Shown piece after piece: positions 1 through 64,000 of a stretch of 64,000 nucleotides of DNA (positions are counted from its first letter, which is position 1; each line of letters opens with the position of its first letter). Under the pieces are notes generated by a model. That model saw only the letters and a list, made by a program, of their open reading frames with translations, was not told the DNA's origin and did not search any database. A program made the position numbers and the translations under genes. Source of the DNA: Pseudonocardia asaccharolytica DSM 44247 = NBRC 16224. Lineage in GTDB: Bacteria; Actinomycetota; Actinomycetes; Mycobacteriales; Pseudonocardiaceae. The stretch spans positions 1 through 64,000 of the forward strand of contig NZ_AUII01000024.1 in the NCBI RefSeq assembly GCF_000423625.1, in the 5' to 3' direction.

Positions 1-249
1 AGCTCGGGTGGTGTCGAACAGCGTCCCGGTCGCGCCGGCGCGCAGCAGCTCGGTGTCGTCGATGCTGTCGCCGCCGGCGAGCATGGACCCGATCACGGTC
101 AGTGCCTTGGTGCCGCTGTTCGCGCCGTGCCGCTGCAAGGTCAACCGGCGGTCCACGAGTCCGGCCAGGCCGACTCGCTGCGCCAACACCGCGGCCGGCA
201 GCAGCCCGGCGGACGGCACGAGATTCGGTTCGTCGAACCTCACGGACAC
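1..249 (-). CDS. IS1380-family transposase, N-terminal part, cut by window edge
   Basis: On the minus strand an open frame runs from a GTG near 249 to the first base of the window without a stop. It reads VSVRFDEPNLVPSAGLLPAA, then a stretch ending GSMLAGGDSIDDTELLRAG. This is the typical start of IS1380-type DDE transposases (an FDEPNLV..AGLLP opening and an M-L-A-G-x-D-S-I-D-D-x-x-L-L-R motif). Only about 83 residues are visible; the DDE catalytic residues lie beyond the edge, so whether the element is intact cannot be judged. Its 5' end faces the CRISPR array about 180 bases away, so the insertion sequence is the immediate neighbour of the array's presumed leader side. Family assignment is from residue patterns only. 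Confidence 0.75.
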   Translation of the reverse strand, partial: MSVRFDEPNLVPSAGLLPAAVLAQRVGLAGLVDRRLTLQRHGANSGTKALTVIGSMLAGGDSIDDTELLRAGATGTLFDTTRA

Positions 250-431
250 ACGCGCCAGGTCATGAGATGCTCGCACTCGTCAGATGCCTTCCCTGCGCGG
301 ACGTGGTGGCCTCAGCAACCGACATCGTTCCCGCTCGGAGGGCATTTGATCTTTCAGGCGCGCCGTAGCCCACGAGGCTCAGCGGTGGATCCGGGCTTAT
401 GCCTGTCCGGTTGGCCGAGCAGGGCAGGGCC

Positions 432-613
432 GTAGCGGCCGTCCTTCGGGACGGCCGAGGATCGCAACATCGGTTCGCTGGTCGACACGGGCGAACTGGT
501 GCGGTAGCGGCCGTCCTTCGGGACGGCCGAGGATCGCAACCACCAGGCGATCTCGACGGCCCGGTGCTTGGCGGGGGCAGCGGCCGTCCTTCGGGACGGC
601 CGAGGATCTGCGC
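432..613 (+). CRISPR. Three-repeat CRISPR array without nearby cas genes
   Basis: Two identical 37-base repeats lie at 432-468 and 504-540. A third, degenerate copy at 577-613 matches over about 31 bases and diverges in its last five. Spacers are 35 bases (469-503) and 36 bases (541-576). Each repeat carries a perfect stem GGCCGTCC / GGACGGCC closed by a TTCG tetraloop and ends in ATCGCAAC, resembling the conserved 3' tags (ATTGAAAC/ATTGCAAC) of many class 1 repeats. Decay of the last repeat at its 3' end places the leader to the left and transcription on the plus strand. No cas gene is visible in the window. The regular spacing and exact 37-base identity argue against an ordinary terminator repeat. 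Confidence 0.82.
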
Positions 614-644
614 GACCCGAACCCGAAAAGCCGCACCGGCGCGA

Positions 645-820
645 TCCGGATCATCGGGGTTCTCCCCGGCCGCCGGCTTCGTGGTGACCGTCATCGTGGA
701 CCCGGTCGACGACGCAGGCATCACCGCCTGGAAGACCACCGGAACCGACACAAGGGCGGCGGCCCGCGGCTGGTCGAGCAGATCACCTCCCGGACCCAGC
801 TCCTGCCGATCGACGAGTGA
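645..820 (+). pseudogene. Short coding remnant downstream of the CRISPR array
   Basis: Two fragments with coding character adjoin in different frames. The first reads GFVVTVIVDPVDDAGITAWK and a few residues more (about 675-755). The second reads KGGGPRLVEQITSRTQLLPI and stops at 818-820. Joining them needs a one-base shift near 750. I do not recognise the family, there is no clear start codon or ribosome binding site, and the left end fades into the degenerate third CRISPR repeat. I read it as the tail of a decayed gene; it could equally be chance open frame in GC-rich DNA. Confidence 0.3.
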
Positions 821-850
821 GCTCAGAACCCGGACGAGAGGAGAAGCGTC

Positions 851-1652
851 ATGAACGCCCGCCGCACCAGTCCGTCGCTGCGTCTCGCCCTCGCCGTCGC
901 CGGGCTGATAACCCTGCTCGTCGCCGCCGGGTTCGCCGGGCAGGCAACGTGGGTGACGACCATGCTATGGCCGCTGCCGGACGGGCGGCTGTCTCACCTG
1001 TTCATCTCGGCGATCCTCGCGGGTTCGGCGATGCCGCTGCTGCTGGCCGCGGCGACCGGGGAACTCGCCGGACTGGTCGGCTACGCGGCCGGATTCGGCG
1101 TGATGTACGGCGGGATGGGCGCCTATGCGGCACTGCTGGCCGCCCGCGGAACGCACCTGTGGGCGCTCGGCTTCGCCCTGGCCTGCGCGGGGTTGACCGC
1201 CCTGTTGATCGCGTTGGCCGCGGCCGCGCGGCGGGGTCCGAGGCGGGCAGCTGCTGGCGCGGGTACCCGGAGCGCTGCCCTGGCCGCTGGCGGCGGAGTC
1301 GTCGGTCATGTACGGGCTCGCGTTCGTCGGGATGGGTGTCTATTTCGGGTACGCGCTGCGCAGGCCCACCTGGGTTCACGCGCGGGGCCAGCTGCTCGGC
1401 TTCCTCGCCTACGACGCGGTGCTGATCGGCCCGTTCCTCCACGGCTTCTCGGTCGTGCGGCCGGAGTATCTGCCACGTCTGGTCGTCGCCACCGCGATCG
1501 TCGTGGGCAGTGCGGCACTGGCGGTGTATTACCTGCTGCTGCACCCGCCGACGCGGCTGTGGCCGGTGGCTCGGCCGGGGGCGGGGTCGTCGTACCGGCG
1601 GCAGGCGGCCCCTCGTCGCGGCGCCGACGCCAGGCCGGCCGGATCGGCCTGA
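851..1652 (+). pseudogene. Polytopic membrane protein interrupted by a frameshift
   Basis: Translation starts at ATG 851 after an AGAGGAGAAG ribosome binding site and gives four hydrophobic segments: LALAVAGLITLLVAAGFA, LFISAILAGSAMPLLLAAAT, a glycine-rich GYAAGFGVMYGGMGAYAALL and LGFALACAGLTALLIALAAA. Near 1233-1255 the coding character passes from this frame to another, where it continues as GQLLARVPGALPWPLAAE, then MYGLAFVGMGVYFGYALRRP and further hydrophobic helices to a stop at 1650-1652. The switch lies just after a GGGG run at 1233-1236, typical of a single-base indel (real mutation or sequencing error). A repaired protein would have about 267 residues and six or seven helices. I do not recognise a functional family. 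Confidence 0.65.
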
Positions 1653-1668
1653 GCGCCTCCCCGCCCGA

Positions 1669-1739
1669 CCCGTGATCAACGGTTCGGAGCCACCGGCCGC
1701 GGCAGGCGCGGCTCCCGGCTCCCAACCGTTGATCACGGG
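1669..1739. terminator. Long palindrome, GTGATCAACGG family, copy 1
   Basis: Arms of 23 bases at 1669-1691 and 1717-1739 match with one mismatch; the outer part reads CCCGTGATCAACGG and its complement. It sits between the end of the frameshifted membrane gene and the convergent XRE regulator, where a bidirectional terminator is expected. Related elements occur at 8708-8781 and 56890-56960. Confidence 0.6.
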
Positions 1740-1844
1740 CGATGGGCCGGTGCGTTTGCCGGCTGCGGCGATGACGCACCGCGCCCGGGTCGGTGACGCG
1801 GACGAGTCGGGACTTCGGTCAGGGACCCGATCAGCCGGCCCGTC

Positions 1845-2372
1845 CTACCGGCGGCTCATCCCCCACATCGGGGCCGAGGGGCCCGGGACCCGGCCGGTGA
1901 GCGGCGACTCGTCGACCCCCGTGCCGAGCTCGGCGATCGTCTCTTCGAGAAGGTTGGACAGGATGAGCAACTTGTCGCGCGGCCCGATGCGCAGCTCGCG
2001 GAAAGCCGCCATCCATACGTGACCGTTCGACACGCTCACGCGGTCGTCGCGGATCGGGGGGAGCGTCTCGTCGGCCTCGCCGAGAATCGGGCGGCCGCCC
2101 GCGAGGACGCGACGGATGCTGCCCGCACCCCAGTCCAGGGCTCGCTCGAGCCGACACAGGATATGCGGCCGATAGGAGCCGCGGTGACCACTCTCGAGCA
2201 GGTAGAGGGTGGCGGGGGAGGGGCCGCCGGCGCTGTACACCTCGGCCTGGGTCAACCCGAGCTCGGCTCGCCGTTCTCGCACGAGCCGACCGAGCTGCGC
2301 CCAGTCCTGTTGATCTGAATCGTGGTCGGCGTCCAACCCCGGATCCCGATCTTCCTCATGCCTCGGCCGCAT
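1845..2372 (-). CDS. XRE-family helix-turn-helix regulator
   Basis: The 175-residue protein has a Cro/CI-type helix-turn-helix at about residues 26-80 (RLVRERRAELGLTQAEVYSA, then SPATLYLLESG and RPHILCRLERALDW). The C-terminal half (about 100-165) is helical and ends GPSAPMWGMSRR; I do not recognise it. It is divergent from the ATPase-SSB-SbcCD-like operon, and the 277-base gap between them holds a 14-base inverted repeat, so it is the obvious candidate repressor of that operon and of itself (inference). The ATG at 2372 is used because it fits the helix-turn-helix position; no strong ribosome binding site is visible. Confidence 0.8.
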   Translation of the reverse strand: MRPRHEEDRDPGLDADHDSDQQDWAQLGRLVRERRAELGLTQAEVYSAGGPSPATLYLLESGHRGSYRPHILCRLERALDWGAGSIRRVLAGGRPILGEADETLPPIRDDRVSVSNGHVWMAAFRELRIGPRDKLLILSNLLEETIAELGTGVDESPLTGRVPGPSAPMWGMSRR

Positions 2373-2438
2373 GGGTCGATGATGCCGTACGCCTTAGGAC
2401 AAGCCTAGCACCGGAGGGGCCTGGCGCGCCGAATACTA

Positions 2439-2536
2439 GGGCTAGACAGGGATGTCTGAGGCGTTTTACTAGCCAATTTAGGGATTGCTTTCATTCAGAC
2501 AGAGCCAGGCGTCGCTATCTTGCCCTATCTAGCCCT
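2439..2536. promoter_or_regulatory. Candidate operator pair between XRE regulator and the recombination operon
   Basis: AGGGCTAGACAGGG at 2439-2452 and CCCTATCTAGCCCT at 2523-2536 are inverted copies matching at 13 of 14 positions. The first overlaps a smaller palindrome, AGACA-n4-TGTCT, at 2445-2458. The DNA between them is unusually AT-rich for this genome (for example TTTTACTAGCCAATTTAGGG), as expected for divergent promoters. The symmetric placement suggests a dimeric regulator bridging both sites; the divergent XRE protein is the likely binder (inference). Confidence 0.5.
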
Positions 2537-2649
2537 CGCCGTCTATGATACGAACACATGTACGAATCCGGGGTCGAGGGTTCGGTGCGGCCATCACGCC
2601 CACCACGCTCGGCTCCTACCCGGACCACTCTCCGGATGGGAGAAGGGGC

Positions 2650-3624
2650 GTGACCAGTTTCATCTTCAACCGCGCCAGCAAGGAACAGGCCAAGGCGCGC
2701 ATCGCGCTGACCGGACCGACCGGGTCGGGCAAGACCTACACCGCACTGATCGTGGGCACCGAACTCGGCGAACGGGTGGCCGTCATCGACACCGAGCGCG
2801 GCAGCGCATCCAAGTATGCAGACAAGTTCACCTTCGACACCTTGCAGCTGACGGCGTTCGAGCCGAGCGCGCTGATCGACGCGCTCGCCGTCGCCGCTCA
2901 CACCGGGTACGACGTCCTGATCGTCGACTCGTTCTCGCACTTCTGGTCCGGCGCAGGCGGGATCCTCGAACAGGTCGACAACGCCGCCAAACGCTCCGGG
3001 ACCGGGGGCAGCTTCGCCGGATGGCGGGAAGCCCGTCCCCAGGAGCGGGCGATGCTCGACGCCCTGCTCGCCTACCCCGGCCACGTCATCACCACGATGC
3101 GGGCGAAGACCGAGTACGTCGTGGAGACCGATGAGCGCGGCCGCAAGGTACCGCGCAAGGTCGGGCTCAAGCCCGAGCAGCGGGACGGGATCGAGTACGA
3201 GTTCGACATCGTCGGCGACCTCGATCACGAGAACACACTGGTGATCTCGAAGTCTCGCGCGGAACTGCTGTCCGGGCGCGTGGTCCGCAAACCGGACGCA
3301 CAGTTCGCCGACGAGATCCGTGACTGGCTCAACGCCGGCGTGCCCGCCCCGACCGTGTCCGACTACGTTGCGGCCGCCACCGCCTCCGACGCCACGTACG
3401 ACCAGCTGCGCGCCCTCTATGACGAGGTGAGCCGGCGCGCCTGGCTCGACGCCGCCGTCCTGGACACCGAGGGCAAATCCGTCACGCTCGGTGAGCTGAT
3501 CGTGCACCACGGCACCGAGGCGAAGAACAGGAACGGGTCGCCGGACGGCGAGGGGTCGCCGAATGAGACGAGCCCAGGTTCGCGGCGGCCGGGTCAGCGG
3601 GACCACCGCGGTCAGGCCGCGTGA
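2650..3624 (+). CDS. Sak4-like AAA ATPase (phage-type, RecA-core)
   Basis: From GTG 2650 (after GGGAGAAGGGG) the protein has 324 residues. A RecA-type P-loop core is clear: Walker A GPTGSGKT at residues 22-29, an acidic DTERGS at 48-53 and Walker B VLIVDSF ending at about residue 95. The family is the AAA_24-type phage nucleotide-binding proteins; some members (Sak4) are single-strand-annealing proteins that work with an SSB encoded beside them, as here. The last 35 residues are low-complexity and polar. An in-frame ATG at 2545 would add 35 residues lacking homology character and is rejected. The stop overlaps the next start (GTGA), indicating coupled translation. An alternative role is a general DNA-dependent ATPase. 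Confidence 0.75.
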   Translation: MTSFIFNRASKEQAKARIALTGPTGSGKTYTALIVGTELGERVAVIDTERGSASKYADKFTFDTLQLTAFEPSALIDALAVAAHTGYDVLIVDSFSHFWSGAGGILEQVDNAAKRSGTGGSFAGWREARPQERAMLDALLAYPGHVITTMRAKTEYVVETDERGRKVPRKVGLKPEQRDGIEYEFDIVGDLDHENTLVISKSRAELLSGRVVRKPDAQFADEIRDWLNAGVPAPTVSDYVAAATASDATYDQLRALYDEVSRRAWLDAAVLDTEGKSVTLGELIVHHGTEAKNRNGSPDGEGSPNETSPGSRRPGQRDHRGQAA

Positions 3625-4130
3625 CCTCACTCGTCACCGCCCCGTGGCTCCGGGGCACCGACGGGTCTCGTGGAAGACAGCGACCGATGGCTCTGGTTGA
3701 ACGGTCACAGCTCGCCGCGGTGCTGGCCGCAATGGGCTCGCCGGTACGGATACTGGACGTTCCGGGCGGGATCTGGCGGGAGCTGCTCGCCGACGTGGAC
3801 GCCGCCGACGCGCTGCTCGCCGTCATCCGGTTGGCCCGCCGGCGGCGCGACATCACCGCCGGTGATATCCGCGGCGAGGCGCGCGCCATCCGCGAGGAGC
3901 GGCGCACCGGTCGTCCGGGGGACTGCGAACCCGACGGACCCTGGCACTACCGCACGGAGCTCCCGGCCGCCGTCACGGCGATGGTGTCCCGCAGGGTGTC
4001 GTGCCCGTGGTGTGGGGCAGGCCCGGGCCAACCGTGCACCCTGCCCGGCGGCCACGTCCCCTTGCGACGAACCCCCGTCCACCCGGCTCGAGTCCTCGCG
4101 GCGGGATTGGAGGAACCTCATGTACGGTGA
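3621..4130 (+). CDS. Phage-type protein with C-terminal zinc finger
   Basis: GTG 3621 overlaps the preceding stop and gives 169 residues; an internal ATG at 3687 is a possible shorter start. The middle is helical ([17 protein letters not shown], about residues 79-94), a pattern common in actinophage proteins. The end carries CPWC (128-131) followed by GQPC (Cys139) and histidines, a zinc-binding motif often seen in actinobacterial phage and plasmid proteins (CPxCxxxPGxPC). Its role is unknown; position between the ATPase and SSB suggests a DNA-binding accessory. It overlaps the SSB gene by 11 bases. Confidence 0.65.
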
Positions 4131-4599
4131 GACGCTCATCACTCTCGTCGGTAACCTGGTCGACGATCCGGAGCTGCGCAGCACTCCGAGTGGTCAGACC
4201 GTCGCGGACTTCCGCGTCGCATCGACCCCGCGCCACTTCGATCCCCGGACCAACGAGTGGGCGGACGGCGAGAGCCTCTTCCTCACCTGCCGTATCTGGC
4301 GGCAGCCCGCGGAGCACGTGGCCGAGTCCCTCCGCCGTGGGATGCGGGTCATCGTCGCGGGCAAGCTCCGGCAGCGGTCCTACGAGACCAGGAAGGGGGA
4401 GAAGCGGACCGTCTGCGAGATGGAGGTCGACGAGGTCGGCCCGAGCCTCCGCTACGTGACCGCACGGGTCGCCAAGCCCGCGCGCGACCCCGGTTCCGGA
4501 TCTGCCGGCGGCGCCGACGACCTGCTCTCGGCAGTCGGCTCCCCTGGCGAGGGCGGCCGCAGGGCCGCGCCGCCGAGGGAGGAGAAGACCCCGTTCTGA
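4120..4599 (+). CDS. ssb: Single-stranded DNA-binding protein
   Basis: ATG 4120 follows GGAGG at 4109-4113 and overlaps the upstream gene. The 159-residue product has an N-terminal OB fold ([20 protein letters not shown], then [22 protein letters not shown] and [20 protein letters not shown]), a Gly/Ser/Ala-rich linker and the tip EEKTPF. The usual SSB tip is more acidic (DDEPPF-like), so partner recruitment may be altered. It is the second actor of a Sak4-SSB arrangement. A chromosomal ssb normally sits with rpsF and rplI, which are absent here, so this is probably an accessory paralogue. Confidence 0.93.
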
Positions 4600-4637
4600 T
4601 CCCGGGCCGGGCCGGTGGAAAAGACCAGGAGGTGACG

Positions 4638-5024
4638 ATGATGAGCCCGAGCACGTCCACGACCTACGCGGTCAACCCGTATGAGGCCACCGCCCGTGCG
4701 CGCAAGGCGTTCCGGCTGTTCCGGATCATGGGGGCGGCCATCGACGCCACCCCCGGGTTGCCGGTGACCGCCGGCAACCTCCGCGTGATCTGCACCGACG
4801 ATTCCCTGACCGGGCTGCGCCATGAGATCGAGGAGCTGGCCGGCGTCCGCCCCGCCTCGGAGATCACGTGGGCGACGGTCGAGGGACTGCTCATCGAGCG
4901 CTACCTCGGCCGCCCCGAGGTGACCGACCCGGTCCCGCGTCTCGTCGACGAGATGGACCGCAGTGAGGAGGAGAGGCAGGCGGCGCCGGCCACTCACGAG
5001 GCCCCCGGCGAAAGGTCCAGATGA
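4638..5024 (+). CDS. Hypothetical protein of the recombination operon
   Basis: The ATG at 4638 follows GGAGG at 4628-4632; an ATG at 4641 is equally spaced. The 128-residue product is mostly helical (NPYEATARARKAFRLFRIMG near the start, LTGLRHEIEELAGV in the middle) and ends in a charged tail. I do not recognise a domain. The stop overlaps the next start (ATGA at 5021), so it is translated with the phosphoesterase and probably belongs functionally to the same module. Confidence 0.7.
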   Translation: MMSPSTSTTYAVNPYEATARARKAFRLFRIMGAAIDATPGLPVTAGNLRVICTDDSLTGLRHEIEELAGVRPASEITWATVEGLLIERYLGRPEVTDPVPRLVDEMDRSEEERQAAPATHEAPGERSR

Positions 5025-6343
5025 CGGGCCACGGCTACACGATCGGCGTACGCGGCTGTCAGCATCTGGGCTACGCGGCCCGCAGCATGCGCCTCAACCC
5101 CACCACCACCTGGAACCAGCGGATCGTCGACGGCCACGTCGCGCACCGTCTGATCATGCAGGACATGATCGACGCGCGCGTCGACGGCATCGTCGACGGC
5201 GGCGACCTCACCCACTGGAACAAGCCGGTTCCACGGGATGTCGAGGTCGCCAACCGGACCGACGACCTGCGGGTTTCGGCGGGGATCTGGGCGGTCGCCA
5301 ACTCCGGGAACCACTGCGCCGGGGGCGGCAGCGACCTGTCGGCCATGAGCATCATGCATCGCCCCCATCTGGGCATGAACGCCGTGTATCCGGATCCCAA
5401 GCGGGCCCGGGGGGACGGGACGGGTCCGTATCCGGGGCTCTACGAGATCCACATTCCCGTCGACGGCCTGGCCCTGCACTGCGTGTCGCACTATGGACTC
5501 GACCGGTCGCTGGCCGACCACGGGATCCGCATCGATCCCCGACCCGTGCCCGGCCTGGTCAACCTGTTGTTCTGTCACGGGGTGTTTGCCGCTGACGGAC
5601 GCCTCTACCAGTGCGTCAACCCCCATGGCGAGGAACGGACGATCCCGGTCGACTGGGCGCACCGCGGCTGGGAGGCCATGCTGCTGTCCCACTATCACCG
5701 CGCCGGGCCCGTTCCCGGTTTCGACAGCGGCGAACACGGTCAGGTGTGGTACACCGGCTCGGCGCTCACCCGCGGCTTCGCGGACGACACCGGTCCCCGT
5801 GGCTGGCTGCTGGTCACCATCCACGACACCGGCCGCGTCGCGATCGAACTGCGGACCATCTGGCAGCGGCCCCAGTTCGACCTGCCGGCCATCGACGCGG
5901 CCGGACTCTCCGCCACGGAGCTGGACGACATCCTCGTCGGCAACATCGGCCGCACTCCGCTCGAGGACGCGGAATCCGCCCGCGTCACCGGTCACGGGGG
6001 CGCCATCGTGCGGCAGGTCATCCGCAACACCTCCCCCACGCAACGGCAGGCCCTCGGCGCCCGAGCGGGCCGGTACGCCACTCTCACCCGCGCCGCCGCC
6101 TGGTGGGACATCACCTATGACCAGCGGAGCAACGGGGACCTCGTCAGCGAGAGCGGGACCGGACGCGACATCACCCGGCGGTTCACCGACTTCGGCGCCG
6201 AACTGCGTCGCCGTTCCGGCCGCCTCGCCGAGGCGCTCGAGATCCCCCGCCGCCTGCGGGGTCCCGTCCTCGAGCAGGCCGGTATCTGGGCGGACGAGAC
6301 CGTCTCCGCAGCCGAGCTCGCCGAGCCGGACCGGCTGGGCTGA
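5021..6343 (+). CDS. SbcD/Mre11-like metallophosphoesterase with altered metal site
   Basis: The 440-residue protein shows calcineurin-type phosphoesterase blocks in order: CQHLGY (13-18), DGGDLTHW (59-66, metal Asp62), SGNHC (95-99), FCHG with His186, and LSHYH (His224, His226). Two expected residues are changed: the Asp of the first D-x-H motif is Cys13, and the last residue of GNHD is Cys99. Adjacent to an SbcC/Rad50-like ATPase, it is best read as the nuclease partner of an SbcCD-like complex acting on DNA ends. Loss of the first metal ligand could weaken or abolish nuclease activity. The start overlaps the previous stop (ATGA). The last 140 residues are unassigned and may hold the ATPase-binding region. 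Confidence 0.7.
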   Translation: MTGHGYTIGVRGCQHLGYAARSMRLNPTTTWNQRIVDGHVAHRLIMQDMIDARVDGIVDGGDLTHWNKPVPRDVEVANRTDDLRVSAGIWAVANSGNHCAGGGSDLSAMSIMHRPHLGMNAVYPDPKRARGDGTGPYPGLYEIHIPVDGLALHCVSHYGLDRSLADHGIRIDPRPVPGLVNLLFCHGVFAADGRLYQCVNPHGEERTIPVDWAHRGWEAMLLSHYHRAGPVPGFDSGEHGQVWYTGSALTRGFADDTGPRGWLLVTIHDTGRVAIELRTIWQRPQFDLPAIDAAGLSATELDDILVGNIGRTPLEDAESARVTGHGGAIVRQVIRNTSPTQRQALGARAGRYATLTRAAAWWDITYDQRSNGDLVSESGTGRDITRRFTDFGAELRRRSGRLAEALEIPRRLRGPVLEQAGIWADETVSAAELAEPDRLG

Positions 6344-6383
6344 CGGGGTGGGCTGACGTGGGTCGACGACGAGGACGTACCCG

Positions 6384-8717
6384 ATGATCCTGCTGACCCG
6401 CATCGAGGTCACCAACATCCGGTCGATCACGCACGGCGTCATCGAGCCGTTGCCCGACGGCATCACTGCGCTGGTCGGCGTGATCGGGACGGGCAAGAGC
6501 ACGTTCCTCGAGGCGGTGCGCTGGGCGTTGTACGGCGAGGTGCCCGGTGGCCTGCGGCAGGCCGAGATGCGTCGCCGCGGCGCGGACGGCCGGCGGTGCG
6601 AGGCGGCGGTGGACTTCATCGTCAGCGGCACCGCGTTCCGTGCTGTCCGGGGCCTGCGACAGAAGACAGCCAAGGGACGGGTCATCGAGACCGCCTACGC
6701 CGAGCTGTTCATCGACGGTGCCCGGCAGCCCCAGATCACCCCGACCAAGCTCACCGAGAAGGTGGTCGGGATCAGTGGGCTCACCGGTCGGGCCTTCAGC
6801 GGCGCGTTCTTCATCCCGCAGAACCGGCTGCCGACCCTCGCCCAGGGAACTCCCGGCGAGATCCAGCAGGTCTTCGAGGAGCAGACCGGCCTGACCCCGT
6901 TGACGCGCCGGGTGGAGGCGGCCCACCGGGACGCCGGTCAGGCGGCGGCGACAGCGGAGGCACTCCCCGGCTCGGCGGAGGAGGTGAAGACCGCCCAGGA
7001 GGCACTGGAGATCGCCCGGGCCGAGGAGCGGGGCGCCCAGCAGCGGTTCGCGACCGCGAAGGCGGGCGCGGACGCCTCGCGGCGCGCGCTCACCGCGGCC
7101 CAGGCCGTCCACGGCCTGCTCACCGACCGGCGGTCGGCCGCCGAGCAGGCCCGCCTGGACGCCGCCCGCGCCGAAACCCGCGTCGCGGGTCTCGCCGAGA
7201 CCATCCGTGAACTCGTCGAGCAGGCCCGGGACCTCCCGGCCGGCGACGGCCGGGACGCCCGCCGTCGCCTGGCCGAACTGCGGACCGCGCGGCAGGCAGC
7301 CGACCATGCCGGACACACCATGGAGTCGGCGTCCGCGTCGGTGTCCGAGGCCCGGCGGCGGCTGCGCGACGCCCGCGGCCAGCTCGAGCGGTTGCCCGTC
7401 GACCTGGAGGAACGCCTGGATGCCGCCAGAAGGGCGCAGACCGATGCCGAGCATCGAGTGGGGAGACTGCGCGGTGAGTACACCCGGCTGAACCAGGCCG
7501 TGCAGGCCCTGCGGTCCGCCGGCGCGCGCGCGGCCCGCTGTCCCACCTGTGGCCAGGAGGTCGCCCACCTGGCCGAGTTGCTCACCGGCCTTGCCGAACA
7601 GGCGGCGCAGTGCGAGACGGACGGTCACCAGGCGGCCCGCAGCGCCCACGCCGCGGCCGCACAGAACGCGGAGCTCGCGGCCGCGCTCCGTCGGCAGGAG
7701 GCCGCCCGCACCGCACTCCGGCAGGCCCGAGACGAGGTGCGCGACGCCGTCCGGGCGCGGCGCACCGCCGCCGGGCGGGCGAGGGTCACCCTGGACGAGC
7801 TCGCGACGCTGCTGCAGGTGGCGGGGGAGGGCGCGCGGGTCATGGCTGCGGCCGAGGCGGCCGAGGACGCCGCGGCCCGGGAGGTCAGTGCGGTGCGCTA
7901 TGCCGAGCAGCTCCGAACCCGGCTGGTCAGGGCGCGCGGCGACCACGCGGCGGCTCAGGCCGCGCTCGCCGAGCTCCACACCCGGGCGGCCGACGTCACC
8001 ACCGTCGAAGAGCTGGACAACGCCGCCGCGGCGCTGGCCGCGGCCCGTGCGGACTGGGAGGCCGACAGCGCCCGGTGCGCGGAGGCCGCGACGAGGGCCG
8101 AGGTTCTCGCCGAACGCTGCCGGGTGCTGGAGGCGGCCCGCGACGGCGAGCAGCGGCTGCTCGAGGCCAAGCTGGACGCGCTGGGCAGGGCGGAGATCCT
8201 CCGGCACGCGGCCCGCATGCTGGCCGGGCTGCGCCGCGACCTGCTGGCCGAGTACACGGCCACCGTGTCGGAGGCGGCGACGGACCTGCTGCGGCAGATC
8301 GGCGGCGAGCACACCGCCTTCCACATCGACGAGCGGTTCGCCCCCGAGGTCGTCCTCGCCGACGGCACCCGGCGGCCGTTGCGAATGTTGTCCGGTGGGG
8401 AACAGGCCCGCAGCGCCCTGTGCTTCTGCCTCGGGATCTCCGCCCAGATCACCGGCGGCAGCCGCACCGGAACGATCAGCGCCGACGAGATCACGGCCGC
8501 CTACGACGACGAGACCCGCCAGGCCATCGTCGACCTGCTGCGCGACCTCGGGTGGCCGTTGCTGATCATCGCTCACAGCCCGGAGATCGTCGAGATCGCC
8601 AATCGCGTCGTCCGGCTCGGCAAACCCGACGAGGCCACCGGCACCCGCGTCCTGTCCGGGGCCCCGGACGAACCGACACCGGGGGAACTGGCCGACCTGC
8701 TGCCCCGCCCAGAATGA
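6384..8717 (+). CDS. SbcC/Rad50-like SMC-type ATPase
   Basis: The 777-residue product has the full Rad50 plan: N-terminal Walker A GVIGTGKST (32-40), two long Ala/Arg/Glu-rich coiled-coil arms around a zinc hook CPTC (386-389), then the ABC signature MLSGGEQ (668-674), a Walker B-like ADEITAAYDDE and an H-loop IIAHS. Typical SbcC is about 1,000 residues, so the arms are short. With the preceding phosphoesterase 40 bases upstream it would form an ATP-gated end-processing nuclease. Its stop lies inside a palindrome at 8708-8781, the likely operon terminator. An alternative is a structural or defence role as in other SMC-like mobile-element ATPases. Confidence 0.82.
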   Translation: MILLTRIEVTNIRSITHGVIEPLPDGITALVGVIGTGKSTFLEAVRWALYGEVPGGLRQAEMRRRGADGRRCEAAVDFIVSGTAFRAVRGLRQKTAKGRVIETAYAELFIDGARQPQITPTKLTEKVVGISGLTGRAFSGAFFIPQNRLPTLAQGTPGEIQQVFEEQTGLTPLTRRVEAAHRDAGQAAATAEALPGSAEEVKTAQEALEIARAEERGAQQRFATAKAGADASRRALTAAQAVHGLLTDRRSAAEQARLDAARAETRVAGLAETIRELVEQARDLPAGDGRDARRRLAELRTARQAADHAGHTMESASASVSEARRRLRDARGQLERLPVDLEERLDAARRAQTDAEHRVGRLRGEYTRLNQAVQALRSAGARAARCPTCGQEVAHLAELLTGLAEQAAQCETDGHQAARSAHAAAAQNAELAAALRRQEAARTALRQARDEVRDAVRARRTAAGRARVTLDELATLLQVAGEGARVMAAAEAAEDAAAREVSAVRYAEQLRTRLVRARGDHAAAQAALAELHTRAADVTTVEELDNAAAALAAARADWEADSARCAEAATRAEVLAERCRVLEAARDGEQRLLEAKLDALGRAEILRHAARMLAGLRRDLLAEYTATVSEAATDLLRQIGGEHTAFHIDERFAPEVVLADGTRRPLRMLSGGEQARSALCFCLGISAQITGGSRTGTISADEITAAYDDETRQAIVDLLRDLGWPLLIIAHSPEIVEIANRVVRLGKPDEATGTRVLSGAPDEPTPGELADLLPRPE

Positions 8718-8781
8718 TCGACGGTCGGGAGCCGGGAACCGCGTTTGCCGCGGCCGGCGATGCCCAATCCTTGATCATGGG
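8708..8781. terminator. Imperfect palindrome, GTGATCAACGG family, copy 2
   Basis: TGATCGACGGTCGGGAGCC (8715-8733) and CCCAATCCTTGATCATGGG (8763-8781) each match the corresponding arm of the 1669-1739 palindrome at 16 of 19 positions. The left arm contains the stop codon of the SMC-type gene. Likely the 3' terminator of the recombination operon. The remaining 176 bases to the YoeB gene hold nothing I can support. Confidence 0.5.
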
Positions 8782-8957
8782 TGGTGGAGGTGGCCCCCGG
8801 CTCGATCCGCACCGTCGCGGTGTCGGCTGCTGCGAGCACGTGGAAGCGGTCGGTGAGGGCGCCGGTGCGGGTGTCCCGATCCCGGGGCTGTCCCATGATC
8901 CCGTCCGGCCTGCTGGCCGCTCACCGCGGGCGTGGTCGACGGGGCCCGGGGGGCAGG

Positions 8958-9218
8958 TCAGTCGCCGTAGTGGTAATGGGCTTGCAGGATCACGATGTCG
9001 TCGGCCTCGACGAGGTAGACCAGTCGATGTTCCTCGCTGATGCGGCGTGACCAACTGCCGGCGAAAGCGTGGCGCAGAGGCTCGGGCTTGCCGATGCCCT
9101 CGAACGGGTCGCGGAGGATGTCCTCGATGAGCCGGTTGATGCGCTTGACGGTAACGCGGTCGGTGGCCACCCAGTGCTGGTAGTCCTCCCACCCGTGGGG
9201 AGTGAAGACCAGCCTCAC
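8958..9218 (-). CDS. yoeB: YoeB-family mRNA-cleaving toxin
   Basis: The 86-residue protein matches the YoeB/Txe family along its length: FTPHGWEDYQHWVATDR at the start, the central INRLIEDILRDPFEGIGKPE motif, then SRRISEEHRLVYLV and the C-terminal HYHYGD with the catalytic-type His-Tyr pair. YoeB toxins bind the ribosome and cleave mRNA at the A site (family knowledge). The GTG start at 9218 overlaps the antitoxin stop (GTGA), so the toxin is made only when the antitoxin is translated. Confidence 0.93.
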   Translation of the reverse strand: MRLVFTPHGWEDYQHWVATDRVTVKRINRLIEDILRDPFEGIGKPEPLRHAFAGSWSRRISEEHRLVYLVEADDIVILQAHYHYGD

Positions 9219-9460
9219 CGCGTCAGTGGACGCTCGTCGCGTTCGCCCCGGTGTGCCTGGGCCAGGCTCTCGAGCAGACGACGCGCATTCGCCGGGGAGC
9301 GCAGCAGGTGCGCGGTCTCCTCCAATGCCTCGTAGTCCGCGCGGGACATCAAGACCGCATCGCCGCGGCGAGAGTTGATCTCCACGGGCGTACGGTCGTT
9401 GTTGACCTGTTCGATGAGCGGAAAGAGGTTCTTGCGTGCTTCGGACGCGGTGATCGCCAT
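9215..9460 (-). CDS. yefM: YefM/Phd-family antitoxin
   Basis: ATG 9460 lies 8 bases after GGAGGGG and gives 81 residues. The N-terminal Phd/YefM fold is clear: MAITASEARKNLFPLIEQVN, then RTPVEINSRRGDAVLMSRAD. The C-terminal LLRSPANARRLLESLAQAH is the usual toxin-wrapping region. It neutralises the overlapping YoeB toxin and, by family precedent, represses its own promoter; a perfect palindrome at 9476-9495 immediately upstream is a fitting operator. Confidence 0.93.
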   Translation of the reverse strand: MAITASEARKNLFPLIEQVNNDRTPVEINSRRGDAVLMSRADYEALEETAHLLRSPANARRLLESLAQAHRGERDERPLTR

Positions 9461-9475
9461 CGTGACCCCTCCAAG

Positions 9476-9495
9476 TGGTACAAAATATCGTACCA
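9476..9495. promoter_or_regulatory. Candidate YefM-YoeB operator
   Basis: TGGTAC (9476-9481) and GTACCA (9490-9495) form a perfect inverted repeat around an AT-rich 8-base centre (AAAATATC), 16 bases upstream of the antitoxin start. The position over the presumed promoter and the GTAC core agree with YefM-YoeB autoregulation sites in other bacteria. Confidence 0.65.
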
Positions 9496-9499
9496 GTTG

Positions 9500-10275
9500 A
9501 TGTGGGTCAGTGTCGGCCAGGGCGTCCCACCGTCGGGGTCGAACGCGGGCTCGGCCGGGTCGAGACGCGGACCTGGTACTCGACGATCCGAGCTTGGCCA
9601 ACGCGTCGAGGGCCTCGTCCGCGGCGCAGCAGCGCGCGGTCCCGGTCGGTCTCGGCGATCCCCTCCACGTACCGGGCCCTGGCGAGGTAGGCCGACCGGC
9701 CGCAGCGCTCCAGCTCGGCGGCGGGCGGCGCCGATGCGGCTGGTACACCTCCAGCAACCAGGTCATCAACCTGCCCGGTGGCGGCTCCGCGAGGGCCGCT
9801 TCGGCCAGTGCCCGCAGCGCAGCGGCGTCGAGGGCGGGCAGGGCAGCCGGCGCAGCAGCCCGTTCCGACCCGGCGCAGAGCGCCGCGATCTCACCGCGCG
9901 GCAGCACCCGCAGGTGCCGCTCCAACGCCGCGGCCCACAAACCGAACGCCGAGCTGACGCCCAGTGGGTAGGCGCGGGCCGACAGCACGGTCCACCCCGG
10001 ATCCGTGAGCAGCTCCCTGGCGAGACGGGTTTGCCCACCCCGGCGTCGGCGGCGATCAGGACGCAGCGGCACGTGCCGTCGCGCGTGCGCGCGGCCTCGG
10101 CGCGCAGGGCCGCCAGCTTCTCGGTGCGCCCGACGAGCGGCGGGCCGGGCTGCGTCGCGTCGGCACCCTCGGTCCGATCCGGCGGGTCGACACGCTCCGG
10201 GGATGAGGCCGGTCCGGCGGGGCGGTGCGGTGGATCGTTTCGGCCGATGATCGCCTGGCGTGAGCCGCCTGACAC
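9500..10275 (-). pseudogene. Decayed LuxR-type ATPase regulator
   Basis: Minus-strand reading gives the start of a large AAA/MalT-like regulator: PPLVGRTEKLAALRAEAART, then VLIAADAGVGK. In the middle of the Walker A motif (about 10028-10033) the frame shifts by one base, and coding continues as TRLARELLTDPGWTVLSARA, then SSAFGLWAAALERHLRVLPR and LMTWLLEVYQ. A second shift follows near 9740, after which only scraps (YLARARYVEGIAETDRDRAL, DEALDALAKLG) remain. The central region and the C-terminal LuxR helix-turn-helix of this normally about 900-residue family are missing. The gene is dead and probably a deletion remnant next to the toxin-antitoxin pair. Confidence 0.7.
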
Positions 10276-10411
10276 AGGTCGTGTCGGCGTGCGGCGCCCG
10301 ACCTAGACTCGGCAGGATTCCCACGGGCCGGACAACTCCCGCCCGCGGCGACCATGCAGGAGAGGCGCCCGTCGCGGCCGTGCAGGCGGTGGCGGCCGGT
10401 GAGGAGCACGG

Positions 10412-12328
10412 ATGAATACCCCGCAGGTGGACACCGACGCGCTGGACCGGGCCGTCCCGGACGAACCGGACGAGCTGGTGCTCGCCGCGGAGTTCCCCGC
10501 GGCCACCCGGGAGCAGTGGGTCGAGCTCGTCGACGGGGTCGTGCGCAAGACCGGTCGCATCGCCGCCGACGCCCCCGCCGGTGCCGGCGCGGAGAAGATC
10601 GGCTGGAGCACCCCGGACGGCGTCCGGGTCCAGCCCCTCTACACCGGGCAAGACCTCGCCGAGAACCTGCCGATCGGCGTCCCGGGGGCGCTCCCGTTCG
10701 TCCGCGGCTCCCGCGCCGGAGGGCCCGTCCCGGATGGCTGGGACGTCCGGCAGCGGCACGCCGACCCGGACCCGCAGGCCGCGAGGAACGCGATCGCGGC
10801 CGACCTGGAGAACGGCGTGACCTCGCTGTGGCTCGCGGTCGGGGAACACGGCACCGCCGTCGCCGACCTGTCCGCCGTGCTCGCCGATGTGCTGCTCGAC
10901 CTCGCCCCCGTCGTGCTCGACGCGGGCGCGCAGGCACCGGCCGCCGCCGAGGCGTTCCTCGCACTGGCCGCGCAGCGCGACGCGCCCGCCGCCGGCCTGC
11001 GCGGCAACCTCGGCCTCGATCCGATCGGGCTGCGCGCCCGGACCGGCTCCGGGCCCGCCGTGGAATCGGTCGCCGACCTCGCGCGCCGGGTCGCCGAACG
11101 GTTCCCGGTGCTGCGCGCGATCGTCGTCGATGCCCTTGCGGTGCACGGCGCCGGCAGCTCCGATGCCCAGGAGCTGGGCTTCTCCCTCGCCGCCGGGGTC
11201 GCCTACCTGCGCGCGCTCACCGCCGCGGGGCTCGACGTCGCCGCGGCCGCCCGGCTGGTGGAGTTCCGCTACGCGGCCACCGGCGAGCAGTTCGCGACGA
11301 TCGCGAAGCTGCGCGCCGCGCGCCGGCTGTGGGGTCGCGTTCTGGAAGCCTCCGGTGCGGACGGCCCCGGCCAGGCCCAGCACGCCGTCAGCTCGCCGGT
11401 GATGCAGAGCCGCCGCGATCCGTGGGTGAACCTGCTGCGCGGCACCGTGGCCGGGTTCGCGGCCGGCGTCGGCGGCGCCGACGCGGTGACCGTCGCGCCG
11501 TTCGACGCCGCGATCGGGGTGTCCGAGCCGTTCTCCCGGCGCATCGCGCGCAACACCCAGGCCCTGCTCATCGAGGAGTCGCATCTGGCCAGGGTGATCG
11601 ACCCGGCCGGCGGCTCCTGGTATGTCGAGCATCTCACCGACGACCTGGCCAGGGCGGGATGGGCGTTCTTCCAGGAGATCGAGGCCGCGGGCGGCGCGGT
11701 CGCCGCGCTGGACTCCGGGCTGGTCGCCGATCGGGTCGCCGCCGTGCGCGAGCAGCGGCAGCGGGCGGTCGCGAAGCGGACCGTCCCGCTCACCGGGGTC
11801 AGCGAGTTCCCGGACCTCGACGAGCGGCCGGTCGCGCGTCGCCCGCTCCCGCGGCCCGCGGCCCACGAAGCAGTTCACGGCGGCCTGCCGACGTTCCGGC
11901 TGGCCGAGCCGTTCGAGGCCTACCGGGACCGATCCGATGAGATCCTGGCCCGGACCGGGACCCGGCCGACGGCGTTCCTGGCCACCCTCGGTCCGCTCGC
12001 CGCCTACACCGCGCGCGCCGGATTCGCCCGCAACCTGCTACAGGCGGGCGGCATCGCGGCACCCGATGCCGGCCCCACCGAGACCCCCGAGGACGTGGTG
12101 GCGGCCTTCACCGAGGCGGGTACCCCCGTTGCGGTGCTGTGTTCCACCGACGCCCTCTACGCCGAGCGCGCCGCGCTCACCGCGGCGGCCCTGCGCGCGG
12201 CCGGGGCGACGGCCGTGCTGCTCGCCGGCCGCGCCGAGGTTCCCGGGGTCGACGGATATCTCTACGCAGGCTGTGACGCGCTGGGCGCGATCGAGGACGT
12301 GTACGGCGCTCTGGAGGGTGCGAAGTGA
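10412..12328 (+). CDS. mutA: Methylmalonyl-CoA mutase small (beta) subunit
   Basis: The 638-residue product is the catalytically inactive partner of heterodimeric methylmalonyl-CoA mutase, which interconverts methylmalonyl-CoA and succinyl-CoA in propionate metabolism. The TIM-barrel part shows W-S-T-P-D-G-V-x-V-x-P-L-Y, then [40 protein letters not shown] and [18 protein letters not shown] Rossmann-like C-terminal domain ([17 protein letters not shown]) lacks the D-x-H-x-x-G cobalamin motif, as expected for this subunit. ATG 10412 follows a GGTGAGGAG stretch. The stop overlaps the mutB start (GTGA), so the subunits are translationally coupled. Confidence 0.93.
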
Positions 12329-14529
12329 CGATTCCCGACTTCACGACGGTTTCGCTGGAGCCCGAGCCGCAGGCCGACAAGGCCGCCGACTGGACGGCCG
12401 CGCTCGCCGGCGCCCCGGCGCCGCAGCCGTGGGAGTCGCCGGAGGGCATCGCGGTCAAGCCGCTCTACACCGCGTCCGACCTCGAGGGCCTCGACTTCCT
12501 GCAGACCTACCCGGGCATCCCCCCGTACCTGCGCGGGCCGTACCCCACCATGTACGTCACCCAGCCCTGGACGATCCGCCAGTACGCCGGGTTCTCCACG
12601 GCGGCCGAGTCCAACGCCTTCTACCGGCGTAACCTCGCCGCCGGCCAGAAGGGCCTTTCGATCGCGTTCGACCTGGCCACCCACCGCGGCTACGACTCCG
12701 ACCACCCGCGGGTGGCCGGTGACGTCGGGATGGCGGGCGTGGCGATCGACTCGATCTACGACATGCGCCAGCTGTTCGACGGCATCCCGCTGGACCGCAT
12801 GTCGGTCTCGATGACCATGAACGGCGCCGTGCTGCCGGTGCTGGCGCTCTACATCGTGGCGGCCGAGGAGCAGGGGGTCGCGCCCGAGCAGCTCGCCGGG
12901 ACCATCCAGAACGACATCCTCAAGGAGTTCATGGTCCGCAACACCTACATCTATCCGCCGCGGCCCTCGATGCAGATCATCTCCGATATTTTCGGCTACA
13001 CATCGGAGAGGATGCCCAAGTTCAACTCGATCTCGATCTCGGGCTACCACATCCAGGAGGCCGGGGCGACCAACGATCTCGAGCTCGCCTACACCCTTGC
13101 CGACGGCGTGGAGTACCTGCGGGCCGGGATCGGCGCGGGGCTGGACATCGACCGGTTCGCTCCGCGGCTGAGCTTCTTCTGGGCGATCGGGATGAACTTC
13201 TTCATGGAGGTCGCCAAGCTGCGGGCGGCGCGGCTGCTGTGGTCGAAGCTGGTCAACCAGTTCTCCCCGCGGAACCCGAAGTCGCTGTCCCTGCGGACGC
13301 ACAGCCAGACCTCGGGCTGGTCGCTCACCGCCCAGGACGTCTACAACAACGTCGTGCGCACCTGCATCGAGGCGATGGCCGCCACCCAGGGCCACACCCA
13401 GTCGCTGCACACCAACGCGCTCGACGAGGCGCTCGCGCTGCCGACGGACTTCTCCGCGCGGATCGCCCGCAACACCCAGCTGCTGCTGGCCCAGGAGTCG
13501 GGCACGACGAAGGTCATCGACCCGTGGGGCGGCAGCTACTACGTCGAGCGGCTGACCTACGACCTGGCCCGCCGCGCCTGGGCACATATCCAGGAGGTCG
13601 AGAAGGCCGGCGGGATGGCCCAGGCCATCGACGCCGGCATCCCGAAGCTGCGCGTCGAGGAGGCCGCGGCACGCACCCAGGCCCGCATCGACTCCGGGCG
13701 CCAGCCGGTGATCGGGGTCAACAAGTACGTCGTCGGCGACGGGGACGCCGACGAGCACCTCGAGGTGCTCAAGGTCGACAACGCCGGGGTGCGCCGCGAG
13801 CAGCTGGAGAAGCTGGAGCGGTTGCGCGCCGAGCGCGACGACCGTGCCGTCGACGCCTCGCTCACGGCACTCACCAACGCGGCCGCGGCCGCCGCGGAGG
13901 GCACCCGGCGCGGATTCGACCAGAACCTGCTGGCGCTGGCCGTGGACGCGGCGCGGGCGAAGGCCACCGTCGGGGAGATCTCCGACGCGCTGGAGAAGGT
14001 CTTCGGCCGCCACTCCGGACAGATCAGGATCATCTCTGGCGTGTATTCGCAGGAGGCCGGGAAGAACCCGGTGATCAGCCGCGCCCGCGAGCTCGTGAGC
14101 GAGTTCGCCGCCGAGGAGGGGCGCCAGCCGCGCATCCTCGTCGCGAAGATGGGCCAGGACGGCCACGACCGCGGCCAGAAGGTGATCGCCACGGCGTTCG
14201 CCGATCTCGGCTTCGACGTCGACGTCGGCCCGCTGTTCCAGACCCCCGCCGAGGTCGCGCGCCAGGCCGTCGAGGCCGACGTGCACGTCGTCGGGGTGAA
14301 TTCGCTCGCCGCCGGGCACCTCACGCTGGTGCCCGAGCTGCGCGACGAGCTGGCGCGGCTCGGCAGGCCCGACATCATGGTCGTCGTCGGCGGCGTCATC
14401 CCGCCGGGTGACGTGCCGGAGCTGCTGGAGATGGGGGCCGCGGCTGTCTTCGGGCCGGGGACGGTGATCGCCGAGGCGGCCGTGGACCTGCTCGGGAAGC
14501 TGTCGGCCGCGCTGCACGCCGAGCACTGA
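12325..14529 (+). CDS. mutB: Methylmalonyl-CoA mutase large (alpha) subunit
   Basis: The 734-residue catalytic subunit carries the substrate barrel ([40 protein letters not shown]) and a C-terminal cobalamin-binding domain with D612-G613-H614-D-R-G, the base-off histidine motif. A Tyr in PTMY is the residue typical of methylmalonyl-CoA specificity; 2-hydroxyisobutyryl-CoA mutases have Ile there. GTG 12325 overlaps the mutA stop and the stop touches the meaB start. The enzyme would channel propionyl-CoA carbon, from odd-chain acids, branched amino acids or possibly the oxidation operon downstream, into the TCA cycle. Confidence 0.96.
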
Positions 14530-15509
14530 TGGCGCGGCGGATCGACGTCCCGGCGTTGGCCAAGGGGGTCCTCGACGGCAACCGGGCGGTGCTGGCCCGC
14601 GCGATCACGCTGGTGGAGTCGCACCGGGCCGATCACCGGCAGGCGGCGCAGCAGCTGCTGATGGAGCTGTTGCCGCACGCCGGGGCCGCCCAGCGGGTCG
14701 GGATCAGCGGGGTGCCGGGCGTCGGGAAGTCGACGTTCATCGAGGCGCTGGGTACCCGGCTCACGGGGGCCGGGCACGCGGTCGCGGTGCTGGCCGTCGA
14801 CCCGTCCTCGACCCGCACCCGTGGCTCGATCCTCGGCGACAAGACCCGGATGGCGAAGCTGGCATGCGACGAGAACGCGTTCGTCCGCCCGTCGCCCAGC
14901 GCCGGGACGCTGGGTGGGGTCGCCAGGGCGACCCGCGAGACGATCGTGCTGATGGAGGCCGCGGGCTACGACGTGGTGCTCGTCGAGACCGTCGGGGTCG
15001 GCCAGTCCGAGGTCACCGTGGCCGCGATGGTCGACACCTTTCTGATGCTGACGATCGCGCGCACCGGCGACTCGCTGCAGGGGATCAAGAAGGGCATTCT
15101 CGAGCTCGCCGACGTCATCGCGGTGAACAAGGCGGACGGCCCGCACGAGAAGGAGGCGCGCGCGGCCGCCCGGGAGCTGCGCTCCGCGCTGCGGCTGATG
15201 ACCCCGACCAGCGAGTCATGGTGGCCGCCGGTGCTGACCTGCAGCGCCCAGACCGGCGCCGGCCTCGACGAGGTCTGGGCGAGCATCGAGAAGCACCGGG
15301 CCACCCTCGAGCGGACCGGGGAGCTCGCGACCCGGCGGGCCGGCCAACAGGTCGAGTGGATGTGGGCGATGGTCCGCGACCAGCTCATGGACCGGCTGCA
15401 GTCGCACCCCGGCGTGGCCGGGAAGCTGCCCGGGCTGGAGCGCGACGTCCGCGACGGGCAGCTCACCCCGACCCTGGCCGCACAGACGATCATCGATACA
15501 TTGGGCTGA
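14529..15509 (+). CDS. meaB: MeaB/ArgK-family GTPase chaperone of methylmalonyl-CoA mutase
   Basis: The 326-residue protein has the G3E-type P-loop GVPGVGKST (61-69), the switch region VETVGVGQSEV and the base-recognition motif NKAD. MeaB binds methylmalonyl-CoA mutase, gates cofactor loading and protects it from inactivation (family knowledge). ATG 14529 overlaps the mutB stop by one base (TGATG). Older databases call it an arginine/ornithine transport kinase, which the context does not support. Confidence 0.95.
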   Translation: MARRIDVPALAKGVLDGNRAVLARAITLVESHRADHRQAAQQLLMELLPHAGAAQRVGISGVPGVGKSTFIEALGTRLTGAGHAVAVLAVDPSSTRTRGSILGDKTRMAKLACDENAFVRPSPSAGTLGGVARATRETIVLMEAAGYDVVLVETVGVGQSEVTVAAMVDTFLMLTIARTGDSLQGIKKGILELADVIAVNKADGPHEKEARAAARELRSALRLMTPTSESWWPPVLTCSAQTGAGLDEVWASIEKHRATLERTGELATRRAGQQVEWMWAMVRDQLMDRLQSHPGVAGKLPGLERDVRDGQLTPTLAAQTIIDTLG

Positions 15510-15555
15510 TGCCGGCGTTGGGCCGATCCGGTGGGAAAGGCGCATCCTGGAGGGG

Positions 15556-16521
15556 ATGACCGCCGGATCGGCTCACCCGCAGCCCGAGAACGCCCCGGCC
15601 CGCGAACCCCCGGCCCGCGAGCTGCCGGCGCGGGGTCGGCGAAGACCGGTCCGCGCCCTCGTGGTGCGGACCCTCACCCGCGCGTGGGACGACAACATCT
15701 TCTCCGAGGCGGCGGCCGCCGCGTTCTGGCAGACGCTCTCGCTGCCGCCGCTGCTGCTGGGGCTGCTGGGGGCGCTCGGCTATATCGGCGGCTGGTTCGG
15801 CCCGGACACGGTCGAGGTCGTGCAGGATCGGATCATCACCTGGACCAGCGGGGTGTTCAGCCGCAACGTCGTCGACCAGATCATCGCCCCGACCGTCGAG
15901 GAGATGCTCTCGACCGGCCGCAGCGAGCTCGTCTCGGTGGGCTTCCTCATCTCGCTGTGGTCGGGGTCGTCGGCCATGTCGTCGTTCGTCGACGCGATCA
16001 CCCGCGCCCACGACCAGTACGGCCACCGCAACCCGGTCTGGCAGCGGACCCTGGCGCTGCTGCTGTATCTGGTCGGGCTGGTCGCGGGCATCATCGCGCT
16101 GCCGGTGCTCGCCCTGGGTCCGGACCTGCTGCCGCAACTGCTGCCCTCGTCCTGGCGGCCCACCGCGGTGAGCCTCATCGGCCTCCTCTACTACCCGGTG
16201 CTCGGCACCCTGCTCGTGCTGGCGCTCACCACCCTGTACAAGGTGGCGCTGCCAGCGAAACCGCCGTGGTGGCGCGGGCTTCCCGGCGCGCTGCTGGCCG
16301 CGGTCGTGTTCCTGGCGGGGGCGACCGGGCTGCGGATCTACATCAACTGGCTGACCACGACGGGGTTCACCTACGGTGCGCTGGCCGCCCCGATCGCCTT
16401 CCTGCTCGCGGCGTTCTTCATCGGGCTGGCCATCGTGCTGGGGGCGCACCTCAACGCGTCGATCCAGGCGGTGTGGCCGGCCCGGTTGCGCGATCGGCGC
16501 AGGGCTGGGCGCCGCGGCTGA
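15556..16521 (+). CDS. YihY/BrkB-family inner membrane protein
   Basis: The 321-residue protein has a 35-residue Pro/Arg-rich N-terminus and six hydrophobic helices with the family pattern: SEAAAAAFWQTLSLPPLLLG, an amphipathic stretch, LISLWSGSSAMSSFVDAITR, LALLLYLVGLVAGIIALPVL, ALLAAVVFLAGATGLRIYIN and a last helix before HLNASIQAVW. YihY proteins (once mislabelled RNase BN) are of uncertain function. The basic tail RLRDRRRAGRRG is cytoplasmic. ATG 15556 follows GGAGGGG. It could be cotranscribed with meaB 46 bases upstream; palindromes at 16523-16584 end the unit. Confidence 0.88.
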   Translation: MTAGSAHPQPENAPAREPPARELPARGRRRPVRALVVRTLTRAWDDNIFSEAAAAAFWQTLSLPPLLLGLLGALGYIGGWFGPDTVEVVQDRIITWTSGVFSRNVVDQIIAPTVEEMLSTGRSELVSVGFLISLWSGSSAMSSFVDAITRAHDQYGHRNPVWQRTLALLLYLVGLVAGIIALPVLALGPDLLPQLLPSSWRPTAVSLIGLLYYPVLGTLLVLALTTLYKVALPAKPPWWRGLPGALLAAVVFLAGATGLRIYINWLTTTGFTYGALAAPIAFLLAAFFIGLAIVLGAHLNASIQAVWPARLRDRRRAGRRG

Positions 16522-16522
16522 G

Positions 16523-16584
16523 CGCGTTATGGAGCCATAACGCGGTCCGGGGCCGGTGCGTAGCGACGTTATGGAGCCATGGCG
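16523..16584. terminator. Tandem TTATGGAGCCATAA palindromes
   Basis: CGCGTTATGG and CCATAACGCG (16523-16532, 16535-16544) form a perfect 10-base-arm palindrome around AG. A second, imperfect copy with the same TTATGGAGCCAT centre lies at 16567-16584. They separate the converging YihY and MEDS-protein genes and are best read as a bidirectional terminator. Confidence 0.6.
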
Positions 16585-16600
16585 CGCCTGGGCGCCGGGG

Positions 16601-17200
16601 TCACCGGCGCGTGGCGAGGAACTCGGCGGGCTCGATGTAGTAGGGGTTGTCGTAGATCATCCCGCTGGCCATCACCTTCGGATGGGTCTTCAGGATGTCC
16701 ATCAAGATCGCGCCACCGAACCGGTCGAGGTCGTACATGCAGATGACGACCTGTGGGTAGCGGTCGGCGTAGCGGTTGTACTCGGACTCGTAGGCGATCA
16801 GTTCCTCGACCCCGGGGAGGTCGCGCAGCGCCCAGCTCATCTCGCAGATGATCCGGACCAGGGGGCTGCCGCCGGCCGTCGCATCGGCCAGGAGCCGCAT
16901 CCAGAACGCGAGCATCCGTTCGGCGCTGAAGGCACCCGATGTGAAGTACGTGTCCAGCGAGCAGCGCAGGTCGAGCTCGGGCCCGGGTCCATCGACCTCG
17001 TCCACATCCAGTGCGGACCGGAGCTGGTTCGGGTCGGTGCCGTCGAGGATGCAGACGCACTTGTCCCCGGCGTGGAGCCCCTCGCGCAGGAAGGGGAGCA
17101 GGATCGCGTCTCGCTCGTCGGTGCCGCTGTAGAAGCCGCACACGTGATCGCCCGGGGCGAGGGACAGCCCCGGGATGCCGACCGCGACGGGTCCGGTCAC
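16601..17200 (-). CDS. Stand-alone MEDS-domain sensory protein
   Basis: From GTG 17200 (7 bases after AGGAG) the protein has 199 residues, almost entirely one MEDS domain (the DcmR-type sensory domain of methanogens and methylotrophs): LAPGDHVCGFYSGTDERDAI, LLPFLREGLHAGDKCVCILD, VRIICEMSWALRDLPGVEEL and VVICMYDLDRF. It lacks the STAS or HATPase output domain that usually follows. It lies next to the monooxygenase regulator, on the same strand and 50 bases beyond its stop, so it could feed ligand information to that locus (inference). Ligands of this domain class are poorly known. Confidence 0.8.
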   Translation of the reverse strand: MTGPVAVGIPGLSLAPGDHVCGFYSGTDERDAILLPFLREGLHAGDKCVCILDGTDPNQLRSALDVDEVDGPGPELDLRCSLDTYFTSGAFSAERMLAFWMRLLADATAGGSPLVRIICEMSWALRDLPGVEELIAYESEYNRYADRYPQVVICMYDLDRFGGAILMDILKTHPKVMASGMIYDNPYYIEPAEFLATRR

Positions 17201-17249
17201 CAGCGCACTCCTGTGTGTCGTCGATCGCCGGGAACGGGTGGCTCGCAGA

Positions 17250-18986
17250 CTACCCGCTCCTCGCGGGGTGGCGCGCCGTCGGTTCCGCATGCAGTGCCCG
17301 CAGGGTGTACCACGCGCGGGTGGCCAGCTGGAGGTTGAACCGGGTGTCGGGATCGGCGAGGTCGTGGCCCGAGATGTCGCGGATGCGCTGCAGGCGGTAC
17401 CGAAGGGTGCTGCGGCCGACGGCCAGCGCGGCGGCGGTGGCGTCGTAGGCGCCGCCGCACTCGAGGAAGCGGCTCACCGTCCTGACCAGCTCGGAGCGCC
17501 GGCGCGTGTCGTAGTCCAGCAGCGTGCCCAGCCACCGGCGGACGTACCGCTCGACCCCGGACAGGTTCTCGACCTCGGCCAGCAGCTGGTAGACGCCGAG
17601 CTCGTCGTACTCGATGACCCGATCGTCGCCGTGGGCCAGCGGGTGCAGCCGCAGCGCGAGGCACGCCTCCCGGTACGAGCGGGGGACACCCGAGCGGTCG
17701 TCGGCGCGGCTCCCCGCGCCGATCCGGCAGCGCCGGCCACCGAGCCCGCGGACGACCGCGGCCCGGAACGCGTCCCAGGACGTCTCCGCATCGGCCAGCA
17801 CGACGACGGCTCCGGCCCGGGACACCACGAGCGACCCGACGCCGAGGTCGCGGGCGGCACGCCGGACGGCATGCAGGAGGGCGTCGTCCTCGCCCGACTT
17901 CGGTCCTTCCACGACGAGGACGCGGTAGGGCCGCTCCAGGTCGTAGCCGAGCGCGCGGGCCCGGGCGAGCGTTGCGGGGTCCTCGGTGCCGAGCAGCAGC
18001 TCGTCGATGATGTCGCGGCTCAGCCGCAGCTCGGTCTCGGCGAGGCTGCGGAGGCGGGCCAGCTCCACGGCCAGCACCGTGGCCCCGTGCTCCAGCGCCA
18101 CCAGCTCCTGCTCGCCGGCCCGCCCGGCGGGATCGGCGAGCGCGAGGACGCCGAGCACGTCGTCGCGGGGATTGGCGACGGCCAGGACGCGGCCGCCGTC
18201 GCGCACCGGTCGGCCCTCCTGCAGGATCTGCGACAGCAGCGCCTCCCGCGCGGCCGGGGCGGCCTTGGGGTACCGCTCGGCGCGGTCGGGCCCGGCCCAG
18301 GCCGTCAGGTTGCCGTACCGATCCTCGACCGCCACCGGAAAGCCGGTGAGCTCATGGACGGCGCGGGCGATGCCCTCGGGGCCCTCGCCGGCGAGCGCGG
18401 CCCGGGTGAGCCGATCATGGATCGCGCTCTTGCGCTCGAGCGCGTCGACCAGATCCGCGAGCACCGCATTGGTCGTGCGCAGTTGCTCCCCCGACGCCCG
18501 CTCGCGTGCGTGCAGATCCGCGTTGGCCAGCGCGACGCCGGTCTGCTGCACCAGCACCCGCAGCAGGAACAGCTGCGAATGTGACGGCTGCGCCGCGGCG
18601 GTCACGATGAGATGACCGAAGTTGCCCTGCAGGCTGCGCAGCGCGAACGCCCATGCCCAACCCGCGTCCGCGATCTCCACCGCGCCGCCCGAGCTGAGGC
18701 GCGCACACCGTTCCTCCAGGGCAGCTCTGACCTCCGGGCGCGTGCACGCGCCCACTGCCGCTCGCCAGCCGATGTCGGAAAGGTGCACGCCCTCCAGCCG
18801 GCAGCGTCCCAGTGAGGTGACCGCATTCCCGGCCAGCCGCAGGATCTGCTCCGCGTCGCCATGCCCCGTCATCAACATCGCGAGCACGAGCAGGCCCTGC
18901 AGGCTGGACAGCTGGTCGCGCAGCCCGAGCGATTCGGCGTCGGGTCCCGCGGGGACGGCGCTCGGGATCGCGCTCACCGGTTCCAC
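17250..18986 (-). CDS. PucR/CdaR-type transcriptional regulator
   Basis: Starting at GTG 18986 after GGAGG the product has 578 residues. An N-terminal sensory region with GAF-like character (about 1-290) contains LRDQLSSLQGLLVLAMLM and SQLFLLRVLVQQTGVALANA. It leads to the PucR-type central domain and a C-terminal helix-turn-helix (FLECGGAYDATAAALAVGRS followed by TLRYRLQRIRDISGHDL). Regulators of this build control degradative operons and are often ligand-responsive activators. It is divergent from the diiron monooxygenase operon, with a hairpin at 19103-19123 in the shared region, so it is the likely controller. A longer reading to 19286 would overlap the monooxygenase gene and is rejected. 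Confidence 0.85.
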   Translation of the reverse strand: MEPVSAIPSAVPAGPDAESLGLRDQLSSLQGLLVLAMLMTGHGDAEQILRLAGNAVTSLGRCRLEGVHLSDIGWRAAVGACTRPEVRAALEERCARLSSGGAVEIADAGWAWAFALRSLQGNFGHLIVTAAAQPSHSQLFLLRVLVQQTGVALANADLHARERASGEQLRTTNAVLADLVDALERKSAIHDRLTRAALAGEGPEGIARAVHELTGFPVAVEDRYGNLTAWAGPDRAERYPKAAPAAREALLSQILQEGRPVRDGGRVLAVANPRDDVLGVLALADPAGRAGEQELVALEHGATVLAVELARLRSLAETELRLSRDIIDELLLGTEDPATLARARALGYDLERPYRVLVVEGPKSGEDDALLHAVRRAARDLGVGSLVVSRAGAVVVLADAETSWDAFRAAVVRGLGGRRCRIGAGSRADDRSGVPRSYREACLALRLHPLAHGDDRVIEYDELGVYQLLAEVENLSGVERYVRRWLGTLLDYDTRRRSELVRTVSRFLECGGAYDATAAALAVGRSTLRYRLQRIRDISGHDLADPDTRFNLQLATRAWYTLRALHAEPTARHPARSG

Positions 18987-19102
18987 CGCCACCTCCGGTG
19001 TCGATTCTGCCCCGGATGCGGCGATCGGCCTAGACCGTGCAGGGCGACGCCCTCCGCTCGATGGGGGTCCGACCAGCAGCATTCCGTCAGTCGGACGGCA
19101 GA

Positions 19103-19123
19103 GTTGGCCTTCGGAGGGCCAAC
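19103..19123. promoter_or_regulatory. Hairpin/operator candidate upstream of the monooxygenase operon
   Basis: GTTGGCC and GGCCAAC form a perfect 7-base inverted repeat around a TTCGGAG loop, about 117 bases before the alpha-subunit start and about 117 bases before the regulator start. The central position between divergent genes fits a regulator-binding site, though an attenuator-like leader hairpin is also possible. Confidence 0.35.
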
Positions 19124-19239
19124 CCGGGGGCGTCTTCGGCCCCGCCAGGGCGTAGCGCGCCCGTCGCGACGCCCGCCACTCTCGTGCCACTCTCCGCGCC
19201 GGCGAGGCGGCCGGGCGGAGTCGATTCCCGGGAGGACCG

Positions 19240-20751
19240 ATGCCCCGTCTCGCCCGTTCCGAGTGGTACGACCTGGCCAGGGACATGAACTGGAAGGTCT
19301 CCTACGTCGAGGAGTCCGACGCATGGCCGGATGAGCTCTCCACCGCGAAGGGCATTCCGATGGAGGCCTGGTGGGGCTGGGACGAGCCCTACAAGGTCAG
19401 CTATCGCGAGTACGTACACAACCAGGCCGGCAAGGACGCGTCCGTCTACGCGGTGAACTCCGTCGTCGCGCGGTCGAAGATGTTCTCGCAGTTGGACGAG
19501 GGCTGGAAGTCGGCGATCCTCGCCCACTACGGGGCGATCGCCGCCGCCGAGTACCTGGCCAGCATCGGCGAGTCGCGGATGGGCCGGTTCGGGCGCGCGG
19601 CCGCGTGGCGCAACATGGCCCTGTACGGCACGCTGGACGAGATCCGCCACGGCCAGATCCAGACCTACTTCCCCTACGGGCTGCTGGATCGCGAGCCGCG
19701 GGCCGACTGGGCGCACAAGACGTTCCACACCAACGAGTGGGGCGCGATCGCGGCCCGCCACCTGTTCGACGACATGTTCACCGCCAACGACGCGGTCTCC
19801 ACGGCCATCCAGCTGACCTTCACATTCGAGACGGGGTTCACGAACCTGCAGTTCCTCGGCATGGCCGCGGATGCGATGGAGGTCGGCGACATCGACTTCG
19901 GTGCGCTCATCTCGTCGATCCAGACCGACGAGGCCCGGCACTCGCAGCAGGGCGAGCCGACGATGAAGCTCCTCATCGAGCACGGCCACAAGGACTACGC
20001 CCAGAAGCTCGTCGACCACATGTTCTGGCGGTCCTGGCACGTCTTCGCGCTGCTGACCGGCCTGTCGATGGACTACTACACCCCGCTGGAGCACCGCTCG
20101 CACTCGTTCAAGGAGTTCATGGACGAGTGGATCGTCAAGCAGTTCCTCGACCAGTTCCGCGACTTCGGCCTGGAGCCGTCGTGGTACTGGGAGGACTTCC
20201 TCAAGGAGACCAACTGGTACCACCACGCGCTGCACCTGGGCGTCTGGTTCTGGCGGCCGACCGTGTGGTGGAACCCCGACGGCGGTGTCTCGCCCGCGGA
20301 GCGGGAGTGGCTGGAGGAGAAGTACCCCGGCTGGAACGACACGTTCGGCAGGTACTGGGACGTCATCGCCGAGAACGTGCGCAACGGCAGGCCGGAACTG
20401 ACGCTGCCCGAGACCTTCCCGATGGTGTGCAACATGTGCCAGATCCCGCTGTGCAATCCGGCGGGCCACGCGGCCGGTCATCTGGACAGCCCGGTTCCGC
20501 TCGTCCACGACCACGCCGGCCGCCGTTACACCTTCTGCTCGCAGCCGTGCAAGTGGATCTTCGAGCAGAACCCGGGCAGGTTCCAGGGCCACATGTCGAT
20601 CATCGACCGGTTCCTGGCCGGCCAGATCCAGCCGCCCACGGTCCCCGGCGCCCTGGCCTACATGGGCCTGTCCCCGGAGGAGATGGGCCGGGACGCCACC
20701 GACTGCTCATGGGCGTTCGCGAACGGAACCGTGCTGACGAGGGGTGCATGA
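19240..20751 (+). CDS. Soluble diiron monooxygenase hydroxylase, alpha subunit (TmoA/IsoA type)
   Basis: ATG 19240 follows GGGAGGACC. The 503-residue catalytic subunit has all six carboxylate-bridged diiron ligands at the same numbers as toluene-4-monooxygenase: Glu104, Glu134, His137 (DEIRHGQ), Glu197, Glu231 and His234 (DEARHSQ), with gate residue Thr201 and Gln228 also present. The pocket differs by Ala103 and Leu192, where the toluene enzyme has Gly and Phe (recalled family numbering). The C-terminus has a YHS-like Cys region (VCNMCQ, FCSQPC). It activates O2 to hydroxylate or epoxidise hydrocarbons; aromatic, alkene or isoprene substrates are all possible and cannot be chosen from sequence alone. 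Confidence 0.93.
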   Translation: MPRLARSEWYDLARDMNWKVSYVEESDAWPDELSTAKGIPMEAWWGWDEPYKVSYREYVHNQAGKDASVYAVNSVVARSKMFSQLDEGWKSAILAHYGAIAAAEYLASIGESRMGRFGRAAAWRNMALYGTLDEIRHGQIQTYFPYGLLDREPRADWAHKTFHTNEWGAIAARHLFDDMFTANDAVSTAIQLTFTFETGFTNLQFLGMAADAMEVGDIDFGALISSIQTDEARHSQQGEPTMKLLIEHGHKDYAQKLVDHMFWRSWHVFALLTGLSMDYYTPLEHRSHSFKEFMDEWIVKQFLDQFRDFGLEPSWYWEDFLKETNWYHHALHLGVWFWRPTVWWNPDGGVSPAEREWLEEKYPGWNDTFGRYWDVIAENVRNGRPELTLPETFPMVCNMCQIPLCNPAGHAAGHLDSPVPLVHDHAGRRYTFCSQPCKWIFEQNPGRFQGHMSIIDRFLAGQIQPPTVPGALAYMGLSPEEMGRDATDCSWAFANGTVLTRGA

Positions 20752-21002
20752 TCATGGCGCCGTTCCCGGTGCAGGGAATCACCGAAGGCGACTTCGTCGT
20801 CGTGCTCGTCCCGGTCGACACCGAGGACCCGATGACGACGGTCGCGGAGAAGATCGCGCACCACGCGGTGAACCGGCGGGTGCCCGAGAACGACAGGCCG
20901 ATGGTGGTCCGGCACAACGGCAGGGTGCTGGCCGCGGACACCACCGTGGTCGACGCCGGGGTCGCCCCGCTCGACGTGCTCGAGGTCGTGCACCCGTCAT
21001 GA
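20748..21002 (+). CDS. Monooxygenase hydroxylase gamma subunit (TmoB type)
   Basis: ATG 20748 overlaps the alpha-subunit stop (ATGA) and gives 84 residues. The sequence has a ubiquitin-like beta-grasp pattern (FVVVLVPVDTEDPMTTVAEK, then RPMVVRHNGRVLAADTTVVD and LDVLEVV), matching the small third hydroxylase subunit that packs against alpha. It has no catalytic residues. An ATG at 20754 is an alternative start. Its stop overlaps the Rieske gene start. Confidence 0.88.
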   Translation: MIMAPFPVQGITEGDFVVVLVPVDTEDPMTTVAEKIAHHAVNRRVPENDRPMVVRHNGRVLAADTTVVDAGVAPLDVLEVVHPS

Positions 21003-21364
21003 CCGACCAGATCCGCTGGGTGGAGGCCGCCACCCTCGACGAGCTGTGGCAGGGCGAGATCCTCGACGTCGAGCTCGAGGGCGAACCCGTACTGCTCGTC
21101 CACCTGCTCGACGGGGCGATCCGGGCCTACCAGGGCATCTGCCCGCACCAGGAGGTGCTCCTCGCCGACGGGAAGTGGGACGAGGAGACCAACGTGCTGC
21201 TGTGCGGCGGCCACCACTGGGAGTTCGACCTGACCTCGGGGAGCGGGATCAACCCGTCCGGTTGCCGCCTCTACCGCTACCCGGTGCGGACCGACGGTGC
21301 GGCGGTCCGGGTCGGCCTCCCCCAGGACGGCGAACGGCACTACAACCGCTGCCCCGGCACGTGA
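20999..21364 (+). CDS. Rieske [2Fe-2S] ferredoxin of the monooxygenase (TmoC type)
   Basis: The 121-residue protein holds a Rieske cluster motif: C-P-H in YQGICPHQEVLL and C-G-G-H in NVLLCGGHHWEFDLTSG, which supply the two Cys and two His ligands. It passes electrons from the reductase to the hydroxylase. Presence of a separate Rieske protein puts the operon in the four-component (toluene/alkene/isoprene) group and not the three-component methane/propane/phenol group. ATG 20999 overlaps the preceding stop (ATGA). Confidence 0.93.
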   Translation: MTDQIRWVEAATLDELWQGEILDVELEGEPVLLVHLLDGAIRAYQGICPHQEVLLADGKWDEETNVLLCGGHHWEFDLTSGSGINPSGCRLYRYPVRTDGAAVRVGLPQDGERHYNRCPGT

Positions 21365-21377
21365 GAGGACGAAAGTG

Positions 21378-21680
21378 ATGACCGACAGGCACGTCAAGAT
21401 GGTCGGCCCCGTGGTGCGCGGGATGGACGCCGACCTCGCCGAGGCGGTGATCGAGGCCGTCGAGATCGACAACCCCGGCGCGCAGGTACACGTCGACGAC
21501 CGGGGCGGCTACATCCGGGTCAGCGTCCCGCAGCGCTGCCGGCTCACCCAGACCAGCCTGGAAGAGGCGCTCGGGCGCCCGTTCCCGCTCGCCCAGCTCG
21601 AGCCGTCCCTGTCCGCCTTCGCGGGGCGGATGAACCTCACCGACGACGAGATCGTCTGGTACCTGGACCGAGAGGACTGA
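21378..21680 (+). CDS. Monooxygenase effector/coupling protein (TmoD/MmoB type)
   Basis: The 100-residue protein shows the MmoB/DmpM pattern: VKMVGPVVRGMDADLAEAVI, a DNPGAQVHVDDRGGYIRVSV strand pair, and a tail with AGRMNLTDDEIVWYL. It carries no cofactor; it binds the hydroxylase and tunes oxygen activation. The start ATG 21378 follows GAGAGGACGAAA; an in-frame GTG lies one codon earlier. One base separates its stop from the beta-subunit start. Confidence 0.9.
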   Translation: MTDRHVKMVGPVVRGMDADLAEAVIEAVEIDNPGAQVHVDDRGGYIRVSVPQRCRLTQTSLEEALGRPFPLAQLEPSLSAFAGRMNLTDDEIVWYLDRED

Positions 21681-21681
21681 G

Positions 21682-22701
21682 ATGACTCCCGCTACGAGCA
21701 CCGGCGCCCGCCGCCGGGCCAGGACGTGGAGCCTGCTGGGGGACGTCCGCCGCAAGGTGACCCCCTACGAGGCCGTCACGGCGAAGTTCCACTACCATTT
21801 CCGGCGCGACCCGGCCCCGTTCGAGCTCGACCCGGAGATGTCGCTCAACCGCTGGTACCTGCGGCACCGGGAGAACTCGCCGTTCCAGGTCGACGACTGG
21901 GAGGACTTCCGGGACCCCTTCAAACTGACCTACAAGGACTACGTCTCGCTGCAGCACGAGCGGGAGCTCTACCTCGACGGGCTGGTCGACCAGTACGAGG
22001 TCGCGGACGTCACGGCCCGGCTCGACGAGGGGTGGGTCGAGACCCTCCGCCGGCTGTTCGTCCCCCTGCGCTTCCCGCTGCACGCCCTGCAGATGATCAG
22101 CTTGTACGTCGGCCAGATGGCCCCCTCGTCGTTCATCACGAACCCGGCGTCGTTCCAGGCCGCCGACGAGATGCGCCGCATCCAGCGCCTGGCGTACTGG
22201 ACCAAGGTTCTCGGCAACACCCACGGCGACCACATCGCCACCACGGCCGCCGCCCACGATCCCTGGGCGGAAGGCGGCGAATGGCAGCCGCTGCGCGAGA
22301 CCGTCGAGCGGCTGCTGGTCACCTACGACTGGGGCGAGGCGTTCGTCGGGCTGAACCTGGCGGTGAAGCCGGCGCTCGACACGCTCATCGACTGGCAGCT
22401 CGGCGAGCTCGCCGACCGCAACGGCGACGTGTTCCTGTCCCTGCTGTTCTCCGAGTTCGAGCGGGACGCCCGACGCAGCAGGGAGTGGTCGGCGGCGCTG
22501 GTCGACTACGCGCTGACCCGTGACCCGGGCCTGCGCGGCGTGGTGACCGGCTGGCTCGACGTCTGGACCCCGTCGGCCGAGCGCGCCTGTGACGGGCTCG
22601 CGCCGCTGTTCGAGAAGGCGCCGGAACCGATCCCGGCCGCCGACGTCGCGAGCGCGGTCCGTGCCCAGCTGGCGCAGCTGCGGACGACGTGCGGGCTGTA
22701 G
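21682..22701 (+). CDS. Monooxygenase hydroxylase beta subunit (TmoE type)
   Basis: The 339-residue subunit has the ferritin-like fold of the alpha subunit without its metal ligands. Family marks are YEAVTAKFHYHFRRDPAPFE, LNRWYLRHRENSPFQVDDWE, FRDPFKLTYKDYVSLQHERE and RIQRLAYWTKVLGNTHGDH. It scaffolds the (alpha-beta-gamma)2 hydroxylase. Length and position as fifth gene agree with TmoE/IsoE. Confidence 0.92.
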   Translation: MTPATSTGARRRARTWSLLGDVRRKVTPYEAVTAKFHYHFRRDPAPFELDPEMSLNRWYLRHRENSPFQVDDWEDFRDPFKLTYKDYVSLQHERELYLDGLVDQYEVADVTARLDEGWVETLRRLFVPLRFPLHALQMISLYVGQMAPSSFITNPASFQAADEMRRIQRLAYWTKVLGNTHGDHIATTAAAHDPWAEGGEWQPLRETVERLLVTYDWGEAFVGLNLAVKPALDTLIDWQLGELADRNGDVFLSLLFSEFERDARRSREWSAALVDYALTRDPGLRGVVTGWLDVWTPSAERACDGLAPLFEKAPEPIPAADVASAVRAQLAQLRTTCGL

Positions 22702-22710
22702 CCGGCAGCC

Positions 22711-23712
22711 ATGAACAGGTACGCGGTCACCGTCGCGGGGGGCGGCCCGACGTTCGAGGCGGGGGCGGGGGAGCGGATCCTCGGCGCGGCCCGGCGCGCC
22801 GGGGTGTGGCTCCCGTTCGAGTGCGGCTGGGGCAGCTGCGCGTTGTGCAAGGTCACCCTCGTCGAGGGCGAGGTCGGCCTGCTGTTCCCGGACGCTCCGG
22901 CCGTCACCCCGCGCGACGCGCGCCGCCGGCGCATCCTGACCTGTCAGTCCACGCCGCGCTCCGACCTGACCATCAAGCCGCTCGCGGTCGGCTTGATGGT
23001 CAGGTCGGAGACACCGGCCGAGCGCCCGACCGCGGACCACACCGGTGAGCTGGTCGGACGGGACGAGCTCGGCCCGGACATCCGCCGGTTCGTCTTCCGG
23101 CTGGAGCGGGCGGCCGACTTCCGGGAGGGCCAGTACGCGATCCTGGATTTCGGGGACGGGTTGCGGCGCTGCTACTCGATGTCCAGCCGGTCGGGGTCGC
23201 CCCTCGTCGAGTTCGTGACGAAGCGCTATCCGGGGCGGGCCGGCAGCGAGCGGCTGCATTCCCTGCCGCTGGGTGCCACGGTCGAGCTGGAGCTGCCCTA
23301 CGGCGACATGTGGCTGCGTCCAGGCGCACGTCCGGTGGTCCTGATCGCCGGGGGTGTCGGGATCTCCGCGGTGCTGGCCCTGCTGCGGCAGCTGCACGCC
23401 GCGGTGGACCCACGCCCCGTCCTGGTCTTCTACGGGGCCGGCTCGCGCCCCGAGCTGGTCTGCTGGGACGAGGTCGAACATCTCGTCCACGGGTTGCCCG
23501 GCGGCAGCCTGCACGGCGCGCTGACGAGCCCCGAGAACGGCTGGCCCGGCACAAACGGCCTGGTCACCGACGCCCTCGCCGAGCACCTCCCGGCACCCGA
23601 GACCGCCGACCACTACCTCGCCGGCCCACCCCCGATGGTCGACGCCGTGCTCGCCCACCTGCGGGCGCGCGGCGTCGAGCTGACCCGAATCCACTACGAC
23701 CGCTTCGGATGA
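22711..23712 (+). CDS. Monooxygenase NAD(P)H:ferredoxin reductase (TmoF type)
   Basis: The 333-residue protein has an N-terminal plant-type [2Fe-2S] domain (Cys in FECGWGSCALCKV and ILTCQ), then an FAD domain with RCYSMSS and an NAD-binding domain with LIAGGVGISAVLALLR and HYLAGPPPM. It feeds electrons from NAD(P)H to the Rieske protein. ATG 22711 has no strong ribosome binding site. The short linker between the ferredoxin and flavin domains is encoded by a perfect 20-base inverted repeat (22961-23008), so its residues (DLTIKPLAVGLMVRS) are unlikely to be under normal constraint. Confidence 0.92.
   Translation: MNRYAVTVAGGGPTFEAGAGERILGAARRAGVWLPFECGWGSCALCKVTLVEGEVGLLFPDAPAVTPRDARRRRILTCQSTPRSDLTIKPLAVGLMVRSETPAERPTADHTGELVGRDELGPDIRRFVFRLERAADFREGQYAILDFGDGLRRCYSMSSRSGSPLVEFVTKRYPGRAGSERLHSLPLGATVELELPYGDMWLRPGARPVVLIAGGVGISAVLALLRQLHAAVDPRPVLVFYGAGSRPELVCWDEVEHLVHGLPGGSLHGALTSPENGWPGTNGLVTDALAEHLPAPETADHYLAGPPPMVDAVLAHLRARGVELTRIHYDRFG
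22961..23008. repeat. Perfect 20-base inverted repeat inside the reductase gene
   Basis: CCGACCTGACCATCAAGCCG at 22961-22980 and its exact complement at 22989-23008 are separated by 8 bases (CTCGCGGT). The repeat stays in frame and encodes the linker between two domains. In RNA it would form a very stable 20-base-pair stem within the coding region. Confidence 0.9.
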
Positions 23713-23734
23713 GAAGCCAGAAAGGTGAGCAACG

Positions 23735-24796
23735 ATGCGCGCAGCGGTGTACCACGGTCCGGGAGACATCCGGATCGACGACGTCGAGGCCCCACGCATC
23801 CAGGACCCGGGCGATGTGATCGTCAAGACCCGCACCGCGTCGATGTGCGGCTCGGACCTCTATCTGTTCAACGGCGAGGTCGAGCACATGGTCACCCCGG
23901 GACGGACGACGCTCGGACATGAGGTGTGTGCGGAGGTCGTCGAGGTCGGCGGCGCCGTGGGCCGCTTCGCCGTCGGAGACCGGGTCACCTTCCCCTACTC
24001 CGTCAGCTGCGGCACCTGCTTCTGCTGCCGGGTGGGCCAGACGGCGCACTGCGAGACGTCCGGCAAGGCGATCTACGGCTTCGGGATGGCGTTCGGCGAC
24101 CTGGGCGGCAGCCAGGCCGAGTACGTCCGGGTTCCACTGGCGGACGGTCATCTCGAGCACGTACCGCCGGAGATCGGCGACGAGGCAGCGATCTTCCTGT
24201 CCTGCAACCTCCCGGCGGCGGTCACCGCCGTCGACGCGGCCGCGATCGAGCCCACGGACACCGTTGCCGTCGTCGGCTGCGGGCCGACCGGTCTGCTGGC
24301 CCTGGAGCTGGCCCGGCAGCGGACCGGTCAGGAGATCCTCGCGTTCGACCGGGTGCCGGAGCGTCTCGTGCGGGCGAAGGAGCTGGGCGCACGACCCGTC
24401 GACGTCGAGTCCGCCGAGCTGGACGGCCTGGTCGCCGAGGCGACGTCCGGCCGCGGCGTGGACAAGGTGATCGAGTTCGCCGGGCGCGGAGACGCGTTCA
24501 ACCTGGCCGTGTCGATCAGTCGGCCCGGCGCCGTGATCAGCGGGGGCGGCGTCTACCTGGAGCAGGCGCACCCCGTCTCGCTGTTCGACATGTACTTCAA
24601 GAACCTGCAGATCCGCCTCAACGGGTTCGCGAACGCCAAGACGGCGCAGTGGAAGGCGATGCAGATGGTGGCCAAGAAGGTGATCGACCCCACCACGGTG
24701 GTCTCCCACGAGGTGGATCTGGATGGGCTGCCGTCAGCAGCAGCGGCGTTCGCCGGACGCCGCGGGGGCTTAGTGAAGATGCTGGTCCGCGTGTAG
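23735..24796 (+). CDS. Zinc-dependent medium-chain alcohol dehydrogenase
   Basis: The 353-residue protein has catalytic zinc positions (CGSD near residue 38, GHEV) and the structural zinc knuckle SCGTCFCCRVGQTAHC, followed by the Rossmann motif VAVVGCGPTGLLALELA. ATG 23735 follows GAAAGGTGAG, 22 bases after the reductase stop, so it belongs to the monooxygenase operon. It probably oxidises the alcohol or diol made by the monooxygenase (inference). The end VKMLVRV is typical of the family, so the gene is complete even though it abuts a truncated gene. Confidence 0.9.
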   Translation: MRAAVYHGPGDIRIDDVEAPRIQDPGDVIVKTRTASMCGSDLYLFNGEVEHMVTPGRTTLGHEVCAEVVEVGGAVGRFAVGDRVTFPYSVSCGTCFCCRVGQTAHCETSGKAIYGFGMAFGDLGGSQAEYVRVPLADGHLEHVPPEIGDEAAIFLSCNLPAAVTAVDAAAIEPTDTVAVVGCGPTGLLALELARQRTGQEILAFDRVPERLVRAKELGARPVDVESAELDGLVAEATSGRGVDKVIEFAGRGDAFNLAVSISRPGAVISGGGVYLEQAHPVSLFDMYFKNLQIRLNGFANAKTAQWKAMQMVAKKVIDPTTVVSHEVDLDGLPSAAAAFAGRRGGLVKMLVRV

Positions 24797-25270
24797 GCCG
24801 CGGCGCGCCCGGCTGGCCGCCAGGTGCTCGGCCGCCGCCACCGTCTCGATCATGACGATGCAGAGCGGCTCCGGGGGCTGCGGCGCCAGGCGCGACCGCC
24901 ACCCGGCCCGCACCGGACCGAAGCTGCGCGAGCTGGCCGGCGGGAACCGGCATGCCTCCACCGCCGCCCTGGCCTCGGCGGCGGAGTCGACCAGTGGGAC
25001 GACCACGCCGTCCGCACCCCGGTCGAGCGCCTTGCAGATCACGGCCGGGGAGTTCGACGCGACCCGCACCAGCGCCGGTGTCACGATCGCGGTGAGCGCC
25101 TGCAGCATCGCGAGCAGCGCGTCCTCGCCGATCAGGCCGTGCTGGGTGTCGATGCACGCGAACCCGAAACCGATCGACCCCATGAGCTCGGCCGTCCCCG
25201 AGCCGGGCAACTGCATCCACCCGCCCACGAGGTCGTCGCCGAGCCGTGCCGCGAGGTCGGTGCCCTCCAC
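24770..25270 (-). pseudogene. HpcH/HpaI-type aldolase, 3'-truncated
   Basis: The minus-strand frame from 25270 starts like 2,4-dihydroxyhept-2-ene-1,7-dioate aldolase family members: GFGFACIDTQHGLIGEDALL, VRVASNSPAVICKALDRGAD, GVVVPLVDSAAEARAAV, then IVMIETVAAAEHLAA. Family proteins have about 250 residues and need the downstream half of the barrel. Here similarity ends near 24825 and the remaining residues (SRARRGLHADQHLH) read antisense through the alcohol dehydrogenase end. The missing 3' half suggests the monooxygenase-dehydrogenase block was joined here by deletion or insertion. Confidence 0.7.
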
Positions 25271-25374
25271 CCCACCCAGCCTGCCCGATCTGCGGCCCGC
25301 GCGCCTGTCGAGGCGCGGGCGTGTCCTCGCCTAGGCTCGATCGTCGGTCGGTGGTGGGGAGCAGGGGGGCACGG

Positions 25375-26175
25375 GTGCTCGGGGTCAGTCATGCCCTGTC
25401 GGGTGCGGCGCTGGGTCTGGCGGTCGCGGGCTTCGGGTCGTGGCTGGTCGAGGTGCCGGCCACCGCGGGCAGCGTGCTCACCTTCTCCGCGGTCTGCGCG
25501 GGTGCGGCGCTGCTGCCCGACCTCGACCACCCGAGCTCGACGGTCACCCGCCGGTTCTCCTGGGCGTCGATGGTCGCCAGCCGGGTGGTGCGCCCGCTGT
25601 CCGCGCTGCTCTACCGGGCCACCCGGGCGTCCCGCGACACCGGTCGCGGCACCCACCGCGGCCTCACCCACACCGCGCTGTGCGCCGTGCTGATCGGGGT
25701 GCTGGTGAACCTCGCCTCGGCGCGCTGGGGCACGCCGGTGCTGGTGGGCACCCTGTTCGTCTGTCTGGCGCTGGCGATCAAGGGCCTCGACGCGCTCGTC
25801 CCCGGGCCACCGTCGCTGGTGATCGCGGCGGGGCTCACCTACGCCGTCGAGGTGTGGGTGCCCGGCGGCACCGCCGGGACGGCCGGGTGGCTCGGCGCGG
25901 CCGTGACCCTCGGCATGCTGGTGCACGCCGTCGGCGACGCGGTCACCGAGTCCGGCGCGCCGCTGCTGTGGCCGCTGACCATCCGGCGCCGCCGCTGGTA
26001 CCCGGTCGGCACCCCGCGGCCGCTGCGGTTCCGCGCGGGTGGGCGGGTCGAGACGATGCTCGTGGCGCCGGCGCTCACGGTCGGCGTGCTGGTACTGGTG
26101 GTGCTCGTCGTGCCGGGGGTGTTGCCGCTGGTCCTGCGGATCGGTGCGCACGTCGGGCAGTTGCTGCCGCACTGA
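25375..26175 (+). CDS. YdjM-like membrane-bound metal-dependent hydrolase
   Basis: From GTG 25375 (after GCAGGGGGG) the protein has 266 residues. It shows the YdjM/DUF457 pattern: SHALSGAALGLAVAGF at the start, ALLPDLDHPSSTVTR, THRGLTHTALCAVLIG and a later HAVGDAVTESGAPLLWPL, with conserved His/Asp as possible metal ligands, plus several hydrophobic helices. E. coli YdjM is SOS-induced; function is otherwise unclear. It stands alone on the plus strand. Confidence 0.85.
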   Translation: MLGVSHALSGAALGLAVAGFGSWLVEVPATAGSVLTFSAVCAGAALLPDLDHPSSTVTRRFSWASMVASRVVRPLSALLYRATRASRDTGRGTHRGLTHTALCAVLIGVLVNLASARWGTPVLVGTLFVCLALAIKGLDALVPGPPSLVIAAGLTYAVEVWVPGGTAGTAGWLGAAVTLGMLVHAVGDAVTESGAPLLWPLTIRRRRWYPVGTPRPLRFRAGGRVETMLVAPALTVGVLVLVVLVVPGVLPLVLRIGAHVGQLLPH

Positions 26176-26224
26176 GATCGACCGGCGGGGCTGACGCCCC
26201 CACCCGTCGAGGCGGGTCCGGGGG

Positions 26225-27082
26225 ATGGGCGATGATGCGGGCGTGCACCACGCGCTGCCTGCCCGCCCGGTGATCGGCATCCTCCATCCCGGGGCGATGG
26301 GCGCGGCCCTCGGAGCCGCGCTCAAACCGGTGGCGGGCGCGGTGATCTGGGCGGCGGCGGGCCGCAGCCAGGGAACGTCCAAGCGCGCCGAACTGGCCGA
26401 CCTGGTGGGCGTCCCCGATCTCGGCGAGCTGGCCCGCCGTTCCGACATGATCGTCTCGATCTGCCCGCCGCACGCGGCTCGGGACGTCGCCGAGCAGGTC
26501 GCCGCGGCCGTCGTGGGGCGTCCGGATCCGCCGCTGCTCGTCGAGGCCAATGCGGTGTCCCCGGCCACCGTGCGCGAGATCGGGGCGTCGCTGGGCGCGG
26601 AGAAGGTCGTCGACGGTGCGGTGATCGGCCCGCCGGCGTGGGAGCGGGGACATTCGGTGCTGTGGCTGTCCGGCGGGGCGGCGGGCGTGATCGCGGAGCT
26701 GTTCGCGGGCTCGCCGTTCGAGGCCCGGGTGCTCGGTCCCGAGCTCGGCACCGCGAGCGCGCTCAAGGCGTGCTTCGCGTTGCAGAGCAAGGCGCTCCCG
26801 GCGATCTGGCTGGAGCTCGCGGCCGCCGCGCGCCGGTTCGGGGTGGACGAGGCGTTGCGCGGCGAGCTCGCCCGGACCGGCGTCGATCTCGACGCCGAGC
26901 TCGACGGGGTGACCCGGCGCGCGGGGGCCAAGGCGTGGCGCTGGGCCGGTGAGATGGACGAGGCCGCCGAGGCGATCGCGGCGCTGGGCCTGCCCGACGG
27001 CTTCTCCCGGGCCGCCGCGGAGATCTACCGTCGCGCGTCCGACGGGTCACTGCCGGGCTGGTCTCAGCCCGCCGCGACCTAG
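26225..27082 (+). CDS. NAD(P)-dependent dehydrogenase, 6-phosphogluconate-type with DUF1932
   Basis: The 285-residue protein has an N-terminal Rossmann fold (IGILHPGAMGAALGAALKPV) and DMIVSICPPHAA typical of the 3-hydroxyisobutyrate/6-phosphogluconate dehydrogenase superfamily. A helical C-terminal domain follows (GTASALKACFALQSKALPAI), matching DUF1932. The usual catalytic Lys region is K-A-C-F. Substrate unknown. The start could be ATG 26225 or GTG 26243; neither has a good ribosome binding site. Its stop overlaps that of the convergent small secreted protein. Confidence 0.82.
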   Translation: MGDDAGVHHALPARPVIGILHPGAMGAALGAALKPVAGAVIWAAAGRSQGTSKRAELADLVGVPDLGELARRSDMIVSICPPHAARDVAEQVAAAVVGRPDPPLLVEANAVSPATVREIGASLGAEKVVDGAVIGPPAWERGHSVLWLSGGAAGVIAELFAGSPFEARVLGPELGTASALKACFALQSKALPAIWLELAAAARRFGVDEALRGELARTGVDLDAELDGVTRRAGAKAWRWAGEMDEAAEAIAALGLPDGFSRAAAEIYRRASDGSLPGWSQPAAT

Positions 27083-27207
27083 TTCGAGCCGCTGTTCCAG
27101 CCGCGGTTGGCCATCGGGCCTGCCTTCCCGGGCGCCGCCCACCCGAGGGCCAGCGCCGCGACGAGCGTGCTGAGCAGGGCCGCCGACACCAGTCGAGTGT
27201 GGTTCAT
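27079..27207 (-). CDS. Small secreted or membrane-anchored peptide
   Basis: ATG 27207 lies 7 bases after AAGGAG and encodes 42 residues: a basic start (MNHTRLV), a hydrophobic core (SAALLSTLVAALALGWAA) and a short tail GKAGPMANRGWNSGSN. This looks like a signal peptide with a 15-residue mature part. No family is recognised. Its TAG stop and the TAG of the convergent dehydrogenase gene share the four bases CTAG. Confidence 0.6.
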   Translation of the reverse strand: MNHTRLVSAALLSTLVAALALGWAAPGKAGPMANRGWNSGSN

Positions 27208-27315
27208 GGACGGGCTCCTTAGATGTGGTGATCTGTCGCCCAGCGTGGCTGCGTCGCCCACCAGAGTCGTGTCTCTTGCGGGAATGTCACTCAAAAGTGT
27301 GATCCATTCAGTACG

Positions 27316-27972
27316 TCAGGTTGCGCTGAACGTGCCGTCTCTGGGCTCGCCGTTCTGGCCGGCCCGGCGAGCGTGGCGCAGCCGGCCCAGATCGTCATCG
27401 GCGAGCGCGGTCCAGAACCGCAGCGCCGCGTACTCGATCTCCAGGCCGAGTTCCAGGGTCAGCATCCGCGGGCGGGCGCCGGGGCCGTCGGGATCGCCAC
27501 CGAGTCGCTCCTGCATCCCCTCGTAGACCGCGATCCGATCCTGATGCCGCTTGATCTGCTCGTGGGCGAGCGCGGCGATGTTGGCGGGGTCGCCGGCGCA
27601 GCCGAAGAACAGCTTCAGCTCCGCGATGTCGCGTATCTGGAAGTGGTCGTGGGTCGGGGCGGCGAGCCAGACCTCCAGCGTCGCCCGCCCGGCGTCGGTC
27701 AGCGAGTAGGTCTTGCGCCGCCGCCCGATGTCCTCGGTCGTCACGCCCAGCAGGCCGAGCGTGGCCAGCCGGGCGGGTTCGGAGTACAGCTGCGCGTGCG
27801 GGAAGTGCCAGAAATAGCCGACCGAGTCCCCGACCATGCGCTTGAGGTCGTACGGCGTCGAGGGGCCGCGAAGCGCGATCATGCCAAGCACAACGTAGGA
27901 CGTCGCGGACAACCGGGCGGCGCTCACGGATCCGATCGTATCGGTGGCCGAGCGTGACGGAAGGGCGTTCAT
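27316..27972 (-). CDS. PadR-family transcriptional regulator
   Basis: The 218-residue protein has the PadR winged helix at about residues 20-105: YVVLGMIALRGPSTPYDLKR, a helix with HAQLYSEPARLATLGLL, and the wing IGRRRKTYSLTDAGRATLEV. The C-terminal half is helical (RDIAELKLFFGCAGDPANIA, ALAHEQIKRHQDRIAVYEGM) and should form the dimer domain. A shorter start at the GTG before SAARLSATSY is possible. No target gene is obvious; PadR proteins are often autorepressors. Confidence 0.87.
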   Translation of the reverse strand: MNALPSRSATDTIGSVSAARLSATSYVVLGMIALRGPSTPYDLKRMVGDSVGYFWHFPHAQLYSEPARLATLGLLGVTTEDIGRRRKTYSLTDAGRATLEVWLAAPTHDHFQIRDIAELKLFFGCAGDPANIAALAHEQIKRHQDRIAVYEGMQERLGGDPDGPGARPRMLTLELGLEIEYAALRFWTALADDDLGRLRHARRAGQNGEPRDGTFSAT

Positions 27973-28074
27973 CGACCACTCTTCAGCGGGAACGCGAGCG
28001 ATCCATCGTCACGGACGGCGGGAAGGACCCCACCGTCCTTCCCTACACGTCCCCCAATCATTGACGGATCGTCG

Positions 28075-28209
28075 GTGCACCAGCCCGACCGCAGCGGGGC
28101 GTTGGAGTCCACCGACGATCCCGCCGCCGACCGTGACACCCAGTTCGCCTACGGTCTCGGGCGCCTGCTCGACGGGGTGGAGCGGCTCATCGAGCAGCGC
28201 CCCACCCCC
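28075..28209 (+). pseudogene. TetR C-terminal remnant
   Basis: Plus-strand reading from 28075 gives a stretch ending DTQFAYGLGRLLDGVERLIEQR. The F-x-Y-G-L-x-R-L-L-D-G-V pattern is typical of the last helices of many TetR regulators. No DNA-binding half is present upstream (a stop lies just before), and the frame runs on into the antisense of the helicase gene. It is most likely the stub of a deleted TetR gene. Confidence 0.4.
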
Positions 28210-28241
28210 TCGTCGACGGGTGAGAGGAGGGGCGAGGGGGA

Positions 28242-30782
28242 TCAGTGGCCGCCGAGTGGCTCCACCGTCGTCACCCAGACGACCGGGGCGCCCCCCTCGT
28301 CGGACGCCGCGAGGTCGACCTCCGCGCTGATCGCCCAGTCGTGGTCGCCCGCCGGGTCGTCGAACACCTGCCGGACGAGCCAGCGCTCCGGTTCCTCGCT
28401 GATCGTGACGAGGTGCGGGCCGCGCGCGTTGGGGCCGGTGCCGATGGCCGAGTCGTCGCGCCCGTGCTCGGCGAAGTACGGCTCCAGCGCCGCGCGCCAG
28501 GCCGCCGCGTCCCAACCGGCCTCGGCGTCGAGCTCGCTCAGGGCGTCCCATCGGTTCAGCGCCGCGAGCTCGACGCGGCGGAACATCGCGTTGCGCACCA
28601 GCACCCGGAACGCCCGGGTGTTGCGGGTGACACCCGCGGGCCCCTCGTCGAGAGCGGGCGGATGCGCCTGCTCGCCCGCGCCCGCGCCCGCCGCGAGCGC
28701 CTCCCACTCGTCGAGCAGGCTGGAGTCGACCTGGCGGACGAGCTCGCCGAGCCATTCGATGACGTCGGCGAGCTCCTCGGTCTTGGCCTCGTCGGGCACG
28801 GTCTGGCGCAGCGCCCGGTAGGCGTCGGCGAGATAGCGCAGCACCAGCCCCTCCGAGCGGGCGAGCTGGTAGTGCGAGACGTACTCGGCAAACGTCATGG
28901 AGCGGGTGAACATGTCCCGCACGACCGACTTCGGCGACAGCCGCGCATCCTCCACCCACGGATGGCCGCGCCGGTAGGTCTCCAGCGCGGCGTCGAGCAG
29001 CTCCTCGAGGGGTTTCGGATAGATGACGTCCTCGAGCAGCACCATGCGCTCCTCGTACTCGATCCCCTCGGCCTTCATCGCGGCGACGGCCTCGCCGCGG
29101 GCCTTGTTCTGCTGCGCGTACAGCACGGCGCGAGGGTCGTCGAGCGTCGCCTCGACGACCGAGACGACGTCCATCGGGTAGTCGGGCGAGGCCCGGTCGA
29201 GCAGCTCGATCGCGGCCAGCGCGAAGGGGGACAGCGGCTGGTTGAGCGCGAAGTCGAGCTGCAGGTCGCCGACGATACGCACCCGGCGGCCCTCCGCATC
29301 GGGGTCGGGGAACTCCTCGACGACGCCCGCGGTGCGCAGCGCCCGGTAGATCGCGATCGCCCGGCGGATGTGGCGGCGCTGCCGCTCGCGGGGCTCGTGG
29401 TTGTCCTCCAGCAGGTGACGCATCGCGGCGAACGGGTCGCCGGGCCGGGAGATGACGTTGAGCAGCATCGCGTGGGTTACCACGAAATGGCTGGTCAGCG
29501 GCTCGGGCTGGGCGTTCTGCAGCCGCTCGTAGGACTTCTCCGACCAGCCGACGAACCCCTCCGGCGGCTGCTTGCGCACCACCCGGCGGCGCCTGCGGGG
29601 ATCGTCGCCCGCCTTCGCGAGCGCCTTGGCGTTCTCCACCTCGTGCTCGGGGGCCTGCGCGACGACGGTGCCGACGGTGTCGTAGCCCGCCCGGCCGGCC
29701 CGCCCGGCGATCTGGTGGAACTCGCGCGCCCGCAGGCCGCGGGTGCGCACCCCGTCGTACTTCGACAGCGCGGTGAACAGCACCGTGCGGATCGGCACGT
29801 TGATCCCGACGCCGAGGGTGTCGGTACCGCAGATGACCTTGAGCAGCCCGGCCTGCGCCAGCGTCTCCACCAGCCGCCGGTAGCGGGGCAGCATCCCCGC
29901 GTGGTGCACGCCGATCCCGTGGCGCACCAGCCGGGAGAGCGTCTTGCCGAACCCGGCGGTGAACCGGAAGCCCCCGATCAGGTCGGCGATCGCCTGCTTG
30001 TCCTGTTTCGACGACACGTTGACGCTCATCAGAGCCTGCGCCCGTTCGACCGCCGAGGCCTGCGTGAAGTGCACGACGTACACCGGCGCCTCGTGGGTGG
30101 CCAGCAGCTCGGCGATCGTCTCGTGCAGCGGGGTGAGCGCGTAGCGGAAGTACAGCGGCACCGGCCGCTGCGCCGAGGTGATCACCGCGGTGGCCCGGCC
30201 GGTCCGCCGGGTGAGGTCGTCGCGGAAGAAGGAGACGTCGCCCAGGGTCGCGCTCATCAGCAGGAACTGTGCCTGCGGAAGCTCGATCAGCGGCACCTGC
30301 CAGGCCCAGCCGCGGTCGGGATCGGCGTAGTAGTGGAACTCGTCCATGACGACGCTGCCGACGTCGGCGCCCCGCCCGGAGCGCAGCGCGATGTTCGCCA
30401 GGATCTCCGCCGTGCAGCAGATGATCGGCGCGGTCTCGTTCACCGCGGCGTCCCCGGTGAGCATGCCGACGTTGTCCGCACCGAACACCTCGATGAGCGC
30501 GAAGAACTTCTCGCTCACCAGCGCCTTGATCGGCGCCGTGTAGAAGGTGCGCTCGCCGCGGGCCAGGGAGATCGCGTGCGCCGCGATCGCGACCAGCGAC
30601 TTTCCCGAGCCCGTCGGGGTGGAGAGGATGACGTTGCTGCCCGTGACGAGCTCCAGCAGCGCCTCGTCCTGCGCCGGGTACAGCGAAAGGCCCTGCTCGG
30701 TGAAGGCCCAGTCGGCGAAGGTCTCGACGAGCGCGTCGGCGTCGAAGGGGGAGGGCAACCGGTCGGTGAGCGTGCGCGTCAT
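28242..30782 (-). CDS. Superfamily 2 DEAD/DEAH-box helicase with DUF3516
   Basis: From ATG 30782 the protein has 846 residues. Helicase motifs are in order: Q-like YPAQDEALLELV, Walker A STPTGSGKS, Ia TAPIKALVSEKFF, GDAAVNETAPIICCTAEIL, II VMDEFHYY, III LMSATLGD, and the second lobe with GIGVHHAGMLPRYR, GTDTLGVGINVPIRTVL and QIAGRAGRAGYDTVG. This is a Ski2/HelY-like core; the C-terminal 400 residues fit the DUF3516 extension. Probably an RNA helicase (inference from Ski2 likeness). ATG 30782 is favoured over a start 54 bases upstream because homology begins near TRTLTDRLPSPF. Confidence 0.9.
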   Translation of the reverse strand: MTRTLTDRLPSPFDADALVETFADWAFTEQGLSLYPAQDEALLELVTGSNVILSTPTGSGKSLVAIAAHAISLARGERTFYTAPIKALVSEKFFALIEVFGADNVGMLTGDAAVNETAPIICCTAEILANIALRSGRGADVGSVVMDEFHYYADPDRGWAWQVPLIELPQAQFLLMSATLGDVSFFRDDLTRRTGRATAVITSAQRPVPLYFRYALTPLHETIAELLATHEAPVYVVHFTQASAVERAQALMSVNVSSKQDKQAIADLIGGFRFTAGFGKTLSRLVRHGIGVHHAGMLPRYRRLVETLAQAGLLKVICGTDTLGVGINVPIRTVLFTALSKYDGVRTRGLRAREFHQIAGRAGRAGYDTVGTVVAQAPEHEVENAKALAKAGDDPRRRRRVVRKQPPEGFVGWSEKSYERLQNAQPEPLTSHFVVTHAMLLNVISRPGDPFAAMRHLLEDNHEPRERQRRHIRRAIAIYRALRTAGVVEEFPDPDAEGRRVRIVGDLQLDFALNQPLSPFALAAIELLDRASPDYPMDVVSVVEATLDDPRAVLYAQQNKARGEAVAAMKAEGIEYEERMVLLEDVIYPKPLEELLDAALETYRRGHPWVEDARLSPKSVVRDMFTRSMTFAEYVSHYQLARSEGLVLRYLADAYRALRQTVPDEAKTEELADVIEWLGELVRQVDSSLLDEWEALAAGAGAGEQAHPPALDEGPAGVTRNTRAFRVLVRNAMFRRVELAALNRWDALSELDAEAGWDAAAWRAALEPYFAEHGRDDSAIGTGPNARGPHLVTISEEPERWLVRQVFDDPAGDHDWAISAEVDLAASDEGGAPVVWVTTVEPLGGH

Positions 30783-30941
30783 GGTCTGCCGATCGTCCCC
30801 CCTCACCGCCTGCCCGGCGCCCGCGGGGCCCGGCACCGGGCCGCTCGTCCCTCCGCGGCCGCCGCACGGCTACCGAGGGCCGCAAGAGATGCGGCCGCTG
30901 ACTACGCTGCGTGTGTGATCTGCTGGGCCCGATCGGGCGGT

Positions 30942-32471
30942 ATGCCCGATTTCGTGCCCGCCATGCGTGCCGCTCCCGGCACCCTCCCCACCGGCCAGGG
31001 CTGGGCGGTCGAGCTCGCCTGGGAGGGCCTGCGATGCATCGCCTACGCCCGTCCCGGCCACCTCCGCCTGCTCACGGTGCGCGACCTCCCGGTGACGGGG
31101 TCGTTCCCGGAGCTTCGGGTGCTCGCGGCGACCGCGCCGCGGCGGGGGATGGTGCTCGAAGGCACGATCGTCGTGCCCGACGACACCGGCCTGCCGAGCG
31201 CTCGGCTGCTGCGCAGGCGCACCGCCACCGGCAGGCCCGGGGCGGCGCTGCTCGACGAACTCTCGGCCGGCTTCTTCGTCAGCGACCTGCTGTGGCTCGA
31301 CGGTGCGTCCACCCTCGCGTTGCCCTACGGCCGCCGCCGGGCCCTCATCGAGGGGCTCGGCCTCGCCCGGCAACCGATCGTGGTCTCGCCCTCGTGGCCG
31401 GCCGGCGACGCCGGGCAGGTGCTGCAGATGGCGCGGCGCTACGGTATGGACGTCATCTACGCGAAGCGGCTCGACGCCCCCTACCAGCCGGGGCGGCGCA
31501 CCCGCAGCTGGCTGCGGGTGCCGGTGTGCCGCATCCAGCGGGTGGTCGTCGGCGGCTGGAGTCCCGCCGACCCGCGGCGCCCGGAGTCGGTGGCCGCGCT
31601 GCTGCTCGGCGTGCCGGAGCACGACGGGCTGCGCTACGTCGGTCGGGTGGGGCTCGGCTCCGGCCCTGACCATCACGCCGTCGCCGAGCTGCTACCCGGG
31701 CTGCAGGCGGGGGCGTCGCCGTTCGCCGAGCCGCTGCCGGATCCGGTCGCGGCAGACGCCGTCTGGGCGGTGCCGCGGCTGGTCGGATGCGTCGAGTTCA
31801 CCGAGTGGACAGCGGGCGGGCGGCTACGGCTGCCGGTCTGGCGCGGGCTCGATGAACGCGGTGATCTCGGCGAGGTTGCTGAGGCCGGCGAGACGGACGC
31901 CGGCCCGCCGCAGGTCCCGGCCGCAGGTCCCGGCCGGCCGGCGGCGCCGCGCACCCGCGTCGGCGGGAGTGCCGCGACCGTCCCGCAGCCGCAGGCCGGG
32001 GCTGCGGGCGAGACGGTCCGGACCCGCCGGCTCGAGCAGCACTTCGTCTACAACGCCCTCAACACGATCGCGGCGCTCGTGCGCACCGATCCGACCCGCG
32101 CCCGGGAGCTGCTGCTCGGCTTCGCCGACCTCACCCGGGCCGCGGACCAGCCCGCCGACGCCGCCATCCCGCTGGAGGCGGAGCTGGCGTCGGTGCGCGC
32201 CTACCTCGACCTCGAGCAGGCCCGGTTCGGACGGCGGTTGCGCGCGGCCGTCACCGTCGAGCCCGCGCTGGCGGAGGTCCCGGTCAGCCCGACGTCGGTG
32301 CTCACGGTGGTCCGGGAGATCGTCCAGCGGCGCATCGAGCCACGGCCGGAGGGCGGCAGCCTGGTGGTCACGGTCGCCGCCGACGGCGCCGGCTGCCTCG
32401 TCACGGTGCTCGACGAGGGGATGGGGGAGCGGCGGGAGCTGCGCGTCGGCGCCGCCGGGCCGGACCCGTGA
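30942..32471 (+). CDS. Degenerate ATP-dependent DNA-ligase domain fused to a LytS-type histidine kinase domain
   Basis: From ATG 30942 (an in-frame GTG is at 30915) the 509-residue protein has two parts. Residues 1-300 follow the LigC/LigD ligase order: motif I region ELAWEGLR (24-31), LEGTIVV (72-78), FFVSDLLWLDG, YAKRLDAPYQPGRRTRSWLR and an OB fold ending VEFTEWTAGGRLRLPVWRGL. The nucleotidylated Lys is Ala26, the motif I Asp is Glu28 and the motif III Glu is Thr75, so ligation is unlikely. A Pro/Ala-rich linker (320-360) leads to LEQHFVYNALNTI with the phospho-acceptor-type His367, and VLDEGMGE as a G1-like box; the N-box Asn is missing. I infer a nucleotide or DNA sensor fused to a signalling module. 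Confidence 0.8.
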   Translation: MPDFVPAMRAAPGTLPTGQGWAVELAWEGLRCIAYARPGHLRLLTVRDLPVTGSFPELRVLAATAPRRGMVLEGTIVVPDDTGLPSARLLRRRTATGRPGAALLDELSAGFFVSDLLWLDGASTLALPYGRRRALIEGLGLARQPIVVSPSWPAGDAGQVLQMARRYGMDVIYAKRLDAPYQPGRRTRSWLRVPVCRIQRVVVGGWSPADPRRPESVAALLLGVPEHDGLRYVGRVGLGSGPDHHAVAELLPGLQAGASPFAEPLPDPVAADAVWAVPRLVGCVEFTEWTAGGRLRLPVWRGLDERGDLGEVAEAGETDAGPPQVPAAGPGRPAAPRTRVGGSAATVPQPQAGAAGETVRTRRLEQHFVYNALNTIAALVRTDPTRARELLLGFADLTRAADQPADAAIPLEAELASVRAYLDLEQARFGRRLRAAVTVEPALAEVPVSPTSVLTVVREIVQRRIEPRPEGGSLVVTVAADGAGCLVTVLDEGMGERRELRVGAAGPDP

Positions 32472-32600
32472 ACGGGCCCGGTCCGTACCGTTCCCGTCGG
32501 CGGCGAGCGGCGCGGCGGACCAGGAACCGGCCGCAGGTCCACACCGTGTCCAGCACCAGGATGGAGGACGTATCCGGGTCGGGATCGCCGCCGGGCCGGG

Positions 32601-33005
32601 TTACTCGCCCGGCGAGAGCGCGGGGGGCTCCTTGCGCCGCCCGCCGCGCTGCATGTCACCGGTCGTGATGCGCCGGCGCGGGTCGATCAGCCGCTTCCAC
32701 TTGGCGTGGGCGGCCTGCCGGCTCGACAGCTGCGCCTCGACGGCCTCGGCCACCTGCCGCCAGGTCATCCCGTCGGCGCGCAGACCGCGGATGAGGTCGC
32801 GTTCGTAGTAGTCGGCGAGCCTGCGCATCTCGTGGACGAGCGCGTACCAGGCGGCCGGGCCGCGGCGAGGCAGCTCGCCCGCCTTGGCCAGCTCCTTGAG
32901 CCGGTCGAGCTGTTCGGCCAGGGACGGCCCCGGATGTTCCGGGAACGGTCCCATCCGCTCCATCCAGCGCTTCGCTTCGTCGTACTTCATACGTCGTTCA
33001 TACAT
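32601..33005 (-). CDS. Small putative DNA-binding protein with helix-turn-helix
   Basis: From ATG 33005 the product has 134 residues; an ATG at 32990 (MKYDEAKRWMERM) is an alternative. The middle is helical (LAEQLDRLKELAKAGELPRR, YALVHEMRRLADYYERDLIR). The later LRADGMTWRQVAEAVEAQLS resembles a helix-turn-helix, followed by a basic tail (WKRLIDPRRRIT). It recalls small actinobacterial proteins with a similar GMTWRQVA motif. The start codon lies inside one copy of a repeated 13-base motif, whose second copy is 68 bases upstream, hinting at autoregulation. Function unknown. Confidence 0.65.
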   Translation of the reverse strand: MYERRMKYDEAKRWMERMGPFPEHPGPSLAEQLDRLKELAKAGELPRRGPAAWYALVHEMRRLADYYERDLIRGLRADGMTWRQVAEAVEAQLSSRQAAHAKWKRLIDPRRRITTGDMQRGGRRKEPPALSPGE

Positions 33006-33077
33006 TGACGCACCGCCCAGGGGAAGGGTCCCTGCGCATTCGTCCGGCACCACACCCGTTGTCATTCATAGATTGAC
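32997..33077 (-). promoter_or_regulatory. Repeated GTCAATSTATGAA motif at the small regulator start
   Basis: Read on the minus strand, GTCAATGTATGAA (33009-32997) covers the start codon and GTCAATCTATGAA (33077-33065) lies 68 bases upstream; 12 of 13 bases agree and both are preceded by a GGTGCGTC-like stretch. Either two binding sites of the encoded protein or duplicated promoter -10 regions. From here to 33298 (about 290 bases) I see no other gene. Confidence 0.45.
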
Positions 33078-33298
33078 ACGACGCACCGGAAACCCAGGAC
33101 CCACCGACAAGACACACCCACCCGTCACGCCTCATCCGGGACAGGCCTCGAAGGGGAAGACCCCATGCCTCCGAACGGCCGACGGGCCGGCTCGCCGGAT
33201 GCGGTCCCGAACCCGCCCGGCCGGTCCGATGGCGCGGCGCCCGCCGTCATCGGAGTCCTGCCCTGCGGTCCGCATCGAACACCCGCTACCGTGCGCTC

Positions 33299-34045
33299 AT
33301 GCTGGGCCTCCCCGATGGCACCCGGGCCTGCCTCTTCGACCTGGATGGCGTCCTGACCGACACCGCGAGCGTGCATGCCGCGGCCTGGAAACAGATGTTC
33401 GACGAGTTCCTGCGCGCCCGGGCCGACCGGTGCCGCGAGGAGTTCCGCCCATTCGACGTCTCGGCCGATTACGGCCCCTACGTCGACGGCCGTCCCCGCC
33501 TGGAGGGCACCGAGATCTTCCTGCGCTCCCGCGGCATCGAGTTGCCCATGGGCGATCCGGACGATCCGCCGGACGCCGAGACCATCTACGGGCTGTCGAC
33601 CCACAAGAACGACCTGGTGCAGGTGAAGATCCAGGCCGACGGGGTGGACGTCTACCCCGGCTCGGTCCGCTACCTCCAGGCGGTCCGCGACGCCGGGCTG
33701 CGTACCGCCGTCGTGTCGTCGTCGGCGAACGCGAGCCAGGTCCTCGACGCGGCCGGGCTGGTAAAGTACATCGACCATCGGGTGGACGGGGTCGTCGCCA
33801 AGGCGCGTGGCCTGCAGGGCAAGCCGGCGCCGGACACGTTCCTCGCGGCGGCGGCCGATCTGGGGGTGGAGCCGGCCGCGGCCGTCGTCTTCGAGGATGC
33901 GCTGGCCGGGGTCCAGGCCGGCCGCGCGGGCCGTTTCGGGTCCGTGGTCGGGGTCAACCGGTTGGATCAGGCCGACGCGTTGCGCGCGCACGGCGCCGAT
34001 GTCGTCGTCGACGACCTCGCGGAGCTGCTGGTGGCGGCCTCATGA
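33299..34045 (+). CDS. Beta-phosphoglucomutase (HAD superfamily)
   Basis: The 248-residue protein has the HAD phosphatase signature [18 protein letters not shown] (nucleophile Asp in DLDG), a helical cap, [35 protein letters not shown] and [13 protein letters not shown]. The four-helix cap and VVSSSAN fit beta-phosphoglucomutase. Its stop overlaps the start of the GH65 phosphorylase (ATGA), so the pair likely works together: phosphorolysis releases beta-glucose 1-phosphate, which this enzyme converts to glucose 6-phosphate. Confidence 0.88.
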
Positions 34046-36405
34046 CGGCGGCGGCGGACTCCGGGCGGCCCTTCACCGTCGAACCGTGGATCGTGCGCGA
34101 ACCGGTCCTGCACCTGGATGCCATGGGGCAGACGGAGTCGGTGTTCGCCCTGTCCAACGGCCATATCGGATTGCGCGGCAACCTCGACGAGGGGGAGCCG
34201 CACGCGATCCCGGGCACCTATCTCAACTCGCTCTACGAGCGCCGCCCGCTGCCGTATGCCGAGGGCGGCTACGGGTACCCGGAGTCCGGTCAGACGATCA
34301 TCAACGTCACCAACGGCAAGCTCATCCGGTTGCTCGTCGACGACGAGCCGTTCGACCTGCGCTACGGCGAGCTCCGCCGCCACGAGCGGGCGCTGGACCT
34401 GCAGGCGGGCATCCTGACCCGCGACGTCGAGTGGGTCTCGCCCGCGGGGCGCGCGGTCCGGCTGCACAGCGAGCGACTGGTGTCGCTGACCCAGCGGGCG
34501 ATCGCCGCGATCAGCTACGAGGTGGAGGTGTTGGACGAACCGGCGCTGCTGGTCGTGCAGTCGGAGCTGGTCGCGAACGAACAGCTGCCCGCCGTCGACG
34601 ACGGCGACCCGCGCGTCGAGGCGGCGCTGGCCGAACCCCTCGTCGCCGAGCAGCACCGCAGCGGCGAGGCGGGCGCCACGCTGGTCCATCAGACCCGGGT
34701 GTCCGGGCTGCGGCTGGCGGCCGCGATGGACCACGAGGTGCACGGCCCGGAGCGGGTCAAGGTCACCTCGGAGGCCACCGAGGACATCGGCCGCACCACC
34801 GTGATCACCCGGCTGAAGCCGGGGGAGAAGCTGCGGGTGGTCAAGTACCTGGCCTACGGCTGGTCGGCGCGCCGGTCGCTGCCCGCCGTGCACGACCAGG
34901 TGCGCGCGGCGCTGGCGGCGGCGCGGTTCACCGGGTGGGACGGCCTGGTGGCCGAGCAGCGCTCCTTCCTCGACGACTTCTGGGCGACCGCGGATATCGA
35001 GATCGACGGCGACGCCGAGCTGCAACAGGCAGCCCGGGTCGCCACGTTCCACGTGCTGCAGGCCGGGGCGCGCGCCGAGCGCAGGGCGATCGGGGCCAAG
35101 GGCCTCACCGGCAACGGCTACGACGGCCACACCTTCTGGGACACCGAGACGTTCTGCCTGCCGGTGCTGTCCCATCTCGCTCCGGACGCCGCCGCCGATG
35201 CTCTGCGGTGGCGGCAGTCGATCCTGCCGCTGGCCATGGAGCGGGCTCAGCAGCTGGGGCTGGCCGGCGCGGCGTTTCCGTGGCGCACCATCCGCGGGCA
35301 GGAATGCTCCGGGTACTGGCCGGCGGGCACCGCGGCGTTCCACATCAACGCCGATATCGCCGACGCCGTGCGCCGGCACGTCGCGGCGACGGGTGATACC
35401 GCGTTCGAGTGCGAGGTCGGCCTGGAGCTGCTGGTGCACACGGCGCGGCTGTGGCGCTCCCTCGGCCATCACGACTCGGCGGGCGAGTTCCGCATCGACG
35501 GGGTCACCGGCCCCGACGAGTACACCGCGATCGTCGACAACAACGCCTACACCAACCTGATGGCGCAGCTGAACCTGCGCTACGCCGCCGAGGTCGCCGC
35601 GCGGTATCCACGGGCGGCGGCGCGGCTGGGCGTCAACGCCGAGGAGATGGCGAGCTGGCGCGACGCGGCGAGGGCGATGCGCATCCCGTACGACGAGAGC
35701 CTCGGCGTGCATCCGCAGGCGGAGGGGTTCACCGACCACCAGCGGTGGGACTTCGAGAACACACCGCCGGAGAAGTACCCGCTGTTGCTCAACGTCCCGT
35801 ACTTCGACCTGTACCGCAAGCAGGTGATCAAGCAGGCCGACCTGGTGCTCGCCATGCAGCTGCGTCCGGAGGTGTTCAGCCCCGAGCAGATGGCCCGCAA
35901 CTTCGCCTACTACGAGGCGATCACGGTGCGGGACTCGTCGCTCTCCGCGGCGACGCAGGCGGTCGTCGCGGCCTGGACGGGACATCTCGACCTCGCCTAC
36001 GACTATCTTGCCGAGGCGGCGCTGATCGACCTCAACGACCTGGCCGGAAACACCGGCAACGGCATCCATATCGCGTCGATGGCCGGCACGTGGAGCGCCG
36101 TGGTCAGCGGCTTCGGTGGGATGCGTTCGGACCGCGATGGGATCTCCTTCGCACCGCAGCTGCCCTCGGCCCTTTCCCGGATCTCGTTCGGGCTGAAGTG
36201 GCAGGGCCGGCAGCTGCGCGTCACGATCACCAAGGACGAGGCGGAGTACCGGCTGGTCAGCGGTCCGCCGATGCGCCTGCGCCACCACGACGAGCCACTC
36301 GCGCTGGCCGATGACCCGGTGATCCGGCCGATGCCGCCGCCGGCTGTCGTCGAGCCGGTGGAGCAGCCGTACGGTCGGGCGCCGCGGCAGCGCCATCCGG
36401 GCTGA
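34042..36405 (+). CDS. GH65 family disaccharide phosphorylase (trehalose/kojibiose/maltose type)
   Basis: The 787-residue protein has the GH65 N-terminal domain ([20 protein letters not shown], then [10 protein letters not shown]), an (alpha/alpha)6 catalytic barrel ([32 protein letters not shown]) with the general acid Glu493 in [11 protein letters not shown], and the basic [11 protein letters not shown] segment. It uses phosphate to split an alpha-glucobiose into beta-glucose 1-phosphate and glucose. Trehalose is the commonest substrate in such pairs but kojibiose or maltose cannot be excluded. ATG 34042 overlaps the mutase stop. Confidence 0.9.
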
Positions 36406-36521
36406 GCTTCGTTCCTGTGCGCGGTAGGTCGTGCTCGGGCAGACTCACCGCGCACGAGTGGACTCCAGCGCTTGCGGGTATGCGCCCTCTCCGACGCCCG
36501 ACCCGCATTGGAGGGACCCGC

Positions 36522-36869
36522 ATGAATCCTGATCGCGCCCGGCAGCTGCTGACGGCCGAGTTGGCGGAGCTCGACGAACGCTCGCATCGCGCCGACATCG
36601 AGGCCGACCAGCCCCTGGACGACCCGGTACTGGGCACCCACCCCGGTGACCACGGCAGCGAGGTCGCCGCGCAGATGGACAACACGCTGCTCGCCGACAC
36701 CGTCGCCGAGCAGCGCAGAAGGGTCGTGCGCGCGCTGGAGCGGCTCGAGGGCGGCAGCTACGGCCGCTGCGCGGTGTGCGGCACCCGGATCGACGACGAG
36801 CGGCTCGAGGCCCGTCCCGAGGTGGCCACCTGTCGCGAGCACGCGGACAGCCCGATCGCGGGGGAGTGA
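36522..36869 (+). CDS. TraR/DksA-type zinc-finger protein
   Basis: ATG 36522 follows GGAGGG. The 115-residue protein has a helical hairpin (RARQLLTAELAELDERSHRA, then VAEQRRRVVRALERLEGGSY) and a C4-type zinc finger (GRCAVCGTRIDDERLEARPE, then TCREH). DksA-like proteins enter the RNA polymerase secondary channel and modulate initiation, usually with ppGpp. The coiled-coil tip residues cannot be matched confidently, so whether it acts like DksA is open. Confidence 0.85.
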   Translation: MNPDRARQLLTAELAELDERSHRADIEADQPLDDPVLGTHPGDHGSEVAAQMDNTLLADTVAEQRRRVVRALERLEGGSYGRCAVCGTRIDDERLEARPEVATCREHADSPIAGE

Positions 36870-36915
36870 CCGGCCGCGGCGGTTTGGCGTCCCGGCCGGT
36901 GGGTAGCCGATTGTC

Positions 36916-37467
36916 ATGACAGGAAAGCTGGCGGGCAAGCGCATCGCGATCCTGGCGACCGACGGCGTCGAGCAGGTCGAGCTGACGAACCCGCGCGACG
37001 CGGTCACCGCGGAGGGCGCCCGGACGGAGCTGGTCTCGATCTCCACGGGGGAGATCCAGGCGATGAACGGCGACATCCGGCCTGCCGACACGTTCCCGGT
37101 CGACCGGACGGCGGACCAGGCGTCCGCATCCGACTACGACGCGCTGATCATGCCGGGCGGAACGGTGAACGCCGACCGGCTCCGGATGGACCGGGACGTG
37201 CGCACCTTCGTGGCGGAGATGCTCCGGGCCGGGAAGCCCGTCGGGGTGATCTGTCACGGCCCGTGGACGCTGATCGACGCCGACGTGGCCAAGGGCCGCA
37301 CCCTGACCTCGTACCCGAGTCTGCGCACCGACCTGCGCAACGCCGGTGCCGAGACGGTCGACCAGGAGGTCGTCAACGACCACGGGCTGGTGTCCAGCCG
37401 CGGCCCCAAGGACCTCCCCGCGTTCTGCACCGCGATCGTCGAGGAGTTCGCGCGTCCCCCGAGCTGA
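36916..37467 (+). CDS. DJ-1/PfpI-family protein (class I glutamine amidotransferase-like)
   Basis: The 183-residue protein shows KRIAILATDGVEQVELTNPR at the start, YDALIMPGGTVNADRLR, and the nucleophile elbow VGVICHGPWTLIDAD with the conserved Cys. PfpI/YhbO-type proteins have been described as stress-related proteases, deglycases or hydratases; the activity here cannot be fixed from sequence. It stands between DksA-like and sigma-factor genes, a stress context. ATG 36916 has no strong ribosome binding site. Confidence 0.87.
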   Translation: MTGKLAGKRIAILATDGVEQVELTNPRDAVTAEGARTELVSISTGEIQAMNGDIRPADTFPVDRTADQASASDYDALIMPGGTVNADRLRMDRDVRTFVAEMLRAGKPVGVICHGPWTLIDADVAKGRTLTSYPSLRTDLRNAGAETVDQEVVNDHGLVSSRGPKDLPAFCTAIVEEFARPPS

Positions 37468-37495
37468 GCAGGGCGGGCCGGGGTGCCGCCGCCGG

Positions 37496-38284
37496 TCATG
37501 CGCCGCCGCCGGTCATGCGCCGCCGCAGGGCGGCCACGGTCTGGGCGAGCAGCCGCGACACGTGCATCTGGGAGATGCCGATCTCGTTCGCGATCTGGGT
37601 CTGGGTCATGTTCCCGAAGAACCGCAGGACGAGGATCGTGCGCTCGCGCCGCGGGAGCTCGTCGAGCAGCGGGGTGAGCGTCTCGCGGTACTCGACCTTG
37701 TCCAGCTCCGCGTCGGCCTCGCCCAGGGTGTCGCGCAGCACGGCGTCGGCGCCCGCGACCAGCTCGTCGAGCGACGACGAGCGGTAGGCGTGCTGGGCGG
37801 CGAGCCCCTCCAGCACCTCCTCGGTGCTGATCTCGAGCCGCTCGGCGATCTCGCTGGGTCGCGGTGCCCGCCCGAGCTCCTGGGAGAGAGGATCCACCGC
37901 CTTGTTGATCGAGCTCTGCAGCTCCTTGAGCCGCCGCGGTACACGCATCGACCACGTCCGGTCGCGGAAATGCCGGCGGACCTCGCCGGTGATCGTGGGT
38001 ACGGCGTAGGACAGGAAGTCGACGTCGCGACGCGGGTCGAACCGGTCGACGGCGTTGATCAATCCGACGGTGCCGATCTGCTCGAGATCGTCGACGGGCT
38101 CACCGCGACCCGCGAATCGCCGCGCGATGTGCTTGACGATCGGCAGATGGCCCGTGACCAGCCTGGACCGCAGCTGCTCGTGTTCGGGGCTGCCGGGTTG
38201 GAGGGCGGCCAGTTCGGTGAACAGGGGCGCGAGCGAGGCATACCCGGAGCCGGACGGACCTTCGGAGCGTTGCTCAGCAGCCAT
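37496..38284 (-). CDS. SigF/SigB-type stress-response sigma factor
   Basis: The 262-residue sigma-70 group 3 protein has region 2 (LPIVKHIARRFAGRGEPVDD, LEQIGTVGLINAVDRFDPRR, DVDFLSYAVPTITGEVRRHF, RDRTWSMRVPRRLKEL), region 3 (GRAPRPSEIAERLEISTEEV) and region 4 (LPRRERTILVLRFFGNMTQT, QIANEIGISQMHVSRLLAQT). This is the SigF/SigB/SigG pattern. Such factors are held by RsbW-like anti-sigma kinases; candidates occur in this window (46946-47428, 48464-49417) but not adjacent. Its last codons and the following bases contain two tandem copies of a 16-base GCCGCCGGTCATGC unit. Confidence 0.9.
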   Translation of the reverse strand: MAAEQRSEGPSGSGYASLAPLFTELAALQPGSPEHEQLRSRLVTGHLPIVKHIARRFAGRGEPVDDLEQIGTVGLINAVDRFDPRRDVDFLSYAVPTITGEVRRHFRDRTWSMRVPRRLKELQSSINKAVDPLSQELGRAPRPSEIAERLEISTEEVLEGLAAQHAYRSSSLDELVAGADAVLRDTLGEADAELDKVEYRETLTPLLDELPRRERTILVLRFFGNMTQTQIANEIGISQMHVSRLLAQTVAALRRRMTGGGA

Positions 38285-38451
38285 GCCGTGCGGGACTGCT
38301 GCGGAACAGAGAACACTGCACGGCTCGATCTACCCGACGCTTCCGACCAGGAAACCCGAGCGCTGGTAGGTTGGATGACCGCGTGCTCACCGGAACCGCA
38401 CATCGTCCGGGAGCTTTGTCATCCGTCCACGCGTGCGAAGGTGTTGTCCTG

Positions 38452-40770
38452 GTGTCGAACAGCGCGTCGTCCGCAAGTCCGCTCGATCCCGAAGGCCAGG
38501 ATGCGCTCGCTCATGAGCAGCAGTACGTCACGATGCTGTATGCGCGTCTCGACGATCGCCGGGCCGAGACGGCGCGGCGGCTGCAGAACGTCCTGCAGGG
38601 CGAGACTGTCGGTACCCCGCAGGCGCTCACCGAACGCGACGCCGCGGTCGCCATGTACACCGACCGGCTCGCCGCACTGCGCGCCGCCGAGCACGGGCTG
38701 GCCTTCGGCCGGCTGGACACCGAGGCGGGAGAGATCCGCTATATCGGCAGGCTCGGGTTGCTCGACGAGGAGCGCGAGTACGAACCTCTCCTGATGGACT
38801 GGCGCGCGCCCGCGGCCCGGCCGTTCTACACCGCGACGGCGGCGTCCCCCGAGGGCATGCGACGCCGCCGTCATCTGCGGACCCGCGGACGCACCGTCGT
38901 CGCGATCGACGACGAGGTGCTCGACCTCGCCGACGCCGAGGCGCTGGCCGGGCACTCCGGGCTGACCAGCGAGGCCGCGCTGATGGCGGCGGTGTCGCAG
39001 GCGCGTACCGGGCGGATGAGCGACATCGTCGCCACCATTCAGGCCGAGCAGGACCGGATCATCCGCTCCAAGCCGTCCGGGGTGCTGGTGGTGCAGGGCG
39101 GGCCGGGTACCGGCAAGACCGCGGTCGCGCTGCACCGCGCCGCCTACCTGCTCTACACCCACCGCGACCGGCTGGCCCGCCGCGGCGTGCTGGTGGTCGG
39201 TCCGAACGCCACATTCCTGCGCTACATCGGGCAGGTGCTGCCGTCGCTGGGTGAGACGAGCGTGGTGCTCGGCACCGTCGCGCAGTTGCACCCCGGGCTG
39301 CACGCCCGGCGGGTCGAGGACGCCCGGACCGCGGCGCTCAAGGGTCGGGCGGAGATGGCCGCGGTGGTGGCCACCGCGGTGCGTGACCGTCAGCAGGTGC
39401 CGCGCAAGCCGATCGAGCTCGTCGTCGAACAGCAGCGGGTGCGGCTCGACCGCGAGGTCGCGAACGCCGCGCGGACCCGGGCCCGACGGTCGCGCAAACC
39501 GCACAACGAGGCGAAGCGGATCTTCCATCGGGAGGCGGTGCGGCTGCTGGCCGAGCAGGTGGCGGCCGACCTCGGCAGCGGCGGGCTGCTCACGGCCGGG
39601 GACCTGGAGGACATCCGGGCCGAGCTCACCGAGAGCCCGCAGCTGTCCCGCGAGCTGGACGCGCTGTGGCCCACGCTGTCGGCCGAGCAGCTGCTGACCG
39701 ACCTGTTTGCCGATCCGAGGCGGTTGGGCTTGGTGGCCCGGCGGATCCCGGCCGCGGAGCGCGCGTTGCTGGCCCGGCCCGCTCCGGCCGAGGACGTGCC
39801 GCTCGACGAGCGCTGGTCCCCGGCCGACGTTCCGCTGCTGGACGAGGCCGCCGAGCTGCTGGGCGATGACGGGCGCAGCGCCGCGGCGGAGGCCGCCGCG
39901 GCGCTGCGCGCCGAGGTCGAGTACGCCCAAGGTGTCCTCGACGTCCTCGACCTGGAGGACGATCTGGACCCGGAGCTGTTGCGCGCCATCGATATCGTCG
40001 ACGCCGACCGGCTCGCCGAACGGCAGCGGGTGCGCCGCTACGACTCCACCGCCGACCGCGCCGCCGCGGACCGGGAGTGGACCTACGGGCATGTGATCGT
40101 CGACGAGGCGCAGGAGCTGTCCCCGATGGCGTGGCGGTTGATCATGCGCCGGGTACCGAGCCGGTCGATGACGGTGGTCGGCGATATCGCCCAGACCGGG
40201 GATCTGGCCGGTGCAGGCTCATGGCGCGAGGTGCTGGGCACGTTCGTGGCCGACCGCTGGCGGCTGGAGGAGCTGACCGTCAACTATCGGACACCCGCCG
40301 AGATCGCCGACGTCGCCGACGATGTGCTGGCGGAGATCGATCCCGGCCTCGCGCCGCCGCGCTCGGTGCGCAGCACGGGTGTGCCGCCACGGGCGCTGCA
40401 GCTCGCCCCCGGTTCGCTCGCCGGGTCGGACGGCGTGCTCGCCGATATCGTGGCGCAGGAGCGCGCCGCCGTCGGCGAGGGCCGGGTCGCCGTGCTCGCC
40501 CCCGCTGGGCGGGTGGCGGCGCTGCGCGGATGCCTGCCCGGGTTCGCGGGCGAGGACGATCTCGAGGCGCCGGTCGTGGTGCTGCCGATCATGGCCGCCA
40601 AGGGCCTCGAGTTCGACTCCGTGGTGCTGGTGGAGCCCGCCGAGGTGCTCGCGGGGTCCCCGCGCGGAGTCAACGACCTGTACGTCGCGCTCACCCGCGC
40701 CACCCAGCGGCTCACCGTCGTCCACACCGACGAGCTCCCGCCGGTCCTCAAACGCCTCCGCCGCCCGTGA
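38452..40770 (+). CDS. helD: HelD-type RNA polymerase-recycling helicase (UvrD-like)
   Basis: From GTG 38452 (after GCGAAGGTG) the product has 772 residues. An N-terminal coiled-coil (EQQYVTMLYARLDDRRAETA), a HelD-specific block (YIGRLGLLDEEREYEPLLMD, WRAPAARPFYTATA) and a 1A ATPase core with VQGGPGTGKTAVALHRAAYL (Lys222) follow. Later come VIVDEAQELSPMAWRL, VVGDIAQTG, LTVNYRTPAEIA and the final KGLEFDSVVLVEP and DLYVALTRATQRL. HelD pulls stalled RNA polymerase off DNA; the proximity of the sigma gene is suggestive. The stop lies inside a 46-base palindrome. Confidence 0.88.
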   Translation: MSNSASSASPLDPEGQDALAHEQQYVTMLYARLDDRRAETARRLQNVLQGETVGTPQALTERDAAVAMYTDRLAALRAAEHGLAFGRLDTEAGEIRYIGRLGLLDEEREYEPLLMDWRAPAARPFYTATAASPEGMRRRRHLRTRGRTVVAIDDEVLDLADAEALAGHSGLTSEAALMAAVSQARTGRMSDIVATIQAEQDRIIRSKPSGVLVVQGGPGTGKTAVALHRAAYLLYTHRDRLARRGVLVVGPNATFLRYIGQVLPSLGETSVVLGTVAQLHPGLHARRVEDARTAALKGRAEMAAVVATAVRDRQQVPRKPIELVVEQQRVRLDREVANAARTRARRSRKPHNEAKRIFHREAVRLLAEQVAADLGSGGLLTAGDLEDIRAELTESPQLSRELDALWPTLSAEQLLTDLFADPRRLGLVARRIPAAERALLARPAPAEDVPLDERWSPADVPLLDEAAELLGDDGRSAAAEAAAALRAEVEYAQGVLDVLDLEDDLDPELLRAIDIVDADRLAERQRVRRYDSTADRAAADREWTYGHVIVDEAQELSPMAWRLIMRRVPSRSMTVVGDIAQTGDLAGAGSWREVLGTFVADRWRLEELTVNYRTPAEIADVADDVLAEIDPGLAPPRSVRSTGVPPRALQLAPGSLAGSDGVLADIVAQERAAVGEGRVAVLAPAGRVAALRGCLPGFAGEDDLEAPVVVLPIMAAKGLEFDSVVLVEPAEVLAGSPRGVNDLYVALTRATQRLTVVHTDELPPVLKRLRRP

Positions 40771-40809
40771 GTGCGTAACAGTGTTCTAACACTGTTACGC
40801 ACTCACGGG
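40764..40809. terminator. 46-base palindrome, GTGAGTGCGTAACAGTG family, copy 1
   Basis: Two 22-base perfect arms (40764-40785 and 40788-40809) flank CT. The left arm contains the HelD stop codon. Identical or near-identical elements lie at 53221-53266, 60119-60164 and 61158-61201. The position at gene ends suggests a bidirectional terminator or mobile palindrome. Confidence 0.7.
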
Positions 40810-40867
40810 CCAGTGGCAGCGACGGATGTAGCAGGCTGGGGGTTGGTCGCGGTGCGCGGCGACGACG

Positions 40868-40984
40868 GCGGGAGCTCGACGCCGGGCTCAACCACCTGGT
40901 TTTCCACGGCCCCGGCCACGACCAGCAGCGGTTCCTGACCCAGTTCGCCGCGGACGTGCTCCTGAGGCTGCGGGCGCTGGGCTG
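40868..40984 (+). pseudogene. C-terminal remnant of an LLM-type flavin/F420 oxidoreductase
   Basis: One frame reads [20 protein letters not shown], then [17 protein letters not shown] and stops at 40982-40984. The pattern H-L-V-F-H-G-P-G-x-D-Q and F-A-x-D-V-L-L-R-L-R is the typical end of luciferase-like monooxygenases. Nothing of the preceding 300 residues is present; the palindrome at 40764-40809 stands just upstream. I read it as a deletion stub. Confidence 0.6.
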
Positions 40985-41042
40985 ACGACGCGATGGCGGC
41001 GTCCGGCCGCCGCCGGTGTCCCGGTGGCGGCCGGCCCTGGGC

Positions 41043-41393
41043 TCAGCGCAGGCCGAGCTTGCGTGAACAGGCCGGCCAGGCACCCCAGCCCTGCGCGGTC
41101 AGCACTCGTTCGGCGACGGCGATCTGCTGTTCCCGGCTTGCGTTCTGCGCGAGGCCGGTGCCGCCGAAGGCGCGCCAGGTCGACGGCGTGAACTGCAGAC
41201 CGCCCGCGAAGCCGTTGCCGGTGTTGATGTTCCAGTTGCCGCTGCTCTCGCATTGGGCCAGCCGGTCCCACGTCGAGCCCGAGGCGGCGTTCGCGGTGCC
41301 GGTGACCGCGAAGGGGGCGGTAGCCGCGAGAGCGCCGGCCAACGCGAGTCGCATGAGATTCCGGCCGGAGAAGAAGGTACGGAGAGTGGACAT
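41043..41393 (-). CDS. rpf: Resuscitation-promoting factor, single Rpf domain
   Basis: ATG 41393 follows GGGAGAAC. The 116-residue protein has a signal peptide (MRLALAGALAATAPFAVTG, cleavage after TANA) and one Rpf transglycosylase domain: STWDRLAQCESSGNWNINTG (catalytic-type Glu in CESSGNW), GFAGGLQFTPSTWRAFGG, QQIAVAERVLTAQGWGAW. Rpf enzymes cleave peptidoglycan and promote regrowth of dormant cells. It lacks LysM or G5 modules, like short RpfC/E forms. Confidence 0.93.
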   Translation of the reverse strand: MSTLRTFFSGRNLMRLALAGALAATAPFAVTGTANAASGSTWDRLAQCESSGNWNINTGNGFAGGLQFTPSTWRAFGGTGLAQNASREQQIAVAERVLTAQGWGAWPACSRKLGLR

Positions 41394-41969
41394 AGATGTT
41401 CTCCCACCGCGCCATGGAGGAACTCCGGGCAAATTCCGCGCACGGATATGCTCGGGTGACCGGAGTCAACCGCGCTCCGCAGACGTTTCCTGCAAAGCGT
41501 TCGGCATGATTCCTCGCCCCGTCCCGGCTCATGTGATCGACGGACCGACGCCGCAGGACAGGGCAGGGCGCGACGGGCCGGTGTGCGTTCCTGACCGGAC
41601 TCGGGGGCCGGCCGCCGAGGACCCTACGCACCTGGACCCGGTCCAGCACAACTCGATCAACGGTGACCAATCTCACGGCAGGGCACTATTTCCCCCCGAA
41701 CCGTCGCCATTGCGGCTGGTCAGTCCCGGACTTGATAACGAGAGGATCACGCTCGGGGAATCGCTTTCAAACTGGAACTCTACCGAATTGGTCACACGCG
41801 GTTCCCGTCGGCAAACATCGATCTCCGTCGCGCCGTCTGCCGTGCCGCACCCGGCCACCGGGGATATGTTGTCCAGGGCGGGCACTACCGGGCGTCGAGC
41901 GGAGGCCGAGATGGTCGTAATCCGATCGCCTCACGACATCGCGGCCGAGCCGTGCGGAGTCCGGTGACC
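41394..41969. other. 576-base intergenic region between Rpf and amidohydrolase
   Basis: No gene is supported. The part 41690-41800 is richer in A and T than its surroundings and could hold promoters for both divergent genes. GTGACCAAT (41663-41671) and ATTGGTCAC (41787-41795) are perfect inverted copies 115 bases apart. I looked for a c-di-AMP (ydaO) riboswitch, common upstream of actinobacterial rpf genes, and did not find its conserved blocks. Confidence 0.4.
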
Positions 41970-43100
41970 ATGTCGGGCGGTGAGCTCGCGACATTCATCG
42001 GTTCGCTGGCGCTGGTCGACCATCACTCCCATGGGGTCGCGGCCGGCCCGTTGGACGGCCCGGCATTCGAGGCGCTGCTGAGCGAGGGCGGCGCGCCGGC
42101 GCCGGGCATGTCGAACTTCGACACCCCGCTGGGACTGGCGCTGCGCCGCTGGTGCGCACCGGCGCTGGGGCTGCCCCCGCACGCCGCCCCGCAGGACTAC
42201 CTCGCCCGGCGCGCGGAACTCGGCGCGGCGGAAGCGGCCGCGCGGCTCCTGAGATCCACCCGCACCCACGAATATCTGATCGACACCGGATTCCGCAGCG
42301 ACGAACTCCTCGACCCCGCACGGTTCGCCGCGGTCTCCGGCGCGCGGGCGCACGAGGTCGTCCGGCTCGAAGCGGTCGCCGAGACGCTCGCCGGGGCTTC
42401 GGTGCGCCCCGCCGGTTTCGCCGACGCGTTCGAGGCGGCGCTCGAGGAGGCGACGGTCGGCGCGATCGGGCTCAAGAGCATCGTGGCCTATCGCGGCGGC
42501 TTCGACTTCCCGCCCGACCCACCGGCACCGACCGAGGTGCGCCGGGCCGCCGAGAGCTGGCTCGGGAGCGGGGCGCGCAGGCTTGATCACCCCGTCCTGC
42601 TGCGGCACGTGCTGTGGAGCGGGATCCGGCGCGGTCTGCCGTTGCAGCTGCACGTCGGCTATGGCGATCCCGACCTGGTCCTGCACCGGACCGACCCCAG
42701 CAGGCTCACCGGCTTCCTGAAGCTGACGGCGGACAGCGGTGTGCCGGTGCTGCTGCTGCACTGCTACCCGTACCACCGCCATGCGGCCTATCTGGCGGCC
42801 GTCCTGCCGCACGTGCATCTCGACCTGGGGCTGGCGATCCCCCATGTGGGAGCGCGGGCGGCCGCGCTGCTGGCCGAGACCCTCGAGCTGGCTCCCTTCG
42901 GCAAGCTGCTGTACTCCTCGGACGCGTACGGCCTTCCCGAGCTCTACCTGCTGGGTGCGACGCTGTTCCGACGGGCCCTGGCCCGGGTGCTGGGGGACTG
43001 GCTGGACGAGGACGCCCTCGCCCGTTCCGACGCCGAACACATCGCCCGCTCGATCTGCCGGCACAATGCCGAACGCGTCTATGGGCTGGGCCCGGCATGA
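41970..43100 (+). CDS. Amidohydrolase-superfamily protein (FluG-like)
   Basis: Using ATG 41970 (10 bases after GGAG; GTGs at 41952 and 41964 are alternatives) the protein has 376 residues. Metal-site features are DHHSHG near the N-terminus, LHVGYGDPDLVL, HCYPYHRHAAYLAAVLPHVH and a final YSSDAYGLPELYLLG with the metal-binding Asp. This is the pattern of the amidohydrolase domain of FluG/glutamine-synthetase-like fusions, here without the synthetase. Its stop overlaps the M20 peptidase start, so the two hydrolases probably act in one pathway on amide substrates (inference). Confidence 0.8.
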   Translation: MSGGELATFIGSLALVDHHSHGVAAGPLDGPAFEALLSEGGAPAPGMSNFDTPLGLALRRWCAPALGLPPHAAPQDYLARRAELGAAEAAARLLRSTRTHEYLIDTGFRSDELLDPARFAAVSGARAHEVVRLEAVAETLAGASVRPAGFADAFEAALEEATVGAIGLKSIVAYRGGFDFPPDPPAPTEVRRAAESWLGSGARRLDHPVLLRHVLWSGIRRGLPLQLHVGYGDPDLVLHRTDPSRLTGFLKLTADSGVPVLLLHCYPYHRHAAYLAAVLPHVHLDLGLAIPHVGARAAALLAETLELAPFGKLLYSSDAYGLPELYLLGATLFRRALARVLGDWLDEDALARSDAEHIARSICRHNAERVYGLGPA

Positions 43101-44263
43101 CGGCCACGCTGCTGCGCGCGGTATCCGCGGCGCTGGAGGACGAGCTCGCCGACGCGGTGGAGCTGCGTCACCTGCTGCATGCGCACCCGGACCTGTCCGG
43201 GGACGAGGCGCGGACCGCGGACCGGGTGGTCGACGCGCTCGGCGGGAGCGAGGTGTACGAGGTCGCCGCCACCGGACGGCTGATCCCCATCGGCGGCTGC
43301 GCCGGACCGGTGGTGGCCGTGCGCGCCGAGCTCGACGCCCTACCGATCATCGAGGACACCGGGGCTCCTTTCGCGGCCACCGTCGGCGCCATGCACGCCT
43401 GTGGGCACGACGTGCACCTCGCCGCGCTCGTCGCGCTGGCCAGGGCGGTGCGGCGGGTCGGCACACCGGTGCCGTTGCTCGCCGTTCTCCAGCCCCGGGA
43501 GGAGACCCGGCCCTCCGGGGCCCTGGACCTGGTGCGCGAGGAGGCGTTCACGCGGCTGGACGTGCGCGCGGTCATCGGCGCGCACCTACAGCCCGCGCTG
43601 CCCGCGGGATGCGTGAGTGCCACCCCAGGGGCGGTGAACGCCTCGTTCGACGAGGTCGTGCTCAGGATGCGGGGCCGCGGCGGCCATGGGGCCTACCCCC
43701 ACCTGAACCGCGATCCGGTGCTCGCCCTGATGCACGCGCTGGTCGCGGCGCACCAGATCGTCGCCGTACGCACCGATCCGATGCAGTCGGTGGTGTTCAC
43801 CGTCGGCCACCTCGATGCGCCCGGGACCGCCAACGTCATTCCGGACGCGGCCACCGCGCGTGGGGCACTGCGCGCGCTGCGCGAGGCGGACCGGACGATG
43901 CTGCACCGCGAGGTGGGACGTGCGGTGCACGCCGCTGCCGAGGTATTCGGCTGCCAGTGCCAGCTCGAGATCCATGACGGTCAGCCCGCCGTGGTGAACG
44001 ACGAGCGGCTCGCCGTGGCGACCCGGCGCTGGCTCGACCTCGCGGGTTTCGTGACCGACCGTGCGTTCCGTTCGTGTGGAAGCGACGACTTCGCCTACTA
44101 CGCCGCCGTCGCACCGTCGCTGATGATGTTCGTCGGGGTGGGGGACGGCGACACCACGGCCGGCCTGCACAGTCCCCGGTTTCTCCCGCCCGACTCGACG
44201 GTGCGGGATGTCGCGCGAAGCATGCTCGCCGGCTATCTCGCCGGTGTCGGTGGCTTGGGGTGA
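43097..44263 (+). CDS. M20D-family amidohydrolase (hippurate hydrolase-like)
   Basis: The 388-residue protein has M20 marks: LRHLLHAHPDLSGDEARTAD, RAELDALPIIEDTGAPFA, MHACGHDVHLAALVALARAV with the metal ligands, LLAVLQPREETRPSGALDLV with the catalytic Glu, a lid domain (GRGGHGAYPHLNRDPVLALM) and CGSDDFAYYAAVAPSLMMFV. It would cleave an N-acyl amino acid or similar amide. ATG 43097 overlaps the previous stop. The 220 bases that follow, up to the J-domain gene end, hold no supported gene. Confidence 0.87.
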   Translation: MTATLLRAVSAALEDELADAVELRHLLHAHPDLSGDEARTADRVVDALGGSEVYEVAATGRLIPIGGCAGPVVAVRAELDALPIIEDTGAPFAATVGAMHACGHDVHLAALVALARAVRRVGTPVPLLAVLQPREETRPSGALDLVREEAFTRLDVRAVIGAHLQPALPAGCVSATPGAVNASFDEVVLRMRGRGGHGAYPHLNRDPVLALMHALVAAHQIVAVRTDPMQSVVFTVGHLDAPGTANVIPDAATARGALRALREADRTMLHREVGRAVHAAAEVFGCQCQLEIHDGQPAVVNDERLAVATRRWLDLAGFVTDRAFRSCGSDDFAYYAAVAPSLMMFVGVGDGDTTAGLHSPRFLPPDSTVRDVARSMLAGYLAGVGGLG

Positions 44264-44483
44264 TCGGCTGGGCCGGGACGCCGCGGACCCGGTCCGGCCT
44301 ATCGGGGTGGGTCAGCCGGTGATCTGCTTGGCGCCGTCTCCGGCGCCGGTCATCGAGACCGCCCAGGTGCGGTTCCGCTTCGTTCCCTTCGCCGATCCCG
44401 AACCGGGCCGGCACACCGGCGCCGAGTACCTGTGATCGCCGCAGCTCCCGGCTCCGGGTCGCCGAGGTTCGCGGTCGGGCCGC

Positions 44484-44903
44484 TCAGAACGACAGATGGA
44501 CCCGGACGGGCCCGACGACCAGCGAAACCGACCATGGCCGGCGGCGGACCTCGCAGCGGACCGGGATCGGCACCGGGCCCGATCGAGACGGTGCGTCCGC
44601 CGCGGCCGATGCCGCGGGCCGGCGCGGCGGCTGCGGCCCGGCGCCGGAGCGCGGTTTCGCGCGCGCGGGCCCGGGATCGCGGGGTGGTTGGCGACCGCGC
44701 AGCGCCCGGTAGGCGGCCTGCACCTCGTCGAGGGTGATGGCCTCCCGGGCCGCGGTGGGATCCCGGGTGTCGGGGTGCAGTTCGCGCAGGCGCCGTCGAT
44801 AGCCGCGCGCGATGTCGGCGGCCGAGGCACCGGGAGCGACCCCCAGGACCGCATACGGATCCCGGTTGCTCGCCGGCCCATCGTGCGGGGGGATGCGGGC
44901 CAT
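44484..44903 (-). CDS. J-domain (DnaJ-like) protein
   Basis: From ATG 44903 the protein has 139 residues. The J domain spans about 16-70 (DPYAVLGVAPGASAADIARG, RRRLRELHPDTRDP with the HPD tripeptide, EVQAAYRALRG). A low-complexity Arg/Pro/Ala linker precedes a short C-terminal strand region (RPWSVSLVVGPVRVHLSF). It could stimulate a DnaK ATPase; no DnaK gene is nearby. Confidence 0.8.
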   Translation of the reverse strand: MARIPPHDGPASNRDPYAVLGVAPGASAADIARGYRRRLRELHPDTRDPTAAREAITLDEVQAAYRALRGRQPPRDPGPARAKPRSGAGPQPPRRPAASAAADAPSRSGPVPIPVRCEVRRRPWSVSLVVGPVRVHLSF

Positions 44904-45410
44904 GACGGTTCCGTCTTTCGTGTTCGGGCACCGGTGCGCCGCCCCGCCGGCGAGGCGGCTGGATACCGCCGACTCTACGACGGCATCCACGCACCGGCAT
45001 GCTGCGCGCCCGGCGTCGGCCGCAGACCTCAGAGAGGAGACAGCATCGCCGGAATCGAGCCGGGGAGACAGCGCCGCCGGTTCCCACGGCCGGGCGACCC
45101 CGGCACAACGTGCGTCCGATCCTGAAAGGCACGCCGGCGAGATGTCACGGACATGGCGAGGGGTCCTTCGTCAGCCGTTTTGCAACGGCGCGCCGGATCG
45201 CATCTTTGGGCATACAATCGAGCGAACAACAATCGAATGCCGACCGAACTGCGCCTCTGCCGACCGCAGAGGCTGAGGTGCTGGTGCGTGCCGACCAGGC
45301 ACGGGTCTGGACTGCCGAATCGATCTGGAGGCAGCGCAGGCAGTTCCACCGATTCTCTCTCCACCAGGACGAATGATCCTGCCTTGGTTCAGTGACGATG
45401 GAGGGCGGCG
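44904..45410. other. 507-base intergenic region upstream of lsr2
   Basis: No gene is supported. A less GC-rich stretch at about 45200-45245 (with TTTGGGCATACAATCG and repeated CAATCGA) lies some 170 bases before the lsr2 start and may hold its promoter or an Lsr2 autoregulatory site, since Lsr2 prefers AT-rich DNA. Confidence 0.35.
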
Positions 45411-45785
45411 ATGGTGCAGATCCAGGAGGTCCGACTGGTCGACGACCTGACCGGTGAGCAGGCCGACGAGACGGTCGTGTTCGGCTTGGACGGCAAGGGG
45501 TACGAGATCGACCTGTCGAAAGCGCACGCCGAATCGCTGCGCAACGTGCTCGCCGAGTTCGTCGCGGCGGCGCGGCGGGCCGATGGCGGGCGGCGCGGAC
45601 GACGGGCGAGCGCCGGCCGTCGAACGGCGGCCGGGCCCGACGGCGGGGCGCCGGCGCGCCCGGCCGTCGTGGACCGCGCGCAGAACCAGGCGGTTCGGGA
45701 ATGGGCGCGCGAGCACGGAATGAAGGTTTCCGAGCGCGGCCGGATCCCGGCCGACGTCCTGCGGGCCTACCAGCAAGCGCATTAA
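45411..45785 (+). CDS. lsr2: Lsr2-family nucleoid-associated xenogeneic silencer
   Basis: The 124-residue protein has an N-terminal oligomerisation domain ([38 protein letters not shown]), a basic Gly/Ala/Arg linker and a C-terminal DNA-binding domain with the minor-groove motif RGR in [20 protein letters not shown]. Lsr2 coats AT-rich, often acquired DNA and represses it. At 124 residues it is slightly longer than the usual about 112 because of the linker. Confidence 0.95.
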
Positions 45786-45812
45786 CCTCCCTCGGTGGAG
45801 AGCGGTATCTGC

Positions 45813-46127
45813 CTACGGCCCTGCACCGGGGTCCGCGTCGGCCTCGAGGACCCGCAGGATTCTCCGGCGGGCGAGCCGTTCGACGAGTTCCGGCAGCGCG
45901 CCCGGAGGTTCGCTCTGCAGATCGTGGCGGCAGTCGAGAACGACGCGGCTGATGAGGGCCAGGTCGAGCCGGGAACCGAATTCGGCCATGAGCCGCTCGG
46001 TGGCATCGGCCAGGGAGAGGTGGTCGTCGCCCGGCTCGATATCCCTGAGCGCGCTGGGGGAGGAAGTCGGATCGGCTCGGACCGGCCCGTCGCTGTGGGG
46101 CTGCAGCCATACGTTGGACGGACTCAC
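45813..46127 (-). CDS. Three-helix-bundle dimerisation-domain protein
   Basis: GTG 46127 lies 6 bases after GGAGG and gives 104 residues. The core LSLADATERLMAEFGSRLDL followed by LISRVVLDCRHDLQ and LPELVERLARRRI matches the small three-helix domain widespread in actinobacteria. Function is unknown. A Pro/Ser-rich start and a short acidic tail flank it. It faces lsr2 convergently. Confidence 0.65.
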   Translation of the reverse strand: MSPSNVWLQPHSDGPVRADPTSSPSALRDIEPGDDHLSLADATERLMAEFGSRLDLALISRVVLDCRHDLQSEPPGALPELVERLARRRILRVLEADADPGAGP

Positions 46128-46180
46128 CGAACACCTCCAACCGGTTCGTCGATCGGATCAACCGTCGTCGTGGCGCGGGA

Positions 46181-46378
46181 TCAGCTCGGGGTGAGGAGCG
46201 TGTCCGTCGGCGCCTCCTCGACGGGCGGTCTCTCGCGTCCGACGTCGTCCTTGAGGTCGTCGACGCCCGGACCATGGAGAGCGGCGAGGAGCTGCACGTG
46301 CTGAGCGCTGGGGGAGCGATCCGTGGAGTCCGCCGGGTCGACCTGCTGGAGATCGGAAACATGCTGGCGCGCTGCCAT
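46181..46378 (-). CDS. Small hypothetical protein
   Basis: ATG 46378 follows AAGGAGAAGG, a strong ribosome binding site. The 65-residue product is polar, begins MAARQHVSDLQQVDPADSTD and ends EEAPTDTLLTPS, with one possible helix (AQHVQLLAALHG). No family is recognised. An AT-rich palindromic region lies directly upstream. Confidence 0.5.
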   Translation of the reverse strand: MAARQHVSDLQQVDPADSTDRSPSAQHVQLLAALHGPGVDDLKDDVGRERPPVEEAPTDTLLTPS

Positions 46379-46409
46379 GAGTCCTTCTCCTTCCAATGTC
46401 ATAAAGCTA

Positions 46410-46427
46410 TAGCTAACATATTAGCTA
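46410..46427. promoter_or_regulatory. AT-rich palindromic operator candidate
   Basis: TAGCTAA (46410-46416) and TTAGCTA (46421-46427) form a perfect inverted repeat around CATA, inside a roughly 40-base AT-rich island (46395-46435) that also holds AGCTATAGCT. It lies 32 bases upstream of the small minus-strand gene and 6 bases before a possible plus-strand start, as expected for a divergent promoter or operator. Confidence 0.5.
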
Positions 46428-46432
46428 TTGAT

Positions 46433-46612
46433 ATGGCATGGGTCACTATCGAGTGGGACCGTATCCGGTCGGTCCTCGGAAGGGGGTGGTTGCCGGAAGA
46501 GGATCGGGACGCGCCCGAGGGACGTGGGTCGCATCCGGAACCGAGCCAGGGCGCCGTCACCGCGGGCGAGATCGCGGGTCTCTTCGGCGTGTCCGCCGAT
46601 CAACACCGCTGA
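46433..46612 (+). CDS. Possible small protein with truncated HTH-like end
   Basis: ATG 46433 directly after the AT-rich island opens a 59-codon frame: MAWVTIEWDRIRSVLGRGWL, an acidic Pro-rich middle, and TAGEIAGLFGVSADQHR at the end. The last part resembles the first two helices of a MerR or excisionase-type helix-turn-helix and may be a truncated regulator. No ribosome binding site is visible. Confidence 0.3.
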   Translation: MAWVTIEWDRIRSVLGRGWLPEEDRDAPEGRGSHPEPSQGAVTAGEIAGLFGVSADQHR

Positions 46613-46945
46613 GGACGTCGGCCCCACCACCACCTTGCCTGCCGGTGGGGCCGCTGTCTGTCCGGGGTGACCGTCCCGACGATCCATCCGGATGCCGCCA
46701 GGTAGAGCCGGTCAAGCACGAGGACCCAGCAAGGGTTTGCCCGGTCTGGTCGCGGCGGCGTGTTCGTAGCGCGTCCGCCGCGAACAAGGCAGGGTCCAGC
46801 AGAAACCCCTGTCAGATGCCATTTGCCCGAGGCGATGGCCAACCGGGCCGGGCGCCGGAACCCGAGATCAACACCACATTCGATTCAGGGTTTGGCCGCG
46901 GCAGGGATGGGCAACCGGCAGGTACGGAAGGAGAACGGACATGCC
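46613..46945. other. 333-base intergenic region
   Basis: I see no supportable gene between the small frame and the RsbW-like gene. The last 60 bases contain the AAGGAG of the downstream gene and presumably its promoter. Confidence 0.3.
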
Positions 46946-47428
46946 ATGGCCACGAGGACCGACAATGTGAACGGTCGTGAACCGGCCGGCGGCCACGGGA
47001 CGAGGCCGAGCCTGAACACCAGGTTCGATGCCACCGAACCGTTGGAGCTGCACCATCACGCGGATCCCCACGAGCTCAGGGCGATCCGCGCGGAGATCGC
47101 AGACTGGGCCGATCGGACGGGGCTCCCTGACCACACCCTGGTCGATCTCCAGCTCGCAGTCGGCGAGGCCGTCGCCAACAGCGTCGAACATGCCTACCGC
47201 GGCCGTCGGCCAGGGACCGTCGATGTCCGACTCGATGTCCACCGACGCGGTGCGCACCGAGTCGTCAACGTCCGGATCGCCGATCGCGGACGTTGGCATT
47301 CCCGGCCCCGGCACAGCGGAAATCGCGGACGGGGGCTGTTCCTCATCGGAGAACTGGCCGAGCAGGTGCGGGTGACGCCGAGCCTGATGGGCACCGAGGT
47401 CCGCTTCACGATCCCGATCGGCAACTGA
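46946..47428 (+). CDS. RsbW-like anti-sigma/ATP-binding regulatory kinase
   Basis: ATG 46946 gives 160 residues; AAGGAG at 46927-46932 is a little far upstream. The HATPase core shows LVDLQLAVGEAVANSVEHAY (N box with Glu/Asn), VVNVRIADRGRW (G1-type D-R-G) and GNRGRGLFLIGELAEQVRVT (G2), ending EVRFTIPI. These Bergerat-fold proteins bind a sigma factor or phosphorylate a STAS antagonist. No adjacent sigma or STAS gene; the MEDS-STAS protein at 49414-50421 and SigF-like factor at 37496-38284 are possible partners (inference). Confidence 0.88.
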   Translation: MATRTDNVNGREPAGGHGTRPSLNTRFDATEPLELHHHADPHELRAIRAEIADWADRTGLPDHTLVDLQLAVGEAVANSVEHAYRGRRPGTVDVRLDVHRRGAHRVVNVRIADRGRWHSRPRHSGNRGRGLFLIGELAEQVRVTPSLMGTEVRFTIPIGN

Positions 47429-47440
47429 GACGGGCAGGCC

Positions 47441-48292
47441 TCAGCGGGTGGAGCCGGGCACCGATCCGCCGGAGACGAGCCGCCGCGAGCCCGTCGGGCC
47501 GTATCGGATCGAGCGCAGGCCGGGCAGCGCGACCGCGGAGCGCTGAACCGGGCGGCGGAAGCCTCGCACCACCGGCCATGCCGGGGCGGGCGGAAAGATA
47601 CCGTCCAGAGCGGACGCCACGGGAACTCCGACGCTGGAACGCAGCAGCTCGTGGTACTCGTCGTACTGGGCGACGGCCGCCGCGATATTGCCCTGCGCGA
47701 GATGCGCCTCGATGAGCGCCCTGCGCGCGCTCTCCCGGCTGGGCGCGGTCGCCACGGCGGTCTGGGCCAACTCGATCGCGGCATCGTGATGTCCCGCGGC
47801 AGTGAGCCGCAGGCTCAGGTCCTCACACGCGTTCAGCCGCAGCTGGCGGAAACGTTCGCGCTCGATGGCGATCCACGACGCGGTCCAGGAGGGGAGGATG
47901 TCCGCCCGCAGGGCGGACGTGTCGGCGATCTCGGTGGCGGGACGTTCGGGCAGCGTGCGCACGAGGGCCATCGCCTCGGCAAGATCGACCTCGACGTCAG
48001 GGGCGAGTGCCACCGGCGCGTCGGTGATGGACGGCCCGGCGCCGACGAGCAGCCCGGGTACGTCGATCGCGTCGAGGGCCTCGGCCAGCAGCCGCAACGC
48101 CGCGTCGGCGGGAACCTCCGGCCACAGGTCGGCGGCCAGCGCGAGCCGCGGCTGGGGCCGCGGGTGCACGGCCAGATAGGCCACCACCCGGCGGGCGTCC
48201 GCGCTGAGCGGCACGCCGGCGCCGTCCTGGTCGAGGGCAAAGGATCCGAGCACCGTCACCCGGTGCAACGGCCGTCGCTGATCGTCAGGCAT
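47441..48292 (-). CDS. AfsR/SARP-like regulator with BTAD domain
   Basis: The 283-residue protein starts with a winged-helix-like region (VTVLGSFALDQDGAGVPLSA, RRVVAYLAVHPRPQPRLALA) and has a bacterial transcriptional activator domain (LNACEDLSLRLTAAGHHDAA, IELAQTAVATAPSRESARRA, LIEAHLAQGNIAAAVAQYDE). This is the SARP build. The DNA-binding half is short and lacks a clear recognition helix, so it may be regulatory without classic SARP binding. It is convergent with the RsbW-like gene, 12 bases apart. Confidence 0.8.
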   Translation of the reverse strand: MPDDQRRPLHRVTVLGSFALDQDGAGVPLSADARRVVAYLAVHPRPQPRLALAADLWPEVPADAALRLLAEALDAIDVPGLLVGAGPSITDAPVALAPDVEVDLAEAMALVRTLPERPATEIADTSALRADILPSWTASWIAIERERFRQLRLNACEDLSLRLTAAGHHDAAIELAQTAVATAPSRESARRALIEAHLAQGNIAAAVAQYDEYHELLRSSVGVPVASALDGIFPPAPAWPVVRGFRRPVQRSAVALPGLRSIRYGPTGSRRLVSGGSVPGSTR

Positions 48293-48463
48293 GGATATCC
48301 CCGCAGGTGGTGAAACGTCTGTGTGTCGACCCGTCCGCAGGCCTCATGGCACCGAGTACGCCGGCGAGTCTTCTCCGCCGCACACAGCTTGCCAAGGGGC
48401 TCTTTCGTCACATCTGCAGCCTGCGTACGGCGGACGGGTGACGTCGATCGGATCGATCTTAAC

Positions 48464-49417
48464 TCATGGGGAAGCGTGTAACCGAACGTGGGTACCCGCA
48501 CGGTCCTGCCACACATGCAGCAGGTCACACAGCTGCCGGGCGATCCACATGCCGCGGCCCCGGGGGTCGGTCGGACGCGGCGCCCGCAGGCCCGGCAGCG
48601 GATCGGCGAGGGTGCCACCGTCGTGCACCTCGCACACCAAGCCGTCGGCGGAGAGCCACAGTGACAGCTGCGCCTCGCGTGTGCCGTGCTCGACGGCATT
48701 CGTCGCGATCTCGTTGATCGCCAGCACGATGTCCTCGATCCGGGCGGGGGTGAACGAGGTACCGGTGAGCAGGTTGGCGACCGCGGTGCGGACCTCGCGC
48801 AGCTGCCACGCCGTGTAGGTGAGCTGGACGTCCGGCGGGCCGAGCAGCGCGGGCGCCGGGGTCGGGGTCGCCTCCAGCACCTCCCGGGGGAGGCGGTGGG
48901 CCGGGTTGTGCCGGAACTCGCCGTCGACGAGCAGCAGCGGATGGTTGCGCCGGGCGCCGTCGAGGATCTCCAGGTGCAGGGGCAGCTCGGGATAGAAGCA
49001 CAGCAGGCTCACCGGCAGGTCGCCGAGCGCGATGTTGGCCGCGGCATCGAACTCGGTCCAGTACCGGCCATCGACGCCGTCGAGCCGGTTGTCGTGCTCG
49101 GCGACGACCGTGACATGCCCCGATTCGCTGGTCAGCTCGCGCAGCTCACGGGCGCGCCGTACCGCGGTGGTCTGCCCCGAGCCACGGGTGAACGGGTGCG
49201 GCTCGGCCAGCACGATGAGCCCGGCGGGGTTGCCGAGCGCGGTGTGCAGCGCCCGTTCCGTAGCGGGGCGCACCGACAGCGCGACGGGTTCCCCACGCTC
49301 GAGGAGCGTGCCGATCAGCGGCAACAGCTGCGCGACGAGGTCGTCGGGGGAGCAGAAAAACCCCGCGGCGTGCCGCAGCCGAAGCGGGACCGCGACCCGG
49401 GTTGTCTCGACCTTCAT
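48464..49417 (-). CDS. MEDS-domain anti-sigma-type ATPase
   Basis: From ATG 49417 the 317-residue protein has an N-terminal MEDS-type domain (LVAQLLPLIGTLLERGEPVA, VTVVAEHDNRLDGVDGRYWT, LPVSLLCFYPELPLHLEILD) and a C-terminal HATPase with DIVLAINEIATNAVEHG (N box), CEVHDGGTLADP (G1) and DPRGRGMWIARQLCD (G2). The start overlaps the stop of the MEDS-STAS gene (ATGA), so kinase and antagonist are coupled. I infer a partner-switching pair whose input is sensed by MEDS domains on both proteins. Confidence 0.83.
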   Translation of the reverse strand: MKVETTRVAVPLRLRHAAGFFCSPDDLVAQLLPLIGTLLERGEPVALSVRPATERALHTALGNPAGLIVLAEPHPFTRGSGQTTAVRRARELRELTSESGHVTVVAEHDNRLDGVDGRYWTEFDAAANIALGDLPVSLLCFYPELPLHLEILDGARRNHPLLLVDGEFRHNPAHRLPREVLEATPTPAPALLGPPDVQLTYTAWQLREVRTAVANLLTGTSFTPARIEDIVLAINEIATNAVEHGTREAQLSLWLSADGLVCEVHDGGTLADPLPGLRAPRPTDPRGRGMWIARQLCDLLHVWQDRAGTHVRLHASP

Positions 49418-50421
49418 CGCACCTCTCGAAGAGTCCCGGCCGTGCCTTCCCCGACCGTATCCGCCACCGTGTCCTGGCATTGCCGTCCCGGCCCATCCTC
49501 GTCCGGGGCAACGCCGGGCGTCGGGGGCGGAGCCTCGGCGCCTTCGTGCGGACGGCTGAACTCCAGCAGCACGAGCTGGGCGGCGAACGGCGCCCCGCAC
49601 CGGTCGAGCACGCGCGCGATCCACGGCCGGACGTCGCGCAGAACCAGCCGATGGGTGCTGGGGAATCCCTCGGCCCCCTGTACCAGGGCAACGGCGCCCG
49701 CGACGTCGAGGAATCTCAGCGAGGCAAGGTCGAGCTCGATATCGGTCGGGGCCGAGTGTGAGCGCAGCGCGTCGTCGAGGGTGGTCTCGAGCAACCGGGT
49801 GACCGCGGGTCGGTTGCTGTGGTCGATATCGCCGGCCAGTCGCGCGCTGGTGGCCCCGGTGCGGGTGATGCGCAGCAGCCCGTCGTCGTAGGCGGTCGGA
49901 GGGGTCAGCTCCTTGCCGTGCAGGCCGCACAGCCGTTCGATCTGGGCATCGGTGTAGCGGACCCGGTCGTAGAGGCAGAGCGCGGTGACGCTGCGGCTGC
50001 GGACCAGCTCGTCGAGCTCGCTTTCGAACTCGACGATGTCGAGCAGGCCGGGCCGGGTGGTGCCGTAGCTCATCTGGCCCGTCATCCGCAGGCCCGCGTA
50101 TCCGCGTGCCTTCGCCTCGTCGATCCGGGCGCACATCAGCTTCCGGGCCTCGGACAGCGACGCACGGAACAGCTGGCGAATCCTCGCCGCCGGAAGGATC
50201 TCCAGCTGCCCGGTGCGCAACGGCTGATCGACCGGTACGCGGTCATCGGCCAGCCGACCCAGCACCGAATCGACGGTGCCGTCGTCGAAATAACACACCT
50301 GCTCGTTGCGGGACAGCCCGCCGGCCACGAAGTCCGCCGAGATCTCCCAGAGCTGCTCGTCGCTGACCGGAACCGCGCATACGTGATCGCCGGGGCCCAC
50401 ATCCGCCGTCGATCTCACCAC
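49414..50421 (-). CDS. MEDS-STAS anti-anti-sigma-type protein
   Basis: The 335-residue product starts at GTG 50421 (weak ribosome binding site). Its MEDS domain shows VGPGDHVCAVPVSDEQLWEI, GLSRNEQVCYFDDGTVDSVL, GYAGLRMTGQMSYGTTRPG and ALCLYDRVRYTDAQIERLCG. A STAS domain follows (ITRTGATSARLAGDIDHSNR, IELDLASLRFLDVAGAVALV), with D-V-A in place of the usual D-S-S/T, so the phosphorylatable Ser may be Ala. A polar tail of about 45 residues ends the protein. It is the presumed antagonist of the overlapping MEDS-HATPase. Confidence 0.83.
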   Translation of the reverse strand: MVRSTADVGPGDHVCAVPVSDEQLWEISADFVAGGLSRNEQVCYFDDGTVDSVLGRLADDRVPVDQPLRTGQLEILPAARIRQLFRASLSEARKLMCARIDEAKARGYAGLRMTGQMSYGTTRPGLLDIVEFESELDELVRSRSVTALCLYDRVRYTDAQIERLCGLHGKELTPPTAYDDGLLRITRTGATSARLAGDIDHSNRPAVTRLLETTLDDALRSHSAPTDIELDLASLRFLDVAGAVALVQGAEGFPSTHRLVLRDVRPWIARVLDRCGAPFAAQLVLLEFSRPHEGAEAPPPTPGVAPDEDGPGRQCQDTVADTVGEGTAGTLREVR

Positions 50422-50575
50422 TGTGTGTACCCAATCGGAGCTTTGTACGATGTTGCTGCAGACACTGCATGGTCCCGGAGCCGTTCGGTACCACCACCCC
50501 TCATGTTCCCGCCGAACCGGCGGTCCCGCGCGATGAACGGGTGTGCGGATCCGCCCGTACGGCCCGACCAGCTGC

Positions 50576-51622
50576 TCAACCGGGTTTGGCCGTGGTCAGG
50601 ACCGTGAAGCCGGCGCCGACCAGCCGTCGGTTCACCGGGCCGGTCAACCCGGCGGCGCGCAGCAGATGCTCCTGCTCCTCCCGGGTGGGCAGCACGTTGC
50701 CCCACAGCAGCTCCTCGAACCCGGTCATCAGTGGGAACCAGAACTCCGGTTCGCGGGCCTGCTGCGGAGTCGACGGGTAGGTCTCGTCGACGATCACCAG
50801 CCACCCCGCCGGTCGCAGTGCCGCGGCGGCGTCGATGATCACCTTTGGCCGTTGCTCCGGCGCGATCTCGTGCAGCACCTCGACCAGCACGACCACATCG
50901 ACCTGTGTGCCGCCGAGCGCCTCGGAAACCGACCCGTGGTGCAGCCGGACCCGACCGTCGACGCCCGCCGCCGCGACCTTCTCCGCCGCGACCGCGAGCG
51001 AGTCGGCATCGATGTCCACCCCGATACAGCGTGCGACCGGGAACCGTTCGGCCACCGCCACCAGGAGCGTTCCCGTGCCGCAGCCGATCTCCAGCACCGC
51101 CCCGCCCGCCGCGAGCGCGTCGGCGACACCGGGCAGCTTCGGCAGGAGCCCGCGGGCGGTCATCGTCTGCAGCCCGCGGGTGGCCTCCGCGACCAGCCGG
51201 GCGAACCCGTCGCCGCGGCCCTGGAACGGGGTGACCGCTCCGGTGCGCATCGCCTCGGCGGTCGCCTCGAAGTCCCGGGTGGCGACCTCCGTGCCGAGCA
51301 GGACGTAGCCGGCCAGATAACGGGGGTCGGTGGGGTCGGTGAGGATCGCGTCCAGATGCGGGGCCAGCCGGTAGCCGTCGGTGCCGTCGGGGATATCGAG
51401 GACCCCCAGCCCGTGCGCCGTGCGACACCACGTCGCGGCATAGGGCTCGTGCAGCTGCAGCCGGTCCGCCAGCTGCGCCACCGTCGCACCGGGATGCGCG
51501 GCCAGGTCGTGCACGATCCCGGTCCGCAACCCGACCGCGAGCAGCCAGGTGGCGTCGAAACCGCGCCGCCACTCGACGATGCGCCCGACCTGTTCGTCGG
51601 GGATGGGCTCCGGGGTACCCAT
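50576..51622 (-). CDS. SAM-dependent methyltransferase, class I
   Basis: The 348-residue protein has an N-terminal winged-helix-like domain (GLRTGIVHDLAAHPGATVAQ, LADRLQLHEPYAATWCRTAH) and a Rossmann methyltransferase domain with motif I VLEIGCGTGTLLVAVAERFP, CIGVDIDADSLAVA and VDVVVLVEVLHEIAPEQRP. The layout is that of O-methyltransferase-like enzymes. ATG 51622 overlaps the stop of the IlvX-like gene (ATGA), so the pair is coupled. Substrate unknown. Confidence 0.85.
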   Translation of the reverse strand: MGTPEPIPDEQVGRIVEWRRGFDATWLLAVGLRTGIVHDLAAHPGATVAQLADRLQLHEPYAATWCRTAHGLGVLDIPDGTDGYRLAPHLDAILTDPTDPRYLAGYVLLGTEVATRDFEATAEAMRTGAVTPFQGRGDGFARLVAEATRGLQTMTARGLLPKLPGVADALAAGGAVLEIGCGTGTLLVAVAERFPVARCIGVDIDADSLAVAAEKVAAAGVDGRVRLHHGSVSEALGGTQVDVVVLVEVLHEIAPEQRPKVIIDAAAALRPAGWLVIVDETYPSTPQQAREPEFWFPLMTGFEELLWGNVLPTREEQEHLLRAAGLTGPVNRRLVGAGFTVLTTAKPG

Positions 51623-53199
51623 CACGTCACCAGCGCCGGGACGACCGCCTCGATGAGGTGCGGGCCGGGCTCGGCCATGGCCCGGTGAAGCGCCGCGGCG
51701 AGTTCCTCGGCGGCCCCGGCCCGAACCGCGGGTACCCCCATGCCGCCCGCGATCTGCACGAAGTCCAGCCGCGGGTCGCCGAGGTCGAACAGCGCGCGGG
51801 CTCGTTCGCCGCCTGCGGCCGCGCCCACCCGGGTGAGCTCCAGCCGCAGGATCGCGTATGCGGAGTTCTGGTAGAGGACCGTGGTGACGTCGAGGCCTTC
51901 CCGGGCCTGGGTCCACAGGGCGGAGATCGTGTACATCGCGCTGCCGTCCGCCTGCAGGCACCAGACGGGCCGGTCCGGGCAGGCCAGGGCCGCGCCGGTC
52001 GCGGCGGGCAACCCGTAGCCGATGGCTCCGCCGGTGAGGGTGAGCCAGTCGTGCCGCGGGGCGCCCGCGGTGGCCGCGGCCAGGCCCGTCCCGGAGGTGA
52101 TCGCCTCGTCGACGACGATCGCGCCCTCGGGCAGCAGCGCTCCCACGACGGCCGCGGCGCTGTCGGCGGTGAGGGTGCCGGTGGGGAGCGCCGGACGCGA
52201 CCCGGTCGCGTCCGGCGCCCGGACGTCTGATGCGACGAGGTCGGCGAGCGCCTCGAGAGCGGCGGTCGCGGCGCCGTCGCGGGGCGCGACCTCGTGCACC
52301 TGACAGCCGTCGGGAACCAGGTCGCTGGGCTTGTCCGGATAGCCGAAGAACGTCACCGGGCGCTTCGCCCCGGCCAGGATCAGGTGCCTGATCCCGGTGA
52401 GCTGGTGGACCGCCAGGTCGGCGAGGTATCCCAGCCGCGCCACCGGCGGGAGGCCGGCGCCGCGTTCCATCCGGGTCGGGAACGTCTCCGACAGCAGCCT
52501 CGCGCCGGTGGCCGCGGCGATCCGGGCGGCGGCGTGCAGCCCGCGCTCGCGGGTGGCCTCGCCGCCGATGAGCACCAGGCACGGCTCGCCGGAGCCCAGC
52601 GCCTTGGCCGCGGTGTCCACCGCGCCGGTGCCGGGGGTGTCGCGGAGTCGCCGGGCCGCCGGTACCGCGCCGGGCGGGGCCCCCACCGCGTCGGCCGCCG
52701 CGTCGGCCCAGGACACGTCGGCGGGCAGGATCAGGGTGGCGACCCGCCCCGGCGGGCCGGTCGCGGCGGCGATCGCCGCCGCGACGTCCTGGCCGATCTC
52801 GGCGGAGCTCGCGCAGCGCCGCACCCAGCCCGACACGGTGCCGGCGATCGCGTCGAGGTCGGAGTCCAGCGGGGCGTCGTAGCGCTTGTGGAAGGTCGCG
52901 TGGTCGCCGACGATGTTGACCACCGGGGTGCCGGCCCGCCGCGCGTTGTGCAGGTTGGCCAGCCCATTCCCGAGGCCGGGCCCCAGATGCAACAGGGTCG
53001 CGGCGGGCCGGTCGGCCATCCGCGCGTAGCCGTCGGCGGCGCCGGTGGCGACACCCTCGAACAGGGTGAGCACCCCGCGCATCCTCGGCACCGCGTCCAG
53101 CGCGGCCACGACGTGCATCTCCGAGGTGCCGGGGTTGGCGAAGCAGACCTCCACACCGCCGTCCACCAGCGTCTGGATCAGTGCCCGGGCTCCGTTCAC
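51622..53199 (-). CDS. ilvX: Acetolactate-synthase-like ThDP enzyme (IlvX type)
   Basis: GTG 53199 lies 8 bases after AAGGAG; reading further upstream would run into the palindrome at 53221-53266 and is rejected. The 525-residue protein begins MNGARALIQTLVDGGVEVCF, ANPGTSEMHVVAALDAVPRM with the ThDP-activating Glu48 in TLFEGVATGAADGYAR. Later come LTLTGGAIGYGLPAATGAAL and LQADGSAMYTISALWTQARE with the cofactor-binding ADG...N. It closely resembles mycobacterial IlvX, a catalytic-subunit paralogue outside the ilvBNC operon; whether it makes acetolactate or decarboxylates another 2-oxo acid is open. Confidence 0.88.
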   Translation of the reverse strand: MNGARALIQTLVDGGVEVCFANPGTSEMHVVAALDAVPRMRGVLTLFEGVATGAADGYARMADRPAATLLHLGPGLGNGLANLHNARRAGTPVVNIVGDHATFHKRYDAPLDSDLDAIAGTVSGWVRRCASSAEIGQDVAAAIAAATGPPGRVATLILPADVSWADAAADAVGAPPGAVPAARRLRDTPGTGAVDTAAKALGSGEPCLVLIGGEATRERGLHAAARIAAATGARLLSETFPTRMERGAGLPPVARLGYLADLAVHQLTGIRHLILAGAKRPVTFFGYPDKPSDLVPDGCQVHEVAPRDGAATAALEALADLVASDVRAPDATGSRPALPTGTLTADSAAAVVGALLPEGAIVVDEAITSGTGLAAATAGAPRHDWLTLTGGAIGYGLPAATGAALACPDRPVWCLQADGSAMYTISALWTQAREGLDVTTVLYQNSAYAILRLELTRVGAAAGGERARALFDLGDPRLDFVQIAGGMGVPAVRAGAAEELAAALHRAMAEPGPHLIEAVVPALVT

Positions 53200-53220
53200 G
53201 ATGTGCGCTCCTTCGTCGCG

Positions 53221-53266
53221 CCCGTGAGTGCGTAACAGTGTTAGAACACTGTTACGCACTCACGGG
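53221..53266. terminator. 46-base palindrome, GTGAGTGCGTAACAGTG family, copy 2
   Basis: Perfect 22-base arms at 53221-53242 and 53245-53266 flank AG. The element lies between the OsmC stop and the IlvX start on the same strand, so it probably ends OsmC transcription and isolates the IlvX-methyltransferase pair. Confidence 0.7.
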
Positions 53267-53272
53267 GGTGGG

Positions 53273-53794
53273 TCAGCTGGGCGCATTCCCGTTCACCGCG
53301 ACCGAGACCCCGGTACCGGGCCCGCAGCGGAGGGTCTGCAGCACGACGCAGTAGCGCTCGGTCAGTTTGATCAGCGTCGCGATCTGCTCGGCGTCGGCGT
53401 CGGTGGTGAGGTCGAACGTCAGCCGGATGTCGCGGAACCCGACCGGCGCCTCCTTGTCGACACCCAGGGTGCCCCGGAAGTCGAGGTCGCCCTCGACGTG
53501 CACCCGCCCGCCCACCGGGATCGCCAGCGCCGTTGCGACCGCCCGCAGCGTCACTCCCGCGCAGGCGGCGAGCGCCTCGAGCAGCATGTCGCCCGAGCAG
53601 AGCTGAGTGCCGTCGCCGCCGGTTGCCGGATGCAGACCGGCCTCGGCCGGCGCGGTCGCGGTCCGTACCCGGCAGGCGACACCGCTCCCGTCCAGTTCGC
53701 CGTCGGCCCGCAGCGTCACCAGCGCCGATCCCGGGTCCTCCCGATAGCGGGCCTTGAGCGGGGCCTGCAGATCTTTCAGCGATTCGGTATCCAC
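53273..53794 (-). CDS. OsmC/Ohr-family protein
   Basis: From GTG 53794 the protein has 173 residues. OsmC marks are the strand region LVTLRADGELDGSGVACRVR, the conserved helix LLEALAACAGVTLRAVATAL with the first reactive Cys, and LIKLTERYCVVLQTLR with the second Cys. These proteins reduce organic hydroperoxides using a Cys pair; general OsmC-like proteins of this length may have other roles. A longer start (to 53926) adds Arg/Pro-rich sequence without homology character. Confidence 0.85.
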   Translation of the reverse strand: MDTESLKDLQAPLKARYREDPGSALVTLRADGELDGSGVACRVRTATAPAEAGLHPATGGDGTQLCSGDMLLEALAACAGVTLRAVATALAIPVGGRVHVEGDLDFRGTLGVDKEAPVGFRDIRLTFDLTTDADAEQIATLIKLTERYCVVLQTLRCGPGTGVSVAVNGNAPS

Positions 53795-53882
53795 GATGTC
53801 ATCGTGCCGTCCCGGCCGCCGATCGGCACTGCTCGGGCGACTGGCGGGGTCGGGCCGCAGGCACCGTCGTAGGCTGCCGGGC

Positions 53883-54509
53883 GTGGCCGACGCGCCGAGC
53901 ACTCCAGTCGATCGGGTGGTGACCATCCCGAACGTGCTGAGCGTGCTGCGGCTGGCCGGGGTGCCGCTGTTCCTCTACCTGCTGCTCGGGCCGCGCGCCG
54001 ACGGCTGGGCGCTCGTCGTGCTGGTGGCAGGCGGGTTCAGCGACTGGCTCGACGGGAAGCTCGCCCGCATGCTCGGGCAGTACTCCCGGCTCGGCGCACT
54101 CCTCGACCCGGCGGTGGACCGGCTCTACATCCTCGCCGCGCTCATCGCCCTCGGGGTCCGCGAGGTCGTGCCGTGGTGGGTGGTGGTCGTCCTCGTCGGC
54201 CGCGACCTGGTGCTCGGGTTGTGCCTGCCGGTGCTGCGCCGCCGTGGATACGGCCCGTTCGTGGTCACCTATGCGGGGAAGGCCGCGACATTCCAGCTGC
54301 TCTACGCCTTCCCGCTGCTGCTGGTCGGGCAGGGCAGCGGATGGTTCGCCGAGCTGGCCCTGCCGTTCGGGTATGCCTTCGCCGGCTGGGGGGTGGCGCT
54401 GTACCTGTGGTCCGGGCTGCTCTATCTGACCCAGTTCGTGCTGGCCCTGCGCACCCCGGCCGTCGTCGCGGCCCAGGCCCGCGACCCCGAGGCGACCACC
54501 GCACGGTGA
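53883..54509 (+). CDS. CDP-alcohol phosphatidyltransferase (PgsA-like)
   Basis: From GTG 53883 the 208-residue membrane protein contains the family motif D-G-x2-A-R-x8-G-x3-D-x3-D in full (DGKLARMLGQYSRLGALLDP, AVD), with several hydrophobic helices. Its place before gcvH-garA equals that of mycobacterial pgsA2, so it probably makes phosphatidylglycerophosphate or cardiolipin from CDP-diacylglycerol. Exact product cannot be fixed. Confidence 0.88.
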   Translation: MADAPSTPVDRVVTIPNVLSVLRLAGVPLFLYLLLGPRADGWALVVLVAGGFSDWLDGKLARMLGQYSRLGALLDPAVDRLYILAALIALGVREVVPWWVVVVLVGRDLVLGLCLPVLRRRGYGPFVVTYAGKAATFQLLYAFPLLLVGQGSGWFAELALPFGYAFAGWGVALYLWSGLLYLTQFVLALRTPAVVAAQARDPEATTAR

Positions 54510-54526
54510 GGGCTACGCTGCCCAGC

Positions 54527-54916
54527 GTGATCCCCGAGGACCTCCGCTACACCGAAGCCCACGAGTGGGTCCGAGAGCTGGGCGACGGCGTCGTCCGCGT
54601 CGGCATCACCGACTACGCGCAGCAGCAACTCGGCGATGTCGTGTTCGTCCAGCTGCCGGCGGTCGGCGACAGCTTCGCCGCCGGGGATGCGCTGGGCGAG
54701 GTCGAGTCCACCAAGTCGGTGTCCGACATCTACGCTCCGGTGCCCGGCGAGGTCATCGCCGTGAACGACGCGCTGGAGGGCAGCCCGGAACTGATCAACT
54801 CGGCTGCCTACGATTCCGGCTGGATGATCGACCTCCGGCTCGCCGAGGGTGCCTCGGCACTGCTCGATGGCCTGCTCGATGCCGCGGCGTATCAGCAGCT
54901 GACCGAAGGGTCCTGA
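54527..54916 (+). CDS. gcvH: Glycine cleavage system H protein
   Basis: GTG 54527 gives 129 residues. The lipoyl domain is complete: DLRYTEAHEWVRELGDGVVR, GITDYAQQQLGDVVFVQLPA and GEVESTKSVSDIYAPVPGEV with the lipoylated Lys in STKS. It shuttles the aminomethyl group between the P and T proteins. GcvP is 2.3 kb downstream; gcvT is not in the window. Confidence 0.96.
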   Translation: MIPEDLRYTEAHEWVRELGDGVVRVGITDYAQQQLGDVVFVQLPAVGDSFAAGDALGEVESTKSVSDIYAPVPGEVIAVNDALEGSPELINSAAYDSGWMIDLRLAEGASALLDGLLDAAAYQQLTEGS

Positions 54917-54998
54917 TCCTGGCCCGCACGGTAGGTTTGTGTCGTGGCGCGGAGAGGACCGGGCCGTCCAACCACACACCCCAGGAGGAGACCCCGAG

Positions 54999-55454
54999 GT
55001 GACCACGAACGAGGGGCCCGGTGTTCCGCCGGAACGTGCTCCGGAAACCACGTCGGTCTTCCGGACGGACTTCTTCGCCGATGCTGAGCAGGCGGCGCAG
55101 GAGCAGACGGTCTCCGGCGTCGACGCGCTGCCTCCGGGCTCGGCGCTGCTGGTGGTCAAGCGCGGCCCCAACGCCGGCTCCCGCTTCCTGCTCGACCGGT
55201 CGACGACCAGCGCCGGCCGCCACCCCGACAGCGACATCTTCCTCGACGATGTCACCGTCTCCCGTCGCCACGCCGAGTTCCGCCGTGACGGAGGCGAGTT
55301 CGTCGTCGTCGACGTCGGTAGCCTCAACGGCACCTACGTCAACCGGGAACCGGTCGACACCGCGGTTCTCGCCAACGGCGACGAGGTGCAGATCGGCAAG
55401 TTCCGGCTGGTCTTCCTTACCGGGCCGCGTGGAACGGACACGGACCGCGGCTGA
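54999..55454 (+). CDS. garA: GarA/OdhI-type FHA regulator of 2-oxoglutarate metabolism
   Basis: GTG 54999 follows AGGAGG. The 151-residue protein has the phospho-acceptor motif ETTSVFR (Thr17, Thr18 in this numbering) and an FHA domain with GRHPDSDIFLDDVTVSRRHA and SLNGTYVN. Unphosphorylated GarA binds and inhibits 2-oxoglutarate dehydrogenase and stimulates glutamate synthase; phosphorylation by PknB/PknG turns it in on itself (knowledge from mycobacteria). The neighbourhood matches the mycobacterial gcvH-garA block. Confidence 0.95.
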   Translation: MTTNEGPGVPPERAPETTSVFRTDFFADAEQAAQEQTVSGVDALPPGSALLVVKRGPNAGSRFLLDRSTTSAGRHPDSDIFLDDVTVSRRHAEFRRDGGEFVVVDVGSLNGTYVNREPVDTAVLANGDEVQIGKFRLVFLTGPRGTDTDRG

Positions 55455-55616
55455 GCGCGACTGTGATTTGGCTGCGAACTGCCCGTCCGGAGGCGCGCGC
55501 GGTGGGGATCGCCCGTGTAGCGTCGGGGGGGTCAACGCCGGGCGGGTCACCGGAGCGAAACAACTCCGGGGACTGAACGGTGTGCGGACGCACGATGGGT
55601 GAGGAGGCGGGCGCAC

Positions 55617-56093
55617 ATGAGTGAGATGCGCGTCGTGGGTGTCAGGGTCGAACTGCCCGCGAACCAGCCCATCCTCCTGTTGCGGGAGACGAACGGAGAC
55701 CGGTACCTGCCGATCTGGATCGGGTCGGTGGAGGCCACCGCGATCGCGCTGGAGCAGCAGGGCGTGAAGCCCGCCCGGCCGCTGACCCACGATCTGCTGA
55801 AAGACGTGATCAGTGCGCTCGGGCGCCGCCTGGAGCAGGTTCGGATCACGGATCTGCAGGAGGGCACCTTCTACGCCGAGCTGATCTTCGACAGCGGGAT
55901 CAAGGTGTCCGCGCGACCGAGCGACTCGGTGGCGTTGGCCCTGCGGGTCGGGGTACCGATTCACGCGGCGGAGAGCGTGCTCTCCGAGGCGGGGCTCGTG
56001 ATCCCCGATGAGCAGGAGGACGAGGTCGAGAAGTTCCGGGAGTTCCTCGATTCGGTGTCCCCGGAGGACTTCCGCGGCGCCCAGCCCGGTTAG
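55617..56093 (+). CDS. DUF151 bifunctional-nuclease family protein
   Basis: ATG 55617 follows GAGGAGG. The 158-residue protein has the family core: VELPANQPILLLRETNGDRY, LPIWIGSVEATAIALEQQGV, RPLTHDLLKDVISALG, RITDLQEGTFYAELIF and ARPSDSVALALRVGVPIH. Its orthologue is the mycobacterial gene two after garA. Plant members were reported as nucleases; the bacterial function is not settled. Confidence 0.9.
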   Translation: MSEMRVVGVRVELPANQPILLLRETNGDRYLPIWIGSVEATAIALEQQGVKPARPLTHDLLKDVISALGRRLEQVRITDLQEGTFYAELIFDSGIKVSARPSDSVALALRVGVPIHAAESVLSEAGLVIPDEQEDEVEKFREFLDSVSPEDFRGAQPG

Positions 56094-56234
56094 GTGGTGT
56101 CGTCACCCGCGGTGGGTGACGTGCGTCGGCGCGGCACATTGACCGGCCGCTCGGACCCGCTTACCGTCGGCATCATCGAGCTGATCAGCGGGACGGGCGC
56201 ACCGCAGGCGCCGAGCCCGGCGGGAGGGAGTGCC

Positions 56235-56813
56235 GTGGACGCGTCGCCGCCCCACGCGCCTGAGCAGGGCGAGCTCTTTCCGGACCCCCTGCTCGGCGAC
56301 GGGCTCGAAGGACTACCCGACCAGCTGGTCGGCTTCCGCGGGCCGACGGCCTGCCAGATCGTGGGCATCACCTACCGCCAGCTCGACTACTGGGCGCGTA
56401 CCGGGCTGGTCGTCCCCTCGATCAGAGGTGCCGCCGGATCGGGCAGCCAGCGGCTGTACTCCTTCAAGGACGTGCTGGTCCTGAAGGTCGTCAAGCGACT
56501 GCTCGACGCCGGCGTCTCGCTGCAGAACATCCGGGTCGCGGTCGAGCACCTGCGCCGCCGCGGGATCCGGGACCTGGCCGGCATCACGCTGTTCAGCGAC
56601 GGCACGACGGTGTACGAGTGCTCCTCACCGGAGGAGGTCGTCGACCTGCTGCAGGGTGGCCAGGGGGTGTTCGGTATCGCCGTGTCCGGGGCGATGCGTG
56701 AGATCAGCGGCTCGATCAAGGACTTCCCGACCGAACGCGCCGACGGGGGCACCGTCGACGATGCCCCCGAGGACGAGCTCTCGCGCCGTCGCGCCCGCCG
56801 CGCCATCAGCTGA
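56235..56813 (+). CDS. MerR-family regulator (Rv1830-like)
   Basis: From GTG 56235 (after GGAGGG) the protein has 192 residues; a longer frame from 56094 adds sequence without homology character. The MerR winged helix shows GFRGPTACQIVGITYRQLDY, WARTGLVVPSIRGAAGSGSQ, RLYSFKDVLVLKVVKRLLDA and GVSLQNIRVAVEHLRRRGI. The C-terminal half (GITLFSDGTTVYECSSPEEV) lacks Cys metal ligands. It corresponds to the mycobacterial MerR protein upstream of gcvB; target genes unknown. Confidence 0.88.
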   Translation: MDASPPHAPEQGELFPDPLLGDGLEGLPDQLVGFRGPTACQIVGITYRQLDYWARTGLVVPSIRGAAGSGSQRLYSFKDVLVLKVVKRLLDAGVSLQNIRVAVEHLRRRGIRDLAGITLFSDGTTVYECSSPEEVVDLLQGGQGVFGIAVSGAMREISGSIKDFPTERADGGTVDDAPEDELSRRRARRAIS

Positions 56814-56889
56814 CCGCAGCCTCGCCGTCGTGGAACGGTGACCCCCGGGAGGGACGTCGGGTCCGTACCGTCGGCTCGCCCGCGCCTCA

Positions 56890-56960
56890 TCATGATCGGT
56901 GTTTCGGAGTCGGCGACCGCTCACCCCGTGGCCGATGCCGCCGAAACGCTGATCACGGCC
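56890..56960. terminator. Imperfect palindrome, GTGATCA family, copy 3
   Basis: ATGATCGGTGTTTCGG (from 56892) pairs with CCGAAACGCTGATCACGG (56941-56958) with few mismatches. It resembles the palindromes at 1669-1739 and 8708-8781 and lies between the MerR stop and the glycine riboswitch, where a terminator is expected. Confidence 0.5.
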
Positions 56961-57013
56961 GTTCGCGCCGTCCCGGCCGGTTGCGGCTAAGCTCACGAGT
57001 AGTCGCCGAACCC

Positions 57014-57232
57014 GCGCGGGAGAGACCCGGTCAGCCCGGGCGCCGAAGGAGCAACTCCTCCCCGGAACCTCTCAGGCATGAAGGACCGCGCGGGCGAGAC
57101 GCCTCTGGAAAGTGACGGTCGCCGTCCGCGGCGCTCGTCCGCCGACGGGGAAAGCCGGGCCGTCAGGGATGGCACGCGCCGGGTGAATCTCTCAGGCACT
57201 CCGCTTGCGGGGTATCGACAGAGGGGGAGGTA
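57014..57232 (+). ncRNA. Tandem glycine riboswitch (gcvT motif)
   Basis: Two aptamers occur in series. The first runs from GCGCGGGAGAGACCC (57014) through GCGCCGAAGGAGCAACTCCT to AACCTCTCAGGCA (about 57066-57078). The second runs from GCGCGGGCGAGACGCCTCTG through GCCGACGGGGAAAGCC to AATCTCTCAGGCA (about 57186-57198) and the closing GACAGAGGGGGAGG. GGAGAGAC, CCGAAGGAGCAA and CTCTCAGGCA are the hallmark conserved blocks. It sits 35 bases before gcvP and should turn on glycine cleavage when glycine is abundant. Aptamer borders are approximate. Confidence 0.95.
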
Positions 57233-57266
57233 GCCCCGAGCGCCTGCGTTCCCGGAGGTCGACCCG

Positions 57267-60125
57267 ATGAGCACCGAGACCCCTATCCAGCCCCGCGAAT
57301 CGCTGGCTGTGCTCGAACGGGGTCTCCCGTTCGAGGACCGGCACATCGGGCCGCGCGCCGAGGAGCTCGAGCGGATGCTCGCCGTCATCGGCGTGGCGTC
57401 GCTCGAGGAGCTGGCCGACCGGGCGTTGCCCGCCTCGATCCGCGACCGCGAACCGGTGCCGACGTCGCTGCCGGCGCCGGCGTCCGAGGACGAGATGCTC
57501 GCCGAGCTGCGCACCCTCGCCGCCCGCAACACCGTCACCGTCCCGATGATCGGGCTCGGTTACGCCGGAACCCGCACTCCGCCGGTGATCCGCAGGCATG
57601 TGCTGGAGAACCCGGCGTGGTACACCGCCTACACGCCCTACCAGCCTGAGATCAGCCAGGGCAGACTCGAGGTGCTGCTGGCGTTCCAGACCATGGTCGC
57701 GGACCTGACCGGGCTGCCGGTGGCCGGAGCGTCGCTGCTCGACGAGGCGACCGCCGCCGCGGAGGCGATGACGTTGCTGCGCCGCGCCGGCAAGTCCACC
57801 AGCCCCCGGTTCGTGGTCGACGCCGACACCCTGCCGCAGACCCTCGAGGTGCTGCGCACCCGCGCCGAGCCGTTGGGCATCGAGCTCGTCGTCCACGATC
57901 TAGGCGACGGGCTGCCCGACGACGACTTCTTCGGCCTGCTGCTCAGCTACCCCGCTGCCTCGGGTGCCATCGGAGATCCCGGGCCGCTGACCGAGGCCGC
58001 CCACGGGCGCGGAGCGCTGGTCGCCGTGGCGGCCGATCTGCTCGCATTGACGCTGCTGCGCGCTCCCGGCGAGCTCGGCGCGGATGCGGTGTTCGGCACG
58101 ACCCAGCGTTTCGGGGTGCCGCTCGGCTACGGCGGCCCCCACGCCGGATATCTCGCCGTACAACAGCGGCTGGCCCGTCAGCTGCCCGGACGGCTGGTCG
58201 GGCTGTCCCGTGACGCGGACGGCAACCCGGCGCTGCGGCTGGCGCTGCAGACCCGTGAGCAGCACATTCGCCGGGAGAAGGCGACCAGCAACATCTGCAC
58301 CGCCCAGGTGCTGCTCGCCGTCGTCGCGGCGTGCTTCGCGGTCCACCACGGGCCTGACGGGCTGCGCCGGATCGCGCGCCGGGTGCACCGGATGGCGGCG
58401 GTGCTGGCCGCCGGGCTGAGCGGCCACGGTGTCGAGATCGTGCACGACACCTTCTTCGATACCGTTCTGGCGCGGGTTCCCGGGCGGGCGAGCGCGATCG
58501 TCGCCGCCGCGCACGAGGCGGGTATCGCGCTGCGCCTGGTATCCGACGACGTCGTCGGCATCGCGTGCTCGGAGCTGACCACGGTCGCGCACCTGCGGGC
58601 GGTGTGGGCGGCGTTCGGGATCGGCGTCGAGGATGTCGACGCGCTCGACGAGGCGACCGGTGACGCGCTGCCCGCGTCGCTGTTGCGGGAGTCGGAGTAC
58701 CTGACCCATCCGGTGTTCCACGACCACCGCAGCGAGACCTCGCTGATGCGTTGGCTGCGCAGGCTCGCCGACGCCGATTTTGCGCTGGACCGGACGATGA
58801 TCCCGCTCGGCTCCTGCACGATGAAGCTGAACGCGACCGCCGAGATGGAACCGATCAGCTGGCCTGAGTTCGCCGACCTGCACCCGTTCGCGCCGGAGGC
58901 CGACGCGGCCGGTACACGAGCGCTCATCACCCAGCTCGAGCGCTGGCTGGCCGAGCTCACCGGCTATGCCGCGGTGTCCGTGCAGCCCAACGCGGGCAGC
59001 CAGGGGGAGTTCGCCGGCTTGCTGGCGATCGCGGCCTACCATCGCGCCCGCGGCGAGGCGCACCGCACCGTCTGCCTCATTCCGGCTAGCGCGCACGGCA
59101 CCAACGCGGCCTCGGCGGTGATGGCCGGGATGCGCGTGGTGGTGGTGGGTACCGACGCGGCGGGCAACGTCGACCTCGACGACCTTCACGTGAGGATCGA
59201 CGAGCATCGCGCCTCGTTGGCCGCCCTGATGATCACCTATCCGTCCACGCACGGGGTGTACGAGTCCGCGGTCCGGGAGGTCTGCGACGCGGTGCACGCG
59301 GCAGGGGGCCAGGTCTACGTCGACGGTGCCAACCTCAACGCGCTGGTCGGGCTGGCCCGGCCGGGAGCGTTCGGGGGCGACGTCAGCCACTTGAATCTGC
59401 ACAAGACGTTCTGCATTCCCCACGGCGGCGGCGGTCCGGGGGTCGGCCCGGTGGCGGTCGCCGAACATCTGGTGCCGTACCTGCCCGGTCGCGGGATCGT
59501 CGGCGCGGTGTCGGCGGCGCCGCACGGCAGTCCCGGCGTGCTGCCGATCTCGTGGGCGTATCTGCGGATGATGGGCGACGAGGGGCTGCGCCGGGCGACG
59601 CTCACCGCGGTTGCGGCGGCGAACTACGTGGCCGCGCGGCTGCGTGAGCATTACCCGGTGCTTTACGCCGGGGAGAACGGGTTGGTCGCCCACGAGTGCA
59701 TCCTCGATCTGCGTGGGATCACCAAGTCCACCGGTGTCACGGTCGATGACGTGGCCAAACGGCTCACCGACTACGGCCTGCACGCACCGACGATGTCCTT
59801 CCCGGTTGCCGGGACGTTGATGGTGGAGCCGACCGAGAGCGAGGATCTCGCCGAGCTCGACCGCTTCATCGACGCCATGATCGGGATCAGGGGCGAGATC
59901 GAGCGGGTCGCCGCGGGGGAGTGGCCGGCGGAGGACAATCCGCTACGCGGGGCCCCGCACACCGCGGCGTGCCTGGTGGACAAGTGGGACCACCCCTATC
60001 CGCGCGAGCTGGCCGCCTATCCGGCGGGGGTCACCCCCGGGGTGCACGGGCGAAAGATCTGGCCGCCGGTCCGGCGTATCGACGGGGCCTACGGCGACCG
60101 CAACCTGCAACTCCGCTGCCGGTGA
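57267..60125 (+). CDS. gcvP: Glycine dehydrogenase (decarboxylating), P protein
   Basis: ATG 57267 follows CCCGGAGG. The 952-residue single-chain P protein has both halves: N-terminal [43 protein letters not shown]-like [16 protein letters not shown], and the C-terminal PLP half with [43 protein letters not shown] and the Schiff-base Lys in [20 protein letters not shown]. It decarboxylates glycine and loads the aminomethyl group on GcvH. Controlled by the tandem glycine riboswitch upstream; its stop lies in a palindrome at 60119-60164. Confidence 0.97.
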
Positions 60126-60164
60126 GTGCGTAACAGTGTTAGAACACTGTTACGCACTCACCGG
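60119..60164. terminator. 46-base palindrome, GTGAGTGCGTAACAGTG family, copy 3
   Basis: Perfect 22-base arms at 60119-60140 and 60143-60164 flank AG. It contains the gcvP stop codon and separates gcvP from the converging gene at 60197. Outer bases differ from copies 1 and 2 (CCGG in place of CCCG) but remain self-complementary, so pairing is maintained. Confidence 0.75.
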
Positions 60165-60196
60165 CCTCGTCGAGCTGCGGCGGAGCGCTCGCCGGG

Positions 60197-61138
60197 TCAC
60201 CGAGCCGGGACGACATCGCTGATCTGCCGGCACAGCTCGACCAGCCGCGCCCGCAGCGGCGCGGCGCGCTCGGCGAACCCGGCCTGGGCGCGGACGTATT
60301 CGGCGCGACCGGAGGGAGTCTCGATCCGGACCGGGGGATAGCCCAGATCGGCAAGGTCGTACGGGCTGGCGCGCATGTCGAGCTCACGCACCGCGACGGC
60401 CAGTTCGAAGCAGTCCGCGAGCAGCTCCGAGGGGCACGCCGGGCCGAGCTTGTAGGCCCATTTGTAAAGATCCATGTTGGCGTGTAAACAACCCGGCTGT
60501 TCCAGGTCGAGCTGGTCCTCGCGGCGCGGCGTGAGGGCGTTGCGCGGGCGGGCCGCGGCGGTGAAGAAGCGGAACGCGTCGAAGTGCGTGCACTGGACGG
60601 GTAGTGACTCGACGACAGCGTCGGTGCCTGCCGGGCCGAGTCGCAATGGCACCGCGGTGTGGCGGGGTGTCGGGGTGCGGTACACCATCGCCCACTCGTG
60701 CAGACCGAAGCAGCCCAGCCGGGGCGCGCGCTCGGCGGTCGCGGTCAGCAGGGCGCCGATGAAACCCGCGGTGGAGCGCAGCCGATCGGGCAGCCCGGTG
60801 AGGTCGAGGAACACCCCGTCGGGGTGGCGGCGGTAGCCGGTCTGTCCGAGGAACGCTGCTGCGCCCGGACCACGCAGCACGACGCCGGGCCCGGGATGCC
60901 ACCGCTCCAGCTGAGCGGGCCGCAGCGAGTAGTAGGTGAACAGGAAGTCCAGCACGGGATGTGCGACGCCGCGGCGGCGCCGCTCGCGGTGCGGAAGGAT
61001 CCAGTGCGAGACCCGGTTGCAGTGCGCGTCGGACCGGGACCGCCATTCCGGCTCGCTGAGGCGGCGCAGCGATCGCTGCGCCGCCTCGGGTACCGCTGCC
61101 ACGCGCCGACGGTACCGCGGCCCGTTCGCGAGCCGCAT
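60197..61138 (-). CDS. Conserved actinobacterial protein of unknown function
   Basis: From ATG 61138 the protein has 313 residues; a longer reading to 61195 starts inside a palindrome and is rejected. Notable stretches are HPVLDFLFTYYSLRPAQLER, WHPGPGVVL, GCFGLHEWAMVYRTPTPRHT, THFDAFRFFTAAARPRN, EQPGCLHANMDLYKWAYKLG and PYDLADLGYPPVRIETPSGR. Homologues are often labelled 3-methyladenine DNA glycosylase, but I see no helix-hairpin-helix or catalytic Asp of that family, so the label is doubtful. The many conserved His/Tyr/Trp suggest an enzyme. Confidence 0.75.
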   Translation of the reverse strand: MRLANGPRYRRRVAAVPEAAQRSLRRLSEPEWRSRSDAHCNRVSHWILPHRERRRRGVAHPVLDFLFTYYSLRPAQLERWHPGPGVVLRGPGAAAFLGQTGYRRHPDGVFLDLTGLPDRLRSTAGFIGALLTATAERAPRLGCFGLHEWAMVYRTPTPRHTAVPLRLGPAGTDAVVESLPVQCTHFDAFRFFTAAARPRNALTPRREDQLDLEQPGCLHANMDLYKWAYKLGPACPSELLADCFELAVAVRELDMRASPYDLADLGYPPVRIETPSGRAEYVRAQAGFAERAAPLRARLVELCRQISDVVPAR

Positions 61139-61157
61139 CCGCCGAGGTGAACGGCGG

Positions 61158-61201
61158 CCGTGAGCGCGTAACAGTGTTCTAACACTGTTACGCACTCACG
61201 G
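61158..61201. terminator. 44-base palindrome, GTGAGTGCGTAACAGTG family, copy 4
   Basis: Arms of 21 bases at 61158-61178 and 61181-61201 flank CT with one mismatch (C61164 against A61195). The right arm encodes the last residues and TAA stop of the PPOX gene, so the palindrome overlaps coding sequence. Confidence 0.7.
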
Positions 61202-61580
61202 AGTCGATGCCGAAGGACAGGACCCGGCGCGGGTGGATGCGGATCACGCCGGGGGCGATACCTGGGAAGGCGCCGGCGGGCCGGGCGTCCGGCAGTAGTT
61301 CCGCGACTCCCCGTATCTCCACGGCACGCGGCCGCCACGGGTTGGTGCTCGCGAGGTCGTCGACGACCAGGGAGACCCGGCCGTCGCGGGAGACGTTGCG
61401 CCACTTCTGGGTGGACGGGTTGTCGAGGCCGCCGACATCGATCGTCCCGGTCTGCTCGTCGATGTAGAAGCCGACCGGGCGGACCTGCGGGGACCCGTCG
61501 GGGCCGAGGGTGGCGAGCCGGCCGAGGGGTTGCTCGCGCAGGTAGCCGAGTTCGGCGGAGGTGAACACGGTCGTCGTCAT
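61188..61580 (-). CDS. PPOX-class F420/FMN-dependent protein
   Basis: From ATG 61580 the protein has 130 residues with the split-barrel flavin fold: LREQPLGRLATLGPDGSPQV, RPVGFYIDEQTGTIDVGGLD, KWRNVSRDGRVSLVVDDLAS, and AVEIRGVAELLP. This resembles the pyridoxamine-phosphate-oxidase-like F420-dependent family of actinobacteria. The final VSA and stop are encoded by the palindrome at 61158-61201, suggesting the palindrome replaced the original gene end. Confidence 0.87.
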   Translation of the reverse strand: MTTTVFTSAELGYLREQPLGRLATLGPDGSPQVRPVGFYIDEQTGTIDVGGLDNPSTQKWRNVSRDGRVSLVVDDLASTNPWRPRAVEIRGVAELLPDARPAGAFPGIAPGVIRIHPRRVLSFGIDSVSA

Positions 61581-61613
61581 GGCGCCAGCGTGCAACCTTG
61601 ACCCAACTTCAGG

Positions 61614-62660
61614 TCAAGGTCCCGGCGTTTCGTGCGTGCTGTCGCGGACCGTTCCCACGTAGCGCTCCAGCAGATCCTCCATTGCGACGAGCCCGACGGT
61701 CTCGCCGCGGCCGGTCACCGCCCGCGCCAGATGCGCGCGGGAACTGCGCAACGCGGCCAGCGCCTCGTCGAGCCGGGCGTCGGAGGGCACCTCGGGCAGT
61801 CCCCGCACCCGTGTCGCCGGCACCGCGGCCGACGCGTCGTCGACCACATCGAGGATGTCCTTGACGTGCAGGTATCCGGTCAGCCGGCCGTTGTCACGCA
61901 GCGGGAACCGGGAGAAGCCGGTCTGGGCGACGGCATGGGCGACGTCCCCGACCGTCGGCCGCGGCGGCAGTGTGATCAGTTCGTCGAGCGGGACGAGCAC
62001 GTCGGCGACGGCGGCCTCGGCGGAACGCAGGGTGCGGGCCAGGCGGCTGGACTCCTCGTCGTCGAGCAGCCCCTCCCGGCGCGACTCGGCGATCATCTCC
62101 GACAGCTCCCCGCTGGTGAACGCCGACTCCAACTCGGCGCGCGGTTCGATCCGGGCGAGGCGCAGCACCCCGTTGGCCATCCAGTTGAACAGCCCGATCA
62201 CCGGCCGCATCGCCCTGGTGAACACCAGGAACGGCGGTACCAGCAGGACCGCGGCCCGTTCCGGCCCGGCGATCGCGATGTTCTTCGGCACCATCTCGCC
62301 GAGCAACATATGTGCCACGACGACCACCGCCAGCGACAGCGCGAACGCGATCGGGTGCAGCAGAGCCCCGGGCAGTCCGGCCCATTCGAAGGGCCGCTCG
62401 ATCAGATCGGCCACCGCCGGTTCGCCGATCCGGCCCAGCAACAGGGAGGCGATCGTGATGCCGAGCTGGGAGGCGGCGAGCATCCGGGAGAGGTCGGCGC
62501 TGGCCCCCAGCACGGTGCGCGCCGCAGCGTTCCCCGCCGCGGCCATCGCCTCGAGCCGGTCGCGGCGCGCGGAGATCAGCGCGAACTCCGCCCCGACGAA
62601 GAAGGCGTTCGCCGCCAGCAACACGACGGCGGCCAGCAGCGCGAGCAGGTCGCTACCCAT
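61614..62660 (-). CDS. CNNM/HlyC-CorC family membrane protein with CBS pair (second of two)
   Basis: From ATG 62660 the 348-residue protein has a DUF21/CNNM transmembrane domain (LALLAAVVLLAANAFFVGAE, FALISARRDRLEAMAAAG, SQLGITIASLLLGRIGEPAV, GEMVPKNIAIAGPERA) and a CBS pair (DVLVPLDELITLPPRPTVGD, FSRFPLRDNGRLTGYLHVKD). It lacks the C-terminal CorC/HlyC domain that its neighbour has. Family members act in magnesium or cobalt transport. It overlaps the upstream paralogue by 8 bases, so the two are cotranscribed and may form a heterodimer. Confidence 0.88.
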   Translation of the reverse strand: MGSDLLALLAAVVLLAANAFFVGAEFALISARRDRLEAMAAAGNAAARTVLGASADLSRMLAASQLGITIASLLLGRIGEPAVADLIERPFEWAGLPGALLHPIAFALSLAVVVVAHMLLGEMVPKNIAIAGPERAAVLLVPPFLVFTRAMRPVIGLFNWMANGVLRLARIEPRAELESAFTSGELSEMIAESRREGLLDDEESSRLARTLRSAEAAVADVLVPLDELITLPPRPTVGDVAHAVAQTGFSRFPLRDNGRLTGYLHVKDILDVVDDASAAVPATRVRGLPEVPSDARLDEALAALRSSRAHLARAVTGRGETVGLVAMEDLLERYVGTVRDSTHETPGP

Positions 62661-64000
62661 GGGCGTGCCCCGCCGTCGCTCCGCCCGCGGCGGCGCCCAC
62701 CGGGGCAAGCCAGGCCACCCGCAGCTCGGCGATCCGGTTGCGGTCTCGGCGCATCACCGTCAACCGCCAGCCGTCGACGACGAGGTCGTCGCCCACCTCG
62801 GGGATCCGGCCCAGCCGGGAGAGCACGAGCCCGGCGAGGGTCTCGTAGTCGCCCGGCGGAGCGACGAACCCGGTGGCGTCGGTGACCTCGTCGGTGCGCA
62901 GCAGCCCCGAGACGAGCCACGAGTCGCGGCCCAGCGGGCGCACCCGGGCGGCTTCGGCGCGGTCGTGCTCGTCGCGGACGTCGCCGACGATCTCCTCCAC
63001 CAGGTCCTCCAGGGTCACGATGCCCGCGGTCCCGCCGTACTCGTCCACGACGACGGCCATCTGCAGGCCGGAACCGCGCAGCCGGGTGAGCAGTGCATCG
63101 CCGTCGAGCGACTCGGGCACCGTGGGTGCCTCCTGGACGAGACCGCGCACCGCGGTGGTCGCCCGATCGGCCGCCGGTATCCCGAACGCCTGTTTCACAT
63201 GCACCAGACCGAGCACGGCGTCGGGGTCGGAGTTGTGCACCGGGAACCGGGACAGGCCCGTGGTGCGCGACAGTGCGATGAGATCGGCCACGGTGTCGTC
63301 CGCATCGAGGGAGACCATCCGGACCCGCGGCGTCATCAGGTCCTCGGCGACCCGCTCGGTGAACCGCAGCGACCGGTCGAGCAGGGCCGCGGTGCCCTGG
63401 TCGAGGGTGCCGTGCCGGGCGCTGGTGCGGACCAGCGAGCTGAGCTCCTGCGGCGATCGGGCCGACCGCAGCTCCTCGGCGGGCTCGATACCGAGCTTGC
63501 GGACGATGCCGTTGGCGGCGGAGTTGAGGCCGTGGATCAGCCAGCGGAACGTGCGGGCGAACCCGCTTTGCAGCCAGACCACGGCCCGCGCGGTCTGCAG
63601 CGGCCGGGCGATCGCGAGGTTCTTGGGGACCAGCTCACCGAAGACCATCGACAGCGTGGTCGCCAGGACGAGGGCCAGCACGGTCGCGATGCCGGCCGCG
63701 GCACCGGCGGGCAGCCCGAGGGCGTCCGGCCCCGGCCGGATGAGCTCGGCGATCGCGGGCTCGGCGATATAGCCGGTGGCCAGCGTCGTCGCGGTGATGC
63801 CGAGCTGGCTGCCGGAGAGCTGGAACGACAGCGATCGGTGGGCCCGCTGCACGATCCGTGCCCGGCGGTCCCCGACCTCGGCGACATGGGCGTCGATCTG
63901 GCTGCGCTCCAGGGCGGTGAGCGAGAACTCGGAGGCGACCGAAACCGCGGTGCCAAGGGTCAGTCCGACGACGGCGAGCAGACCGAGCAGCGAGAACAGC
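62653..64000 (-). CDS. CNNM/HlyC-CorC family membrane protein, N-terminus beyond window
   Basis: The frame is open to the window end and its visible part begins [20 protein letters not shown], so at least 448 residues are present and only the extreme start is missing. It has the CNNM domain ([57 protein letters not shown]), a CBS pair ([55 protein letters not shown]) and a CorC/HlyC C-terminal domain ([20 protein letters not shown]). The VDEYGG...EDLVEE motif is typical. It is the full-length partner of the following shorter paralogue. Confidence 0.9.

Follow-up and report, generated by a model that had tools for sequence, protein, structure and literature searches.

The described proteins closest to the one treated here are the ligase domains of LigD and LigC, which consist of a nucleotidyltransferase and an OB fold, and the LytS-type (PF06580) histidine kinases. 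Bacterial coupling of DNA breaks to transcription is usually ascribed to RecA/LexA-type or PafBC-type responses. A dead nucleic-acid enzyme serves as a kinase sensor in Gcn2, a eukaryotic Ser/Thr kinase with a HisRS-like part; Gcn2 is not homologous to our protein, and its logic is the one proposed for that protein below. We know of no dead DNA ligase that acts as the sensor of a kinase. Three further systems are described in published papers. FasC needs the histidine of its DHp domain, the kinase domain being dispensable, and pairs with FasB (PMC12675982). As for the pseudokinase ChrS, the native partners were seen to form heterodimers, a form lacking the ATP domain was not, and the histidine is dispensable (PMC9491836). 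Both work beside a paralogous kinase and have a His-domain without a usable kinase domain; they differ from our protein in having other kinds of sensor and no ligase-like part. Catalytically dead Lig4 is reported still to promote double-strand break repair (PMC9638927). It resembles the role proposed below in being a dead NHEJ ligase with a non-catalytic function at breaks, but it is an engineered point mutant without a kinase, whereas the fusion is a natural family. Searches of open-access full texts turned up no description of this fusion, of a pseudo-ligase or of a dead DNA ligase as a kinase sensor, and a word search in the available text of two NHEJ papers (PMC5124664, PMC7719229) found no mention of a kinase fusion.

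The gene lies in a window of 64,000 nucleotides from Pseudonocardia asaccharolytica, this being the whole stretch of DNA that was analysed. It occupies positions 30942-32471 of the forward strand, on which all the domains listed below also lie, and encodes 509 amino acids in one frame, with an ATG start at 30942 and a stop codon ending at 32471. A preliminary description, made from the letters of the window, had proposed that this single frame joins the domains of an ATP-dependent DNA ligase to a LytS-type segment, and Pfam recognises both halves: DNA_ligase_A_M (PF01068) at residues 18-192 (43 bits) and DNA_ligase_A_C (PF04679) at residues 216-303 (54.9 bits), both over the cut-off, and His_kinase (PF06580) at residues 363-433 (56.1 bits, cut-off 25.2). 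The nucleotidyltransferase (adenylation) domain (residues 1-193; 30942-31520) is followed by a well conserved OB-fold domain (residues 197-305; 31530-31856) and a Pro/Ala-rich disordered linker (residues 311-361; 31872-32024), the length of which differs among species. Then come the His-bearing, DHp-like domain (residues 363-433; 32028-32240), where His367 (codon 32040-32042) is the putative phospho-acceptor, and a remnant of an ATP-binding (Bergerat) domain (residues 434-505; 32241-32456).

Among solved structures the LigD ligase domain from M. tuberculosis comes closest (1vs0, 163 bits). Residues 8-304 of the predicted model have the same two-domain fold (Foldseek E 2.8e-28, 36% identity), while the histidine kinase 6swj matches residues 363-501 (E 1.8e-10). 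The AlphaFold2 model, built from 32 sequences, has a mean pLDDT of 88, mostly above 90 in both ligase domains and in the His-domain and below 50 in the linker. After residue 432 it contains one helix and four strands, which is only a partial ATP-binding fold. The model of a relative (L057, a Pseudonocardiaceae MAG) has an extra second helix and further, last strands in this domain that are missing in the window model.

The fusion is not peculiar to one strain. It is continuous in 29 of 35 genomes of the genus and split across contig ends in four (G006, G023, G028, G032). In G027 the copy is broken, with most of the OB part gone and the kinase half in other frames, so the gene must be dispensable somewhere, and no fusion was found in G020, a genome that is 88% complete. 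Both halves stand in one open reading frame without a stop in 28 of the first 30 loci (that of the window and 27 others), and contig ends truncate the remaining two (L010, L030). A scan of named genomes gave 39 full-length fusion loci and showed the genus to be Pseudonocardia, although the record of L057 bears only the label of a Pseudonocardiaceae MAG. The soil strain Pseudonocardia dioxanivorans CB1190 has its orthologue at L040. Among the matches listed from a scan of 390 genomes of the family (matches up to 1e-100), full-length fusions also occur in three other genera, here called g40, g81 and g102, with 17, 10 and 2 fusion-bearing genomes, respectively; these counts do not give the share of each genus. 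The preliminary description had singled out the stretch 31850-32050 and the possibility of homologues that end near residue 310, with a separate kinase gene behind them. The relatives instead have a single ORF that supports continuity across this stretch, the orthologues being continuous fusions. A frameshift or assembly artefact is rejected by such orthologues in the same and in other genera, and the gene thus encodes a true, conserved pseudo-ligase/LytS fusion.

Compared with the core of LigD and LigC, the fusion has the nucleotidyltransferase and OB folds, but it lacks the catalytic lysine, the glutamate of motif III and the lysine of motif V and is joined to a kinase half. The nucleophilic lysine is replaced by Ala26 (codon 31017-31019), the aspartate of motif I by Glu28 and the glutamate of motif III by Thr75 (codon 31164-31166), all three as first described. 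It had also been stated that motifs IV and V stay, and here the description was wrong, as both have decayed: the Glu-Gly of motif IV has become Asp-Val (G-M-D-V-I-Y-A-K in the window, G-L-E-G-V-V-A-K in many non-fusion ligases), and motif V reads W-L-R, with Arg192, where W-x-K is expected. Neither the lysine of motif I nor the glutamate of motif III is present in any of 71 distinct fusion sequences, and the lysine of motif V is kept in only five. When columns were compared with those of 39 non-fusion ligases (L244, L245, L250 and L251 excluded), the motif I lysine, the motif Ia arginine, the motif III glutamate and the motif V lysine were each conserved in 38 or 39 of the latter. The fusions have lost them, but mostly retain the structural Gly, Trp, Pro and Arg residues, a minority of other positions being variable; the phenylalanine of motif IIIa is also gone in the crown sample of fusions.

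Judged by membership, the fusion protein is not a DNA ligase, since the residues that define one were looked for and are absent. Its score with the NCBIfam model TIGR02779 is 165.1 bits, below the curated cut-off of 227.75 bits, and it likewise stays under the cut-off of every ligase model matched in that search. A conserved lysine elsewhere that accepts AMP had been named as an alternative. No lysine is invariant or nearly so in an alignment of 32 rows, so no other nucleophile is visible, and an alternative adenylated lysine is rejected on this ground. The catalytic lysine is retained in all 26 of the best ligase-only relatives fetched at the level of the order (L115-L140). Loss of the lysine is, however, not confined to the fusion proteins, as a second ligase without lysine and without a kinase adjoins Ku in g40 and in G633. 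The ligase half has further become more basic, with a mean net charge of +8.5 in 26 fusions versus +1.4 in 21 ligases of the same family; the nominal p value of 5e-8 ignores relatedness, and the fusions are one clade.

The kinase half had been said to keep its histidine but not the asparagine of the N-box. This is the case, as His367 is in place and the position of the N-box asparagine is taken by Glu459. His367 and Asn371, four residues further on, are retained in all 68 fusions covered, the N-box asparagine in only 25 of these. The window protein is without a lid, and Pfam finds no HATPase_c (PF02518) match in it. Of 11 fusions tested from outside Pseudonocardia, nine have an HATPase_c match over the cut-off, and so does that of P. 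spinosispora, where the match is weak but long. The match is complete in the three g40 fusions tested, reaching profile position 109-110 of 111, and partial in all eight from g81 and g102, where it ends at position 53-79 of 111 and where two matches are under the cut-off. The N-box asparagine and a DDGxG-like G1 box are retained in g40 and g81, and N-box and G1 box also in g102; the lid/G2 part is short in both g81 and g102. Going by these boxes and profile matches, the kinase half looks complete only in g40, while the ATP-binding domain of the window copy is degenerate and truncated and this copy is not a working histidine kinase. Since lysine and glutamate are absent in all fusions and the HATPase_c matches are graded, the ligase chemistry would have been lost in all of them and the kinase chemistry to different degrees. 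The suggestion that the protein signals through its kinase half therefore fails, as stated, for the window protein, where, in the manner of FasC, a His-domain is retained and the ATP-binding domain is absent.

Evolutionary rates point to the parts that matter. Nei-Gojobori counts for 22 close pairs chosen from crown Pseudonocardia gave dN/dS values of 0.08-0.47 (median 0.20) for the ligase half, 0.04-0.29 (median 0.14) for the His-domain, 0.14-0.80 for the linker and 0.18-0.80 (median 0.40) for the ATP-domain remnant, pairs that are not independent and that come from GC-rich genes in which dS is partly saturating. In 21 of the 22 pairs the His-domain has a lower value than the remnant. Both the ligase half and the His-domain are under purifying selection, and the dead ligase and the His-domain are thus working parts.

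The own genome encodes three PF06580 proteins according to a profile search, and three matches are also found in 50 of 60 genomes of the genus. A LytTR gene lies no more than about 2 kb from two of the proteins, referred to as C2-type and C5-type. The C2-type kinase, which has a GAF domain, is clustered with an Fpg-type glycosylase, an S49 peptidase and a receiver-LytTR regulator. Like this and other LytS-type kinases, the fusion keeps the His_kinase domain with the histidine and its surrounding motif. It differs in that the sensor is a dead ligase and not GAF, that the ATP-binding domain is lost in the window, and that there is no adjacent LytTR partner; no response regulator was found beside the fusion, the LytTR genes of the own genome being on contigs C2, C5 and C1. 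When 15 genomes with a fusion were tested, every one had the C2-type kinase and five had a C5-type match, which makes C2 the constant candidate partner. Averaged over 28 orthologues, identity to the own C2 kinase is 65% in the first helix of the His-domain and 26% in the second; the corresponding values for C5 are 53 and 23%.

The fusions are a single clade. In a tree of the ligase part the 26 fusion rows, all without the lysine, lie on one side of a branch with a support of 100, and the 43 non-fusion rows, all with it, lie on the other. These 69 distinct rows comprise 11 of the first 30 orthologue loci, L057, 11 loci that are basal or from other genera, and later loci, and they leave aside the kinase-less, Lys-less ligases of g40 and G633. 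In the kinase tree (54 distinct rows) the fusion halves also form one clade, with moderate support (86/74); their sister is the C5-type resident LytS kinase (87/87), and C2-type kinases surround both. The inner order of the fusions is alike in both trees, g81 grouping with g102 and g40 with crown Pseudonocardia. The raw identity to C2-type kinases is 0.53-0.57 for the basal, g40 and g81/g102 fusions and 0.40 for the crown, and to C5-type kinases 0.45-0.47 and 0.36, respectively. Tree and identities are thus at odds, the sister group being C5-type and the identity being higher to C2-type (0.40-0.57 versus 0.36-0.47). Taken together they indicate that the kinase half stems from a duplication around the resident C2/C5-type kinases, and that crown Pseudonocardia represents a derived state.

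In some relatives the gene is found beside that of Ku, the protein that binds DNA ends in NHEJ. In all ten fusion-bearing g81 genomes the fusion comes right after Ku and is read the same way; at five loci 31-106 bases separate the Ku stop codon from the first matched residue of the fusion, and at the other five the two matches are 304-453 bases apart. In both g102 genomes the fusion is convergent with Ku, namely in G632, where it lies on the contig of L057, and for the second fusion copy of G633, while the contig with the first copy of G633 has no Ku; the genomes of g81 and g102 are drafts or MAGs. Of the 17 g40 genomes, 15 have Ku and fusion on one contig, 8.0-13.7 kb apart. The exceptions, G355 and G356, have Ku on another contig, and there the fusion is near a contig end or on a contig of 4.7 kb. 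The Ku-adjacent forms of g81 and g102 are those with a partial HATPase_c, and the form with a complete one (g40) has Ku 8-14 kb off. Ku was not near the fusion in the Pseudonocardia genomes examined (11 by position and the own genome); the own genome has it on a separate contig, where it adjoins a Lys-bearing ligase. Mere co-occurrence of Ku and fusion is uninformative, since Ku is present in all 42 genomes searched. Gene order is circumstantial evidence for a link to breaks, and as the gene stands beside Ku in some relatives it may report DNA breaks to the cell. The preliminary description had suggested a sensor of nucleotides, of NAD/ATP or of nicked DNA. Sensing is a likely function of the ligase half, and gene order in the relatives favours nicked or broken DNA over the other ligands.

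The fusion most likely acts like the pseudoenzyme sensor of a two-component system. Our preferred reading, to which we assign a probability of about 0.4, is that it belongs to a family of pseudoenzyme sensors of DNA ends built on a histidine kinase, the Pseudonocardia form of which needs a partner kinase. We infer ligand, partner and output as follows. An NHEJ-type ATP-dependent ligase, probably Ku-linked, in an ancestor of part of the Pseudonocardiaceae would have been the starting point. Through duplication, a resident LytS-type kinase would have supplied the C-terminal half to which this ligase was attached. Adenylation would have been lost, and the dead ligase, with fold and OB domain kept and with a more basic charge, is proposed to read DNA ends, nicks or a Ku-DNA complex. 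In g40, where the kinase half looks complete, binding of ends could drive autophosphorylation and then signalling to a LytTR-type regulator. In crown Pseudonocardia, the window included, the ATP-binding domain has decayed and the His-bearing domain has stayed under strong selection, so that the protein could act only with a partner. This is most likely the C2-type LytS kinase with its receiver-LytTR regulator. The two might form a mixed dimer, or phosphate might be passed to or from His367 as in FasB/FasC; a heterodimer is here a proposal by analogy with FasC and ChrS, and with a second helix that is only 26% identical to that of the own C2 kinase, a mixed dimer may be impossible.

A more specific version makes the family a bacterial double-strand-break sensor kinase: Ku would hand the ends to the dead, kinase-fused ligase, the signal would leave by His-Asp phosphotransfer, and crown Pseudonocardia would keep a form that has no kinase of its own and makes use of a resident LytS kinase instead. 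We regard this version as tentative and, all told, doubtful. If the break-sensor reading is true, it would be a two-component counterpart of the eukaryotic break-sensing kinases, and a functional Ku link would mean that a two-component system connects end-joining with transcription. Whether breaks are sensed can be tested directly in vitro with the g40 and g81 proteins. The series from complete kinase to kinase-less form also offers a natural experiment on the path from sensor kinase to pseudokinase.

The alternative that survives best, though we think it less likely than the preferred reading, is a structural accessory of NHEJ or repair that does not signal at all, the dead ligase bridging or protecting DNA ends and the kinase remnant only dimerising. 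The decay of the ATP-binding domain in the window and its merely partial match in the Ku-adjacent g81 and g102 forms fit such a role, as do the lack of a regulator adjoining the fusion, the Ku linkage in three genera and the precedent of inactive Lig4 (PMC9638927). Against this, HATPase_c is complete in all g40 fusions tested, and g81 and g102 keep the N-box asparagine and G1 box, so that signalling was probably the earlier state; a pure dimeriser would furthermore have no need of the histidine that all the fusions covered have kept.

The neighbourhood of the crown locus suggests another role. The fusion is preceded by a divergent gene for an SF2 helicase with DUF3516 (28242-30836, reverse strand) and followed on the forward strand by genes for a HAD hydrolase (33299-34045) and a GH65 family sugar phosphorylase/hydrolase (34042-36405). 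The helicase is found upstream in 35 of the 39 full-length loci (the exceptions are L052, L057, L058 and L062) and HAD and/or GH65 downstream in 35 (the exceptions are L035, at a contig end, and L057, L058 and L062). This neighbourhood says nothing about breaks, and the fusion is sited differently in P. eucalypti, in P. spinosispora and in the genera other than Pseudonocardia. The crown protein might accordingly have been recruited to the helicase/HAD-GH65 locus as a regulator of a process other than breaks, such as sugar metabolism or control of an RNA/DNA helicase. We consider this rather unlikely: helicase and HAD flank the fusion on different sides and are encoded on different strands, and constraint on the ligase half remains strong, a sign of a ligase-type ligand.

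Still less probable is a sensor of ATP, AMP or NAD, in which the dead ligase would bind a nucleotide without using it. The fold is intact, the glycine of motif I is present in 71 of 71 distinct fusions and its arginine in 70 of 71, and the motif IV position is lysine or arginine in all 71. However, the lysine of motif I, the arginine of Ia, the glutamate of III and mostly the lysine of V have been lost together, to which the loss of the motif IIIa phenylalanine in the crown sample is added, and this part of the preliminary proposal is therefore not supported. A decaying pseudogene or chance frame has next to no chance of being the explanation: catalytic residues are missing from both enzymes, G027 has a broken copy and the fusion diverges faster than its neighbours (44-68% identity among crown loci versus 77-88% for the helicase and 76-90% for GH65), but the dN/dS of ligase half and His-domain and the stop-free passage through both halves in the orthologous loci speak against it.

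With PADLOC the fusion matches no known defence system; the neighbouring helicase matches helicase models that belong to several systems, which is to be expected of many SF2 helicases. When the sequences upstream of five loci and of the window gene were compared by eye for a shared promoter motif, a -10-like TACGCT block was the only one that stood out.

The ligase gene adjacent to Ku, the DNA-end-binding protein of NHEJ, encodes a second pseudo-ligase in the three genomes examined from g40 and in G633 from g102, both being other genera of Pseudonocardiaceae with the fusion. This protein lacks the kinase as well as the OB domain, and the genes are found at L253:10993-11694 (-), L252:7527-8474 (+), L254 about 12280-13110 (-) and, in G633, L255:5507-6214 (-). 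In the three proteins read residue by residue the motif-I lysine is replaced, by Asp in G349 and G301 and by Arg in G633. The lysine is present in the Ku-adjacent ligase of the window genome itself.

G633 encodes two fusion genes (L255:7172-8566, - strand, and L179:7549-9180, + strand), one convergent with Ku and the other elsewhere. The fusion copy of one Pseudonocardia genome, G027, is broken (L261, contig C29, about 1422-2412, - strand); the ligase part covers 13-162 and is followed by kinase pieces in other frames.

In the window, the open frame of the fusion (28245-32471, + strand) continues for 899 more codons upstream, antisense to the DUF3516 helicase gene. This extension is a GC-rich chance frame, which an automatic caller could take as the start of the fusion. 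A conserved gene of 154 residues without any Pfam match (32601-33065, - strand) separates the fusion from the HAD hydrolase gene here, but other Pseudonocardia loci in which this gene was detected have it beyond the helicase.

The third LytTR protein of the window genome (L146:418-1809, + strand) is 463 aa long; no receiver was seen by eye in its N-terminus, and the LytTR match lies toward the C-terminal side. The C2-type LytS kinase, a candidate partner of the fusion, is clustered with its receiver-LytTR regulator, an S49 peptidase and an Fpg/MutM-type DNA glycosylase (L151:5869-9880), and the adjoining base-repair enzyme may have a bearing on the signal of the kinase.
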